Below are positions 1 through 42,557 of a DNA stretch of 42,557 nt, in pieces (position 1 is the stretch's first letter; every line of letters begins with the position of its first letter). This stretch comes from Rickettsiales bacterium (GTDB taxonomy: Bacteria > Pseudomonadota > Alphaproteobacteria > Rickettsiales > SXRF01): the NCBI GenBank assembly GCA_021299465.1, contig JAJTHB010000004.1, positions 1-42,557 on the forward strand, written 5' to 3'. Both the position numbers and the translations under genes were made by a program. Below the pieces are notes generated by a model. The model was not told the DNA's origin and made no database searches. It was given only the letters and a program-made list of their open reading frames with translations.

Positions 1-6
1 GGAACA

Positions 7-1710
7 ATGAGTATCAATTCTCAGTTTTTATACTCGTATATTGATGAACTTATAAAGAGCCAGTGGATCGACTGGAGCGAAAACCTGCTATCACGCATTC
101 CATCTAAAGAATTCCAAACGAGGCGTGGATTTCAAGAACTCACTGGTGCAGATAACTCTTTTATACGATCGCGAGCCCTTGAAGGCTTTAGACTGGGATT
201 ATTTAATGGCCGTGTAATCAGTGAACGCGGCGGTAGCCATTCAGAGCTACCTGAAGGCTGGAAGCGTGTATGTAGCGGAATCCCCATACATACAAGACTA
301 GGCTATTTTGCTTATGTTATAGGAAAAGCGCTAGAGAAAAAGCCAGATGACAGCATTCTTAATTCGGCAGTGGATGCAATTGCCGCAATTCAAATAATGC
401 TAATAGCCTTCAAGTATCAAGATAGATGGTACTCGACTGTAAATATATTTGATTATGTTCGGTCACAATATGAAAAGGCGTTAAAACGCACTCTAGATAA
501 TAAGGAAATTAGATTTTTATCTGGTGCTGTTTTTAATACATTGGATAGAACAGACCCCACTGCTCTGATAGAGAGTTATAAGAACAACACTCTTCTACCC
601 CCTTTATATCTCATTATACAAAATGATGGTGGAAAGGTTGAAGTCACTCCAGAAAACTTAGAACAGATTATTTCTGGTAATTTCAATATAAATTCCATCG
701 AGAAGCTCAAGGCTGCTCTATTCTGGTCTAGCGAAGAAAGAGGTATTTACTCTCGTGCATCTGCTAGTGGAAGAAAATTCTTAACAATATTCATGGAAAT
801 AGATAGAGCCTTGGCAGCGGCAGGAAACGCTTCCATACTTCACGGGGTCTTGGAAAGCATAAATGAAAAAGATGCTGCTAAAGACCTTATAGATACACTT
901 TCGTTAGCAGCGCACCATTATCCCAAGTTGCTAGAGCAATGGGAAAAGATAATGGTGCGCTTAGAAAGCGGGGTAGTTGCTTCATTAGAATATTTTAGTG
1001 CCAGAGAAGAAAATAAACATCCATTTTTAGCCATTGCACTTAAAGGGATTAGAGAAACTCTCGAAGAAGACTATGAGGCTGAAGACAATGCAGAGGATAT
1101 TGAAGCTCCAGAGGGGGTGTCCGCGTCAGTCACGGCAAACAACAAAGCCGCCAAATCACCTAAGAAGCCCACTACCCCAAAGGCAATTAATAAAGAAAAA
1201 ATTCTAAGTAGTGCTGCGCAACAGGACATGCTTTTTGTTGCTCCACCACCAGGAAAAGAAGTTCAGCAGCAAACGACAAATAAGAAGAAAACTATTAGAA
1301 AATTTGACGCGGCTGCGAGAGACGCGAAAAACCGAGAACTGGGCCTAATTGGGGAAGAATTTATTGTCGAAGTGGAAAGACAAAAACTGATAGCACTTGG
1401 ATATGTTGACTTGGCAGCAGAAGTGAAGTGGGTCTCAAAACATTTAGGAGATGGGGCTGGATACGATATTTCTTCCTATGATATCGATAAAGCACAAATT
1501 TTTATTGAAGTAAAAGCTACAAGAGGGGGAATTACAACCCAGTTTTATATAAGTGAAAACGAGCTTATGGTTTCTAAAGAAAAAGGACTTTCCTTTAGAC
1601 TTTATCGAGTATTTGACTTGGATAAAGAGCCAAGAATATATGTGCTTAAGGGCGCGCTGGACAGTGCTTTAGACTTACAACCCACTAGCTACAGAGCGCG
1701 AGTTAAATAG
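7..1710 (+). CDS. DUF3883 domain protein, putative PD-(D/E)XK nuclease-like
   Basis: 567 residues. The C-terminal ~110 residues (about 445-555) match the DUF3883 pattern: a GEEF helix, then GDGAGYDI, then IEVKAT, then an NEL helix and an FRLYRVF strand. The Asp of GYDI and the Glu-x-Lys of IEVKAT fit a PD-(D/E)XK nuclease core, which is how DUF3883 is generally interpreted. The N-terminal ~350 residues are mostly helical and I do not recognise them. A charged, low-complexity linker rich in Lys, Pro and Ala (about 355-440) joins the two parts. The gene is visibly AT-richer than everything to its right, which suggests horizontal acquisition. DUF3883 proteins often occur in defence or mobile loci, but no partner is visible here. 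The ATG at 7 has only a weak GGA upstream, and the true start could lie outside the window. Domain call fairly sure; function unknown. Confidence 0.75.
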   Translation: MSINSQFLYSYIDELIKSQWIDWSENLLSRIPSKEFQTRRGFQELTGADNSFIRSRALEGFRLGLFNGRVISERGGSHSELPEGWKRVCSGIPIHTRLGYFAYVIGKALEKKPDDSILNSAVDAIAAIQIMLIAFKYQDRWYSTVNIFDYVRSQYEKALKRTLDNKEIRFLSGAVFNTLDRTDPTALIESYKNNTLLPPLYLIIQNDGGKVEVTPENLEQIISGNFNINSIEKLKAALFWSSEERGIYSRASASGRKFLTIFMEIDRALAAAGNASILHGVLESINEKDAAKDLIDTLSLAAHHYPKLLEQWEKIMVRLESGVVASLEYFSAREENKHPFLAIALKGIRETLEEDYEAEDNAEDIEAPEGVSASVTANNKAAKSPKKPTTPKAINKEKILSSAAQQDMLFVAPPPGKEVQQQTTNKKKTIRKFDAAARDAKNRELGLIGEEFIVEVERQKLIALGYVDLAAEVKWVSKHLGDGAGYDISSYDIDKAQIFIEVKATRGGITTQFYISENELMVSKEKGLSFRLYRVFDLDKEPRIYVLKGALDSALDLQPTSYRARVK

Positions 1711-1729
1711 ACAATTCAGAACGAGTTAG

Positions 1730-1912
1730 CGGTCAAAGCTGCATTTTAGCACCTTAATCCAATATCCGGATAGCAACAGTGCAAATACCCGTTGTCAGGG
1801 CGAATTTATCTTTTTGCAAGAGTGTAGAGCGCAACTCTGCCGCCCTGACAAATCTTTATCTCAAGAAGCCAATCGTTTTCTTGAAGTGCTAGAGTCTGGA
1901 CTGAAGAAGTAG
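1730..1912 (+). pseudogene. possible degenerate 3' end of a coding sequence (LysR-like tail?)
   Basis: An open plus-strand frame runs from just after a stop at 1727-1729 to the TAG at 1910-1912. Its end reads SLSQEANRFLEVLESGLKK, which resembles the C-terminal helix of LysR-type regulators. The upstream part of the frame shows no recognisable domain and there is no good start codon, so if real it is a remnant. The same bases form the inverted repeat at 1792-1851, which argues against a functional protein. Weak evidence, offered only as a lead. Confidence 0.2.
1792..1851. repeat. 60-bp inverted repeat with nested second stem
   Basis: Outer arms TTGTCAGGGCG (1792-1802) and CGCCCTGACAA (1841-1851) are perfectly complementary over 11 bp. 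Inside, an AGAGT/ACTCT stem (1819-1823 with 1834-1838) sits directly against the right outer arm, with an unpaired A/T-rich stretch on the left side. This could be a structured RNA, a protein-binding dyad or the remains of a small inverted-repeat element. No T-run follows, so it is not a typical intrinsic terminator. Confidence 0.5.
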
Positions 1913-2153
1913 CGTAGTGGTCAGAATGGGGAAATGATGAGATTAGAAAATCAAACTAGCCATCCTTAGTGCCCAATGGTCTAATACCTCATCACCTACC
2001 CACCTATTTTAGGTTTAGAGCGGCTGGGGACCTTGGTTTAGGGGGAGTTTAGGGTCAAGGTTTACGGTGTAGAAATAAATCCCAAACCCGCCCCCCGCAA
2101 CCAACCTCAGAGCCAATCTGTGCAAAATGGCATTTTCACAAAATCACTTAGTG

Positions 2154-4199
2154 CTACTGTGGTGCTAGGGCTGAAAAGAAGTTTTCTACTCGCTTGGTTT
2201 CAGAAATAATGGCGGCGATCATGCCATGCTTTTGGTTTTCATGGTCTTCAAAATGTGTTTCGGCCTGTTTACAAAGCTGGTGCAGCTTCATGGCGCCTAA
2301 ATTACCCGATGAGCCCTTGAAGCGGTGCGCGGCGGATTTCCATACGTCGCTCTTAGCTGTATCCATGCTTTGCTCCATAAGAACAATCATCTCATGTGCC
2401 TGCTCAAGAAATAACTCAGCGAGCGCTTTTTCTTCTGCGGGATCGCCGTCGGTGAACAGGCGTAGCTGCTCAAGATCAACCGGCGCTTCTTCGGCGCGCG
2501 CAGGCGCCTCAGCAGTATGCGGAGCGCTCACCGACAGAACGGCCTTTTCCTCATTCAGGATAAACCACGACTGCAAAACTTTCTTCAAATGCTCAGCGCG
2601 AAGCGGCTTGCTTAAATAATCATCCATGCCCGCGGCGAGGCATTTTTCACGGTCGCCGACCATGGCATTGGCAGTCATCGCTACGATCGGTGTGTGTTTA
2701 ACGCCCGACGATTCGCGCACACGGATTTCCTGTGTAGCAATGTAACCGTCCATCTTGGGCATCTGGCAGTCCATGAAAATAATATCATACGGCTCGCTAT
2801 CGTATTTGAGTGCTGCCTCAAGGCCATCCTGCGCTTTATCGATGTGCCTAAATCCAAATTTCCTGAGCAATTTTTCAGCAAAGACCTGGTTGACATTGTA
2901 ATCATCCACCAAGAGCACACGCGCATCACCAATTGGCATTTTGGGTGTATCCGAGTGCGTCATGCTTCGAAGCTGTTCGATCGTGGTAACAACGTCTGTT
3001 GCTTGTGCCGCGCTGCATGGTAGTGAAAACCAGAATGTCGAACCTTTACCTACGGCGCTTTCGACGCCAATCTCACCATCCATCAGGCCTACCAGATGCT
3101 TGGTGATAGCAAGGCCAAGACCGGTACCGCCATATTTGCGTGTGATCGTGCTGTCAGCCTGCGTGAATTTATCAAAAATTTCACTGAGTTTACTTTCAGG
3201 AATCCCCATGCCTGTATCTTCCACGCGGACATGAAGCTTACCGTCCTGCATGGTTGCTTTCACATGAACATGGCCACGCTCGGTGAATTTGATGGCATTG
3301 CCAAGCAAATTGGTAATAATTTGGCGGATACGGCCCGGGTCACCCCACACATAAGCGGGAGTACGCTCCTCGAAATAAAAGCGCAGATCAAGACCTTTCT
3401 TTTCGGCCTGTGGCTGCAGCAAGTGGGTGGTTTTTTGCAGCACATCGCTTAAGTCAAAGGCGATATGTTCCAGCTCCAGCGCGCCGGCCTCGATTTTTGA
3501 GAAATCCAGAATATCATTAAGCAGCATCAAAAGGTTTTCGCCAGAACTGTTAATGGTAGAAACGAGCTCCTGCTGCTCTGAGTCAAGCGTTGTGTCCGCC
3601 AGCAGCTGCGCCATGCCAAGCACAGCGTTCATTGGCGTACGAAGCTCATGGCTCATATTAGCAAGGAAGTCGCCTTTGGCTTTGTTCGCAGCTTCGGCTT
3701 TTGCGAGGCTCTCCTGCAAATCACGTGCGGCAGCTTCTGCTTTGAGGTTGGCACGCTTCAGCTGTAGCCACATATTTTTTTCTTTGAGTTCTTCTTCCTT
3801 TTTGGCGCTGATATCACGCTCAATGGCTGCAAAATGTGTGATCACACCATCGCTGTTTTTAACCGGCACGATGCTGATATCCAGCCAGTAATGGCGGCCA
3901 TCTTTACCAATATTCAGCAACTCATCCTTAAACGGCCTGCCTTCTTTCAGCGCCGCCTTGAGCGCATCAAGCGTCTCGTGCTTGGTGAATTCGCTTTGCA
4001 GGAAACGTGGCGATTTTCCTATCACCTCATCGGCCGAATAACCGGTAATCTTGGTGAACGCTTCGTTGACATAGACGATTTCAGGCCCTGGGTTATTGAG
4101 GTTCGCATTGGTGATCAGAATGCCATCATTGGCGCTCTGGATCACCGTTTCCAGCAGCAGCGCATGTTCTTCAAGACCTAGGAAATCATGTCGTTTCAT
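2154..4199 (-). CDS. hybrid sensor histidine kinase (PAS-HisKA-HATPase-REC-Hpt)
   Basis: 681 residues, with no transmembrane segment visible, so probably cytoplasmic. Domains in order: PAS/PAC (about 10-135); a short coiled coil (135-175); HisKA with the H-box around His184 (NMSHELRTPMN); HATPase_c with N-box (ITNLLGNAIKF, ~295-305), G1 DTGMGIP and G2 GGTGLGLAI; a receiver domain (~426-545) with phospho-acceptor Asp477 in MDCQMPKMDGY and Lys531; and an Hpt domain with AHRFKGSSGNLGA (His625). This is a complete phosphorelay in one chain, resembling BarA/ArcB-type kinases. It is the last gene of a leftward operon after two response regulators, so those are likely partners. The start is preceded by AGAGAAA, the same weak Shine-Dalgarno-like tract seen before both regulators. 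Confidence 0.93.
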   Translation of the reverse strand: MKRHDFLGLEEHALLLETVIQSANDGILITNANLNNPGPEIVYVNEAFTKITGYSADEVIGKSPRFLQSEFTKHETLDALKAALKEGRPFKDELLNIGKDGRHYWLDISIVPVKNSDGVITHFAAIERDISAKKEEELKEKNMWLQLKRANLKAEAAARDLQESLAKAEAANKAKGDFLANMSHELRTPMNAVLGMAQLLADTTLDSEQQELVSTINSSGENLLMLLNDILDFSKIEAGALELEHIAFDLSDVLQKTTHLLQPQAEKKGLDLRFYFEERTPAYVWGDPGRIRQIITNLLGNAIKFTERGHVHVKATMQDGKLHVRVEDTGMGIPESKLSEIFDKFTQADSTITRKYGGTGLGLAITKHLVGLMDGEIGVESAVGKGSTFWFSLPCSAAQATDVVTTIEQLRSMTHSDTPKMPIGDARVLLVDDYNVNQVFAEKLLRKFGFRHIDKAQDGLEAALKYDSEPYDIIFMDCQMPKMDGYIATQEIRVRESSGVKHTPIVAMTANAMVGDREKCLAAGMDDYLSKPLRAEHLKKVLQSWFILNEEKAVLSVSAPHTAEAPARAEEAPVDLEQLRLFTDGDPAEEKALAELFLEQAHEMIVLMEQSMDTAKSDVWKSAAHRFKGSSGNLGAMKLHQLCKQAETHFEDHENQKHGMIAAIISETKRVENFFSALAPQ

Positions 4200-4208
4200 A
4201 ATATTTCT

Positions 4209-5063
4209 CTATGCATGATATTTATGGTGGTGAATGGCGCTTTGCTCGATGTAATGGCTCATGGTTTCTTTTTTGAACGGCTTGGCGATGAAGCCGGACG
4301 CACCGTGAGAAAGCGCCGCAGTCACATTATCCAGATAGCTATTGCCACTGAACATTACCACATAGGCGTGCTGATCGCAGCTCATCAAACGTCCTAGCAC
4401 ATCCAGCCCGCTGGCATCGGGCAGGCCGATATCAAGAAACACAATGTCCGGCGCGTGAAGCATGTAGTTCATTACCGCTTCCTGCGCATTACTTGCTGAG
4501 ATTACGGCGTAGCGCTCCTTAAAGGCTGTGGTTACGAGGCGGCGTGTCAGCGGGTCGTCCTCCACCACCATCACATGCAGCGGCTGACGCGATGACCTTA
4601 GTTTTTTTGCTTCCATAAAAACATCAGCCAGCGAAGCAACCTCACCAAAATCATGTCGCGGCGTAAGCGGCGGTAAGGGGGTTGCCGTGCTTGCTTTTTC
4701 TTCAAGCAATGCCTGCAATCTTATCGTATCGCGCGCTAAGTCATAGAGTGTGCATTCCGCCACAAGGCCTTCCACGTCAAAAGCGGCGCTACTGAATTCA
4801 TCGGCGATGGCATGCAGCCTCTCATCCTGCACATTGCGGCTGATGAGCAGAATATCATGATCGCGGCATTGCACTACATCGCAATCCACATCACGATGAA
4901 CTTCCTTCAGCCGCTGCATGATAGCAGCCCGTGCTTCGGCTTGCGATTCATCGGTGCGCTTAATATGCAAACACCACCAATGCGCAAGGCTTGCGGGGTC
5001 TTTGGCGATGGAAAGTGCGAGTGATTGTAAAAACGGTTCAACAGGCGCTGTGTGGATACGCAT
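4209..5063 (-). CDS. response regulator with C-terminal receiver domain (paralogue of upstream gene)
   Basis: About 284 residues from the ATG at 5063, chosen because it begins 2 bp after the stop of the preceding gene with an AGAGAAAG tract upstream; an in-frame ATG at 5102 would overlap that gene. The C-terminal ~125 residues are a receiver domain: acidic VVEDD, acceptor Asp in VFLDIGLPD, Ser/Thr in MFSGN, and Lys in FIAKPF. The N-terminal ~150 residues are not a recognised output domain. They show an alternating strand/helix pattern and a DHDILLIS segment that parallels the neighbouring paralogue. There is no DNA-binding domain, so it probably acts through protein contacts in the relay with the adjacent hybrid kinase. 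Confidence 0.82.
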   Translation of the reverse strand: MRIHTAPVEPFLQSLALSIAKDPASLAHWWCLHIKRTDESQAEARAAIMQRLKEVHRDVDCDVVQCRDHDILLISRNVQDERLHAIADEFSSAAFDVEGLVAECTLYDLARDTIRLQALLEEKASTATPLPPLTPRHDFGEVASLADVFMEAKKLRSSRQPLHVMVVEDDPLTRRLVTTAFKERYAVISASNAQEAVMNYMLHAPDIVFLDIGLPDASGLDVLGRLMSCDQHAYVVMFSGNSYLDNVTAALSHGASGFIAKPFKKETMSHYIEQSAIHHHKYHA

Positions 5064-5065
5064 AA

Positions 5066-5941
5066 TTATATTTCTTTCTCTAATTGTTTGATAGTCGGGC
5101 AACGGTCGATGTACTGAAACAGCTTCTCCTTAGTGAATGGCTTTGCGATAAATCCTTTCGCGCCGCGGCTCATGGCTTGTGTGATGTTTTCTTTATCTGC
5201 GTTGCCAGAGAGCATAATCACGTACGCATCGGGATCGAGCTTTAGGATTTTTTCGAGAAGCTCATGTCCCGTTACATCCGGCAAATTGATATCAAGAAAC
5301 AACAGATCCGGAGCAATACGAGTGTAGGTATTAAGCGCGGTGCTGGCTTCGCCAAGGCCTGTAAGCGCATATTTTTTCTGGAGCACATTTTCGACCAACC
5401 GGCGCGAAAACGCATCGTCCTCAATCATCATCAGTTCAGGTTTTAGACGGTTTACGCGACGATTTTTAATATCTTCCGATTTGCCGTTTGCGCCACCGTT
5501 CAGTATGGCCTGACGCTTGCGCTCCTGCTCTTGCTGTTCCAGCAATCTGCGTTTGGTTTCTTCCAAGCTACGTTGGCGTTCCAGCTTTTGTTCTACAATG
5601 GCACGCAGCTTATTCATGTGGATCGATACTTCATAAAAACCCACCCAATCATCCGTGGCGGGTCTATTCACATAATTTACCACGCCGAGGATGAACTTTC
5701 TGCCGTCTTTCACAGGAAGAAGTGGCGCGAGGATGAAGATGTCCCCATCCCCGCATAAGTAAATCTGTGCATCAATCGAACTGAAATGACGCTGGGCCAG
5801 TGCAAATAGCTTTTCTTTTAAATCGCCCGTTACGGGACTACCCATCTGGAAGAAAATGCAACGCGAGGTTGTTGGATCAGATTTGATCGTTTCAAGCGCC
5901 TGGGCTAACCTTGTCTCTGCATATTCGTCGATAAGTATCAT
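5066..5941 (-). CDS. response regulator with C-terminal receiver domain (first gene of relay operon)
   Basis: 291 residues. An N-terminal domain (about 1-115) of unrecognised type is followed by a Gln/Glu/Arg-rich coiled coil (~118-145) and a receiver domain (~165-285) with MIEDD, acceptor Asp in LFLDINLPD, MLSGN and FIAKPF. Receiver and N-terminal organisation match the next gene, so the two look like a tandem duplication followed by divergence. The segment CGDGDIFILAP loosely recalls the GGDEF-type signature without its key residues, so it may be a degenerate nucleotide-cyclase-like fold; that is inference. The operon order (regulator, regulator, hybrid kinase) suggests a multistep relay. 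Confidence 0.82.
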   Translation of the reverse strand: MILIDEYAETRLAQALETIKSDPTTSRCIFFQMGSPVTGDLKEKLFALAQRHFSSIDAQIYLCGDGDIFILAPLLPVKDGRKFILGVVNYVNRPATDDWVGFYEVSIHMNKLRAIVEQKLERQRSLEETKRRLLEQQEQERKRQAILNGGANGKSEDIKNRRVNRLKPELMMIEDDAFSRRLVENVLQKKYALTGLGEASTALNTYTRIAPDLLFLDINLPDVTGHELLEKILKLDPDAYVIMLSGNADKENITQAMSRGAKGFIAKPFTKEKLFQYIDRCPTIKQLEKEI

Positions 5942-6036
5942 AAACTTTCTCTTTCTATGATTTCATTATCTCATCAAAGCTCGTAGAACCGTAATCATTG
6001 AATATCAATGGGTTAAACATTATGCGCCGCACTATA

Positions 6037-6102
6037 TTCTCAAAATACCGTTCGATATTGAGAAAATAATATGTTATATTCTCATATTAATCCTATTTTG
6101 AG
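6037..6102. promoter_or_regulatory. repeated TTCTCA/TTGAGAA motifs upstream of the NtrC-like gene
   Basis: The 167-bp divergent intergenic region contains TTCTCAA (6037-6043) and its exact inverse TTGAGAA (6058-6064). A further TTCTCA lies at 6079-6084. CTCAAAATA (6039-6047) recurs in inverse as TATTTTGAG (6094-6102), ending 6 bp before the ATG at 6109. The spacing of inverted copies just upstream of a regulator gene suggests an operator, possibly autoregulatory. The A/T-rich context means part of this could be chance. Confidence 0.45.
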
Positions 6103-6108
6103 GGTGCG

Positions 6109-7479
6109 ATGTCCCAAACCATATTGATTGCTGAAGATGACCCCGTGCAACATAAGATGCTATCGATGCTGCTTACCAAAAAGCTCGGATATGAGGTGAT
6201 TTCAACCAACAATGGCGCCGAGGCGGTGGAGCGCCTGCAATCCAGCAATGTGGGTGAGATCAGCGCCGTGCTGCTCGACATCAATATGCCCGTCATGGAT
6301 GGGTTCGAGGCACTAAAAACTATCCAAAAATATCGCCCCGATCTTCCCGTGCTCATACTCACCGGCAGCGACGATACCAATATCGCCGTGAAAGCTATAA
6401 AAGAAGGCGCCAGCGATTTTATTGTGAAGCCGCCAGAGCCCGCACATCTCGATATTGCCATCAAAAACGCCATTCGGCTTTCAACGCTTTCATACGAACT
6501 TGCCAAACTCAAACGTGATAAAGAAGGCGCGGTCGCCTTTACTGATTTGATCGGTTATAGCGCGGGGCTTGCTGCTACCGTTGCTTACGGGCGAAAAGCC
6601 GCTGCAGCGGATGTTCCGGTGTTGTTGATGGGTGAAACCGGTGTCGGCAAAGAGTTATTCGCCCGCACCATCCACGGCGAAAGTAAACGCGTCGGCGCGC
6701 CGTTCGTTGCACTTAATTGCAGCACTGTGGCGCATAATATCGAACAAACCTTGTTCGGCGTGGCAGCACCCGGACAAGCGGGGAAAATCCGCGCGGCCGA
6801 GGGCGGCACATTATTTCTGGATGACATCACCGAGCTCTCCCCCGACGCGCAGGTGCGACTACTGCGAGTATTGCAGCAAAGAGAGATCGAACCACAGGGC
6901 GGCGGCAAGCCTATCAAAGTCAATGTTCGCATCATTTCCGCTACCGACCGCGATATCAAACGCGATGTGCAAACAGGCCGCTTTCGCGAGGATTTATATT
7001 TCCGCCTGAACGTATTGCCAATTACGATTCCTTCGCTCCGTGAGCATCGTGAGGACATTGTGCCACTCGCAGAATACTTTATTCAAAAAATCTCGCTATC
7101 CGACCGCCTGCCAACCAAATCACTGGAACCGGATGCGGTGGATTACCTCATCCATCATGCATGGCCAGGCAATGTACGCGAGCTGGAAGGACTTATTCAC
7201 CGTGCGTTGGTGCTTGGAGATGGTGAGTCTATCGACCGTGCTATATTAGAGCAAATTCACGAGTCAACCGCACAGACAAAAATTACCGAACGCCGCGCGC
7301 CGCAGGCGCTGCATATCAACATGCGTAACGCCGACGGCAGCTTCAAAACCATGTCAGAAATTGAAAAAGAAACACTGCGTACCATGCTGGCTCATTTTGA
7401 AAATAACATCACCCGTACTTCAGATATACTCGGTATCGCCAAATCGACCTTTTACCGAAAAATAAAAGATGCACAGTAA
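6109..7479 (+). CDS. NtrC-family response regulator lacking the GAFTGA loop
   Basis: 456 residues. Receiver domain (1-120) with acceptor Asp57 in LLDINMPVMDG and Lys in IVKPPEP. AAA+ domain (~145-385) with Walker A GETGVGKE (175-182), Walker B TLFLDDI, the arginine-finger segment FREDLYFRLNVLPI, and AWPGNVREL. A Fis-type helix-turn-helix ends the protein (~415-455). Between LFG and GGTLFLDD, where sigma54 activators carry GAFTGA, this protein has a short VAAPGQAGKIRAAE stretch with no GAFTGA. Since that loop contacts sigma54, the protein may regulate a different polymerase form or repress. It is divergent from the relay operon and just upstream of a truncated haemoglobin gene. Confidence 0.92.
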   Translation: MSQTILIAEDDPVQHKMLSMLLTKKLGYEVISTNNGAEAVERLQSSNVGEISAVLLDINMPVMDGFEALKTIQKYRPDLPVLILTGSDDTNIAVKAIKEGASDFIVKPPEPAHLDIAIKNAIRLSTLSYELAKLKRDKEGAVAFTDLIGYSAGLAATVAYGRKAAAADVPVLLMGETGVGKELFARTIHGESKRVGAPFVALNCSTVAHNIEQTLFGVAAPGQAGKIRAAEGGTLFLDDITELSPDAQVRLLRVLQQREIEPQGGGKPIKVNVRIISATDRDIKRDVQTGRFREDLYFRLNVLPITIPSLREHREDIVPLAEYFIQKISLSDRLPTKSLEPDAVDYLIHHAWPGNVRELEGLIHRALVLGDGESIDRAILEQIHESTAQTKITERRAPQALHINMRNADGSFKTMSEIEKETLRTMLAHFENNITRTSDILGIAKSTFYRKIKDAQ

Positions 7480-7518
7480 ACTGTGCGCTTCTATACTGAG
7501 CTGAATAAGGGGGGTGGC

Positions 7519-7887
7519 ATGAGCAAACCACTATTTGAACGCATCGGCGGTGAATCGGCGGTGAAGGCGACCGTCATCAAAATGTATGACAAAATTCTCT
7601 CCGATGATGAACTTGCGCCGTTCTTCGATGATATCGACGTGGACAAGCTGCGCCTCAGCCAATCTGCTTTTGTAACCTATGCCTTCGGTGGCCCCAATCA
7701 TTACACCGGAAAATCGTTGCGCAACGCCCATGCGGGAGCAGTATCGCACGGCTTAAATGATCGCCATTTTGATCTTGTTGCTTCCCATCTGAAATCTGCC
7801 ATGCAGGAACTGGGCGTCTCACAAGACCTTATCGATGAAGCACTTACCATCGTAGGCTCTACCCGCAAGGATGTGCTTGGGCAGTAG
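7519..7887 (+). CDS. group 1 truncated haemoglobin
   Basis: 122 residues from the ATG at 7519, which is preceded by an AAGGGGGG Shine-Dalgarno; an upstream in-frame ATG at 7483 adds 12 non-conserved residues and lacks one. Family features: the LFERIGGESAV start, Tyr23 at the B10 position in KMYDKIL, the FGGP turn near 57-60, and His71 as probable proximal haem ligand in LRNAHAG. Such globins bind O2 or NO and often serve in NO detoxification or oxygen sensing. Its position 39 bp after the NtrC-like regulator suggests co-transcription. The neighbourhood (Crp/Fnr regulator, cbb3 oxidase) fits a low-oxygen or NO theme. Confidence 0.9.
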   Translation: MSKPLFERIGGESAVKATVIKMYDKILSDDELAPFFDDIDVDKLRLSQSAFVTYAFGGPNHYTGKSLRNAHAGAVSHGLNDRHFDLVASHLKSAMQELGVSQDLIDEALTIVGSTRKDVLGQ

Positions 7888-8065
7888 CGAATGATCTGAT
7901 TGCAGCATTCGAGTTAGGCTACTTGATTCAGCCAAATCCGAACCGGTTAAGCTTTTTACAGCTATTTTCACCACAAATAGTGGCCGACCGTGAGTGTTAA
8001 AGCACAAATACCCTTATAAATACTGTATTGCCCATCGGTTTGCTGTTGTGCTACTTAAAAAAGGC

Positions 8066-8788
8066 ATGAATCAAAAATCATCTACTGCACAGATACTTAG
8101 CAACCACATGCTGTTTGAAAACCAGCCAGTGCTGCTGGGTATGCTTGCACCGCATGTAAAGACCAAGTCGTTTGATAAAGATGATGTCGTAGTGCGGCAT
8201 GGTGATGCAGCGGATAGTCTCTGGCTCGTAATTTCAGGCTGGGTGAAACTCATGCGGCAAACGCCTGATGGCAAAGAGAGCATTATTGGTTTGTGTACTG
8301 CAGGTGATGTATTCGGTGAGGCCGCATTATTCCCACACGCCAATTATCCCTACACGGCAGAAGTAGTGGACGATAGTGCAGAGTTGATAGCTATTTCATC
8401 AACAACGATTCGTGCGCTGGTGGCAAAGGAAACCTCTGTTTCCAGCCACATCATGGCACTGTTAAACGACCGCACCTCGCAAGCACAACTTAAGTTAGAA
8501 CAAATGACGACAATGTCGGCTGCGCAGCGGCTTGGCTGTTTTTTACTGCGGCTTTGTCATACTCAGGCAAATGGCGCTAAGACGCTGCAAATACCCATTG
8601 AGAAACATATTCTAGCCGCCTATTTAGGGATGAAGCCTGAAACACTTTCTCGCACCCAGCAACAGCTTAAACCGGTTGGAATTTCGGTTGAAGGGCATGA
8701 TATCACCATCGGCAATATCGAGAAGCTACGAGAATTCGTCTGTAATAGCTGCTCAGAGTCCGGCAGTTGTGATATTGATAGGGATTAG
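8066..8788 (+). CDS. Crp/Fnr-family transcriptional regulator without N-terminal Fe-S cysteines
   Basis: 240 residues from the ATG at 8066 (MNQKSS); the in-frame ATG at 7994 would add a 24-residue tail of no family character. A cyclic-nucleotide-binding-like beta-roll (~20-135) with GDVFGEAALF precedes the dimer helix and a winged helix-turn-helix. The recognition helix contains ETLSR, and the E-S-R trio is what FNR/FixK proteins use to read TTGAT half-sites. The N-terminal four-cysteine cluster of oxygen-sensing FNR is absent, so FixK- or Dnr/NnrR-like signalling is more likely. The C-terminus carries an odd cysteine-rich tail, CNSCSESGSC. Boxes matching its expected specificity occur at 9897-9924 and 18232-18245. 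Its stop overlaps the convergent gene by 4 bp. Confidence 0.88.
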   Translation: MNQKSSTAQILSNHMLFENQPVLLGMLAPHVKTKSFDKDDVVVRHGDAADSLWLVISGWVKLMRQTPDGKESIIGLCTAGDVFGEAALFPHANYPYTAEVVDDSAELIAISSTTIRALVAKETSVSSHIMALLNDRTSQAQLKLEQMTTMSAAQRLGCFLLRLCHTQANGAKTLQIPIEKHILAAYLGMKPETLSRTQQQLKPVGISVEGHDITIGNIEKLREFVCNSCSESGSCDIDRD

Positions 8789-9204
8789 CTCGAGAGTACA
8801 TTCTCAAGCGCTTGGCTTAACTGCCCGCTTTCAGCCTGGTTAAACCAAGCTGCTACCAACGGATATTCAATCTCAGCTGCGACACTCCTAATAACCTGAG
8901 AAGGTAAGGTATGGCGCATCCAGGCAACGTCGTTGGAACTGCCGACAAGCAACAGCTGATCAAACCGCCTGCCTTCTGCTGCATTCACGATGGTATGCGT
9001 GAAATCATCCATGGATGCGGCAACGCACTTACCTGCTTGTGGTAATAGCGTCATATGACCATTCGCTTCCTTCTCAAAAAGCACGATCATACCGGCACAG
9101 GCAGCTACAACCCAGATACGCGGCAGAGCACTACAAGCACCGCTCTTACACTTGCCAGAACAGGCTTTGACTGGATGCAGTGAGGTAACTTTACCGCTGC
9201 ACAT
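8785..9204 (-). CDS. host-attachment-like (BaeRF-type) protein with cysteine-rich N-terminus
   Basis: 139 residues. After a Cys-rich segment (residues 1-30: ACSGKCKSGACSALPR), the body resembles the 'host attachment' family related to bacterial/archaeal eRF1-like domains: an IWVVAACAGMIVLFE strand pair corresponding to the usual WVVVAD...ARIFE, then RFDQLLLVGSS, a HTLPSQVIRSVAAEIE segment, and a C-terminal helix. The name is historical; molecular function is unclear. The start lies 3 bp after the OmpW stop in the same direction, so it is likely co-transcribed with ompW from the FNR-boxed promoter. The Cys-rich leader may bind metal or haem; that is inference. Confidence 0.6.
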   Translation of the reverse strand: MCSGKVTSLHPVKACSGKCKSGACSALPRIWVVAACAGMIVLFEKEANGHMTLLPQAGKCVAASMDDFTHTIVNAAEGRRFDQLLLVGSSNDVAWMRHTLPSQVIRSVAAEIEYPLVAAWFNQAESGQLSQALENVLSS

Positions 9205-9207
9205 ACA

Positions 9208-9837
9208 TTAAAACTTATAACCAACACCAACGCCAACCACCCACGGGTTGATATCAACATCGGCACGAATGGCGCCGTTATTGAACTTTACATCGGTATT
9301 GATCCAGATTTTTTTCACATCTACATTGAGCATCCAGTGATCATCCAGCATGTAATCCATGCCGGCCTGCAGAGCCGGGCCAAAGCTATCATCATAGTCC
9401 ACGCTCGTGACCGATGTGCCTTTATCTTCTGCGAAGAAATGCGTGTAGTTGACGCCCGCACCAAGATACGGCTTGAATTGGCCAAGATCGGTGAAATGAT
9501 ACTGTATGGTGAGCGTTGGCGGCAATAACCATACATCACCCAGATCAAGCGCACCGGCACTGCTGGTTTTCGTATTCACATCATGTGGCGTAATCGCGGC
9601 AATAAGCTCAAATGCGATATTATTGGTCACGAAATAGCTGACGTCCAATTCTGGAACTACTGATGTATCGATATCGATCTGGCTGCCGGTCACCGCACCA
9701 GAAATTTTTGCGTCCTCATCAGGAATCACGCTGATCGCACGTGCGCGAACGATAAAATCGCCAGCCTTGGGCATTTCAGCAGCAACAGCGGGCATAGCAA
9801 CGGTGTTAACAAGTAGTGCAAATAATAGCTTCTTCAT
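9208..9837 (-). CDS. ompW: OmpW-family outer membrane protein
   Basis: 209 residues with a cleavable signal peptide (MKKLLFALLVNTVAMPAVAA, cut after about residue 20). The mature part follows OmpW: early FIVRARAISVIPDE, ELDVSYFVTNNIAFELIAA, LLPPTLTIQYHF, FKPYLGAGVNYTHFF, FGPALQAGMDY, and a terminal aromatic strand ending VGVGVGYKF, whose last Phe is the usual outer-membrane assembly signal. OmpW proteins form small eight-stranded beta-barrels for hydrophobic solutes and are commonly FNR-controlled. Two abutting FNR-type boxes lie 60-87 bp upstream, consistent with that regulation. Confidence 0.93.
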   Translation of the reverse strand: MKKLLFALLVNTVAMPAVAAEMPKAGDFIVRARAISVIPDEDAKISGAVTGSQIDIDTSVVPELDVSYFVTNNIAFELIAAITPHDVNTKTSSAGALDLGDVWLLPPTLTIQYHFTDLGQFKPYLGAGVNYTHFFAEDKGTSVTSVDYDDSFGPALQAGMDYMLDDHWMLNVDVKKIWINTDVKFNNGAIRADVDINPWVVGVGVGYKF

Positions 9838-9896
9838 GATGTAGTCCTTTTAGTTATTTTCGAGTTCATGCCTACAGCAAGGCATGGTTGTGTTTC

Positions 9897-9910
9897 TTGA
9901 TGTAAATCAA
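9897..9910. promoter_or_regulatory. FNR/FixK box TTGAT-N4-ATCAA (perfect)
   Basis: The sequence TTGATGTAAATCAA is an exact match to the FNR/FixK (anaerobox) consensus. It lies between divergent ompW (start 9837) and ydcH-like (start 9965), so it could control either. Its centre is about 67 bp from the ompW start codon, which suits a class II activation position (about -41) for a short leader. Confidence 0.85.
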
Positions 9911-9924
9911 GTGATGGTGATCAA
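9911..9924. promoter_or_regulatory. second FNR/FixK-like box abutting the first (one mismatch)
   Basis: GTGATGGTGATCAA differs from TTGAT-N4-ATCAA only at the first base and starts at the very next base after the perfect box. The two sites are 14 bp centre to centre. Tandem occupancy of adjacent sites, or separate use by the two divergent promoters, is possible. Confidence 0.6.
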
Positions 9925-9964
9925 AAAAGCGTACGGTGAGGGGATAATAAACTTGGAGTAGAAC

Positions 9965-10204
9965 ATGCCACTTGAAAACCACAGCCTCATCAATGAATTC
10001 CCCGACATGCGTGAGCGTATTCATCACATGAAAATGTCAGATAATCATTTTGCGCGTCTGTTTGCCGAATATGATTCTATTGAGCATGATGTGCACCGCA
10101 TTGAGTCAGGCTCTGAAGCAGCAAGCGATGAGCGTTTGGAAGGTCTCAAGAAAAAACGCTTAAGCCTCAAGGATGAGCTATTTCGTATGCTCAAAGCGGC
10201 CTAG
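9965..10204 (+). CDS. DUF465 / YdcH-family small coiled-coil protein
   Basis: 79 residues, helical and highly charged. The pattern H-x-L-I-x-E-FPD-x-R-x-R-I-H-x-M-K near the start, DNHFARLFAEYDSIEHDVHRIE in the middle, and LKKKRLSLKDELFRML at the end are typical of the DUF465/YdcH family, which is widespread in Proteobacteria with poorly defined function. An SD-like GGAG lies 5' of the ATG. It lies opposite ompW across the double FNR box, so expression may rise at low oxygen. Its stop overlaps the ccoS stop on the other strand (10201-10204). Confidence 0.85.
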   Translation: MPLENHSLINEFPDMRERIHHMKMSDNHFARLFAEYDSIEHDVHRIESGSEAASDERLEGLKKKRLSLKDELFRMLKAA

Positions 10205-10353
10205 GATTTCGTTTCGTCGTCATCGCGCAGCATGCGATGGGGTGCGCCTTCCAGATCTTCAAACTGGCCGCTTTTCATCGCCCAGAAGAAAGCGACAAGC
10301 CCAATCAAGCCAAGCGTGAGTGCGATGGGAATGAGGTAGACGAGTACGTTCAT
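10201..10353 (-). CDS. ccoS: cbb3 oxidase assembly protein CcoS
   Basis: 50 residues, found by direct translation. Begins MNVLVYLIPIALTLGLIGLV, a single transmembrane helix, then AFFWAMKSGQFEDLEG and a charged tail ending DDDETKS. The FxWaxxxGQfdDLegpa pattern is diagnostic for CcoS/FixS. Its ATG overlaps the ccoI stop (ATGA, 10350-10353). CcoS is needed for maturation of the cbb3 oxidase, especially cofactor insertion into CcoN. It is the last gene of the fixNOQP-GHIS operon. Confidence 0.92.
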   Translation of the reverse strand: MNVLVYLIPIALTLGLIGLVAFFWAMKSGQFEDLEGAPHRMLRDDDETKS

Positions 10354-12491
10354 AATCGTCTCGCATTCAAACGCATGGCATTAGCGATGACCAGTAATGA
10401 TGAACTCGACATCGCGATCGCGGCAATGAGCGGTGTCACATAGCCGGCAACCGCGAGCGGAATGGCAATCACATTATAACCTATGGCGAGCAGAAAATTC
10501 TGTTTCACCAGTATTTGTGATAGTTTTGCTGTATTCAGGGCCGTAAGCACAGGTTGTAATGTATTGCCCTGAAATACAATATCAGCCGCACTTTGGGTGA
10601 TATCCATCGCCGTTGCAGGCGACATGGAAACCGTAGCGCTTGAAAGCGACGGCGCATCGTTTAGCCCATCCCCAACCATTAATACATTCGCGCCATGTGC
10701 TTTGAGCGCAGCAATTCTCTGGGTTTTTTCAACAGGTGTGAGTGCGCCTTCAAACGCTGTAATGCCAAGCTTTTCTGCAATATTCTTTGTTACTTCTATC
10801 CTGTCGCCGGAAAGCAGCAATGTTTTGATTCCAAAAGATTGTAGAGCATCAATCACTTCCTTTGCATCAGCGCGCAGCTCATCGGCAAATGTGAAGCGGA
10901 CGTAATGTTTTCTCTCCTCTGCCAGCCATAACTCCAACGTATTGTCTGAGTCATCCGTCAAATTTGTTGCCCAGCTTCTTTTTCCTAATTTTACTCCCGC
11001 CGCCTCAAGGCCATACCCCTGCACTTCACGCACATTCATCATCGGCGTTATATTAGGGCATGCGCGGACAAGCGCTTGTGAAAGCGGGTGTTTGCTATTG
11101 ATCGAAAGCGAGGCAGCAAGCTGTAGTTGCTCCTGCGAATGGCTGGAAGTGAGGGTTGGCTTACCCAGTGTTAGTGTCCCGGTTTTATCAAACACCGCAT
11201 GCGTAATAGTGGCGAGACGTTCAAGCGCACTGCCGCTTTTAAGCAAAATACCAGAGCGCATCAGTTTGCCGCTGGCCAACACCTGTACCACCGGAACAGC
11301 GAGGCCAAGGGCGCATGGGCAGGTGATAATGAGGACTGTTGCGGCATAGAGCAATGCCACCTGCCACGGTATACCCCCCCATAGTATCCACCCGGCAAAT
11401 GTTGCAGCAGCAAGTGCATGCACAGCAGGTGTGTACCAACTCGAAATACGATCTGCGAGGGTGACATATTTCGCCTGTGCCTGCTCCGCGGACTCCATGA
11501 GTTTGACAATTTCAGAAAGCAGCGAGCGCTCACCTGCCCTGGTCACGCGCATGGTAATAGGCGCGGCCATATTTATCGTTCCGGCGAATAGTGCCGTACC
11601 TGACATGGCCCCGCGCGGCTGGCTTTCGCCGGTAATCAGGCTGGTATCTATTTCTGTTGTGCCCGAAATTACCAAACCGTCGGCGCCAATTTTTTCGCCA
11701 GCGGCCACCATTAGCACCATGCCTTCTTTGATATCTGACAGTGGGATGGTTTCCTGCGCACCGCTTTCATGCAAAACCGTTGCAAAGCCCGTCATCATTT
11801 GCAGCAAATCATGCGCTGCGCTGCGTGCACGGCCGCGTGCCCTTGCCTCCAGATAGCGTCCGATGAGCAGGAAAAAAAGCAGCATCACGCCAGAATCGAA
11901 ATAGGAATATAACCCGCCAGTTGCTGTCTCAAACAGGCTCATCAGCGTGGCCAGAATCACCGCAACCGAAATCGGCACGTCCATATTGGTTTTTAGCGCA
12001 CGCAGCGCCTTTAATGCCGAGCGGTAAAAGGGGATGCCGCAGTAAGCGATCGCTGGAATTGCAATCGCCGCCTGCATCCAGTGAAAGAGGGTGCGTGTGG
12101 CCTCGCCCATCTCCACAGCATCACTGCTCCATAGCGGAATAGAAAACAGCATCAGATTGCCACTGGCAAAACCAGCAACGGCCAGACAGCGTAGTAAAAA
12201 CTTTTCTTCTTTTATCTCAGAAGTTTCTGCCGTAGCAGGATCAAACGGCACCGCGTGGTAGCCCATGCCGTTGATCATCTCTATCCATTTATCACCCAGT
12301 ATATTTGAGCCTTTCCATGCAATGCGCAGTCGCTTGGTGGAAAGATTGAGGCGTGCATTCTGTACCGCCGTTTGTTTTATAAGAGCATTCTCAATAATCG
12401 CGACGCACGAAGGGCAATGCATGCCCTCAACCAGCAAATTCAAACTATGCAGACCGCTTGGCTCCGTGGTGATAAAATGCGCGCTGCTCAT
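10350..12491 (-). CDS. ccoI: copper-exporting P1B-type ATPase CcoI/FixI
   Basis: 713 residues. An N-terminal heavy-metal-associated domain carries GMHCPSC (Cys26, Cys29). Transmembrane helices follow, with the TGES actuator loop (287-290), the metal-transporting CPC motif in the membrane (391-393), the phosphorylation site DKTGT (Asp435), and GDGLNDAP near the C-terminus. This is the FixI/CcoI subgroup by length and operon context; it delivers copper across the inner membrane for cbb3 oxidase maturation. The start overlaps ccoH by ATGA (12488-12491). Confidence 0.94.
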   Translation of the reverse strand: MSSAHFITTEPSGLHSLNLLVEGMHCPSCVAIIENALIKQTAVQNARLNLSTKRLRIAWKGSNILGDKWIEMINGMGYHAVPFDPATAETSEIKEEKFLLRCLAVAGFASGNLMLFSIPLWSSDAVEMGEATRTLFHWMQAAIAIPAIAYCGIPFYRSALKALRALKTNMDVPISVAVILATLMSLFETATGGLYSYFDSGVMLLFFLLIGRYLEARARGRARSAAHDLLQMMTGFATVLHESGAQETIPLSDIKEGMVLMVAAGEKIGADGLVISGTTEIDTSLITGESQPRGAMSGTALFAGTINMAAPITMRVTRAGERSLLSEIVKLMESAEQAQAKYVTLADRISSWYTPAVHALAAATFAGWILWGGIPWQVALLYAATVLIITCPCALGLAVPVVQVLASGKLMRSGILLKSGSALERLATITHAVFDKTGTLTLGKPTLTSSHSQEQLQLAASLSINSKHPLSQALVRACPNITPMMNVREVQGYGLEAAGVKLGKRSWATNLTDDSDNTLELWLAEERKHYVRFTFADELRADAKEVIDALQSFGIKTLLLSGDRIEVTKNIAEKLGITAFEGALTPVEKTQRIAALKAHGANVLMVGDGLNDAPSLSSATVSMSPATAMDITQSAADIVFQGNTLQPVLTALNTAKLSQILVKQNFLLAIGYNVIAIPLAVAGYVTPLIAAIAMSSSSLLVIANAMRLNARRL

Positions 12492-12925
12492 TTTACAATA
12501 ATCCGTTTAGATTTCTGGTAGTTTTTATCATCCACGACAGCATCTACCCGCACATGCCAAACGCCCTTGGCAGGAAAAGTAACCGGTGTTTCATCACCTT
12601 TTAATTCTACCTTAAAATCCATGCCTTGCTGTGCTGGACGGGTAATGGTGGCGGTTATTTGTGCTGGTGTTATAACGGCGCCGTTTTTGTCTTTTAGTAT
12701 GAAGGTTAGTGCGCTGTCATTATAGCGAATCTCACCTACCCAACCTAGCTCCTTCTGTTTCTTCTCGGCTTCCACCACCTGATTATAGGCGAGGCCTTTT
12801 TCATAGGGATGGTCGGTAACAACACCACTATGGGTGCGGATGGCAAGCGTCATCATTACGGCGTTCACCGAAGCAACAAAGCCAAAAAACAAGATAAAAT
12901 AAAAGGCTACGCGTTTTCCGGTCAT
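12488..12925 (-). CDS. ccoH: FixH/CcoH cbb3 oxidase assembly protein
   Basis: 145 residues. One N-terminal transmembrane helix (about 6-28) is followed by a periplasmic domain. Family features: THSGVVTDHPYEKGLAYN, then GWVGEIRY, and a terminal KGVWHVRVDAV strand region, as in FixH. Overlaps ccoG upstream and ccoI downstream by ATGA on both sides. It acts in assembly of the cbb3 complex at the inner membrane. Confidence 0.92.
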   Translation of the reverse strand: MTGKRVAFYFILFFGFVASVNAVMMTLAIRTHSGVVTDHPYEKGLAYNQVVEAEKKQKELGWVGEIRYNDSALTFILKDKNGAVITPAQITATITRPAQQGMDFKVELKGDETPVTFPAKGVWHVRVDAVVDDKNYQKSKRIIVK

Positions 12926-14301
12926 TTCGTATCGCTGACAAAAATACTATTCTCAGATGTTGTTACAGTATGGTCGGTTTCAGTGAGTTGAAACATAATC
13001 TCACTACGTGATTCAGTTTGTTTATCAGCGGTAAGAAATACGCGGAAATGACCAACCGAATTGGCAAACACAGGCAAGCTATCAACCGGAATGTCACTGC
13101 TTGCCTGAACGCGAATTTCCTGATGATTAAGCCCATGCACGCTAAGCGCATAGCGTTTATCCTCGTGATGTTTATTAATAACGGTGATGTTGTAGCCGTT
13201 GCGAATGGAACCATCGGAGAGCTTCACAAACAATGGGTTGCGGTCGTGGATGACGTTCATCTCCAGCGGTGAGCGCGTGAGCAGACTGTAGAGCATCAAA
13301 CAGCCAACGAGCGAAATAATGCCGCCATACCAAAAGGTGCGTGGGCGAAGGGGGTTGAACTTGGTTTTGCTCTCGGTGTCATAACGAATCAGGCCTTTGG
13401 GTAGCCCAATTTTATCCATTACATTATCACACGCGTCCACGCATAGACCGCAAGCAATGCATTCCATCTGCAACCCTTGCCGGATATCAATGCCCATCGG
13501 GCAGACGACGACACAGCTATCGCAATCGATGCAATGGCCGCGCCCTTGCCATGAATCACCTGCTTTATGCTTACCACGCGGCTCGCCACGTTTCTCATCA
13601 TAGGCGATAATCAGTGTATCCTTGTCGAACATGGCTGATTGAAACCGCGCATAGGGGCACATATAGGTGCAGACCTGTTCGCGAGCATATCCCGCCATAA
13701 GATAGGTAGAGCCAGTCAGTGCCAGAATCCAGCCGCCGACACTCCAGGGTACATCGAAATGAATGATCTGGTCGAATAAGGTCGGCGCATCGTTGAAATA
13801 AAAAACCCAGGCACCGCCGGTGAGCAGCGCGATCACAAGCCAAATAAGATGGGTCAGGCTAATTTTCCGGATTTTTTCGAATGTCCATTTGGATTCATCA
13901 AGTTTTTTACGCGCATTGCGATCCCCCTGCACAATACGTTCGACCCACACGAATAAATCCGTCCACACGGTTTGCGGGCAGGCATACCCACACCACACAC
14001 GGCCAAACAGCGAGGTCACGAAAAATAGCCCGACCGCTGCCAAAATTAAAATACCGGTAAGGTAATAAACCTCCTGCGGCCAGATTTCGATGCCGAAAAA
14101 ATAAGCGCGACGGCCTGGCATATCGATCAGAATCGCCTGATCAGGCGTGTGCTCCCCGCGATACCAGCGCAGCCACGGCGCACCGTAATAAACTGCAAGC
14201 AGTGAAATCATCACTGCCCATTTTGCTTTGCGAAATTTGCCCCATACACGCTTTGGGTAGATTTTTTCTTGTTTTTTGAAAAGCTGTATCGTCGCGTCCA
14301 T
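12922..14301 (-). CDS. ccoG: cbb3 oxidase accessory protein CcoG (FixG/RdxA)
   Basis: 459 residues. Several transmembrane helices precede a bis-[4Fe-4S] ferredoxin domain with CIDCDSCVVVCP and CIACGLCVDACD motifs; a further Cys pair in WCGYACPQTVW and CTYMCPYARFQ lies in the membrane part. A periplasmic Ig-like domain ends the protein. CcoG is a cupric reductase supplying Cu(I) for cbb3 assembly. The ATG at 14301 is preceded by AAGGAATTAGCAC, a good Shine-Dalgarno. It follows ccoP by 17 bp. Confidence 0.94.
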   Translation of the reverse strand: MDATIQLFKKQEKIYPKRVWGKFRKAKWAVMISLLAVYYGAPWLRWYRGEHTPDQAILIDMPGRRAYFFGIEIWPQEVYYLTGILILAAVGLFFVTSLFGRVWCGYACPQTVWTDLFVWVERIVQGDRNARKKLDESKWTFEKIRKISLTHLIWLVIALLTGGAWVFYFNDAPTLFDQIIHFDVPWSVGGWILALTGSTYLMAGYAREQVCTYMCPYARFQSAMFDKDTLIIAYDEKRGEPRGKHKAGDSWQGRGHCIDCDSCVVVCPMGIDIRQGLQMECIACGLCVDACDNVMDKIGLPKGLIRYDTESKTKFNPLRPRTFWYGGIISLVGCLMLYSLLTRSPLEMNVIHDRNPLFVKLSDGSIRNGYNITVINKHHEDKRYALSVHGLNHQEIRVQASSDIPVDSLPVFANSVGHFRVFLTADKQTESRSEIMFQLTETDHTVTTSENSIFVSDTK

Positions 14302-14318
14302 GTGCTAATTCCTTAGGC

Positions 14319-15209
14319 CTATTTTTTATTAAGTTCGGCTTCTCCCCCGCCGAGTGAATGCACATAAACAGCGATTGCCTTGATGGTATCATCGGACAGG
14401 CGCGACTCCCAATCGGGCATGACGCCGCCATACGCATTAGTCACCATATCCATGACTGCTGCGCGGCTTCCACCATAGAGCCAGATACCATCTGTTAAAT
14501 TGGGCGCGCCTAGCTCACGCTTACCCATGCCGGTATCGCCATGGCATGAGCTGCAATTATCGGCAAATAGCTTTTTTCCATGTTCATGCGTTGGTTTGAG
14601 CACGCTACCTGAAAGTGTAAGCACATAGTCAGCGACCATTTCCACTTCTTCGCGTTTTAAAATACCGTCGCGACCAAAGGCGGGCATCTGCGACATATGA
14701 GTTTGGTCATGTTTGCTGCGTATACCATATTTGATGGTGGCATAGATTTCATCGAGATGCCCCCCCCAGATCCAGTCATAATCATTAAGGTTGGGATAGC
14801 CCTTGCCGCCAGCAGCGCCCGTGCCATGGCAGGCGGCGCAGTTTTCCTTAAACATGGCTTTACCGCCAGCTATGGCAAACGTATACAATTTCGGATCGTT
14901 TTGAATTTCCTGCAGGCTTTTGCCCAAAAGCGCTTTACCCTGCTGCCCCCGCCGCTCAAGAATCTCGGCTTGCTCCTCGGCCAGTTTTTTATGCGATGTC
15001 CAGCCCGCAATACCCTGAGTATGGCCGGAAAGCGTTGGCCATGCAGGGTAAACTACCCAATAGCCCACTGCCCAGATGACGGTGATGAAAAACACCCATA
15101 GCCACCAGCGCGGCGCTGGATTGTTAAGCTCTTTCAGCCCATCCCATTCATGCCCTGTCGTTTCAACACCGGAATGTTGATCGATATCTTTTTTATCGTC
15201 ATTAGTCAT
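14319..15209 (-). CDS. ccoP: cbb3 oxidase subunit III, dihaem cytochrome c CcoP
   Basis: 296 residues from the ATG at 15209, which overlaps the ccoQ stop by 8 bp (ATGACTAA) and has GGAG about 9 bp upstream; the ORF extends to an ATG at 15242 with no matching signal. An N-terminal FixP_N region with one transmembrane helix (~35-55) is followed by two cytochrome c domains with CAACH and CSSCH haem-binding motifs and distal Met ligands in MSQMPAF and GVMPDW contexts. It carries electrons from the bc1 complex or soluble cytochrome to CcoO. Confidence 0.95.
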   Translation of the reverse strand: MTNDDKKDIDQHSGVETTGHEWDGLKELNNPAPRWWLWVFFITVIWAVGYWVVYPAWPTLSGHTQGIAGWTSHKKLAEEQAEILERRGQQGKALLGKSLQEIQNDPKLYTFAIAGGKAMFKENCAACHGTGAAGGKGYPNLNDYDWIWGGHLDEIYATIKYGIRSKHDQTHMSQMPAFGRDGILKREEVEMVADYVLTLSGSVLKPTHEHGKKLFADNCSSCHGDTGMGKRELGAPNLTDGIWLYGGSRAAVMDMVTNAYGGVMPDWESRLSDDTIKAIAVYVHSLGGGEAELNKK

Positions 15210-15357
15210 GGTTTTTATTCTCCACGAGCGGAATATGGGCATAGTTCTGCATTTGTTTTTTCACACTTGGGCGGTAGGTGCGATACGCAACCCAAAGGAA
15301 AAAAGTAAAGAAAAAGATCAGTGCGCTCGTAGGGGCGTATTCATAAATCAGGTTCAT
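15202..15357 (-). CDS. ccoQ: cbb3 oxidase subunit IV CcoQ
   Basis: 51 residues, found by direct translation between ccoO and ccoP. Starts [20 protein letters not shown], a single transmembrane helix, and continues [20 protein letters not shown] with a short charged tail. Length, one-helix topology and the YRPS..K segment fit CcoQ/FixQ. The ATG overlaps the ccoO stop (ATGA, 15354-15357), and the stop overlaps the ccoP start. CcoQ stabilises the assembled oxidase. Confidence 0.92.
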
Positions 15358-16109
15358 GGTTTTGCCTCGCCAGACTTCACGCTGCTTAAGTTTTGATTGA
15401 GTTGATAATCCTTGATATCTGCCAGCGTGCCGAGCGTTTGCAGGTAGGCTACCAGCGCATCCATCTCGGAGACAAAATTCTTCTGCCCATCGAAATCACG
15501 CACATTCACTTTGTTGCCATAGCGCGCGATAAGCGCACTCGTATCACCGTCTAAACGTGCCTGCGCCATGGCATCGTTGTAGGCGTTTTCAATCATCTCA
15601 TCGCTGTACGGCACACCCACCACACGGTAGGTTTTCAGAAGCCTCGAAACGTTGCCGATATCCGCCCCTGCATTCATCATGAAGCGATAAGAGGGCATGA
15701 TGGATTCCGGCACCACATCGCGTGGGCGAATGAGATGCGCGACGTGCCATTCATCCGAATATTTGGCACCGACGCGCGCTAAATCCGGCCCGATGCGCTT
15801 ACTGCCCCAGAGAAACGGATGGTCATACATGCTTTCCGCCGCGAGTGAATAATGGCCATAACGCTCCACTTCATCACGCAAGGGACGAATTTGCTGGCTA
15901 TGACACGAGGAACAGTTCTCTCGGATGTAAATTTGCTGCCCTGTCAGCTCAAGCGGCGTCAGCGGACGCATACCGCTGACTTTTTCGATCGTTGTTTCAA
16001 CACGAAACAGCGGCACGATTTCTACCAATCCACCAATTGAAATCGCAACCAGAGTAAAGACAAGCAAAAGAATAGAATTTTTCTCGAGCTTCTTATGATG
16101 ATTAAGCAT
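15354..16109 (-). CDS. ccoO: cbb3 oxidase subunit II, monohaem cytochrome c CcoO
   Basis: 251 residues from the ATG at 16109, preceded by GAAGGAGG at ideal spacing; the ORF also opens from a TTG at 16127, which lies upstream of that Shine-Dalgarno and so is unlikely. An N-terminal membrane anchor (~10-30) precedes [18 protein letters not shown] with the CxxCH haem motif, then [23 protein letters not shown] and GPDLARVG, all hallmarks of FixO. Overlaps the ccoN stop by 8 bp. Confidence 0.95.
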
Positions 16110-17532
16110 AAGCAGCCTCCTTCGCAACCACTGGCTTCGGAGGGTTTACCGTGCGCCAGCAATTATAAACCATGATCAGCATACCAGTGAGATAGAGCAG
16201 CCCACCGATAGCGCGAATGATGTAGTAGGGATGCATCGCTTCCACGGTTTCTACGAAGGAATATTCAAGGAAGCCCATCGCATCATAGGCGCGCCACATG
16301 AGACCCTGCATAATACCAGAAATCCACATGGCAGTGATGTAAAATACAATACCAATGGTCGATACCCATAGGTGGATATTCACCAGACGCAGCGAGTATA
16401 GCTCCTGCTTTTTCCATAGCACCGGAACTAGATGATAGATCGCGCCGAAACTAATGAAAGCCACCCAGCCGAGCGCGCCGGAATGCACGTGGCCAATGCC
16501 CCAATCAGTGTAGTGCGATAGCGAGTTCACCGTCTTGATCGACATCAGCGGCCCTTCAAAGGTGCTCATGCCGTAAAAAGCGAGCGCAACAATCATGAAG
16601 CGCAATACCGGATCATCGCGCAGCTTGTTCCACGCGCCTGATAACGTCATCACGCCATTAATCATACCGCCCCAACTCGGCATCCACAGCATGATAGAAA
16701 ACGTCATGCCGAGCGTTTGCGCCCAATCAGGCAGCGCCGTGTAATGCAGATGGTGCGGCCCTGCCCAGATATAGATAAAGATAAGCGACCAGAAATGCAG
16801 GATCGACAAGCGGTATGAGTAGACCGGGCGATTCGCGCGCTTGGGGATGAAATAATACATGATGCCTAGAAAGCCAGCGGTCAGGAAAAAACCAACCGCA
16901 TTATGGCCATACCACCACTGAATAAGGGCCGCCTGCACACCCGCCCACAGAGGTACCGACTTCGCGCCAAGACCAGAGACCGGAATGCTGATGCCGTTCA
17001 CCAGATGCAGCACGGCGACCGTTGCAATGAACGCAAGGAAAAACCAGTTCGCCACATAGATATGCGGCTCTTCGCGGTGTTTCAGCGTCATCAGGAATAC
17101 AATTAGATATGCCACCCACACAACAGTGAGCCACAAATCAGCGTACCATTCCGGCTCTGCATATTCCTTGCCCTGTGTGATGCCCAGCACATAGCCGAGC
17201 GCAGCCATCACGATGAATGCCTGATAGCCCCAGAAGGTAAAGTTCGCGAGCTTGTCGTTCCACAGCCTTGTGCGGCAGGTGCGCTGCACAACAAAATAGG
17301 AAGTGGCGAACAGCACGCTGCCGCCAAAGGCAAAAATCACACCCGATGTATGCACCGGGCGCAAGCGGCCAAAGGAAAGATATGGCTCAAAATTTAGATC
17401 AGGAAACGCCATTTGCAGTGAGATCACCAGCCCCACCAACATGCCCACCACACCCCAGAAGAGCGCAGCGATAGTGAATTTCTTGACGATATCGTCATTG
17501 TAAATTGGCGCGGTGCGCATGGCTGCTTGCAT
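16102..17532 (-). CDS. ccoN: cbb3 oxidase catalytic subunit I CcoN
   Basis: 476 residues with about 12 transmembrane helices. Haem-copper ligands are visible: His61 in RPVHTSG (low-spin haem), WWYGHNAV around 206-213 and the HH pair in GPHHLHYT near 260 (Cu-B), and [12 protein letters not shown] near 346-356 (haem ligands). This is the terminal reductase of the high-affinity cbb3 cytochrome oxidase. The ATG at 17532 follows AATGAGGTAAGAAA, 4 bp after the stop of the TauE/SafE-like gene, so the two share a transcript. Confidence 0.96.
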
Positions 17533-17536
17533 TTTC

Positions 17537-18184
17537 TTACCTCATTGTTTTTGCGGCCATCGCAAGAAGCGCCAGCCCGTTAAATGCTAATCCGAATCGG
17601 CCGATGCCGCGCATCATGTCTTGCCATTTCAGTGCTAATATTGCCGCACCACCGCTTGCGAGGAGCAAGGCTGGAATTGTGCCCAGCACAAACAGCCACA
17701 TAGCAACCATACCTAAAAGAGGATGAGCAAGCGTTGCCGCCATCATCAGAGCGGCATAGATCAAGCCGCACGGCATAAAGCTCATCATCGCGCCACGCAG
17801 AAATCCATTTTTTGGTGCGTAGGAAAGCAGCGCATGTTGATTAGGAATAATCGCGCTGAGCAGAAATAATCCTGCTGCCAGAACCATCATCGCCATTGAA
17901 ACCATCGGCCAGTAGCTTGCTGCCGCCAGATGTTTTGAAAGCAGTGCTGCAAAAAACCCCAGCGCCCCATATGTAGCAAGACGACCCAAATGATACTGCC
18001 ATTGCGAGGCAGCACTCATGCGCATGCCACAGCTGCCACCACACGCCGACTGGCATGCCACCACCGGACCGCACATGATAAGACAGTGGGTGAGGCTACC
18101 CATAAGCCCCCCCAGAAAAAACACGGCAAACTTTCCCCCAGACTGGGAAAATGCCGCTAAGCAATGCGCGAATAATGCTTCCAT
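17537..18184 (-). CDS. TauE/SafE (UreH/DsbD-like) membrane protein, first gene of cbb3 operon
   Basis: 215 residues from the ATG at 18184, which has AAGGAATTAGT upstream; the ORF could open at 18217 but that would push it toward the FNR box. Six hydrophobic helices. Cysteines in [10 protein letters not shown], a CGGSCGM loop and SFMPCGLIY match the 'sulfite exporter TauE/SafE' subgroup found beside cbb3 genes. That subgroup is related to DsbD/CcdA-type thiol transporters and is thought to support copper handling or cytochrome maturation. Position before ccoN with only 4 bp between them supports such a role. Confidence 0.85.
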
Positions 18185-18231
18185 TACTAATTCCTTCAGG
18201 AAACAATCTATAATCAAGGCATTTCAGCGCC

Positions 18232-18245
18232 TTGATTTGTATCAA
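18232..18245. promoter_or_regulatory. FNR/FixK box upstream of the cbb3 operon (perfect)
   Basis: TTGATTTGTATCAA matches TTGAT-N4-ATCAA exactly and is centred about 54 bp before the start of the TauE/SafE-like gene, the first gene of the leftward TauE-ccoNOQPGHIS operon. The position fits class II activation with a short leader and supports the downstream start codon at 18184. As at the ompW site, ATCAA is followed by GTGAT, although here the second half-site is poor. Confidence 0.88.
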
Positions 18246-18419
18246 GTGATTGAGATAGCTAAAGGTAACTTGGCTTGCTTTCGCTAGTGGTTAGGCATGG
18301 CGGATTGGAATCATTCATGCGCAAATCATCTACGCCACAAACTTATTGATGTATTTAGAAAAATTTAAGCGGCAACCATGCTTCTGAATTGCCTGAGCTG
18401 TTTACAGAAATTGAGCCAG

Positions 18420-19514
18420 CTATGCTTTGCTATTATTATAAGTGCAGATATTGAAGGGCTTCAGCTCCTCCAAGTATTCCTCAAGCGTGACCATACCGAC
18501 GCAGGGCTCTGCGCCAGCCGTGATCGACTGGCCGGTTGCAAGTTTTCTGGCTAGGATGATGGTTGGCACGCAGGGGATTTGCGGACCATCGCCGCTTTTT
18601 GCAACAATGAACCATATGCGCTTGTGTGGTTGGCCGTTTTTCCCCGTACCAGACATGATCACATGCATCCCACCATCAGCGGTGCCAAAATGGTCAAACC
18701 AATGACTTACGCGCAGCAAAAATGCGGCATGTTTTTCAAGATGAAGCGGCAGTCCCAAACGCACCAGCCAACTCATGCCCCATATGCCAAGGTGCAAAAA
18801 TATATTTTCCATCCCTGCTGAAAAGCGGATATTTTTAATGCCGTAATGCTTGGGCAACAGATCAAGATCAGGAATATCGCAATTAGCCATCCAGCGCTTG
18901 CCCAACTCGGGGTATTCCTGTCGATACACATTCTGCCAGCCATAGCGCGGGTTAGCATCGCCTGTGACCGGCTTCAGTGCCTTGCCAATATAGGTGAGAA
19001 TGGCTTGCGTAGTGGCGAGGCCGCGCTCGGCTTTTTGTCCTGGGCTAATGCCATAGACGAGCGAGTCAATCTGTGAGAATTCCTCTTTGTAATGTTCCAA
19101 TACGGCGGATGATAAACCAGGAACTGTGCTTGCGCCGCTGATGACAGTTACGCCCGCTGCTTTTGCCTTCGCACCAAGCGCGCTGATGCCGGTTACAAAT
19201 TCCCGCCCATCGGCGAGGTCGATATAATGAACACCTGCGCCGATGCACACCTCGGCTACATCATAATTTTTGAGCTGAAATGGGCCGCAGGTATTGACAA
19301 CCACGCCCGGTTTTAATCGCTTAAGTGCATCGGCCAGATCATATTCTGCATCAACCATTGCTGCTTTGGCCAGCAAGCCAAGCGTCGCAGCAAGTGCTTC
19401 CGCTTTTTGTTGATTCCTACCCGCAATAATGACTGGCACGCCAGAACGCACCAGCGCATGGGCAATGCGTTTACCGAAATTACCGTAACCACCGAGGATG
19501 AGAACTTTATTCAT
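18420..19514 (-). CDS. saccharopine dehydrogenase-like NAD(P)-binding protein
   Basis: 364 residues. An N-terminal Rossmann fold with GGYGNFGKRIA (about 8-18), then VVNTCGPFQLKNYDVAEVC and HYIDLADGREFV, are the markers of the saccharopine-dehydrogenase/trans-acting enoyl reductase superfamily; SGASTVPGLSSAV continues the pattern. Substrate unknown; such stand-alone proteins are not usually lysine-pathway enzymes. The start overlaps the DUF4166 gene stop by ATGA (19511-19514). DUF4166 domains are often fused to or adjacent to this kind of protein, so the pair probably works together. Confidence 0.85.
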   Translation of the reverse strand: MNKVLILGGYGNFGKRIAHALVRSGVPVIIAGRNQQKAEALAATLGLLAKAAMVDAEYDLADALKRLKPGVVVNTCGPFQLKNYDVAEVCIGAGVHYIDLADGREFVTGISALGAKAKAAGVTVISGASTVPGLSSAVLEHYKEEFSQIDSLVYGISPGQKAERGLATTQAILTYIGKALKPVTGDANPRYGWQNVYRQEYPELGKRWMANCDIPDLDLLPKHYGIKNIRFSAGMENIFLHLGIWGMSWLVRLGLPLHLEKHAAFLLRVSHWFDHFGTADGGMHVIMSGTGKNGQPHKRIWFIVAKSGDGPQIPCVPTIILARKLATGQSITAGAEPCVGMVTLEEYLEELKPFNICTYNNSKA

Positions 19515-20110
19515 ACCACCTTAAACTGCCCCTTATATTCAAATGTTTTACCAAATAGCGGATGCGTTATCACCATCAGCATTTTGAAGTGATCATCATC
19601 AAGGGCAATTTCTTCGGCGTAACCTTTGCCGAGCAACAAAGATAAAGGGATCGGAATCAAGGCACCGAAAATACGCATCGCATAGCCCTTGTGCGTAAGC
19701 TGCACTTTCTCACCGTTCCAGCTGTAATAACACCGCCAACCAATGCCGAATTTCATGATCTCAATCACTTCATTGTTTTTGATGGGTACGAATTTTGAAC
19801 GAAAAATATAAGGTTGCTGGTTTGGAATATGAAAATGCCGCTCCAAAACATAATGGTTCGTGTTGGCTTCGCTTCTTGAATAAACAATGGTTGGAATATT
19901 ACTGCCTTCATACGGCACTAGCGCACCCGTTAACCTAAACAATGGCTTCATGAGTCGGGTAAGCGTAGAAAGCTTAATATCCATGACTCCGTCTAACTTC
20001 ACCACATCATTAGAACGGGCTTTATTGGCATAATGCTTTTTCAAGACAATCGGCAGCGACTCCCACTGTGTACCGAAAATAGATTGGAAGATTGGAGCAT
20101 TATGGTTCAT
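19511..20110 (-). CDS. DUF4166 domain protein
   Basis: 199 residues. Features of DUF4166: an early FGTQWESLP helix, a MDIKLSTLTRLMKPLFRLTGALVP-like region (two basic/hydrophobic helices), ERHFHIPN, FRSKFVP, GIGWRCYY, and a terminal TTHPLFG-like MVITHPLFGKTF strand. No catalytic motif is apparent. It overlaps both neighbours by ATGA, so it is translationally coupled in the operon membrane protein-DCC-DUF4166-saccharopine dehydrogenase-like. Confidence 0.8.
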   Translation of the reverse strand: MNHNAPIFQSIFGTQWESLPIVLKKHYANKARSNDVVKLDGVMDIKLSTLTRLMKPLFRLTGALVPYEGSNIPTIVYSRSEANTNHYVLERHFHIPNQQPYIFRSKFVPIKNNEVIEIMKFGIGWRCYYSWNGEKVQLTHKGYAMRIFGALIPIPLSLLLGKGYAEEIALDDDHFKMLMVITHPLFGKTFEYKGQFKVV

Positions 20111-20526
20111 GGCACATTTTCCAAGTTACGAATTTGCGGTACGCGTTTAATGCATAATGCAAGATTACGCGCTGCCTTCATCGAAGGATAGCACAGGCGT
20201 GCTAGTTTCTCTGACTTAAAAAGGGTAGAGTTTAGGCGATTAAACCACCCCGTACTGGTACCAATCAGTGCCATCACATGCAGGGCATCCGCGCCCTGAT
20301 ACAAGCGGCTACCTATTTTCAAGACCATCCCCTGATCCAGGTTGAGCCCGTGTGCGTTTATTTCCTGCATAAGGAGATGTCCCTCGCCCGCCTGTCTTGC
20401 ATCAAGCACGTGCAAATTTCCTACCGCCTGCTTGATACGAAAATGTGTGGCTCCCATGAGGCACAGGGGACAGTCGCCATCATAGACGAACCACACATCT
20501 TCATTTTGTGCATTTATGCTGCGCAT
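20107..20526 (-). CDS. DCC-family thiol-disulfide oxidoreductase (DUF393)
   Basis: 139 residues from the ATG at 20526, preceded by AAGGAAGAAGC; an upstream ATG at 20559 lies inside the preceding gene. The start WFVYDGDCPLCLMGATHF contains the DxxCxxC signature that names the DCC family, giving a thioredoxin-like active site CPLC. HVLDARQ, a GLNLDQGMVLKIG-like strand and GADALHVMALI follow the family. The substrate is not known. Confidence 0.85.
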   Translation of the reverse strand: MRSINAQNEDVWFVYDGDCPLCLMGATHFRIKQAVGNLHVLDARQAGEGHLLMQEINAHGLNLDQGMVLKIGSRLYQGADALHVMALIGTSTGWFNRLNSTLFKSEKLARLCYPSMKAARNLALCIKRVPQIRNLENVP

Positions 20527-20891
20527 GCTTCTTCCTTGCCTTTCGCAGGCGCCATCCATTTGAAATGACGGAATTTAATTAGCGCACGCATATTGAAAAA
20601 ATGCATCGCACCAAGCAGCATGATGACGAGGCCTATTTTTGTACTCAAGAATTCAATCACCTGATGGATGGTTTCGGGTTTATCGCCATACTTTAGCGCA
20701 AGACTGATGAAACCGAAATTGATTAGATAAAAACCCACCAGCAGGAGATGATTGACTGAATCGGCGAGCGCTTCGTTTCCTTCAAAATTTTCAACCAGGA
20801 AAACACGCCCATTGCGGCTGAGTGTCTGCCCTACCCAAATAGCAATAACGATACTAAGTGACAAATAAATGATATAAGACACGGTTAACAT
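20514..20891 (-). CDS. small integral membrane protein of unknown function
   Basis: 125 residues with three hydrophobic helices (about 2-22, 45-66, 83-101). The middle contains NHLLLVGFYLINFGFISLALK and the third FLSTKIGLVIMLLGAMHFFNM. I recognise the general look of an uncharacterised membrane family but no defined function. It is the first gene of the leftward operon with the DCC, DUF4166 and saccharopine dehydrogenase-like genes, opposite the SdpR-like repressor, so probably under its control. Confidence 0.7.
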   Translation of the reverse strand: MLTVSYIIYLSLSIVIAIWVGQTLSRNGRVFLVENFEGNEALADSVNHLLLVGFYLINFGFISLALKYGDKPETIHQVIEFLSTKIGLVIMLLGAMHFFNMRALIKFRHFKWMAPAKGKEEACAA

Positions 20892-20933
20892 AAGCGACTC
20901 CTTGATTTGTGAGGTTATAAAGAGTATATTTAA

Positions 20934-20996
20934 CTAAATAGCTAATAATCACAGTGTATCTATTGTTAGTTATTTAGTCAATAGGCTAAATACTAA
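20934..20996. promoter_or_regulatory. three-copy CTAAATA(G)CTAA operator in a divergent promoter
   Basis: CTAAATAGCTAA (20934-20945) is repeated inverted as TTAGTTATTTAG (20966-20977; one mismatch) and again directly as CTAAATACTAA (20986-20996; one base shorter). The cluster lies between the leftward membrane-protein operon and the rightward ArsR/SdpR-like gene, 28 bp before its ATG. It is a good candidate operator for that repressor, controlling itself and the operon. Confidence 0.65.
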
Positions 20997-21023
20997 AAAT
21001 ACACCATTCTAGGGAAGCATTTG

Positions 21024-21350
21024 ATGGAAAAGGTTTTTGAGGCATTATCATCTGGCGTCAGGCGCAAAATTCTGGCGTATCTTTCGGCCACCAGCATGAA
21101 TGCGGGTGAGATTGCCGAGCGCTTTAATATTTCCAAGCCATCACTTTCCAAACATTTGGGGATATTAGAAAACGCAGGGCTCATTTCCAGCGAGAAAAAA
21201 GGCCAGTTTGTGCATTACAGCCTTGTTCAGAAGAATCTGGTCAATACGCTGAATGGTTATCTGCAGGAAGTCTGCCCTATCGGCCGCCCAATCAAAAAAG
21301 AAAGCAAGGCCAAAGCAAAGCAGAAGACGGAAAAGAAAAAACTCTCGTAA
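21024..21350 (+). CDS. ArsR/SdpR-family transcriptional repressor
   Basis: 108 residues from the ATG at 21024 (SD AGGGA at 21011); a TTG one codon upstream is unnecessary. A winged helix-turn-helix covers residues 1-80: VFEALSSGVRRKILAYLS, then MNAGEIAERFNISKPSLSKHLGILENAGLI and a wing with QFVHYSL, as in the SdpR-like autorepressor branch of ArsR. No paired metal-binding cysteines (only one Cys is present), so metal sensing is unlikely. The C-terminus is a Lys-rich tail. It is divergent from the DCC/DUF4166 operon across a repeat-rich operator. Confidence 0.85.
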   Translation: MEKVFEALSSGVRRKILAYLSATSMNAGEIAERFNISKPSLSKHLGILENAGLISSEKKGQFVHYSLVQKNLVNTLNGYLQEVCPIGRPIKKESKAKAKQKTEKKKLS

Positions 21351-21377
21351 AGAATACCCGCTCTATTTCTGCTGCCG

Positions 21378-24089
21378 TCATTCCTTTTTACCTTCCAGCA
21401 TATCTCGGCCTCCAAACACGAAGCGTGTGTAAAACCAGCTGAGTCCGAGCAAGCTGAGACCAAGTCCGAAGAATGAGAACACACGGAATAATCCTTCCAG
21501 TTCTGATGCATCGTAGAGGAACACTTTGCCTACGGTCAGAATCATGATCACCAGTGAAGCGACACGCACCATCTTGTCTTTCTTTAGTGTTCCGAAGAAA
21601 AGCAGTGCAATGCCAAATAGCAGCCACACCACAGAATAGGTGTAGATTTCCGCATTCGTGGTTTCGTGACCACCCAGATAAGCGCCGTGGAACAGCTGGC
21701 GAACATTGAGTGAAATCAGGGTAAATGCCAGCAAGAGAACGAACCCATAGCCGTATTTATTCCATTCCGGCTTTCCAGCATGCGGCAATTCCTGAACTAA
21801 CTTCCATGTCCATAGGATAGGCAGGCCGTAGGTCAGTAGCAGCGCATTGAATATCGGCAGTTCGCCTACTGTTTGTGATGACCAGAGCGGATTGTAGGCG
21901 ATGAAATCGAAATAGCCGATTCGAAATACCGCAACACCGCAGAGCACTAACCCGCTAAGTGTCACGGCTTCGCGCGAGTAGTTTCTGCCTATCCACAAAC
22001 ATGCCAGCCCATACACGAACAGGATGTTGGTGATGACGCCGCGCTCGACAAATCCTGCTTTCACGAACAGCACATTCTCATCCACATGGAAAGCATGGCG
22101 CGTGAGGTAATAGCCCATCACACCAATCAGGGCGATAGCGGCAATTTCCAGTGATCGCACCAGCCTGTCATCTTTTTGTAAGCGCAGCAGGTAACTGCCG
22201 GCGACAAAGAACAGCGCAGGAAGGCCAAGCTGGAAGGTTGGCCAGTTCACAATCGGAATGCCTTTTTGCAACGCAAGCTGTGCCTCCACCAAGCTGTAGG
22301 CGGTAAGCTGCACCAACAGTAGAATTTGCGGGATCAATAAGAACCCAAACACACAGGCCAGCACACCCACGATATATCTGAGTGCTTTTACATCCACCTT
22401 ACTATTGATCCAGGTTATTGCTAAGAGCTGCGCGGCAAACGCAACAGATAGAAACTCGCGTGGAAGCTCGATGGTGAGGCCGATCGATAAAAATGCGGTG
22501 CTGGTTGCTGCATAGATGGCAAGCACATGCTGTTTGTAGGGATAATCTTGCGGAATATCCTTATAGAGTTTTTTGAGAACTAAGCTCGCAATCACCGCAA
22601 ACTCTAATGCAATGACACCCCAGAATAGAGGAATGGGTGTGATGGTGATTTTGTCGTTTAGCTCATAGTAAGCAAGCAAGTAATACCCTAGGCTCGCTGC
22701 TGCCGTCAGTCCTGACCAAATAAGAGGGCGTTCGCTGCGCGATTGCAGCAGATACCCGCTGCCGATATAAAGCGCACCAAATAGGCTGAGGGTTAAGGCA
22801 AATGCACTGGTGTCTGGCGTATTCCATGCCATTAGCATCACCGCGTTTACGGCCATTGACACCCACGGCACGAGCCCATAAAGTTTCTGGTTAAAGAAGG
22901 CAAGGCCAATGCCGCCGAGGGAGAGCAAGCCAAACAATCCCCATTCCATGAAACCAAATCCGGCATGTGCCGCGATAACACCCGTAAGCAGCATTGCACC
23001 GCCCAATGTCAAATAATTGAGCGCGGAAGTGACCTTGAACAGATCAGTGATATCGGCGCTTTCTTCATCGTAATGCTGCTTGGACGTCACCACCACTGTG
23101 GCGCTCACCGACATCAGGAACAGGCCGAGATAAATAGCGTCGCCCGGTGTGAAATTGCCGCCAAACAACCACAGGCACACCCACAGGAACGCACCCAGCA
23201 CTGTGGGAATGGCCATCAACCACCAGCATTGCTTGCGGATAACGACCATCAGTCCCGTGAGAACGAAGTAGAGATAGATGAAGAGTATAGGTGCGCTGGG
23301 ATCGCTGGAGCCAATCATGGCAGGCGTTAGAAAGCCGCCTACTAACCCAAGCAAGGCAATCGGCATTCCATGACGCAGCGATAATACGACGGCAGTGGCG
23401 GTGACGGCTGCCATACCCGCAAAGCCAATCACGTTCGGTATAAGACCATACAGACTGGTGGCAGCAAAAATACAGACATATAAATCGGCAATACCCGCCC
23501 CTGATAGGGCCTGAGCGATGCGCGTGCCATTAGCAAAGTTCTCCTTGCCGCGCACCCAACCAGCTGCATAGAGCAGCCCCACGCCAAATATCAACCCAAG
23601 CACCACGCGCACCGTAGGGCTGAGCAATCCTGTTTCGATGGAATATTTAACCATGTAGAAACCGGCAAGTGCCAGTGCGACACCGCCAATCCAGACGGGC
23701 AAACGCGCGCCGAACTGCTGCTCGAAACTGACGCGTTCTTTTTTCTTTTCCGATAGCTTCGCCTCAGAATAGGCAACAAATTCTTTGACGTCCGGCGTGG
23801 GCTCTGTTGTTTGGGTCTCTTCCGATGTGGTTTCTTCTGGTTTTGAAATTGCCATTTGGTAGGCGGGCGAAACATATTGCGGCGGGAGCGGTGAGCTTTG
23901 CTGCTGCGGCACAATATGAGCTGGAATCTGCACCCCCTTCTCCTCCAAATAGCCAAGAATATGGCGCAGCTGCTTCTTTAGGCTCTGCACTTCATCACGA
24001 AGATCATTGATGCGGCTGCGGTTAATCCACGGCAGAAACAGGCTGGCTAAGAATAAAAAGCCAAATCCAAGTGCGAGCAGTATTTCCAT
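21378..24089 (-). CDS. DUF2339 polytopic membrane protein
   Basis: 903 residues. After one N-terminal helix and a coiled coil (RINDLRDEVQSLKKQLRHIL) comes a Pro/Glu/Thr-rich linker (~60-120) and then RLPVWIGGVALALAGFYMVKYS, the signature entry to DUF2339. About 25 further transmembrane helices fill the rest. The family is large and uncharacterised, with suggested roles in the cell envelope; no catalytic motif can be named. The gene is monocistronic and opposite a TetR regulator gene with a strong dyad between them, so it is probably the target of that repressor. Confidence 0.85.
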   Translation of the reverse strand: MEILLALGFGFLFLASLFLPWINRSRINDLRDEVQSLKKQLRHILGYLEEKGVQIPAHIVPQQQSSPLPPQYVSPAYQMAISKPEETTSEETQTTEPTPDVKEFVAYSEAKLSEKKKERVSFEQQFGARLPVWIGGVALALAGFYMVKYSIETGLLSPTVRVVLGLIFGVGLLYAAGWVRGKENFANGTRIAQALSGAGIADLYVCIFAATSLYGLIPNVIGFAGMAAVTATAVVLSLRHGMPIALLGLVGGFLTPAMIGSSDPSAPILFIYLYFVLTGLMVVIRKQCWWLMAIPTVLGAFLWVCLWLFGGNFTPGDAIYLGLFLMSVSATVVVTSKQHYDEESADITDLFKVTSALNYLTLGGAMLLTGVIAAHAGFGFMEWGLFGLLSLGGIGLAFFNQKLYGLVPWVSMAVNAVMLMAWNTPDTSAFALTLSLFGALYIGSGYLLQSRSERPLIWSGLTAAASLGYYLLAYYELNDKITITPIPLFWGVIALEFAVIASLVLKKLYKDIPQDYPYKQHVLAIYAATSTAFLSIGLTIELPREFLSVAFAAQLLAITWINSKVDVKALRYIVGVLACVFGFLLIPQILLLVQLTAYSLVEAQLALQKGIPIVNWPTFQLGLPALFFVAGSYLLRLQKDDRLVRSLEIAAIALIGVMGYYLTRHAFHVDENVLFVKAGFVERGVITNILFVYGLACLWIGRNYSREAVTLSGLVLCGVAVFRIGYFDFIAYNPLWSSQTVGELPIFNALLLTYGLPILWTWKLVQELPHAGKPEWNKYGYGFVLLLAFTLISLNVRQLFHGAYLGGHETTNAEIYTYSVVWLLFGIALLFFGTLKKDKMVRVASLVIMILTVGKVFLYDASELEGLFRVFSFFGLGLSLLGLSWFYTRFVFGGRDMLEGKKE

Positions 24090-24133
24090 AAAATGACTCG
24101 TTTTAGTGGTTGTATTTCTAAGATACTACCATA

Positions 24134-24175
24134 TAATTATACAGTGTTCAATAATAATTAAACAATGTATAATTA
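24134..24175. promoter_or_regulatory. 15-bp-arm dyad, probable TetR operator
   Basis: TAATTATACAGTGTT (24134-24148) and AACAATGTATAATTA (24161-24175) are inverse complements with a single mismatch, separated by 12 bp. The dyad sits between the divergent DUF2339 gene (start 24089) and the TetR gene (start 24187), right where promoters must lie. The length and position fit binding of a TetR dimer pair with autoregulation. Confidence 0.75.
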
Positions 24176-24186
24176 ATTGGTGAATT

Positions 24187-24783
24187 ATGGCACGCAGAAG
24201 CGAACATAGCAAAGATGAGTTAATTAATCTTGCGATACAAGCCGGGATTCAGCTTATTGAAGAAAAAGGATTTTCTCATTTTAGCGCGAGGGCAGTTGCC
24301 GCAAAAATGGGCTATACGGTAGGCACGCTATACCACCTATTTGGCACCCTTGATGACTTTATACTGCATATCAACGCAGCCACGCTTGATATGTGGTACG
24401 AAGCCATGGAAAAGTCATTGAAGCGAGATAAAGGTGAGGCATTACATGCGCTCGCGACGGCATATTTGAAATTTGCGCATAAGCACTACGCTCGGTGGTC
24501 AGCGCTATTTGAGCATCGCATGCCAGAGGATAAGCCCATACCCGACTGGTACTTACCAAAACTTGCGCGTTTTTTTGATTTAGTTGAACACGCCCTGTTA
24601 CCGCATGTTGCCGATAATCATGCAAAAGCGCGAATGACAGGCAAAATACTATGGGCGAGCATTCATGGTATCTGCGTGCTTGCGCTTTCAGGAAAACTTG
24701 CGTTGGTCAAAGCGGAGTCACCCGAAAGACTGATTGCAATGCTGGTTGATAATACCATTCTTGGGCTTAAGCCTGGCTCCTGA
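24187..24783 (+). CDS. TetR/AcrR-family transcriptional regulator
   Basis: 198 residues. The N-terminal DNA-binding domain shows IEEKGFSHFSARAVAAKMG followed by YTVGTLYHLFGTLDDF, the standard TetR helix-turn-helix. The ligand-binding part (60-195) is helical and resembles the TetR C-terminal WHG/TetR_C_33 type (KILWASIHGICVLALSGKL). Its divergent neighbour DUF2339 membrane protein is the likely target, and the 15-bp-arm dyad directly upstream the likely operator. The inducer is unknown. Confidence 0.9.
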   Translation: MARRSEHSKDELINLAIQAGIQLIEEKGFSHFSARAVAAKMGYTVGTLYHLFGTLDDFILHINAATLDMWYEAMEKSLKRDKGEALHALATAYLKFAHKHYARWSALFEHRMPEDKPIPDWYLPKLARFFDLVEHALLPHVADNHAKARMTGKILWASIHGICVLALSGKLALVKAESPERLIAMLVDNTILGLKPGS

Positions 24784-24852
24784 CAAAATATTCGATTGTA
24801 GCATTGTCATGCAGCGGTTTATTTCTTATTCTGATGCCTTGGAAGGTTATGA

Positions 24853-25938
24853 ATGACAGCATCACAGCAATATAAAACCCTGGTTTTCCCTGCGCTTGGA
24901 CAAGATGCTCTCGATTACCTATCGGCCGCTAAGCGTCGTTTTGAACCACTGATTGCAGCCGCATCTGTTTATGATGCCGACATGGAAGCCGCATTTGGAA
25001 CATTACAGATACTGCCTTATGTTTATGACGAAGCATTTGAGGAAGTCTTTGTATCACTCTTGACCACCAATCAGATCAGCGAGATTTACTCTCCCGTGGC
25101 CAGCGTCTACGCCTATCTTGAAAAATTCATAGCCCAAAAAAAACTTGCCATAAACTTAATCGGCAATTCACCCATTCGTGATCAGGTTGATGCCTACCGC
25201 TTACTGCGAAAGAAAGCGGCCGCGGCGCATGGATTCATTTCCACCTGCGCCGATACAGAAAACATTGTTTCACCCATTGAAACGGCAGCCATCACTCGCC
25301 ATGCCAGACATATTTATGGTGAATCGAACAATGATAAGCTTACTGCGATAATGGCTATTTTTGCCAGCGCGCCAAAAGGCGACGTCGTGGAAATTGGCTC
25401 GATGCTTGGTAAGTCGCTTTCCGTGCTGCAATATCTTGCTAAACGTTATCAAATTGGTTCCGTGCTCTCGGTTGATCCGCTCACGCCCGCCGCATCGTTG
25501 CAGCATGACTCTCCCACTGTCGCCCTCGCCTCGATGGATGACCAATGGGATTATGATATTTTGCGCGAAGCCATCATCATCAATGCACTGCCGCTTGCTT
25601 TCGGGCAGTTCAATTATATTCGCATGGAATCAGAGTTCGCGTTTGATGTGTATCAAAAACAAGGTGTGATTCGCAGCGAGCATTTTGGTGATGTATCTTA
25701 TTCTGGGAAGATCAGTGTCATCCATATTGATGGCAATCATGATTATAAACAGGTCAATAAGGATTGCGAGCTATGGCTTACGCGGCTTGCACCAGGCGCA
25801 TGGGTTATTATCGATGATTATATCTGGGCGCATGGCGACGGGCCGTATCGTGTGGGCAATAGCCTGCTGGAAAAACGCTGGCAGGATATTGAGCGCGCGT
25901 TTGTATGCGGCAAGGCATTGTTTATACAATTCCGTTAA
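24853..25938 (+). CDS. class I SAM-dependent methyltransferase (Methyltransf_24-like)
   Basis: 361 residues. The N-terminal ~150 residues are unrecognised. The C-terminal part has motif I VVEIGSMLGKSLSVL (~176-190), VLSVDPL (motif II acidic end), IHIDGNHDYKQVNKD (motif IV, with the HIDGxHxY signature of this subgroup) and WVIIDDYIW. This signature occurs in sugar and secondary-metabolite methyltransferases, including macrocin O-methyltransferase relatives. SD GGAAGG precedes the ATG. It opens the glycan/modification locus that runs to 39557; O-methylation of a sugar is plausible but inferred. Confidence 0.8.
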   Translation: MTASQQYKTLVFPALGQDALDYLSAAKRRFEPLIAAASVYDADMEAAFGTLQILPYVYDEAFEEVFVSLLTTNQISEIYSPVASVYAYLEKFIAQKKLAINLIGNSPIRDQVDAYRLLRKKAAAAHGFISTCADTENIVSPIETAAITRHARHIYGESNNDKLTAIMAIFASAPKGDVVEIGSMLGKSLSVLQYLAKRYQIGSVLSVDPLTPAASLQHDSPTVALASMDDQWDYDILREAIIINALPLAFGQFNYIRMESEFAFDVYQKQGVIRSEHFGDVSYSGKISVIHIDGNHDYKQVNKDCELWLTRLAPGAWVIIDDYIWAHGDGPYRVGNSLLEKRWQDIERAFVCGKALFIQFR

Positions 25939-26621
25939 CGGCGCGTACCAACTACTATCCAGGCTTTCACATTGATTCCCCAGTAATTATCATCACAAAA
26001 TCCAATGCGAAGATCGTTAAATAAAGGCGAAAATTCCTGAACAATCTGGTCTTCATCCGGAAAGACTCGAAACAAGACGTTGTTGCGCAATTTATAGGGG
26101 TCGTTGGTAATGCGGTAATGGCCATCTTTTTCTGGCTTTGCGTCTTTTAGTATATAGCCGCCCATCATCGGCAATGAGCATACCAGTGTTGCGTCTTTAC
26201 GACTTACGCGCGCTATTTCAGCGAGATTATCTTTGAACGTACTGCCATCTTCCACATAGTGGCAAGAATGGCAGGCGAGCACATAATCAAAAAATGCATC
26301 TTCAAATGGAATGCTGCGATTGGTACCGTAACGCAAGTCAGCCTCGATATTGACGCTGCGCAATCTTTCTCGAGTCATGGCGCTCAATTGTTCACTGATT
26401 TCCACACCATAAAGTTCAAAGCCAAGATTGTTCAGAAGCGGCAGGTTGCGTCCATCGCCGTAACCGAGATCAAGCACCTTGCTGCCAGGATAATTGGTTT
26501 GGTCCAGTTTTAAGTTAGGATATGTGCCGAGGAAGGCGCGGATTACAAATTCGGTGGGGTAGAGATGCGGCCCTTGCCGTTTACTGTAAAAATCTAAAAA
26601 CTCTGTCGCGGTTTTTGTCAT
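25935..26621 (-). CDS. class I SAM-dependent methyltransferase
   Basis: 228 residues. Motif I is VLDLGYGDGRNLPLL (~49-63), acidic post-I LYGVEIS, and motif IV FFDYVLACHSCHYV. Belongs to the Methyltransf_11/25 type. The ATG at 26621 overlaps the stop of the next upstream gene (another methyltransferase) by ATGA and has AAGGAGTCATC upstream, so the two are translationally coupled. The stop overlaps the convergent methyltransferase by 4 bp. Substrate unknown; locus context suggests a glycan or small molecule. Confidence 0.85.
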   Translation of the reverse strand: MTKTATEFLDFYSKRQGPHLYPTEFVIRAFLGTYPNLKLDQTNYPGSKVLDLGYGDGRNLPLLNNLGFELYGVEISEQLSAMTRERLRSVNIEADLRYGTNRSIPFEDAFFDYVLACHSCHYVEDGSTFKDNLAEIARVSRKDATLVCSLPMMGGYILKDAKPEKDGHYRITNDPYKLRNNVLFRVFPDEDQIVQEFSPLFNDLRIGFCDDNYWGINVKAWIVVGTRR

Positions 26622-27631
26622 GATGACTCCTTATCCACAAGAGCAGCGCTGCGGATCGCGTCTTCCAGCCACTGATGCTTGCTTTTACCAGTTTTTTTTC
26701 GCGCTTCTTCCATCAATTGCAATGCTTCCGGTGTTACGCCTTCAGGCCTTCCGTAATAGCGCGTGCGGTGCGTGCCGCCGCGTGGCCCGGGAATTGGAAA
26801 ATCGAAATCGGCTTTGGGTGTCCCCTCGCCTACTTCAAAATCAATCACATAAAACACTTCACCGATAATCCAGCGTAGTTTGGTATTGCGTGCTTCCACC
26901 GGTAGATACTGCAGCGGCAGAGGATATACATAGTGCGGGTTGGAGTTCATTAGAATTTTGCCAAACTCTGTATCACGCAGCCACGGCGGCATGCTTTCAT
27001 CACCCATCACCACTTTTCCGCCGGGCTTTGTGACACGTACCGCCTCTTTGAAGGCGCGGGCAATGTCAGAAAATGTATTGAGACCACCAAAATGATAGAC
27101 CGCATCAAACATCTTGTCAGGAAAAGGTAAATAGCTGGCGTTGGATAGGAAGAACGCAGGCTCTGGAGTCTGGTTGGAGAGGCGCTCTCTGGCAAATTTG
27201 AAAAGCTTGGGCGAGATATCCTGCATGTAAAGTTTTCCGTCAGGCCCGAGCCGTTTCAGGATAAGCTCTGAATCACGCCCGCTGCCAGCGCCCGTCTCAA
27301 GCACCACGGAGTCCGGCTTGAGGCAAAGGTCATCAATCATGCGATTACGCTCTATTTCTTCATCAACACCAAATGTTTCAAAGGTGAGTGGCAGATATGC
27401 GTCATACTCGTCAGCCTTTGTGTCGTAATATGCTTTCGCTTCGGCATCGCTGTCGGCTAATTTAAACGGGTAGGTGAAATCGGGCACCCCATCGTTGATA
27501 GGATAACAATGTGCATCGCCGGCCTTAAGGGTTCCCTCCATAACATCTTCCCCCTGTTGCTTGGAGGCAGATAAAACAAGAGGGGCATGGGTGGCCGGAC
27601 AGCGATAAACAGACGAGAGCACAGCTTTCAT
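26618..27631 (-). CDS. SAM-dependent methyltransferase with Trm112-like N-terminus
   Basis: 337 residues. The N-terminal ~55 residues (VYRCPATHAPLVLS ... YPINDGVPDFTYP) resemble a Trm112-like domain, here with only one Cys, so probably not zinc-binding. The catalytic domain has motif I VLETGAGSGRDSELIL (~109-124), LYMQDISPKLF, and FDAVYHFGGLNTF. Methyltransf_11/25 type. Coupled to the downstream methyltransferase by ATGA. An unusual His/Arg-rich PRGGTHRTRYYGR segment lies near the C-terminus. Confidence 0.83.
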   Translation of the reverse strand: MKAVLSSVYRCPATHAPLVLSASKQQGEDVMEGTLKAGDAHCYPINDGVPDFTYPFKLADSDAEAKAYYDTKADEYDAYLPLTFETFGVDEEIERNRMIDDLCLKPDSVVLETGAGSGRDSELILKRLGPDGKLYMQDISPKLFKFARERLSNQTPEPAFFLSNASYLPFPDKMFDAVYHFGGLNTFSDIARAFKEAVRVTKPGGKVVMGDESMPPWLRDTEFGKILMNSNPHYVYPLPLQYLPVEARNTKLRWIIGEVFYVIDFEVGEGTPKADFDFPIPGPRGGTHRTRYYGRPEGVTPEALQLMEEARKKTGKSKHQWLEDAIRSAALVDKESS

Positions 27632-27710
27632 GATCGTATGGTTTTAGGTTGTAGCGTGGTGTAGCTTATGATTAATTGAGGATAGATTTCGTAGACAAAC
27701 ATAGCATGCA

Positions 27711-28352
27711 ATGACCAGCTGGCAAAGCTATATCAATCTGTACAAAGCGCATGGCTTACCGCGCGTGTGGACGCATCTCAAGGAAGTTGAGTGGTTTGAC
27801 TATCGGCATGGAACAGATACCGCCACATGGCTTCCGCTCAGCGGCTACGACGGCGATATTACAGACAGTAAACATTACCAGGCTTCCTTCACCAGCGAGG
27901 TTGTCCGTGTGTTTAAAAAAATCACGTCAGACTATGATATTACAAACCATTATTTTTATGACATTGGCGCCGGCAAGGGGAAAATACTCATTCTCGCCAA
28001 TGAGTATCTAAAATGTCGCGCTTACTACGGAATCGAGTGCAATGAAGAGCTGGCAAGCATCGCGCGCAGCAACCTACAGAAAACTGGGGCGCAAGGCATC
28101 ATCGTTCAAGGTCGTGCCGAACAATTCACCGATTATGCCGAGCAGTGTATTGTCTATTTATGCGATCCTTTCGGGGAGGATACGCTGCGGGCAATCCTAA
28201 CACAGATCAAGCAAAAAGCCCGAACGGTCATTCTCGCTTATAATAACCCTGTTTATCCCGTCGATAGCTATGGGTTTGTTCGCGTAGCAGAAACAACGGG
28301 CTGGCATGCCAACTACCAGACCGGCATCTTTATTTACACGGCCAAAGTATAG
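27711..28352 (+). CDS. class I SAM-dependent methyltransferase
   Basis: 213 residues. Motif I is FYDIGAGKGKILILA (~83-97), then YYGIECNEELASIARSNL, GRAEQF, and VYLCDPFGEDTL as motif IV. The arrangement resembles small Rossmann methyltransferases found in polysaccharide loci. Divergent from the two-methyltransferase operon with 79 bp between starts. The next gene opens 2-14 bp after its stop, suggesting an operon with the beta-propeller and Eis-like genes. Confidence 0.8.
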   Translation: MTSWQSYINLYKAHGLPRVWTHLKEVEWFDYRHGTDTATWLPLSGYDGDITDSKHYQASFTSEVVRVFKKITSDYDITNHYFYDIGAGKGKILILANEYLKCRAYYGIECNEELASIARSNLQKTGAQGIIVQGRAEQFTDYAEQCIVYLCDPFGEDTLRAILTQIKQKARTVILAYNNPVYPVDSYGFVRVAETTGWHANYQTGIFIYTAKV

Positions 28353-28366
28353 TTGTGGACGATAGC

Positions 28367-29317
28367 ATGGTCTGGATCAAACAATCGTTTATATACGGCC
28401 CAGGCAATAAATCCCACAGCGAACCGCAGTGGATGAAAAGCCATGCGCAGGTGCCAACGGCACTGGTTTGCAGCGATCGGATCCGCATCTATATTACGGT
28501 ACGTCCAGACCAGCAGACCAGCATGGTAACTTTTGTAGATGTTGCTCTCGATGATCCCTCGCGCGTGATTTATGTCCACAAAGAACCAATCCTTGAGTTG
28601 GGTGCGCCCGGCACGTTTGATGAGTTTGGCATTATGCCGGCAGCAGTGGTACGAAATGGTGACGAGGTATGGCTTTACACGACGGGCTGGCAACGCGGGA
28701 AAACCGTTCCCTATCTTAATGCCATTGGCCTTGCCGTGAGCAAGGATGGCGGCAAAACATTTTCCAAGCCTTACGCCGGTCCTGTCTTATCAATTACGCA
28801 TTTAGAACCTTTTTCCAGCATGTCTCCCAGCATAATCAAGCGCGAAGGCGTTTGGCATATGTGGTATGGTTCTGGCGTGGACTGGGTTAAGGTGGGCGAT
28901 AAATTCGAACCGCTTTATTACATTTATTATGCACGTTCTGAAGACGGGGTGGTGTGGCAGCGTCCGGGTATATGCTGCATACCGGGTGAACATAAAGATG
29001 AAGCGACCACACGCCCTTGCGTTATTTTTGACAACGGGCTTTATCATATGTGGTTTAGTTATCGCGGTTCAGTTGAATTTCGCGGCGGCAGCGGCAGCTA
29101 TCGTATTGGCTATGCGAGTTCGCACGATGGACTTACATGGCAGCGTGATGATAGCAAGGCGGGGATTGCAGTGAGCGACTCTGGCTGGGACTCACAAATG
29201 GTTGCGTATCCAAATATTGTTGATACTGAATATGGACGCTACCTGTTTTATAATGGCAATGATTTCGGCAGTGGCGGCTTTGGCTATGCCAAGCAAAGGG
29301 GTATGCCTTCAATATAA
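28367..29317 (+). CDS. five-bladed beta-propeller glycosidase-like protein
   Basis: 316 residues from the ATG at 28367; a GTG at 28355 is an alternative and neither has a strong Shine-Dalgarno, consistent with coupling to the upstream gene. Repeating blades are visible: WLYTTGW, GLAVSKDGGKTFSK, MSPSIIKREGVWHMWYGSG, YYARSEDGVVWQRPG, PCVIFDNGLYHMWFSYRG, IGYASSHDGLTWQRDD, and PNIVDTEYGRYLFYNGNDFG. The Asp-Gly-x-Thr/Val-Trp and HMWY/F repeats are typical of the GH32/43/62/68 propeller fold. No signal peptide, so it acts in the cytoplasm, perhaps on a sugar intermediate; activity not proven. Confidence 0.75.
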   Translation: MVWIKQSFIYGPGNKSHSEPQWMKSHAQVPTALVCSDRIRIYITVRPDQQTSMVTFVDVALDDPSRVIYVHKEPILELGAPGTFDEFGIMPAAVVRNGDEVWLYTTGWQRGKTVPYLNAIGLAVSKDGGKTFSKPYAGPVLSITHLEPFSSMSPSIIKREGVWHMWYGSGVDWVKVGDKFEPLYYIYYARSEDGVVWQRPGICCIPGEHKDEATTRPCVIFDNGLYHMWFSYRGSVEFRGGSGSYRIGYASSHDGLTWQRDDSKAGIAVSDSGWDSQMVAYPNIVDTEYGRYLFYNGNDFGSGGFGYAKQRGMPSI

Positions 29318-29356
29318 CAAGATATATCGTTTGAAAGTAACTGGAGGTTTGGTGCG

Positions 29357-30613
29357 ATGAGCGATTACACATGGGTATATTTTGATGTTGCCAATAAAGA
29401 ACATATAGCCGCGCATGACCGGCTGATGCGTCAAGCTTTTGCAACCACGTCGGCACGTAATGTCGAGCTTCGCGCACAAGCCGGTGAGCAAAACACCAGG
29501 CTTTTATATAAAAACAACCAAGCGGTGGCGGCAGTGAGCATTGAGCCATGCGGCCAATACTGGAATGGTAAGCGCGTGCCATGCGCCACGCTATGTGGGC
29601 TCGCCGTTGGGCTGGATGCGCGCGGTCAGGGCGCTGGCGTGGCACTGGCGGAGCACACTTTCCGCGAGGTAAAAGAGCGCGGGATTCCTATGATTAGTTT
29701 ATATGCGTCAAACATGGGTTATTACCGCAGCGTTGGCTATGAGGTTTCGGCTATCCGCACACGTTATCGATCGTACCTCGATGCATGGGTGCTGGAAAAA
29801 ACGTCAGAGCTGCCGCCGGTTAAACATCACCCGATGCCGGAAGAATGGGCGTTTAATGATGGCATGCTGCCTGAATGGGCACCGGTAGCAGCTATTTATC
29901 AGGGTTTCGCTGAAAAGCAGAATGGGATGTTTGACCGTAGCGCGTTTCATTGGGCTACCAAGATTACGCGTGACCGTGGCCTGGCTCGCGGCTTTGACCG
30001 CTGCCTGCCGCAAGATATGTTTTTAATCGGTGAATCTAACGCCACCACTGGCTATGCCGCCTGCAGCTACAGCAAGTCTGACACCATGCTGATCGATGAC
30101 TGGGTCACATTAAATGAGCCCGCCACGCGAAGCCTTATCAATATGCTAAGCCTGCAACGCGCCAATTGGCAATTTATAGAATGGTATGGCGCGCCGGTCG
30201 ACAGGCTGGCGATGCTGCTCGCAAACCACGGCTTACCCTATCAGCGTTGGTGGGTGACCGAGCAAACATATCTGATGACACGCATGCTCGATATTCCCGC
30301 TGCACTTACTGCACGCGGTTATGGCGATGCAAGCGGCGAGGTGATATTGGATGTTACAGATAATCTGCTCACTGAAAATAGCGGGCGTTACTGCCTCACC
30401 GTGCATCATGGCAAGGCAAGTGTTACCTCCGGCCAAAGCGCGAAGGCATCCGTCATTAAAATGAACGTTAAGGGTCTTAGCGCCTTGTATTCAGGTATTC
30501 TTTCACCCCAAGACTTACTTGCCAGTGGCCATGTAGAGGCAGATGAAGCAGGCATTGCCGCGCTTGAGCGATTGTTTAGCTGTGCCAAACCGTGGAATAC
30601 AGATCAGTGTTAG
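29357..30613 (+). CDS. Eis-like GNAT N-acetyltransferase with SCP2-type domain
   Basis: 418 residues. The first GNAT domain contains CGLAVGLDARGQGAGVALAEH, the acetyl-CoA pyrophosphate-binding loop, then ISLYASNMGYYRSVGYE. A second degenerate GNAT domain follows, and the C-terminal ~100 residues (CLTVHHGKASVTSG ... LSALYSGILSPQDLLASG) resemble the sterol-carrier-protein-like domain of the Eis family. Eis proteins acetylate amines, including aminoglycosides and protein lysines. SD GGAGG precedes the ATG. Here, N-acetylation of an amino sugar or of a carrier-bound residue is plausible. Confidence 0.8.
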   Translation: MSDYTWVYFDVANKEHIAAHDRLMRQAFATTSARNVELRAQAGEQNTRLLYKNNQAVAAVSIEPCGQYWNGKRVPCATLCGLAVGLDARGQGAGVALAEHTFREVKERGIPMISLYASNMGYYRSVGYEVSAIRTRYRSYLDAWVLEKTSELPPVKHHPMPEEWAFNDGMLPEWAPVAAIYQGFAEKQNGMFDRSAFHWATKITRDRGLARGFDRCLPQDMFLIGESNATTGYAACSYSKSDTMLIDDWVTLNEPATRSLINMLSLQRANWQFIEWYGAPVDRLAMLLANHGLPYQRWWVTEQTYLMTRMLDIPAALTARGYGDASGEVILDVTDNLLTENSGRYCLTVHHGKASVTSGQSAKASVIKMNVKGLSALYSGILSPQDLLASGHVEADEAGIAALERLFSCAKPWNTDQC

Positions 30614-30623
30614 GACTAACGGC

Positions 30624-31379
30624 TTACAGCGTAAGCCCGCCGTCGATTTCTAAAACTGTTCCGTTTACATAATCATTCTTTATGGCAAACAAAACGGCAT
30701 CCACTATCGATTTGGGCTCGCCCATTTTTCTCAGCGGAATGCGGCTGGTGATCCCCTCCAGCTGCGTGTCGCTGACGGCTTTTCGTGTCGATGGCGTATC
30801 GATATAGCCCGGCGCTACCGCCACACTGCGAATACCAAGCGGCGATAATTCTTTTGCCCAGACGGCGGTGAGCGCGTTGACACCGGCTTTACTCGCGGAA
30901 TAAGCGCTCTGCCCGCTATTACCCGCCGCGCTTACGGAGCTGATATTCACGATCACGCCTTTAATGCGCGCTTTTGCCATGCGCTGCGCCACAAACTGCG
31001 ACACATAAAATACCGATGAGAGATTGACCGCGATTAAGCGCTGCCAGTTTTCGGCTGCCTGCTGCATCGCATCATCGCTTTTTTCAAGCAGGTTCACCAG
31101 CGGCGCGCTGTAAAGAATGCCCGCGCCATTGATTAAAATATCCACGCTCTGGTGGTCCTGATAAACTTGCTTAAGCACCGGATACGTCGTTTCAAACTGG
31201 CTGATATCGCAGCAGACAGTGCTAACCTGCGGCGATTTAAGCGCAGCCAGTTTTGCTGCATCGATATCAAACGCAATCACATGCTGGGCACCTGCGGCAA
31301 TCAATGCTCGTACCAGCTCGCTTCCAAGATCCCCGCCCGCGCCCGTGACTAAGGCTGTTTTTCCGGTAAGCTCCATCAC
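30624..31379 (-). CDS. short-chain dehydrogenase/reductase (FabG-like)
   Basis: 251 residues. Classical SDR: cofactor loop TGAGGDLGSE (12-21), CCDIS, NGAGILYS, ISSVSAAG with catalytic Ser, and YSASKAG with Tyr160 and Lys164. The C-terminus ends VLEIDGGLTL. It overlaps the acyl carrier protein gene by ATGA (31376-31379), so it may reduce a carrier-bound ketone or act on a sugar. FabG-like SDRs next to stand-alone ACPs are known from flagellin-glycosylation islands. Confidence 0.9.
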   Translation of the reverse strand: MMELTGKTALVTGAGGDLGSELVRALIAAGAQHVIAFDIDAAKLAALKSPQVSTVCCDISQFETTYPVLKQVYQDHQSVDILINGAGILYSAPLVNLLEKSDDAMQQAAENWQRLIAVNLSSVFYVSQFVAQRMAKARIKGVIVNISSVSAAGNSGQSAYSASKAGVNALTAVWAKELSPLGIRSVAVAPGYIDTPSTRKAVSDTQLEGITSRIPLRKMGEPKSIVDAVLFAIKNDYVNGTVLEIDGGLTL

Positions 31380-31600
31380 ACACCGCGCTGTTTAAGGATC
31401 TGTTTGATGGCCTCCAGTGAAACCATATCGGCAATCTCATCACCGGTCAGTTCAATCCGGTAGTTTTGCTCAATCGCCACGATGAGTTCCATATGTTTCA
31501 GCGAGTCCCACTCGGCGATATCGCGCATATGCAAGTCATCGGTGATCCGGCTTTCAGAAACGCGCAGCACGCGCGCCATTAATTTTGTGATTGTCTCCAT
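31376..31600 (-). CDS. stand-alone acyl/peptidyl carrier protein
   Basis: 74 residues. WDSLKHMELI carries the DSL phosphopantetheine site at Ser33; the predicted helix pattern (METITKLMARVLRV, DSL helix, LTGDEIADMVSLEAI) is that of a carrier protein. It is more like a specialised ACP or DltC-type carrier than the housekeeping AcpP. Its start is only 21 bp from the divergent adenylation-enzyme start and no clear Shine-Dalgarno is visible. Probably the partner that the adenylation enzyme loads. Confidence 0.9.
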   Translation of the reverse strand: METITKLMARVLRVSESRITDDLHMRDIAEWDSLKHMELIVAIEQNYRIELTGDEIADMVSLEAIKQILKQRGV

Positions 31601-31621
31601 AGGCTATTTATTTCACAATCT

Positions 31622-33142
31622 ATGCCGATGACAACGACTATCTACAATATGGGGCTGCGCTTCAAAAGCATTGCCAGAGATTTTCCGCATCATATCGCGC
31701 TGAGCTTTGCGGACGGCACCTCGCTGGCTTACGGAACGCTTGATACGAGAAGCGATGAGGTGGCAGCACATTTGCTGAAGGCTGGCGCGGTGCCGCAGCG
31801 CGTGGTTGTCATTGTTGCCGATAAGCATCCGATTACCTACACGGCCATGCTCGCCTGCCTTAAGATCGGCGCGCCTTATGTGGTGCTGGATACGGCAAGT
31901 CCGATGGCGAGGCTGGATAAAATCTTAAGCCAGTGCCAGCCAGCGATCATTGTATCCGAGAAAGCGGAATTTTCATGGGGCGATACGCGTGCTGTGTTAT
32001 TTGATGATCTTAAGCAGGAAACATCGCCCATTGATATCGGCGTGATAGAGGCGGTGAGCGGGAGCACTCCAGCCTATGTGATGTTCACCTCCGGCTCGAC
32101 AGGCTTTCCCAAGGGCGTGACCATTTCGCATGCCAGCATGCTGAATTTCTGCCACTGGGCGCGTGAAACCTTTACCATAACTCCAGAGGATTGTTTAAGC
32201 GGCGTTAACCCGCTTTATTTTGATAATTCGGTGTTTGATGTGACGGCATCGCTATTCAATGGTGCGTGCCTTAGACCCGTAGCGCGCGATGTATTGGCGC
32301 AGGCCAAACAGCTCGTGGAACACACTTCAGCCTGTACGATGTGGTTCTCGGTGCCGTCGCTGCTGATTTATCTGGGGGCGATGAAAGCGCTTGATAAAAG
32401 CCGCTGGCCCAGCATGCGCGCGATTATTTTTGGCGGCGAAGGTTTTGCCAAGGCAGAATTAAAAAAACTCCACAGCATGTTTGGCATGCAGGCGACATTG
32501 TGGAACGTATACGGCCCCACTGAATGCACCTGCATCTGCTCAGCCTATGCGATCAGCGATGATGACTTCGCCGATATGAACAAACTCGCGCCGCTCGGCC
32601 TGCTTGCGCCGATTGTTGAAGGTTCGGTGATGAATGACGATGGGACAAAGCAGGTCGAGGGCGGTGAGGTGGGCGAGCTTTATTTATACGGCCCGCAAAT
32701 CGCGCTTGGATATTACAATGACCCTGAGCGCACAAGAGCATCGTTTGGTGAGCAGCCGCCTTGCTACCGCACCGGCGACCTTGTCTACCGCGATACAGAA
32801 ACCGGCTATTATCATTTCGCCGGGCGCAAGGATAACCAGATCAAGCATATGGGCTATCGCATCGAGCTGGAAGAAATCGAAGCGGCGCTGAATGGATTTG
32901 CGGAAGTGGCGCAGGCGGCGGTGATTTACGATAAGCATGCCACCCATGGCGGGCGCATCATCGCCTTTATGACCTGCGCGGAGGATATTGAACCGGCGGT
33001 GCTAAAAACCCGTTTGCGTGAGCTGCTGCCTTCCTACATGATTCCCGAAGAGCTTCATGTCATGCCAGCGCTGCCTAAAAACGCCAATGGCAAAATTGAT
33101 CGCGGCGCTTTAAAAGAAACAGTAAGGGAGAGTCATGCGTAA
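31622..33142 (+). CDS. amino-acid-activating adenylation enzyme (DltA/NRPS A-domain-like)
   Basis: 506 residues, a stand-alone adenylation domain. Core motifs: A3 TSGSTGFPKG (156-165), A4 FDNSVFDV with Asp201 at the position that binds the alpha-amino group in amino-acid-activating domains (GrsA Asp235), A5 NVYGPTECT, A7 YRTGDL, A8 GRKDNQIKHMGYRIELEEIE, and A10 NANGKIDR with the catalytic Lys. The Asp points to an amino-acid rather than a fatty-acid substrate; the overall look is close to DltA. It likely loads the divergent carrier protein. No Shine-Dalgarno is evident at the ATG 31622, suggesting leaderless or atypical initiation. The stop overlaps the next gene by 8 bp. Confidence 0.88.
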   Translation: MPMTTTIYNMGLRFKSIARDFPHHIALSFADGTSLAYGTLDTRSDEVAAHLLKAGAVPQRVVVIVADKHPITYTAMLACLKIGAPYVVLDTASPMARLDKILSQCQPAIIVSEKAEFSWGDTRAVLFDDLKQETSPIDIGVIEAVSGSTPAYVMFTSGSTGFPKGVTISHASMLNFCHWARETFTITPEDCLSGVNPLYFDNSVFDVTASLFNGACLRPVARDVLAQAKQLVEHTSACTMWFSVPSLLIYLGAMKALDKSRWPSMRAIIFGGEGFAKAELKKLHSMFGMQATLWNVYGPTECTCICSAYAISDDDFADMNKLAPLGLLAPIVEGSVMNDDGTKQVEGGEVGELYLYGPQIALGYYNDPERTRASFGEQPPCYRTGDLVYRDTETGYYHFAGRKDNQIKHMGYRIELEEIEAALNGFAEVAQAAVIYDKHATHGGRIIAFMTCAEDIEPAVLKTRLRELLPSYMIPEELHVMPALPKNANGKIDRGALKETVRESHA

Positions 33143-33812
33143 ACTGGTGTTATTCGGCATCGGAAAAATCGGACAGGTGGCCTACCACCATTTTAGTACC
33201 GATAGCGATTATGAAGTGACGGCCTTTGCTGTAGATCAGGCCTTTATTCCGGCTGATAAGCACTTTGACGGCCTGCCGGTGATCCCGTTTGAAGAGATTG
33301 AAAAACATTACCCGCCTGCCGAGTGTGATATGTTTATCGCGGTGGGCTATCAGCAATTAAACCGGCTTCGCGCTGAGCGACTCAAGGATGCGCAGAAAAA
33401 AGGCTACCGGCTTGCCACCTATATCAGTTCGCAGAATAAACATCTAAAGCGCGAGCAGATGGGGGATAATTGCTTCGTCATGTCCGGCGAGCCGCTCCAG
33501 CCACATGCACGCATCGGCGATAATTGTTTCATCTGGACGAACGCGCTGATCGGCCATCACACCCAGGTGGGCAGCCATTGCTGGATCACCTCCGGCGTGG
33601 TGATCGGCGGCAATTGCCGCATTGGCGATTATGGTTTTTTCGGCCTCGGCGCAACGATCGGGCATGAGGTCACCATCGGTGTGAACTCGCTCGTCGGCGC
33701 CGGCGCGCTGATCACTAAAGACGCGCCGGAAAACAGTGTCTATATCCAGCCGGAAACCGAGCGCTTCCGCCTCACCAGTCAGCAGTTTCTGAAAATGAAT
33801 ACGCTGAAATAA
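33135..33812 (+). CDS. NeuD/PglD-type hexapeptide-repeat acyltransferase
   Basis: 225 residues. An N-terminal Rossmann-like region (KLVLFGIGKIGQVAYHHF) precedes a left-handed beta-helix with hexapeptide repeats: DNCFIWTNALIGHHTQVGSHCWITSG in segments, then GGNCRIGDYGFFGLGATIGHEVTIG, and a final VYIQPET. His141/142 in ALIGHHTQVG is a candidate catalytic base by analogy with PglD. Such enzymes N- or O-acetylate (or acylate) UDP-amino sugars. An SD GGGAGAG is present, and the gene is coupled to the adenylation enzyme by overlap. Confidence 0.85.
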   Translation: MRKLVLFGIGKIGQVAYHHFSTDSDYEVTAFAVDQAFIPADKHFDGLPVIPFEEIEKHYPPAECDMFIAVGYQQLNRLRAERLKDAQKKGYRLATYISSQNKHLKREQMGDNCFVMSGEPLQPHARIGDNCFIWTNALIGHHTQVGSHCWITSGVVIGGNCRIGDYGFFGLGATIGHEVTIGVNSLVGAGALITKDAPENSVYIQPETERFRLTSQQFLKMNTLK

Positions 33813-33814
33813 CC

Positions 33815-34690
33815 TCAGCCGCGATATTTCGGAAAAAATGGTCTGTCTTTGCCGAGGCTCAGCCGATCGTAAATATCCGGCAGTAGAATCTTGCCGCATA
33901 AATAGCACATCCTTGTAGTCGTGCTGAAACCTTTCTTGAGCATGGCAAGGCCACTGGATGCTTCGGATACACCGGCGCCGCCTCCCAGATCCACGCACCT
34001 AGCGCCGCGATCTCTAAAATAGCGTAGGCTGAAATCGTAGAGTGCATAGGCCGCGCGCAGCTCATAGCCGCGCTCGTTGGAGGCGACGAGATGGCTGTAG
34101 CCATAGCCGTCATGCTCCAGCCATAGCTGGCAGGCGATGAGCTCACTGTTGATAAATGCGCCCATAGTCAGCGGCTCTAGCATGCATAGCTTCTTGAAAT
34201 AATCATGCGAAAATGCCTGAACGCCTCGCATTTCATGCTTAATAATCAGCGCATCATAAAGTGCACACCACTCATTCAGATAGTCCGCCAATTCAATGCG
34301 CTTTATCTCACAATCACGAAACGCGCGGTTCACCTTATAGCGGTGGTTCTTGCTTGCATAGAGTTCCGGCAGGCTGAAATCGTTGATGTAATGTTCTTTG
34401 TAGGCCATCGCCACATCAAAAACCCTGGAGAGAATATCAGGATCAGGCCTAAAAAACGGATCGCTCACCAGCACCAGCGACACCAGACCCAGCGCGTGCA
34501 GTGCCTCAAAATCTTCCTCCAGCGCAGCGCCATCTGCGATCGGCGTCAGTGGATAACAACCCATCGCATCGAAATAAGCCGTGCCGGGGATCTGGCGCTT
34601 CAGCACCCAGCACTTTGCCTGTTCGAGATAGATTGGTTCGTAGCCAGAACCAAACGCTTCAGCATAGCCCTTTGATGCGTAGGGATGCAT
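33815..34690 (-). CDS. FemAB-like GNAT acyltransferase
   Basis: 291 residues. The second half has SHDYFKKLCML, a strand GAFINSELIACQLWLE, then YSHLVASNERGYELRAAYALYDFSLRYF and CVDLGGGAGV, which is the Acetyltransf_6/FemAB-like pattern seen in proteins that transfer aminoacyl or acyl groups to cell-wall or sugar amines. With an adenylation enzyme and a carrier protein close by, it is a candidate for moving an activated amino acid onto an amino sugar. The ATG overlaps the upstream aminotransferase stop by one base (TGATG). Confidence 0.75.
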   Translation of the reverse strand: MHPYASKGYAEAFGSGYEPIYLEQAKCWVLKRQIPGTAYFDAMGCYPLTPIADGAALEEDFEALHALGLVSLVLVSDPFFRPDPDILSRVFDVAMAYKEHYINDFSLPELYASKNHRYKVNRAFRDCEIKRIELADYLNEWCALYDALIIKHEMRGVQAFSHDYFKKLCMLEPLTMGAFINSELIACQLWLEHDGYGYSHLVASNERGYELRAAYALYDFSLRYFRDRGARCVDLGGGAGVSEASSGLAMLKKGFSTTTRMCYLCGKILLPDIYDRLSLGKDRPFFPKYRG

Positions 34691-35838
34691 CAGGCAAACA
34701 TCTTGTTGCCCGCCGGCTGGGTGCAGATATGATGCAGCGTCTGCATGATGGTATCCACCGTTTCCTGATTGATATCGAGGCTAAAAGGCAGCGCAATCAC
34801 CGATCTTCCCAGCGCTTCCGTCACCGGCAGCGGGCCGTGCGGGTAAATGCGGTAAGCCGGTTGCACATGGCAACCCTTGCCCCACCACTGCCGACTTTCA
34901 ATCCCCGCTTCGACCAGCCTTGCAATCACCTCCACCACGTTTTCCTGCGTGAGGCGTACACTGAAGGTCGAGCTTGCCCATTCCTCGCGGATCCACGGAT
35001 GTGAGCCGACTGCATCCGTAATTTTTTCAAATGCCCCTGCGTAGTACCATTTGCGGCAGTGCCAGTATTCGCGCGTCTGCGGCCAGATATCGAGTGCCGC
35101 CAGTGCAAAGGCGGCGGTATATTCACTCATCTTTCCATTGGTTCCGGGAATGGCGATTTCACGCGCATCAGAAAAACCAAAATTGGACATTTGCTGCACG
35201 CGCTTAATGAGTTCGGTATTGGTTGAAATAACCGCGCCACCCTCGCCAACACCAAAGGTTTTGGTGGCATGCATGCTCACCATCACAGGATTCCGGCGCG
35301 GCCTTGATATATCAATCGAAGAAAATGCATCAAACCCTGCTGCTGCATCGATGATGACCGGAATGCCTGTCTCATCGGTGAATGCGTCCCACTCGGCGGT
35401 ATTGAGCGGCGAGCCGAACGGCGCCACTACCATCACCGCGCTTACTTTTCCTTCCAGCTCTTTTACCAGTTGTTTCACCGCCTCCGGATTCAGGGCCCAT
35501 GTTGTTTCATCCACATCCATAAAATACGGGGTAAGGCCTGCGGCAATCACCGAAGCCGGCGTGGCAATGAACGTCCATGAAGGCAGTAAGCAAAGACTGC
35601 CACGCGGCAAATTCATCGCGCGCAGGATATTCACGAGCCCGGCGGTGCCGTTGCTGAGGGTAACCACTGAACCCTCACCTGTACCAAACAACCCACACAA
35701 ACGCTCTTCCAGCTTCTGAACCAGCGGACCAAAGTTAGAGTACCAGCGGTTTTTATCAATTTGCGCCAGATAATGAATGGCGCTTTCATGGCCGAGTAGA
35801 AGTGGACGCATCAAAGAAATTTTTGGTTTAATGCTCAT
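34690..35838 (-). CDS. DegT/DnrJ/EryC1/StrS-family PLP aminotransferase
   Basis: 382 residues. LSNGTAGLVNILRAM (PLP phosphate binding), PSWTFIATPASVIAAGLTP, VIIDAAAGFDAF and SMHATKTFGVGEGGAV with Lys193 as the Schiff-base lysine are all in place. The family makes amino sugars from keto-sugar nucleotides. The start MSIKPKISLMRPLLL and NRWYSNFGP are typical of sugar aminotransferases. Coupled on both sides (ATGA with the glycosyltransferase, TGATG with the FemAB-like gene). Likely makes the amine that the acyltransferases in this locus modify. Confidence 0.9.
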   Translation of the reverse strand: MSIKPKISLMRPLLLGHESAIHYLAQIDKNRWYSNFGPLVQKLEERLCGLFGTGEGSVVTLSNGTAGLVNILRAMNLPRGSLCLLPSWTFIATPASVIAAGLTPYFMDVDETTWALNPEAVKQLVKELEGKVSAVMVVAPFGSPLNTAEWDAFTDETGIPVIIDAAAGFDAFSSIDISRPRRNPVMVSMHATKTFGVGEGGAVISTNTELIKRVQQMSNFGFSDAREIAIPGTNGKMSEYTAAFALAALDIWPQTREYWHCRKWYYAGAFEKITDAVGSHPWIREEWASSTFSVRLTQENVVEVIARLVEAGIESRQWWGKGCHVQPAYRIYPHGPLPVTEALGRSVIALPFSLDINQETVDTIMQTLHHICTQPAGNKMFA

Positions 35839-36752
35839 GCGGTGGCTTTCGGCGGTGCAAAATACATTTGTTTTAATAGCTCGGTAAATTCAGGTATTCC
35901 ACGAACATCATCAAATAACGGTGCGCGTCTGGCAACGATCTTCTCAGCGGCCTGACGGTAAAAATCTTTATCCTGTGCCAGCCTGAGTACGATATCGACG
36001 TAATCGTCATGTGTTTTTGCAATCAGCTCTGGTAGCTCCATGCGCGTAAAAAATAGGTATGCGGCTCGCCCAGATAAATAGGGCCCCGGCCAGGTGACAA
36101 ATGGTACGCCCGCTGCGATGGCAAGATAAGCCACGGTACCAAATGAGAAATGGAATGAATCCATCACCACATCCATGGCGCGCATGTGATGCATGAAATC
36201 ATCGCGTGATACATAAGGCAGGAAAAGCATGCGCTGCTGATCTTCAGGCGATAAGCGCTCGGCAAAGCGCTTGCGCAGCGCAGATTGCAAAATCGTGGTC
36301 TGTTTATCATAAAATACGATGCGTGCTTTGGGGTCACGCCTTAGGATGGCTTCAAACACCGGATCCATATCAGGATGGATCTTAAAGAGCTGCACTGGGC
36401 AGGCATAAAGCCGCACATCATCCGTAGGCAGACCTAACTCGCCGCGCGATTTAGCGGGCCCGGAAGGTGGCGCGATTCCTTTGACCACCGTGGCATCTTG
36501 TTGCGTTAATAGTAAGGTTTCAGAATAAGCTTCTTGGGCATGCGGCGGTTCGCCGTCATGCGGCGAGATGAAATAATCCATGTTGGGAATGCCGGTAGTT
36601 ACCGGCAGGCCGCCAAGCACGCATTGCACCGGTGCCAGCCTTGCAAACGGTAAGGCATACATCAGGGCATGGGCGCCAACTTCAAGATAGACGAGGATAT
36701 CAGGCTTTTGCTTGGCAATCAGCCGCGCACTGGTATCAAAATCCAGTGGCAA
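35835..36752 (-). CDS. C-terminal part of frameshifted SPINDLY-type O-GlcNAc-transferase-like glycosyltransferase
   Basis: The C-terminal catalytic lobe of a TPR-OGT/SPINDLY family glycosyltransferase: DILVYLEVGAHALMYALPFARLAPVQCVLGGLPVTTG, PNMDYFISPHDGEP and KIHPDMDPVFEAILRRDPKARIVFYD, each spread over the first 160 residues. A downstream FATGTVAYLAIAAGVP-like segment (HFSFGTVAYLAIAAGVPFVTWPG) completes the GT41 fold. The same reading frame continues upstream without a stop to about 36830 (FFFRAPLDPEIQAIKKRFEC), where it should join the TPR half; the 36752 start is therefore artificial. Together with the next entry it forms one gene. Confidence 0.85.
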   Translation of the reverse strand: MPLDFDTSARLIAKQKPDILVYLEVGAHALMYALPFARLAPVQCVLGGLPVTTGIPNMDYFISPHDGEPPHAQEAYSETLLLTQQDATVVKGIAPPSGPAKSRGELGLPTDDVRLYACPVQLFKIHPDMDPVFEAILRRDPKARIVFYDKQTTILQSALRKRFAERLSPEDQQRMLFLPYVSRDDFMHHMRAMDVVMDSFHFSFGTVAYLAIAAGVPFVTWPGPYLSGRAAYLFFTRMELPELIAKTHDDYVDIVLRLAQDKDFYRQAAEKIVARRAPLFDDVRGIPEFTELLKQMYFAPPKATA

Positions 36753-37693
36753 ATCAACGAAGCATTCGAAGCGTTTTTTAATCGCCTGTATTTCCGGATC
36801 CAGCGGGGCGCGGAAGAAAAAATCCAGGTTTCAAAACCCGGTGTTTCATGTAGCGCCTCCATCAGTCCCATAAAAAATTGATTCAGTGTCGGCTGATGCA
36901 TCGAGGGCGAGACGAAACCAACACGCAGCACTTCGCCCGCTGGCTTGCGTGGTTTCTCGCAATGCGGCGCGGTATAGTTAAGCGGCGGACAGGCTTTGAG
37001 GAAAAATTTTGCGATGGTCTGTGCCATCTCTTTGTTTGGGCGGCCTTGATAGGGCAGGTAAAAAAGCGAATTTCGCATATGCTTAACCGGTTCAGCAAAG
37101 CTCAGGCCATCACGCAGGAAATTATCCAGCTTGTGAAGTAGACGCGCACGCATCGCGTCGATCTGCTCATTCGACATCGCCACTTGCGGCACATACAGCG
37201 CATCGGCGATACGTGTTCTGGTGCTGCTTGGAAATTTAGCCGCAACATGTTCACCGAGCCGAAGCGCGGTATCCATATTACCAATCATGTAATGCCCGTT
37301 GAGCAGGTTAATCCACATATCCTCAGAATTAGGAAGGATTTCCAGCCCGCGCTGCGCCACTTTAATCGCCTGCTGCGGCATTTCGGCAAGTACGAACAGG
37401 TAGCTCATGTTACGCATCATCTCGCCGTTTTGTGAATCCAGGTTAAACGCAGTCTGAAAATCAAGCTGCATTTGCGCAAAATTGGATAAGTGATAAAAAA
37501 TCGCGCCGCGGTTAAAATAAGCAAGCCCTGACTGAGGATTAAGGGCGATGGCTTCTTCGATTAACTCTAAAGCACGCTCCGGCTGCTTCTTATTAAGGCA
37601 GGCAATGCCCTCATTCATGATCTGGGTAGATCGCATCTGATTGGCAATCGATATGGCCCCTTGAGAATTATCCACAGAACTTGCGATGGACAT
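36719..37693 (-). CDS. N-terminal TPR part of frameshifted SPINDLY-type glycosyltransferase
   Basis: From the ATG at 37693 (GGGGA upstream; a TTG at 37705 is less likely) the protein has tetratricopeptide repeats (MNEGIACLNKKQPERALELIEEAI..., LAYFNRGAIFYHLSNF..., GEMMRNMSYLFVLAEMPQQAIKVAQ..., EDMWINLLNGHYMIGN...) and then the start of the SPINDLY domain, LRVGFVSPSMHQPTLNQFF and FETWIF. After TWIF the frame leaves the family (SSAPRWIRKYRR...). Adding one T to the six-T run (36817-36822 as A on the plus strand) gives TWIFFFRAPLDPE and joins the downstream half. Such enzymes glycosylate proteins, in Alphaproteobacteria notably flagellin; that role is inference. Confidence 0.85.
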   Translation of the reverse strand: MSIASSVDNSQGAISIANQMRSTQIMNEGIACLNKKQPERALELIEEAIALNPQSGLAYFNRGAIFYHLSNFAQMQLDFQTAFNLDSQNGEMMRNMSYLFVLAEMPQQAIKVAQRGLEILPNSEDMWINLLNGHYMIGNMDTALRLGEHVAAKFPSSTRTRIADALYVPQVAMSNEQIDAMRARLLHKLDNFLRDGLSFAEPVKHMRNSLFYLPYQGRPNKEMAQTIAKFFLKACPPLNYTAPHCEKPRKPAGEVLRVGFVSPSMHQPTLNQFFMGLMEALHETPGFETWIFSSAPRWIRKYRRLKNASNASLICHWILIPVRG

Positions 37694-37771
37694 AAATTTC
37701 CCCAAACATTCCTGATTACGAAATTAACGATTTAATCATGATTTATCAGCAATTTTGGTGCCAATCGATAG

Positions 37772-37812
37772 AAAAAAATGGCGCTGTATTTATTTGCAAT
37801 GAAGGCTGCGCC
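37772..37812 (-). terminator. weak candidate intrinsic terminator after asnB
   Basis: Read leftward, GGCGC (37812-37808) pairs with GCGCC (37784-37780) and is followed by A and seven T (37778-37772). The stem is only 5 bp with a 23-base loop, so it is weak, but the T-run just after the stem and its position after the asnB stop fit a terminator between asnB and the glycosyltransferase gene. Confidence 0.3.
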
Positions 37813-37820
37813 CGCCTGCA

Positions 37821-39557
37821 TCATGATCTTAGCCCTGAATGATCCAGCCATAACTGGGTGGTGAGCATGGTGCGTAGATGTTTGGTATGATTGGCGATAC
37901 CTGCCTTATGATCGGCAAGCATGGCGAGTGCGGCCTTGGTATTCATGATGCTGCCATCATGGCGCGCAAGTGTAGCGTGCGCCCAGTCGTAAAGCGGGGC
38001 TTTGATCCACTCACCGATTGGCATGGTCGGCATGGTTTTTTCCCGGAAAATAAAGTCATGCGGGAACTTGGTCGCGGCATAATTCTTGAAATAAAACTTA
38101 CTGTAGCCATCGGCGAATTTTTGACTATTGGGCAACCGCACAAATAGCTCGCTGATGCGATGATCCATCAGCGGCGAGCGCACTTCAGTTGACCATGCGG
38201 CGCCCATGCGTTCGCCTTTGAGCAGGTTATTGCCGGGAAGTAAGCTGGTGGTTTCAAACGCGACAATCTGGTCGATCAAACTCAAGTAGGTAAACGGCGC
38301 AATTTTCTCCTGAAAACGCGCCCATGGATCCGGCGTAGCTTGCTCGAAATCGCTAGTGAGCACGCGCGTACGGTTTTCGCTGTCCATGTAGTTGATGGTG
38401 GTGAAATAATCTTTCAGCGAAAAGTCGGGTCTGGGTGCGCGGCGAAAATGCTGGCCGCCGAGCGCTTCATCCGGCCCGTCGCCGGAAAATAGCACCACCT
38501 TACCTTCTTTATGGGCACGCTCAGCGAGCAAGAAAAAGAGGAAAAAAGAAAAATCACCATGCGGCTGTTCCGCATGCGAAACGACCTTGGCGGCGATCTC
38601 GGGTAGTATCTCCGGCGTTATGCGAACTTCGTGCAAATCAATACCAAGCTGATCCGCTGCCTGCTTGGAAAAACCGAACTCACTGTATGCTTCATTCACG
38701 GTATTAAGGCCGTAAGCATCAAGGTGCTTCTCGCGCCATGCTTTTCGCACATGATAGGCGATTACCGATGAATCAACGCCGCCCGAAAGATAAAGCCCGC
38801 CAGCCACATCAAAACGCATCTGGATACGAACCGCATCTTCAAGCAGCGCTTCAAATTCTTCGAAACTCGGGGTTGCTTTTTCGGCTTCAAACGGCCACTG
38901 CCAGTAGCGTTTTTTTTGCGGCTCTTTTCCCTCCTCAAACAGCCAGTAGCAGCCAGGCTCGACATGCTCGATGCCAGCAAAACAAGTATGGGGCGATAGA
39001 CAATAGTTAAAGGCAAAAACCTCCTTAAGTGCCGCCGGATTCATGGCGCGCTTCATCCCGGGAAGCGCAAGGATGGATTTCATTTCGCTGGCAAAGGCAT
39101 AGCCGCCCCGGTAGCGTGCGATAAAGCATGGCTTGATGCCCTGCCGGTCGCGCACAAGCATGCCGCGATGCTGCTTAGTATCCCAAATAAAAAAGGCGAA
39201 CATGCCGATCATACGGCTCATCATGTTCTCACCTTCCGCGCGCCACAGATGCACCAGCACCTCGGTGTCGCAGCGTGTCTTGAAGTGGTAGCCTTTCGCT
39301 TCTAGCTCTTCGCGCAGCTCAACATAATTATAAATGCAGCCATTGAAGCTGACACAAACGGTGCCATCGTCATTATAAAGTGGCTGACGGCCGGTCGCCG
39401 GATCGATGGTAGCAAGCCTTGCATGACCCATCACCGCTGCACCGTGGCTGACCACGCCTGCATCATCCGGGCCGCGATGGCGAACGACATTCACCATCGC
39501 CTGCACATCGGCAATGCTAGCGCCTGCTACATTAATGAGTCCGGCGATTCCACACAT
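37821..39557 (-). CDS. asnB: asparagine synthase (glutamine-hydrolysing), AsnB type
   Basis: 578 residues. A class II glutaminase domain starts MCGIAG with nucleophile Cys2 and includes RHRGPDDAG and FNGCIYNY. The synthetase domain has the PP-loop SGGVDSS (258-264) and SGDGPDEALGG. In polysaccharide loci, AsnB homologues amidate sugar carboxylates (for example WbpS-type) or amino-acid substituents, so this copy may serve the glycan rather than asparagine supply. The PP-loop and glutaminase residues are all present, so it looks active. Confidence 0.88.
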   Translation of the reverse strand: MCGIAGLINVAGASIADVQAMVNVVRHRGPDDAGVVSHGAAVMGHARLATIDPATGRQPLYNDDGTVCVSFNGCIYNYVELREELEAKGYHFKTRCDTEVLVHLWRAEGENMMSRMIGMFAFFIWDTKQHRGMLVRDRQGIKPCFIARYRGGYAFASEMKSILALPGMKRAMNPAALKEVFAFNYCLSPHTCFAGIEHVEPGCYWLFEEGKEPQKKRYWQWPFEAEKATPSFEEFEALLEDAVRIQMRFDVAGGLYLSGGVDSSVIAYHVRKAWREKHLDAYGLNTVNEAYSEFGFSKQAADQLGIDLHEVRITPEILPEIAAKVVSHAEQPHGDFSFFLFFLLAERAHKEGKVVLFSGDGPDEALGGQHFRRAPRPDFSLKDYFTTINYMDSENRTRVLTSDFEQATPDPWARFQEKIAPFTYLSLIDQIVAFETTSLLPGNNLLKGERMGAAWSTEVRSPLMDHRISELFVRLPNSQKFADGYSKFYFKNYAATKFPHDFIFREKTMPTMPIGEWIKAPLYDWAHATLARHDGSIMNTKAALAMLADHKAGIANHTKHLRTMLTTQLWLDHSGLRS

Positions 39558-39588
39558 GTCGGCACTACAGACGAATCAGTCTGCCATG

Positions 39589-40026
39589 TCAACGATTTCG
39601 GGCGGCCTTTTCGGCGGCGCCCATCGGCATCAGGTCGATGATGGTTTCAACACAGCCCGTGCCAACATCCTTTTTGCCGCGATGTTTTTCCTCACCGTCC
39701 TTGCCGAGCAGGATGACGGCAAACTTGCCTTTTTCTACCTTGAAATAATCGTAAAACGGCTTGGTGGGCAGCTGCGGCTTTAGCTCATCATCAATAGAAA
39801 CCTGCGTGTCTTCAATGATACGCCAGACCACCACATCGCGATCTTTGAGGCTCTGCGGCGTACCCGGTAGGCGCTTCAGCATGGCCTGATAATGCGGATC
39901 ATCGGCGCTGGGCGTAAAAATTAGCAACACACGTTTTTCCCACAGATAGCTCTCCATCAGCCGGCCAACATCCAGCGAGCTGCAAGCCGCCAGAAGCAGG
40001 CTGAGCGCCAAAACTATTTTTTTCAT
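39589..40026 (-). CDS. DUF4174 lipoprotein
   Basis: 145 residues. A lipoprotein signal MKKIVLALSLLLAACSS has its lipobox LAAC with Cys15. The remainder matches DUF4174: LMESYLWEKRVLLIFTPSADDPHYQAM, RDVVVWRI, and GKFAVILLGKDGEEKHRGKK, a thioredoxin-like fold without the CxxC. The start overlaps the upstream esterase gene by ATGA. Function unknown; periplasmic and membrane-anchored. Confidence 0.85.
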   Translation of the reverse strand: MKKIVLALSLLLAACSSLDVGRLMESYLWEKRVLLIFTPSADDPHYQAMLKRLPGTPQSLKDRDVVVWRIIEDTQVSIDDELKPQLPTKPFYDYFKVEKGKFAVILLGKDGEEKHRGKKDVGTGCVETIIDLMPMGAAEKAARNR

Positions 40027-40643
40027 GGCCGCGCCTCTAAAATCTGCAGCGCGTAGGGCAGCACGCCTTCTACCATGCGCGCAACGCCAAGCTGGTTCGG
40101 GTGGATGCCGTCGCGCTGGTTCATCGCGGGGTCAAGCACCACGCCTTCTAAGAAAAACGGATAAAGCGAGACACGATATTCTTCAGCGAGCGCCGGATAA
40201 AGCACGTCAAATGCGCGCTGGTAGTCTGCGCCCATGTTCATACCGGTTCGCATCCCCAGCAGCAGCGCGGGAATCTGTTTTTCATTCAGCCTGGCAAGAA
40301 TACCGGCAAGGTTGGCCTTGGTATGGGCAGGGTCGATGCCACGCAGCATATCGTTACCGCCGAGGCCAACAATCACCAGCGCCGGTTTCGGCTCGCCAGC
40401 CACCGACCAATCAACGCGCGCGAGGCCACCAGCTGATGTATCCCCCGCCACCCCTGCATTTTCCATTTTGACTTCCACACCCTTGGCAGCAAGCGCTGCC
40501 GCCAGCTGGGAGGGGAAATCCTGCCCCGCTTCGAGGCCATAGCCGGAGGTCAGGCTATCACCAAGCGCCACCACGCGAAGCGGCGCCGCCTGCGCGATAT
40601 TCACCTGAAAAAACACCAAAAGACTTAGCAGTATGATGCGCAT
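40023..40643 (-). CDS. TesA-like arylesterase / SGNH hydrolase
   Basis: 206 residues with a signal peptide (about 1-19, ending AQAA). SGNH blocks are all seen: block I VVALGDSLTSGYG with nucleophile Ser, block II Gly in AGVAGDTSAGG, block III GLGGNDMLRG, and block V DGIHPNQLG with Asp and His. This is the TesA/arylesterase family (periplasmic thioesterase/lysophospholipase). As in enterobacteria, it is divergent from a YbbA/YbbP-type exporter. Confidence 0.9.
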   Translation of the reverse strand: MRIILLSLLVFFQVNIAQAAPLRVVALGDSLTSGYGLEAGQDFPSQLAAALAAKGVEVKMENAGVAGDTSAGGLARVDWSVAGEPKPALVIVGLGGNDMLRGIDPAHTKANLAGILARLNEKQIPALLLGMRTGMNMGADYQRAFDVLYPALAEEYRVSLYPFFLEGVVLDPAMNQRDGIHPNQLGVARMVEGVLPYALQILEARP

Positions 40644-40680
40644 TGTTTTTCTCTTGTCCTGAACTATGTTACTTCAAGAA

Positions 40681-40686
40681 TATAAT
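40681..40686 (+). promoter_or_regulatory. perfect -10 hexamer TATAAT upstream of the YbbA-like gene
   Basis: TATAAT lies 39 bp before the ATG at 40726; the expected -35 area (about 40658) has only a weak match. The box lies downstream of the alternative ATG at 40666, which supports 40726 as the real start. Confidence 0.4.
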
Positions 40687-40725
40687 AGCCCCCTGCCCCG
40701 ATTCCAAGCTGTTAAGGATATTTTT

Positions 40726-41388
40726 ATGCTGCTTTCCATGAATAACATCACCCTTTCGCTGCCCGGTTCTGGCGGTCTGGTGGAAATTCTGCGCGGCGCG
40801 TCACTTTCGCTGCCGCAGGGCAAATCGGTGGCGGTGGTGGGGCCGTCCGGCTCCGGAAAAACCTCGCTGATGATGATCTGCGCCGGGCTGCTTAAAGCCA
40901 CCAGCGGCACGCTGATCTTTGACGGCGACGATATCACCCATCATAGTGAAGGCGAGATGGCGCAGCTTCGGCGCGACCGCATGGGCATTGTGTTTCAGAA
41001 CTTCCACCTGATCCCGACCATGACTGCGCTGGAAAACGTGGCCATTCCCCTCGAGCTGGCAGGTGTGCCGCAGGCGCAAATGCGCGCGAAGGAGGCGCTT
41101 ACCAGCGTGCAGCTTGGCCACCGGCTGACGCATTACCCGTCGCAGCTCTCCGGCGGCGAGCAGCAGCGCGTGGCGATTGCGCGGGCGCTCGCCATGAAAC
41201 CTTCATTGATTCTGGCTGATGAACCCACCGGCAACCTCGATCAGGATACGGGCAGCGCCATCATGACCCTGCTGTTTGAGCGGGTGAAAGAGCACGGCGC
41301 GACGCTGATGCTGATTACGCATGATCCCGCGCTTGCCGCGATGTGTGACCTGACCATTCACATCAAAGACGGAAAGGTGCTGGCATGA
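40726..41388 (+). CDS. ABC transporter ATP-binding protein (YbbA-like)
   Basis: 220 residues from the ATG at 40726, preceded by TTAAGGAT. Walker [10 protein letters not shown]-loop [11 protein letters not shown], signature LSGGEQQR, Walker [13 protein letters not shown] and the switch His in ITHDP. The MacB/LolD/YbbA branch is indicated by the TSG insertion pattern and the adjacent FtsX-like permease. The stop overlaps the permease start (ATGA at 41385-41388). Probably an envelope lipid or lipoprotein handling exporter together with the TesA-like esterase. Confidence 0.93.
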
Positions 41389-42557
41389 GCCTTGCCCTTT
41401 CCTATGCGCTGAAAGACCTTCGCGGCGCGCTGCGCAGCCTGAAAATTGTGCTGCTCTGCCTGATTCTCGGTGTCGCCACCATTTCGGCGGTGCAGCTGGT
41501 GAGCCGCAGCGTGCTGACCGCCATTGAGGAAAATGGCCGCACGATTTTAGGCGCGGATCTGATTGTGCGAAATCTCTATCAACCAGTACCGAAAGCGATG
41601 CAGGATTGGCTATCGGCGCGGGGAGCCGCTTTAAGCGAAACCATCGAGATGCGCGTGATGCTGGCGAGCGCGGCGAGCGGGGATAATACGCTTGTGGAGC
41701 TGAAAGCGGTGGATGATATCTATCCGCTCTACGGCGCGCTGGAAACCAACAATGGCACCGATATTCAGGCGCTGCTTAAGGATCGCGGGGTGCTGCTCGA
41801 TCCGGCGCTGGAGACAAGGCTAAATCTGATGCTTGGCGAGCAAGTGAGGCTCGGCAACATGCTGCTGACCATCCGCGGCTTCATTACCCATGAGCCGGAT
41901 CGCGCCGGCAGCGAGCGTTTCGGCATTGCGCCGCGCGTGATAATCTCCAGCGAGACCATGCGCGAAACCGGCCTTATTGCCACCGGCAGCATGAGTTATT
42001 TCGACCTGCGCGCCCGCCTGCCGGAAGCGGCAAACCTGAAACAAACGGTGAGCGACCTGAAGCGTGATTTTCCGGAAGGCAACCTTCGCATCACCGACGC
42101 GGATAACGCCTCGCCGCAGATCACCCGCTTTGTGAATCGCTTCATGCTGTTTCTCACGCTGGTAGGTTTATCAGCGCTGCTCATCGGCGGCATCGGTATC
42201 GGCAACGGCATGCGCGCGCATTTTGAAACACGCATGAAAACCATTGCCATTTTCAAATCACTCGGCGCAACGCTGGGACTGATTCATCGCATCTATCTCT
42301 GGCAGGTGCTTGTCATTACCCTGCTTGGTACAGCTGTCGGCCTTGCCATCGGCGCGGCGCTGCCGTTTGTCGCGGCGCCGGCGCTCTCCCAGCTGCTGCC
42401 GTTGCCCATCACCCCGTCGCTCCATGGCGCCGGCGTGATTATTCCTGCGCTGTTCGGGCTGATGATCGCATTTTTATTCACGCTGTGGCCGCTGGGTCAG
42501 GCGGTCGCCACACCCGCGCTGGAGCTGTTTCGCAGCAGCATCTCGCCGATGCGCGCC
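41385..42557 (+). CDS. FtsX-like ABC transporter permease (YbbP-like), 3' truncated by window
   Basis: 391 codons are present, open to the window end. The N-terminus [20 protein letters not shown] with one transmembrane helix (LKIVLLCLILGVATISAVQL in part) is followed by a periplasmic MacB-like domain (RTILGADLIVRN ... AIEENG) and then the FtsX core: FMLFLTLVGLSALLIGGIGIGNGM, the AIFKSLGAT loop that couples to the ATPase, and further helices (LWQVLVITLLGTAVGLAIGAA). YbbP-like permeases are twice this size with a second FtsX unit, so roughly half is missing. Translationally coupled to the ATPase gene. Confidence 0.9.
   Translation, partial: MSLALSYALKDLRGALRSLKIVLLCLILGVATISAVQLVSRSVLTAIEENGRTILGADLIVRNLYQPVPKAMQDWLSARGAALSETIEMRVMLASAASGDNTLVELKAVDDIYPLYGALETNNGTDIQALLKDRGVLLDPALETRLNLMLGEQVRLGNMLLTIRGFITHEPDRAGSERFGIAPRVIISSETMRETGLIATGSMSYFDLRARLPEAANLKQTVSDLKRDFPEGNLRITDADNASPQITRFVNRFMLFLTLVGLSALLIGGIGIGNGMRAHFETRMKTIAIFKSLGATLGLIHRIYLWQVLVITLLGTAVGLAIGAALPFVAAPALSQLLPLPITPSLHGAGVIIPALFGLMIAFLFTLWPLGQAVATPALELFRSSISPMRA

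Follow-up and report, generated by a model that had tools for sequence, protein, structure and literature searches.

FNR is the textbook oxygen switch, and the residues E-S-R in its recognition helix give specificity for TTGAT sites. In FNR of the E. coli type the cluster cysteines are N-terminal, with one more in the center of the protein (PMC4999443, in the excerpt used here). The same excerpt recognizes alphaproteobacterial FNR by its N-terminal cysteines and treats relatives that lack them as FixK-like; FixK is without cluster cysteines, and no C-terminal set is mentioned in that excerpt (PMC4999443). For Gram-positive FNR, a C-terminal cluster has been described (PMC12937710, in excerpt). 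Specifically, Fnr of Bacillus subtilis carries a C-terminal, oxygen-labile [4Fe-4S] cluster on C227, C230, C235, and D141 (PMC3520743, in excerpt). The last spacing in this set is x4 when taken from the residue numbers and x3 as printed in the background section of that paper (PMC3520743).

Here we describe a Crp/Fnr-type regulator from a Rickettsiales bacterium that has its conserved cysteines near the C-terminus. It is encoded in a window of 42,557 nucleotides, by which we mean the whole stretch of DNA that was analyzed. The features of the window discussed below are collected in Table 1.

Table 1. Features of the regulator, its gene neighborhood, and the FNR boxes (positions are those of the window)
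Feature	Position	Strand	Basis
Crp/Fnr-type regulator, 240 aa, with C-terminal Cys tail	8066..8788	+	translation, domain scan, comparison with solved structures and folds
Cys158, proposed fourth ligand, in model helix 152-163	8537..8539	+	58/58 type I tails, 0/32 type II tails
Cys164, second conserved Cys, just past helix 152-163; less likely ligand	8555..8557	+	54/58 type I tails
Recognition helix residues E192-T-L-S195-R196	8639..8653	+	E192, S195, and R196 invariant in alignment A1
Tail C226-x2-C229-x5-C235 (CNSCSESGSC)	8741..8770	+	kept in each of the other 12 close orthologues
Small protein with invariant C15-x3-C19-x4-C24, convergent to the regulator; weak Pelota/Balon-like predicted fold	8785..9204	-	neighborhood, alignment, fold search
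OmpW family outer-membrane protein	9208..9837	-	domain scan
FNR box upstream of ompW, position conserved	9897..9910	.	motif search, comparison across loci
cbb3 oxidase cluster: DsbD_2-like, ccoN, ccoO, ccoP, ccoG, ccoH, ccoI	10350..18217	-	family scans, neighborhood
FNR box upstream of the cbb3 cluster, at a conserved position	18232..18245	.	motif search, comparison across loci, -10 analysis
Third perfect FNR box, within ORF 24853-25938 and probably a chance match	25643..25656	.	motif search, ORF list

The translated product terminates in VCNSCSESGSCDIDRD. Since its reading frame extends back to a GTG at 7994, the start codon at 8066 is an assignment. A cNMP_binding domain followed by HTH_Crp_2, both above the Pfam cut-off, places the protein in the Crp/Fnr superfamily. 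Matches to NCBIfam were all sub-threshold (FtrB, 102 bits; Fnr, 56.5 bits against the curated NF008365 cut-off of 228 bits). The earliest cysteine is C77, so the regulator is without the N-terminal cysteine cluster of canonical FNR, as the original prediction had stated. The E-S-R trio that it placed in the recognition helix is likewise present, unchanged across all eight rows of an alignment of close orthologues (A1). The cysteine-rich tail was also read correctly, but it does not form the very end of the protein; DIDRD comes after it. CRP, the cAMP receptor, is marked by the Arg-Ser/Thr of its phosphate-binding cassette. In the A1 rows, no Arg occurs within the FGEAALFPHANYPYTA stretch, the putative counterpart of this cassette.

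By sequence, the regulator comes closest among solved structures to DNR and a Ruegeria pomeroyi protein (3fx3/3h3z); the profile match to these ends where the tail starts. An AlphaFold2 model of the regulator (mean pLDDT 86) matches holo-FNR of A. fischeri (Z 24; 2.4-2.5 Å over 220-222 residues), tied with other Crp/Fnr chains; several CRP-type chains lie within one Z unit. The tail is not placed by the model (pLDDT <50 for residues 231-240).

An order-wide scan of 343 genomes identified 12 close orthologues besides the window's own (E <=1.5e-101, 49-72% identity). All 12 carry C-x2-C-x5-C (seven A1 rows plus L048, L052, L054, L055, and L056), which puts the tail beyond chance. Poor conservation among close orthologues had been named in advance as the outcome that would refute a role for the tail, and the reverse was found. 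When paralogues are added, in a set of 23 sequences, 12 columns are invariant; these include C229, C235, and recognition-helix residues.

For a wider comparison we used 155 unique full-length homologues, the window's own included. They were gathered with tail-bearing queries, with 60 regions taken from the remaining order and class matches; ORFs that lacked a stop or covered the domains only in part were excluded, and 51 loci with weak matches, mostly Bacteroidota (L077-L127), were left out. Given this selection, the fractions are not natural frequencies: a type I tail (C-x2-C-x4..6-C) is present in 58 of the 155, a four-cysteine type II tail (C-x2-C-x6..9-C-x5..9-C) in 32, and a third pattern with shifted tail cysteines and C158 kept in 3, leaving 62 with none of these. 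The last spacing in type I tails is x5 in 52 proteins and x6 in 6. At L011, L148, and L238 the tails have five cysteines (C-x3-C-x5-C plus two more), with C158 kept and Ser at 164. Four-cysteine tails occur in Crp/Fnr proteins of gammaproteobacterial MAGs (Candidatus Thioglobus, SUP05, Ruthturnera, and others; L068-L072 and L074-L076), with two copies each in L068 and L070. Such proteins are also found with an NIT (nitrate/nitrite sensing) domain fused at the N-terminus (L059, 9029-10687; L060, 2233-3792). Eight of the 32 type II ORFs exceed 400 aa, and NIT was identified in both of the two long ones scanned. A scan of viral contigs for the tailed regulator gave 52 pattern matches, with no relative among them. 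Among the best 30 of 979 plasmid records the highest identity was 33%, and these matches stop at residue 223-234 of the regulator. The open-access literature, to which our search was confined with subscription papers outside its scope, yielded no description of this tail in Proteobacteria.

A fourth cysteine goes with the tail. Cys158, on a helix that precedes the DNA-binding helices in the AlphaFold2 model, is present in every type I protein, in no type II protein, and in 10 of the 62 homologues without either tail; two of these ten have degenerate tails (L164, L218). The type I proteins have a mean pairwise identity of 34% and share 11 invariant columns (G58, G69, C158, K180, A184, S195, R196, L201, and the three tail cysteines). 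The tail cysteines are invariant by definition of the type, and C158 is one of the 8 columns not used to define it. Type II proteins have Cys at neither 158 nor 164 (0/32), and their residue 158 is W (22), R (5), Y (4), or H (1). Cys164 was considered as the main ligand and rejected, as four of the 58 type I proteins lack it. Asp is nowhere fully conserved in the 58 (best D47, 49/58); E145 is kept in 57. Because C158 accompanies three-cysteine tails and never four-cysteine tails, one four-thiolate site with a swapped ligand is suggested. Going by the sequences, the simplest reading would be a site with three tail ligands plus C158, or with four tail ligands. On a quick tree with long branches, C158 changes 5 times and tail type 10 times, with only 3 phylogenetically independent pairs, so this complementarity is not independent statistical evidence; Fisher p-values were not relied on, since the sequences are related.

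Searches of the genome (1.95 Mb, 98.6% complete) with HTH_Crp_2 and with cNMP_binding both detect this regulator alone, which makes it the natural reader of FNR boxes. The canonical Fnr cut-off is passed in none of the 13 genomes of the group, of which G318, G040, and G004 are 73, 75, and 91% complete, and it is a strict test that only 1 of 14 control genomes passes. Genes of the cbb3 oxidase adjoin the regulator in all ten relatives compared (L048-L057), although L053 has only ccoN pieces and the DsbD_2-like gene. In the window, ccoN was named from its sequence and place rather than from the family-library scan. The DsbD_2-like membrane protein (17537-18217, minus strand), which comes first in the cluster, before ccoN, has a Cys-rich stretch of its own. 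The ompW gene is found in 7 of the 10 relatives.

Perfect TTGATnnnnATCAA boxes occur four times in the genome, three of them within the window. The proposal that the regulator reads all three fits the two boxes that keep their promoter positions, the regulator being the sole Crp/Fnr protein detected, but not the one at 25643, within a coding ORF. The fourth (L035) has no recognizable respiratory gene nearby and was taken as chance. Positions were compared with at most 1 mismatch allowed. All 8 loci with ompW, the window among them, have a box whose center precedes the ompW start by about 63-91 bp. The small gene has a box upstream in L049 and L056 and none there in L053; overall, 10 of 11 loci have a box upstream of ompW or, failing that, of the small gene. 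For the DsbD_2-like gene, the distance between the box center and the site that aligns with the start listed in the window is 19-25 bp in all five loci that extend upstream of the gene (window, L049, L050, L051, L053); in L052, L055, and L057 the gene runs to the locus end. The background rate for a 150-bp stretch is 1.9% in these loci, falling to 0.8% when upstream regions are shuffled. Matches to a -10-like element are highest some 18-22 nt beyond the box (mean 3.73 of 6, versus 2.27-3.53 at other offsets). This modest peak has a spacing that suits a box centered near -41, the arrangement of class II activation.

Among the box evidence, only these conserved positions count. In the bacterium's own genome, perfect boxes number 4 versus 1 for the backward control, a poor null that contains TAG; with one mismatch the counts are 146 versus 31, which makes such boxes weak evidence by themselves. 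In the 13 genomes that have a close orthologue, perfect boxes number only 2-13 each. The genome-wide count was rejected as evidence because, among the 343 genomes of the order, boxes exceed the backward control even where the regulator is absent.

We consider it probable, at roughly 0.6, that this protein is an Fnr-like activator of cbb3 respiration that senses oxygen (or NO) through a [4Fe-4S] cluster at its C-terminus. C226, C229, and C235, together with C158, would hold one cluster on the DNA-binding domain. At low oxygen the intact cluster would keep the helix-turn-helix competent for binding, and the dimer could then activate the cbb3 cluster and the ompW/small-protein genes by binding TTGA-n6-TCAA boxes some 41 bp upstream of their start points. 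Oxygen (or NO) would destroy the cluster, free the tail, and lower activity. The observed basis comprises the conservation of the tail and C158, the complementarity with four-cysteine tails, the sole Crp/Fnr status, the box positions, and the gene order; from these we infer the metal ([4Fe-4S]), the role of C158 as fourth ligand, and which way the switch works.

Cys4 sites can also bind zinc, and four conserved thiolates with one C-x2-C pair would suit a structural zinc that fastens the tail onto the DNA-binding domain, with the signal sensed elsewhere or the protein always active. We regard this as unlikely. The remaining two ligands form no C-x2-C pair, and the spacing matches known [4Fe-4S] sites in two unrelated proteins that, like the regulator, combine one distant Cys with C-x2-C-x5-C: WhiB1 (C9, C37, C40, and C46; PMC6282962, in excerpt) and an endonuclease III (C199, C206, C209, and C215; PMC9268735, in excerpt). 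Furthermore, the box-bearing neighbors are a classical oxygen-controlled set, and the (strict) canonical Fnr cut-off is reached by none of the genes in these genomes. Less probable still is a metal-free thiol/disulfide switch, in which oxidized tail cysteines would pair with C158 or C164 and lower DNA binding. The two lie within or just past one helix and are conserved together with the tail, as such a switch would predict, yet two cysteines suffice for a disulfide and four are invariant together. In addition, C164 varies while C158 does not, and absence of C158 is accompanied by a fourth tail cysteine.

The small protein beside the regulator has a cysteine motif that is invariant in 10 of 10 alignment rows, and its gene follows the regulator, convergently, in 9 of the 10 relatives. 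With both motifs conserved and the genes adjoining, the tail could serve as a protein-contact element, for example for this neighbor, with a metal shared between the two proteins. This is improbable, as tailed paralogues exist elsewhere (known from their sequences) and the convergent genes are not co-transcribed. The predicted fold of the small protein is closest, though weakly, to Pelota, eRF1, and Balon, a hibernation factor (Foldseek E 7e-4 to 2.5e-3, TM 0.42-0.50); Pfam baeRF_family10 gave E 0.002, below the cut-off. The small protein may possibly be a low-oxygen-induced ribosome factor.

A truncated haemoglobin (Bac_globin, 7483-7887, plus strand) lies upstream of the regulator, as originally noted, and is directly preceded by an NtrC-type regulator (6109-7479, plus strand). 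Neither is found beside the Crp/Fnr regulator in the ten relatives. A functional link to the globin was rejected: blastp (E 1e-4) gave no match in the flanks of these relatives, with upstream coverage of 10 kb for five of them and less for L057 (6 kb), L056 (about 4 kb), and L050, L051, and L054 (about 1.6-2.7 kb). The motif of c-type haem is C-x2-C-H. Despite DNR being among the nearest solved relatives and the globin upstream in the window, a DNR-like haem or NO sensor with the tail as haem or nitrosyl ligand is very improbable, given that the tail motif differs from that of c-type haem, that no His column is invariant among the 58 tailed proteins (best H45, 31/58), and that the globin was not found in the examined flanks of the relatives. 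Overall, the suggestion that the tail is a metal, haem, or redox switch survives best as metal or redox, since the tail is conserved and goes with Cys158, while its haem component is not supported.

Returning to the C-terminal cluster, a broader proposal is more tentative, and we place it somewhat below even odds. The regulator may belong to an extensive, unrecognized class of proteobacterial Fnr that senses oxygen with an all-cysteine C-terminal [4Fe-4S]. One form would use three tail cysteines plus Cys158, and a sister form, which also includes SUP05/Thioglobus proteins and some fused to NIT nitrate-sensing domains, four tail cysteines, so that a ligand would have been swapped inside a single family. 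The regulator would also replace canonical FNR as master of cbb3 respiration in these Rickettsiales-related genomes. If true, a proteobacterial C-terminal-cluster class would alter calls of FNR versus FixK-like, supply an oxygen sensor to lineages seemingly without one, and, with its 3+1 and 4-ligand forms, offer a natural series in which to study the rewiring of an Fe-S sensor within a single fold.

Compared with known systems, the regulator shares with E. coli and Aliivibrio FNR and with alphaproteobacterial FnrN/FnrL the fold, the E-S-R residues, the TTGAT boxes, and, as proposed here, the cbb3 targets, but lacks their N-terminal and central cluster cysteines; the motif C-x2..3-C-x4..8-C was found at the N-terminus of none of the 58 type I proteins. 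It resembles FixK and FixK2 in its boxes and in its proposed cbb3 control without N-terminal cysteines. The Bacillus precedent, like Cys158 and the conserved cbb3 neighborhood, was not part of the original prediction. B. subtilis and B. cereus Fnr are Crp/Fnr family members that also carry sensor cysteines in a C-terminal extension beside the helix-turn-helix. Their spacing, however, is C-x2-C-x4-C, one residue shorter than C-x2-C-x5-C here, the fourth ligand is Asp141 rather than the proposed Cys158, and they occur in Gram-positives rather than Proteobacteria. By analogy, the best reading is that the regulator works like Bacillus Fnr, with another tail spacing and a putative metal cluster. 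It is best read as a variant within the Crp/Fnr kind: the C-terminal cluster is known from Bacillus Fnr, and this proteobacterial tail is apparently undescribed in the open-access literature.
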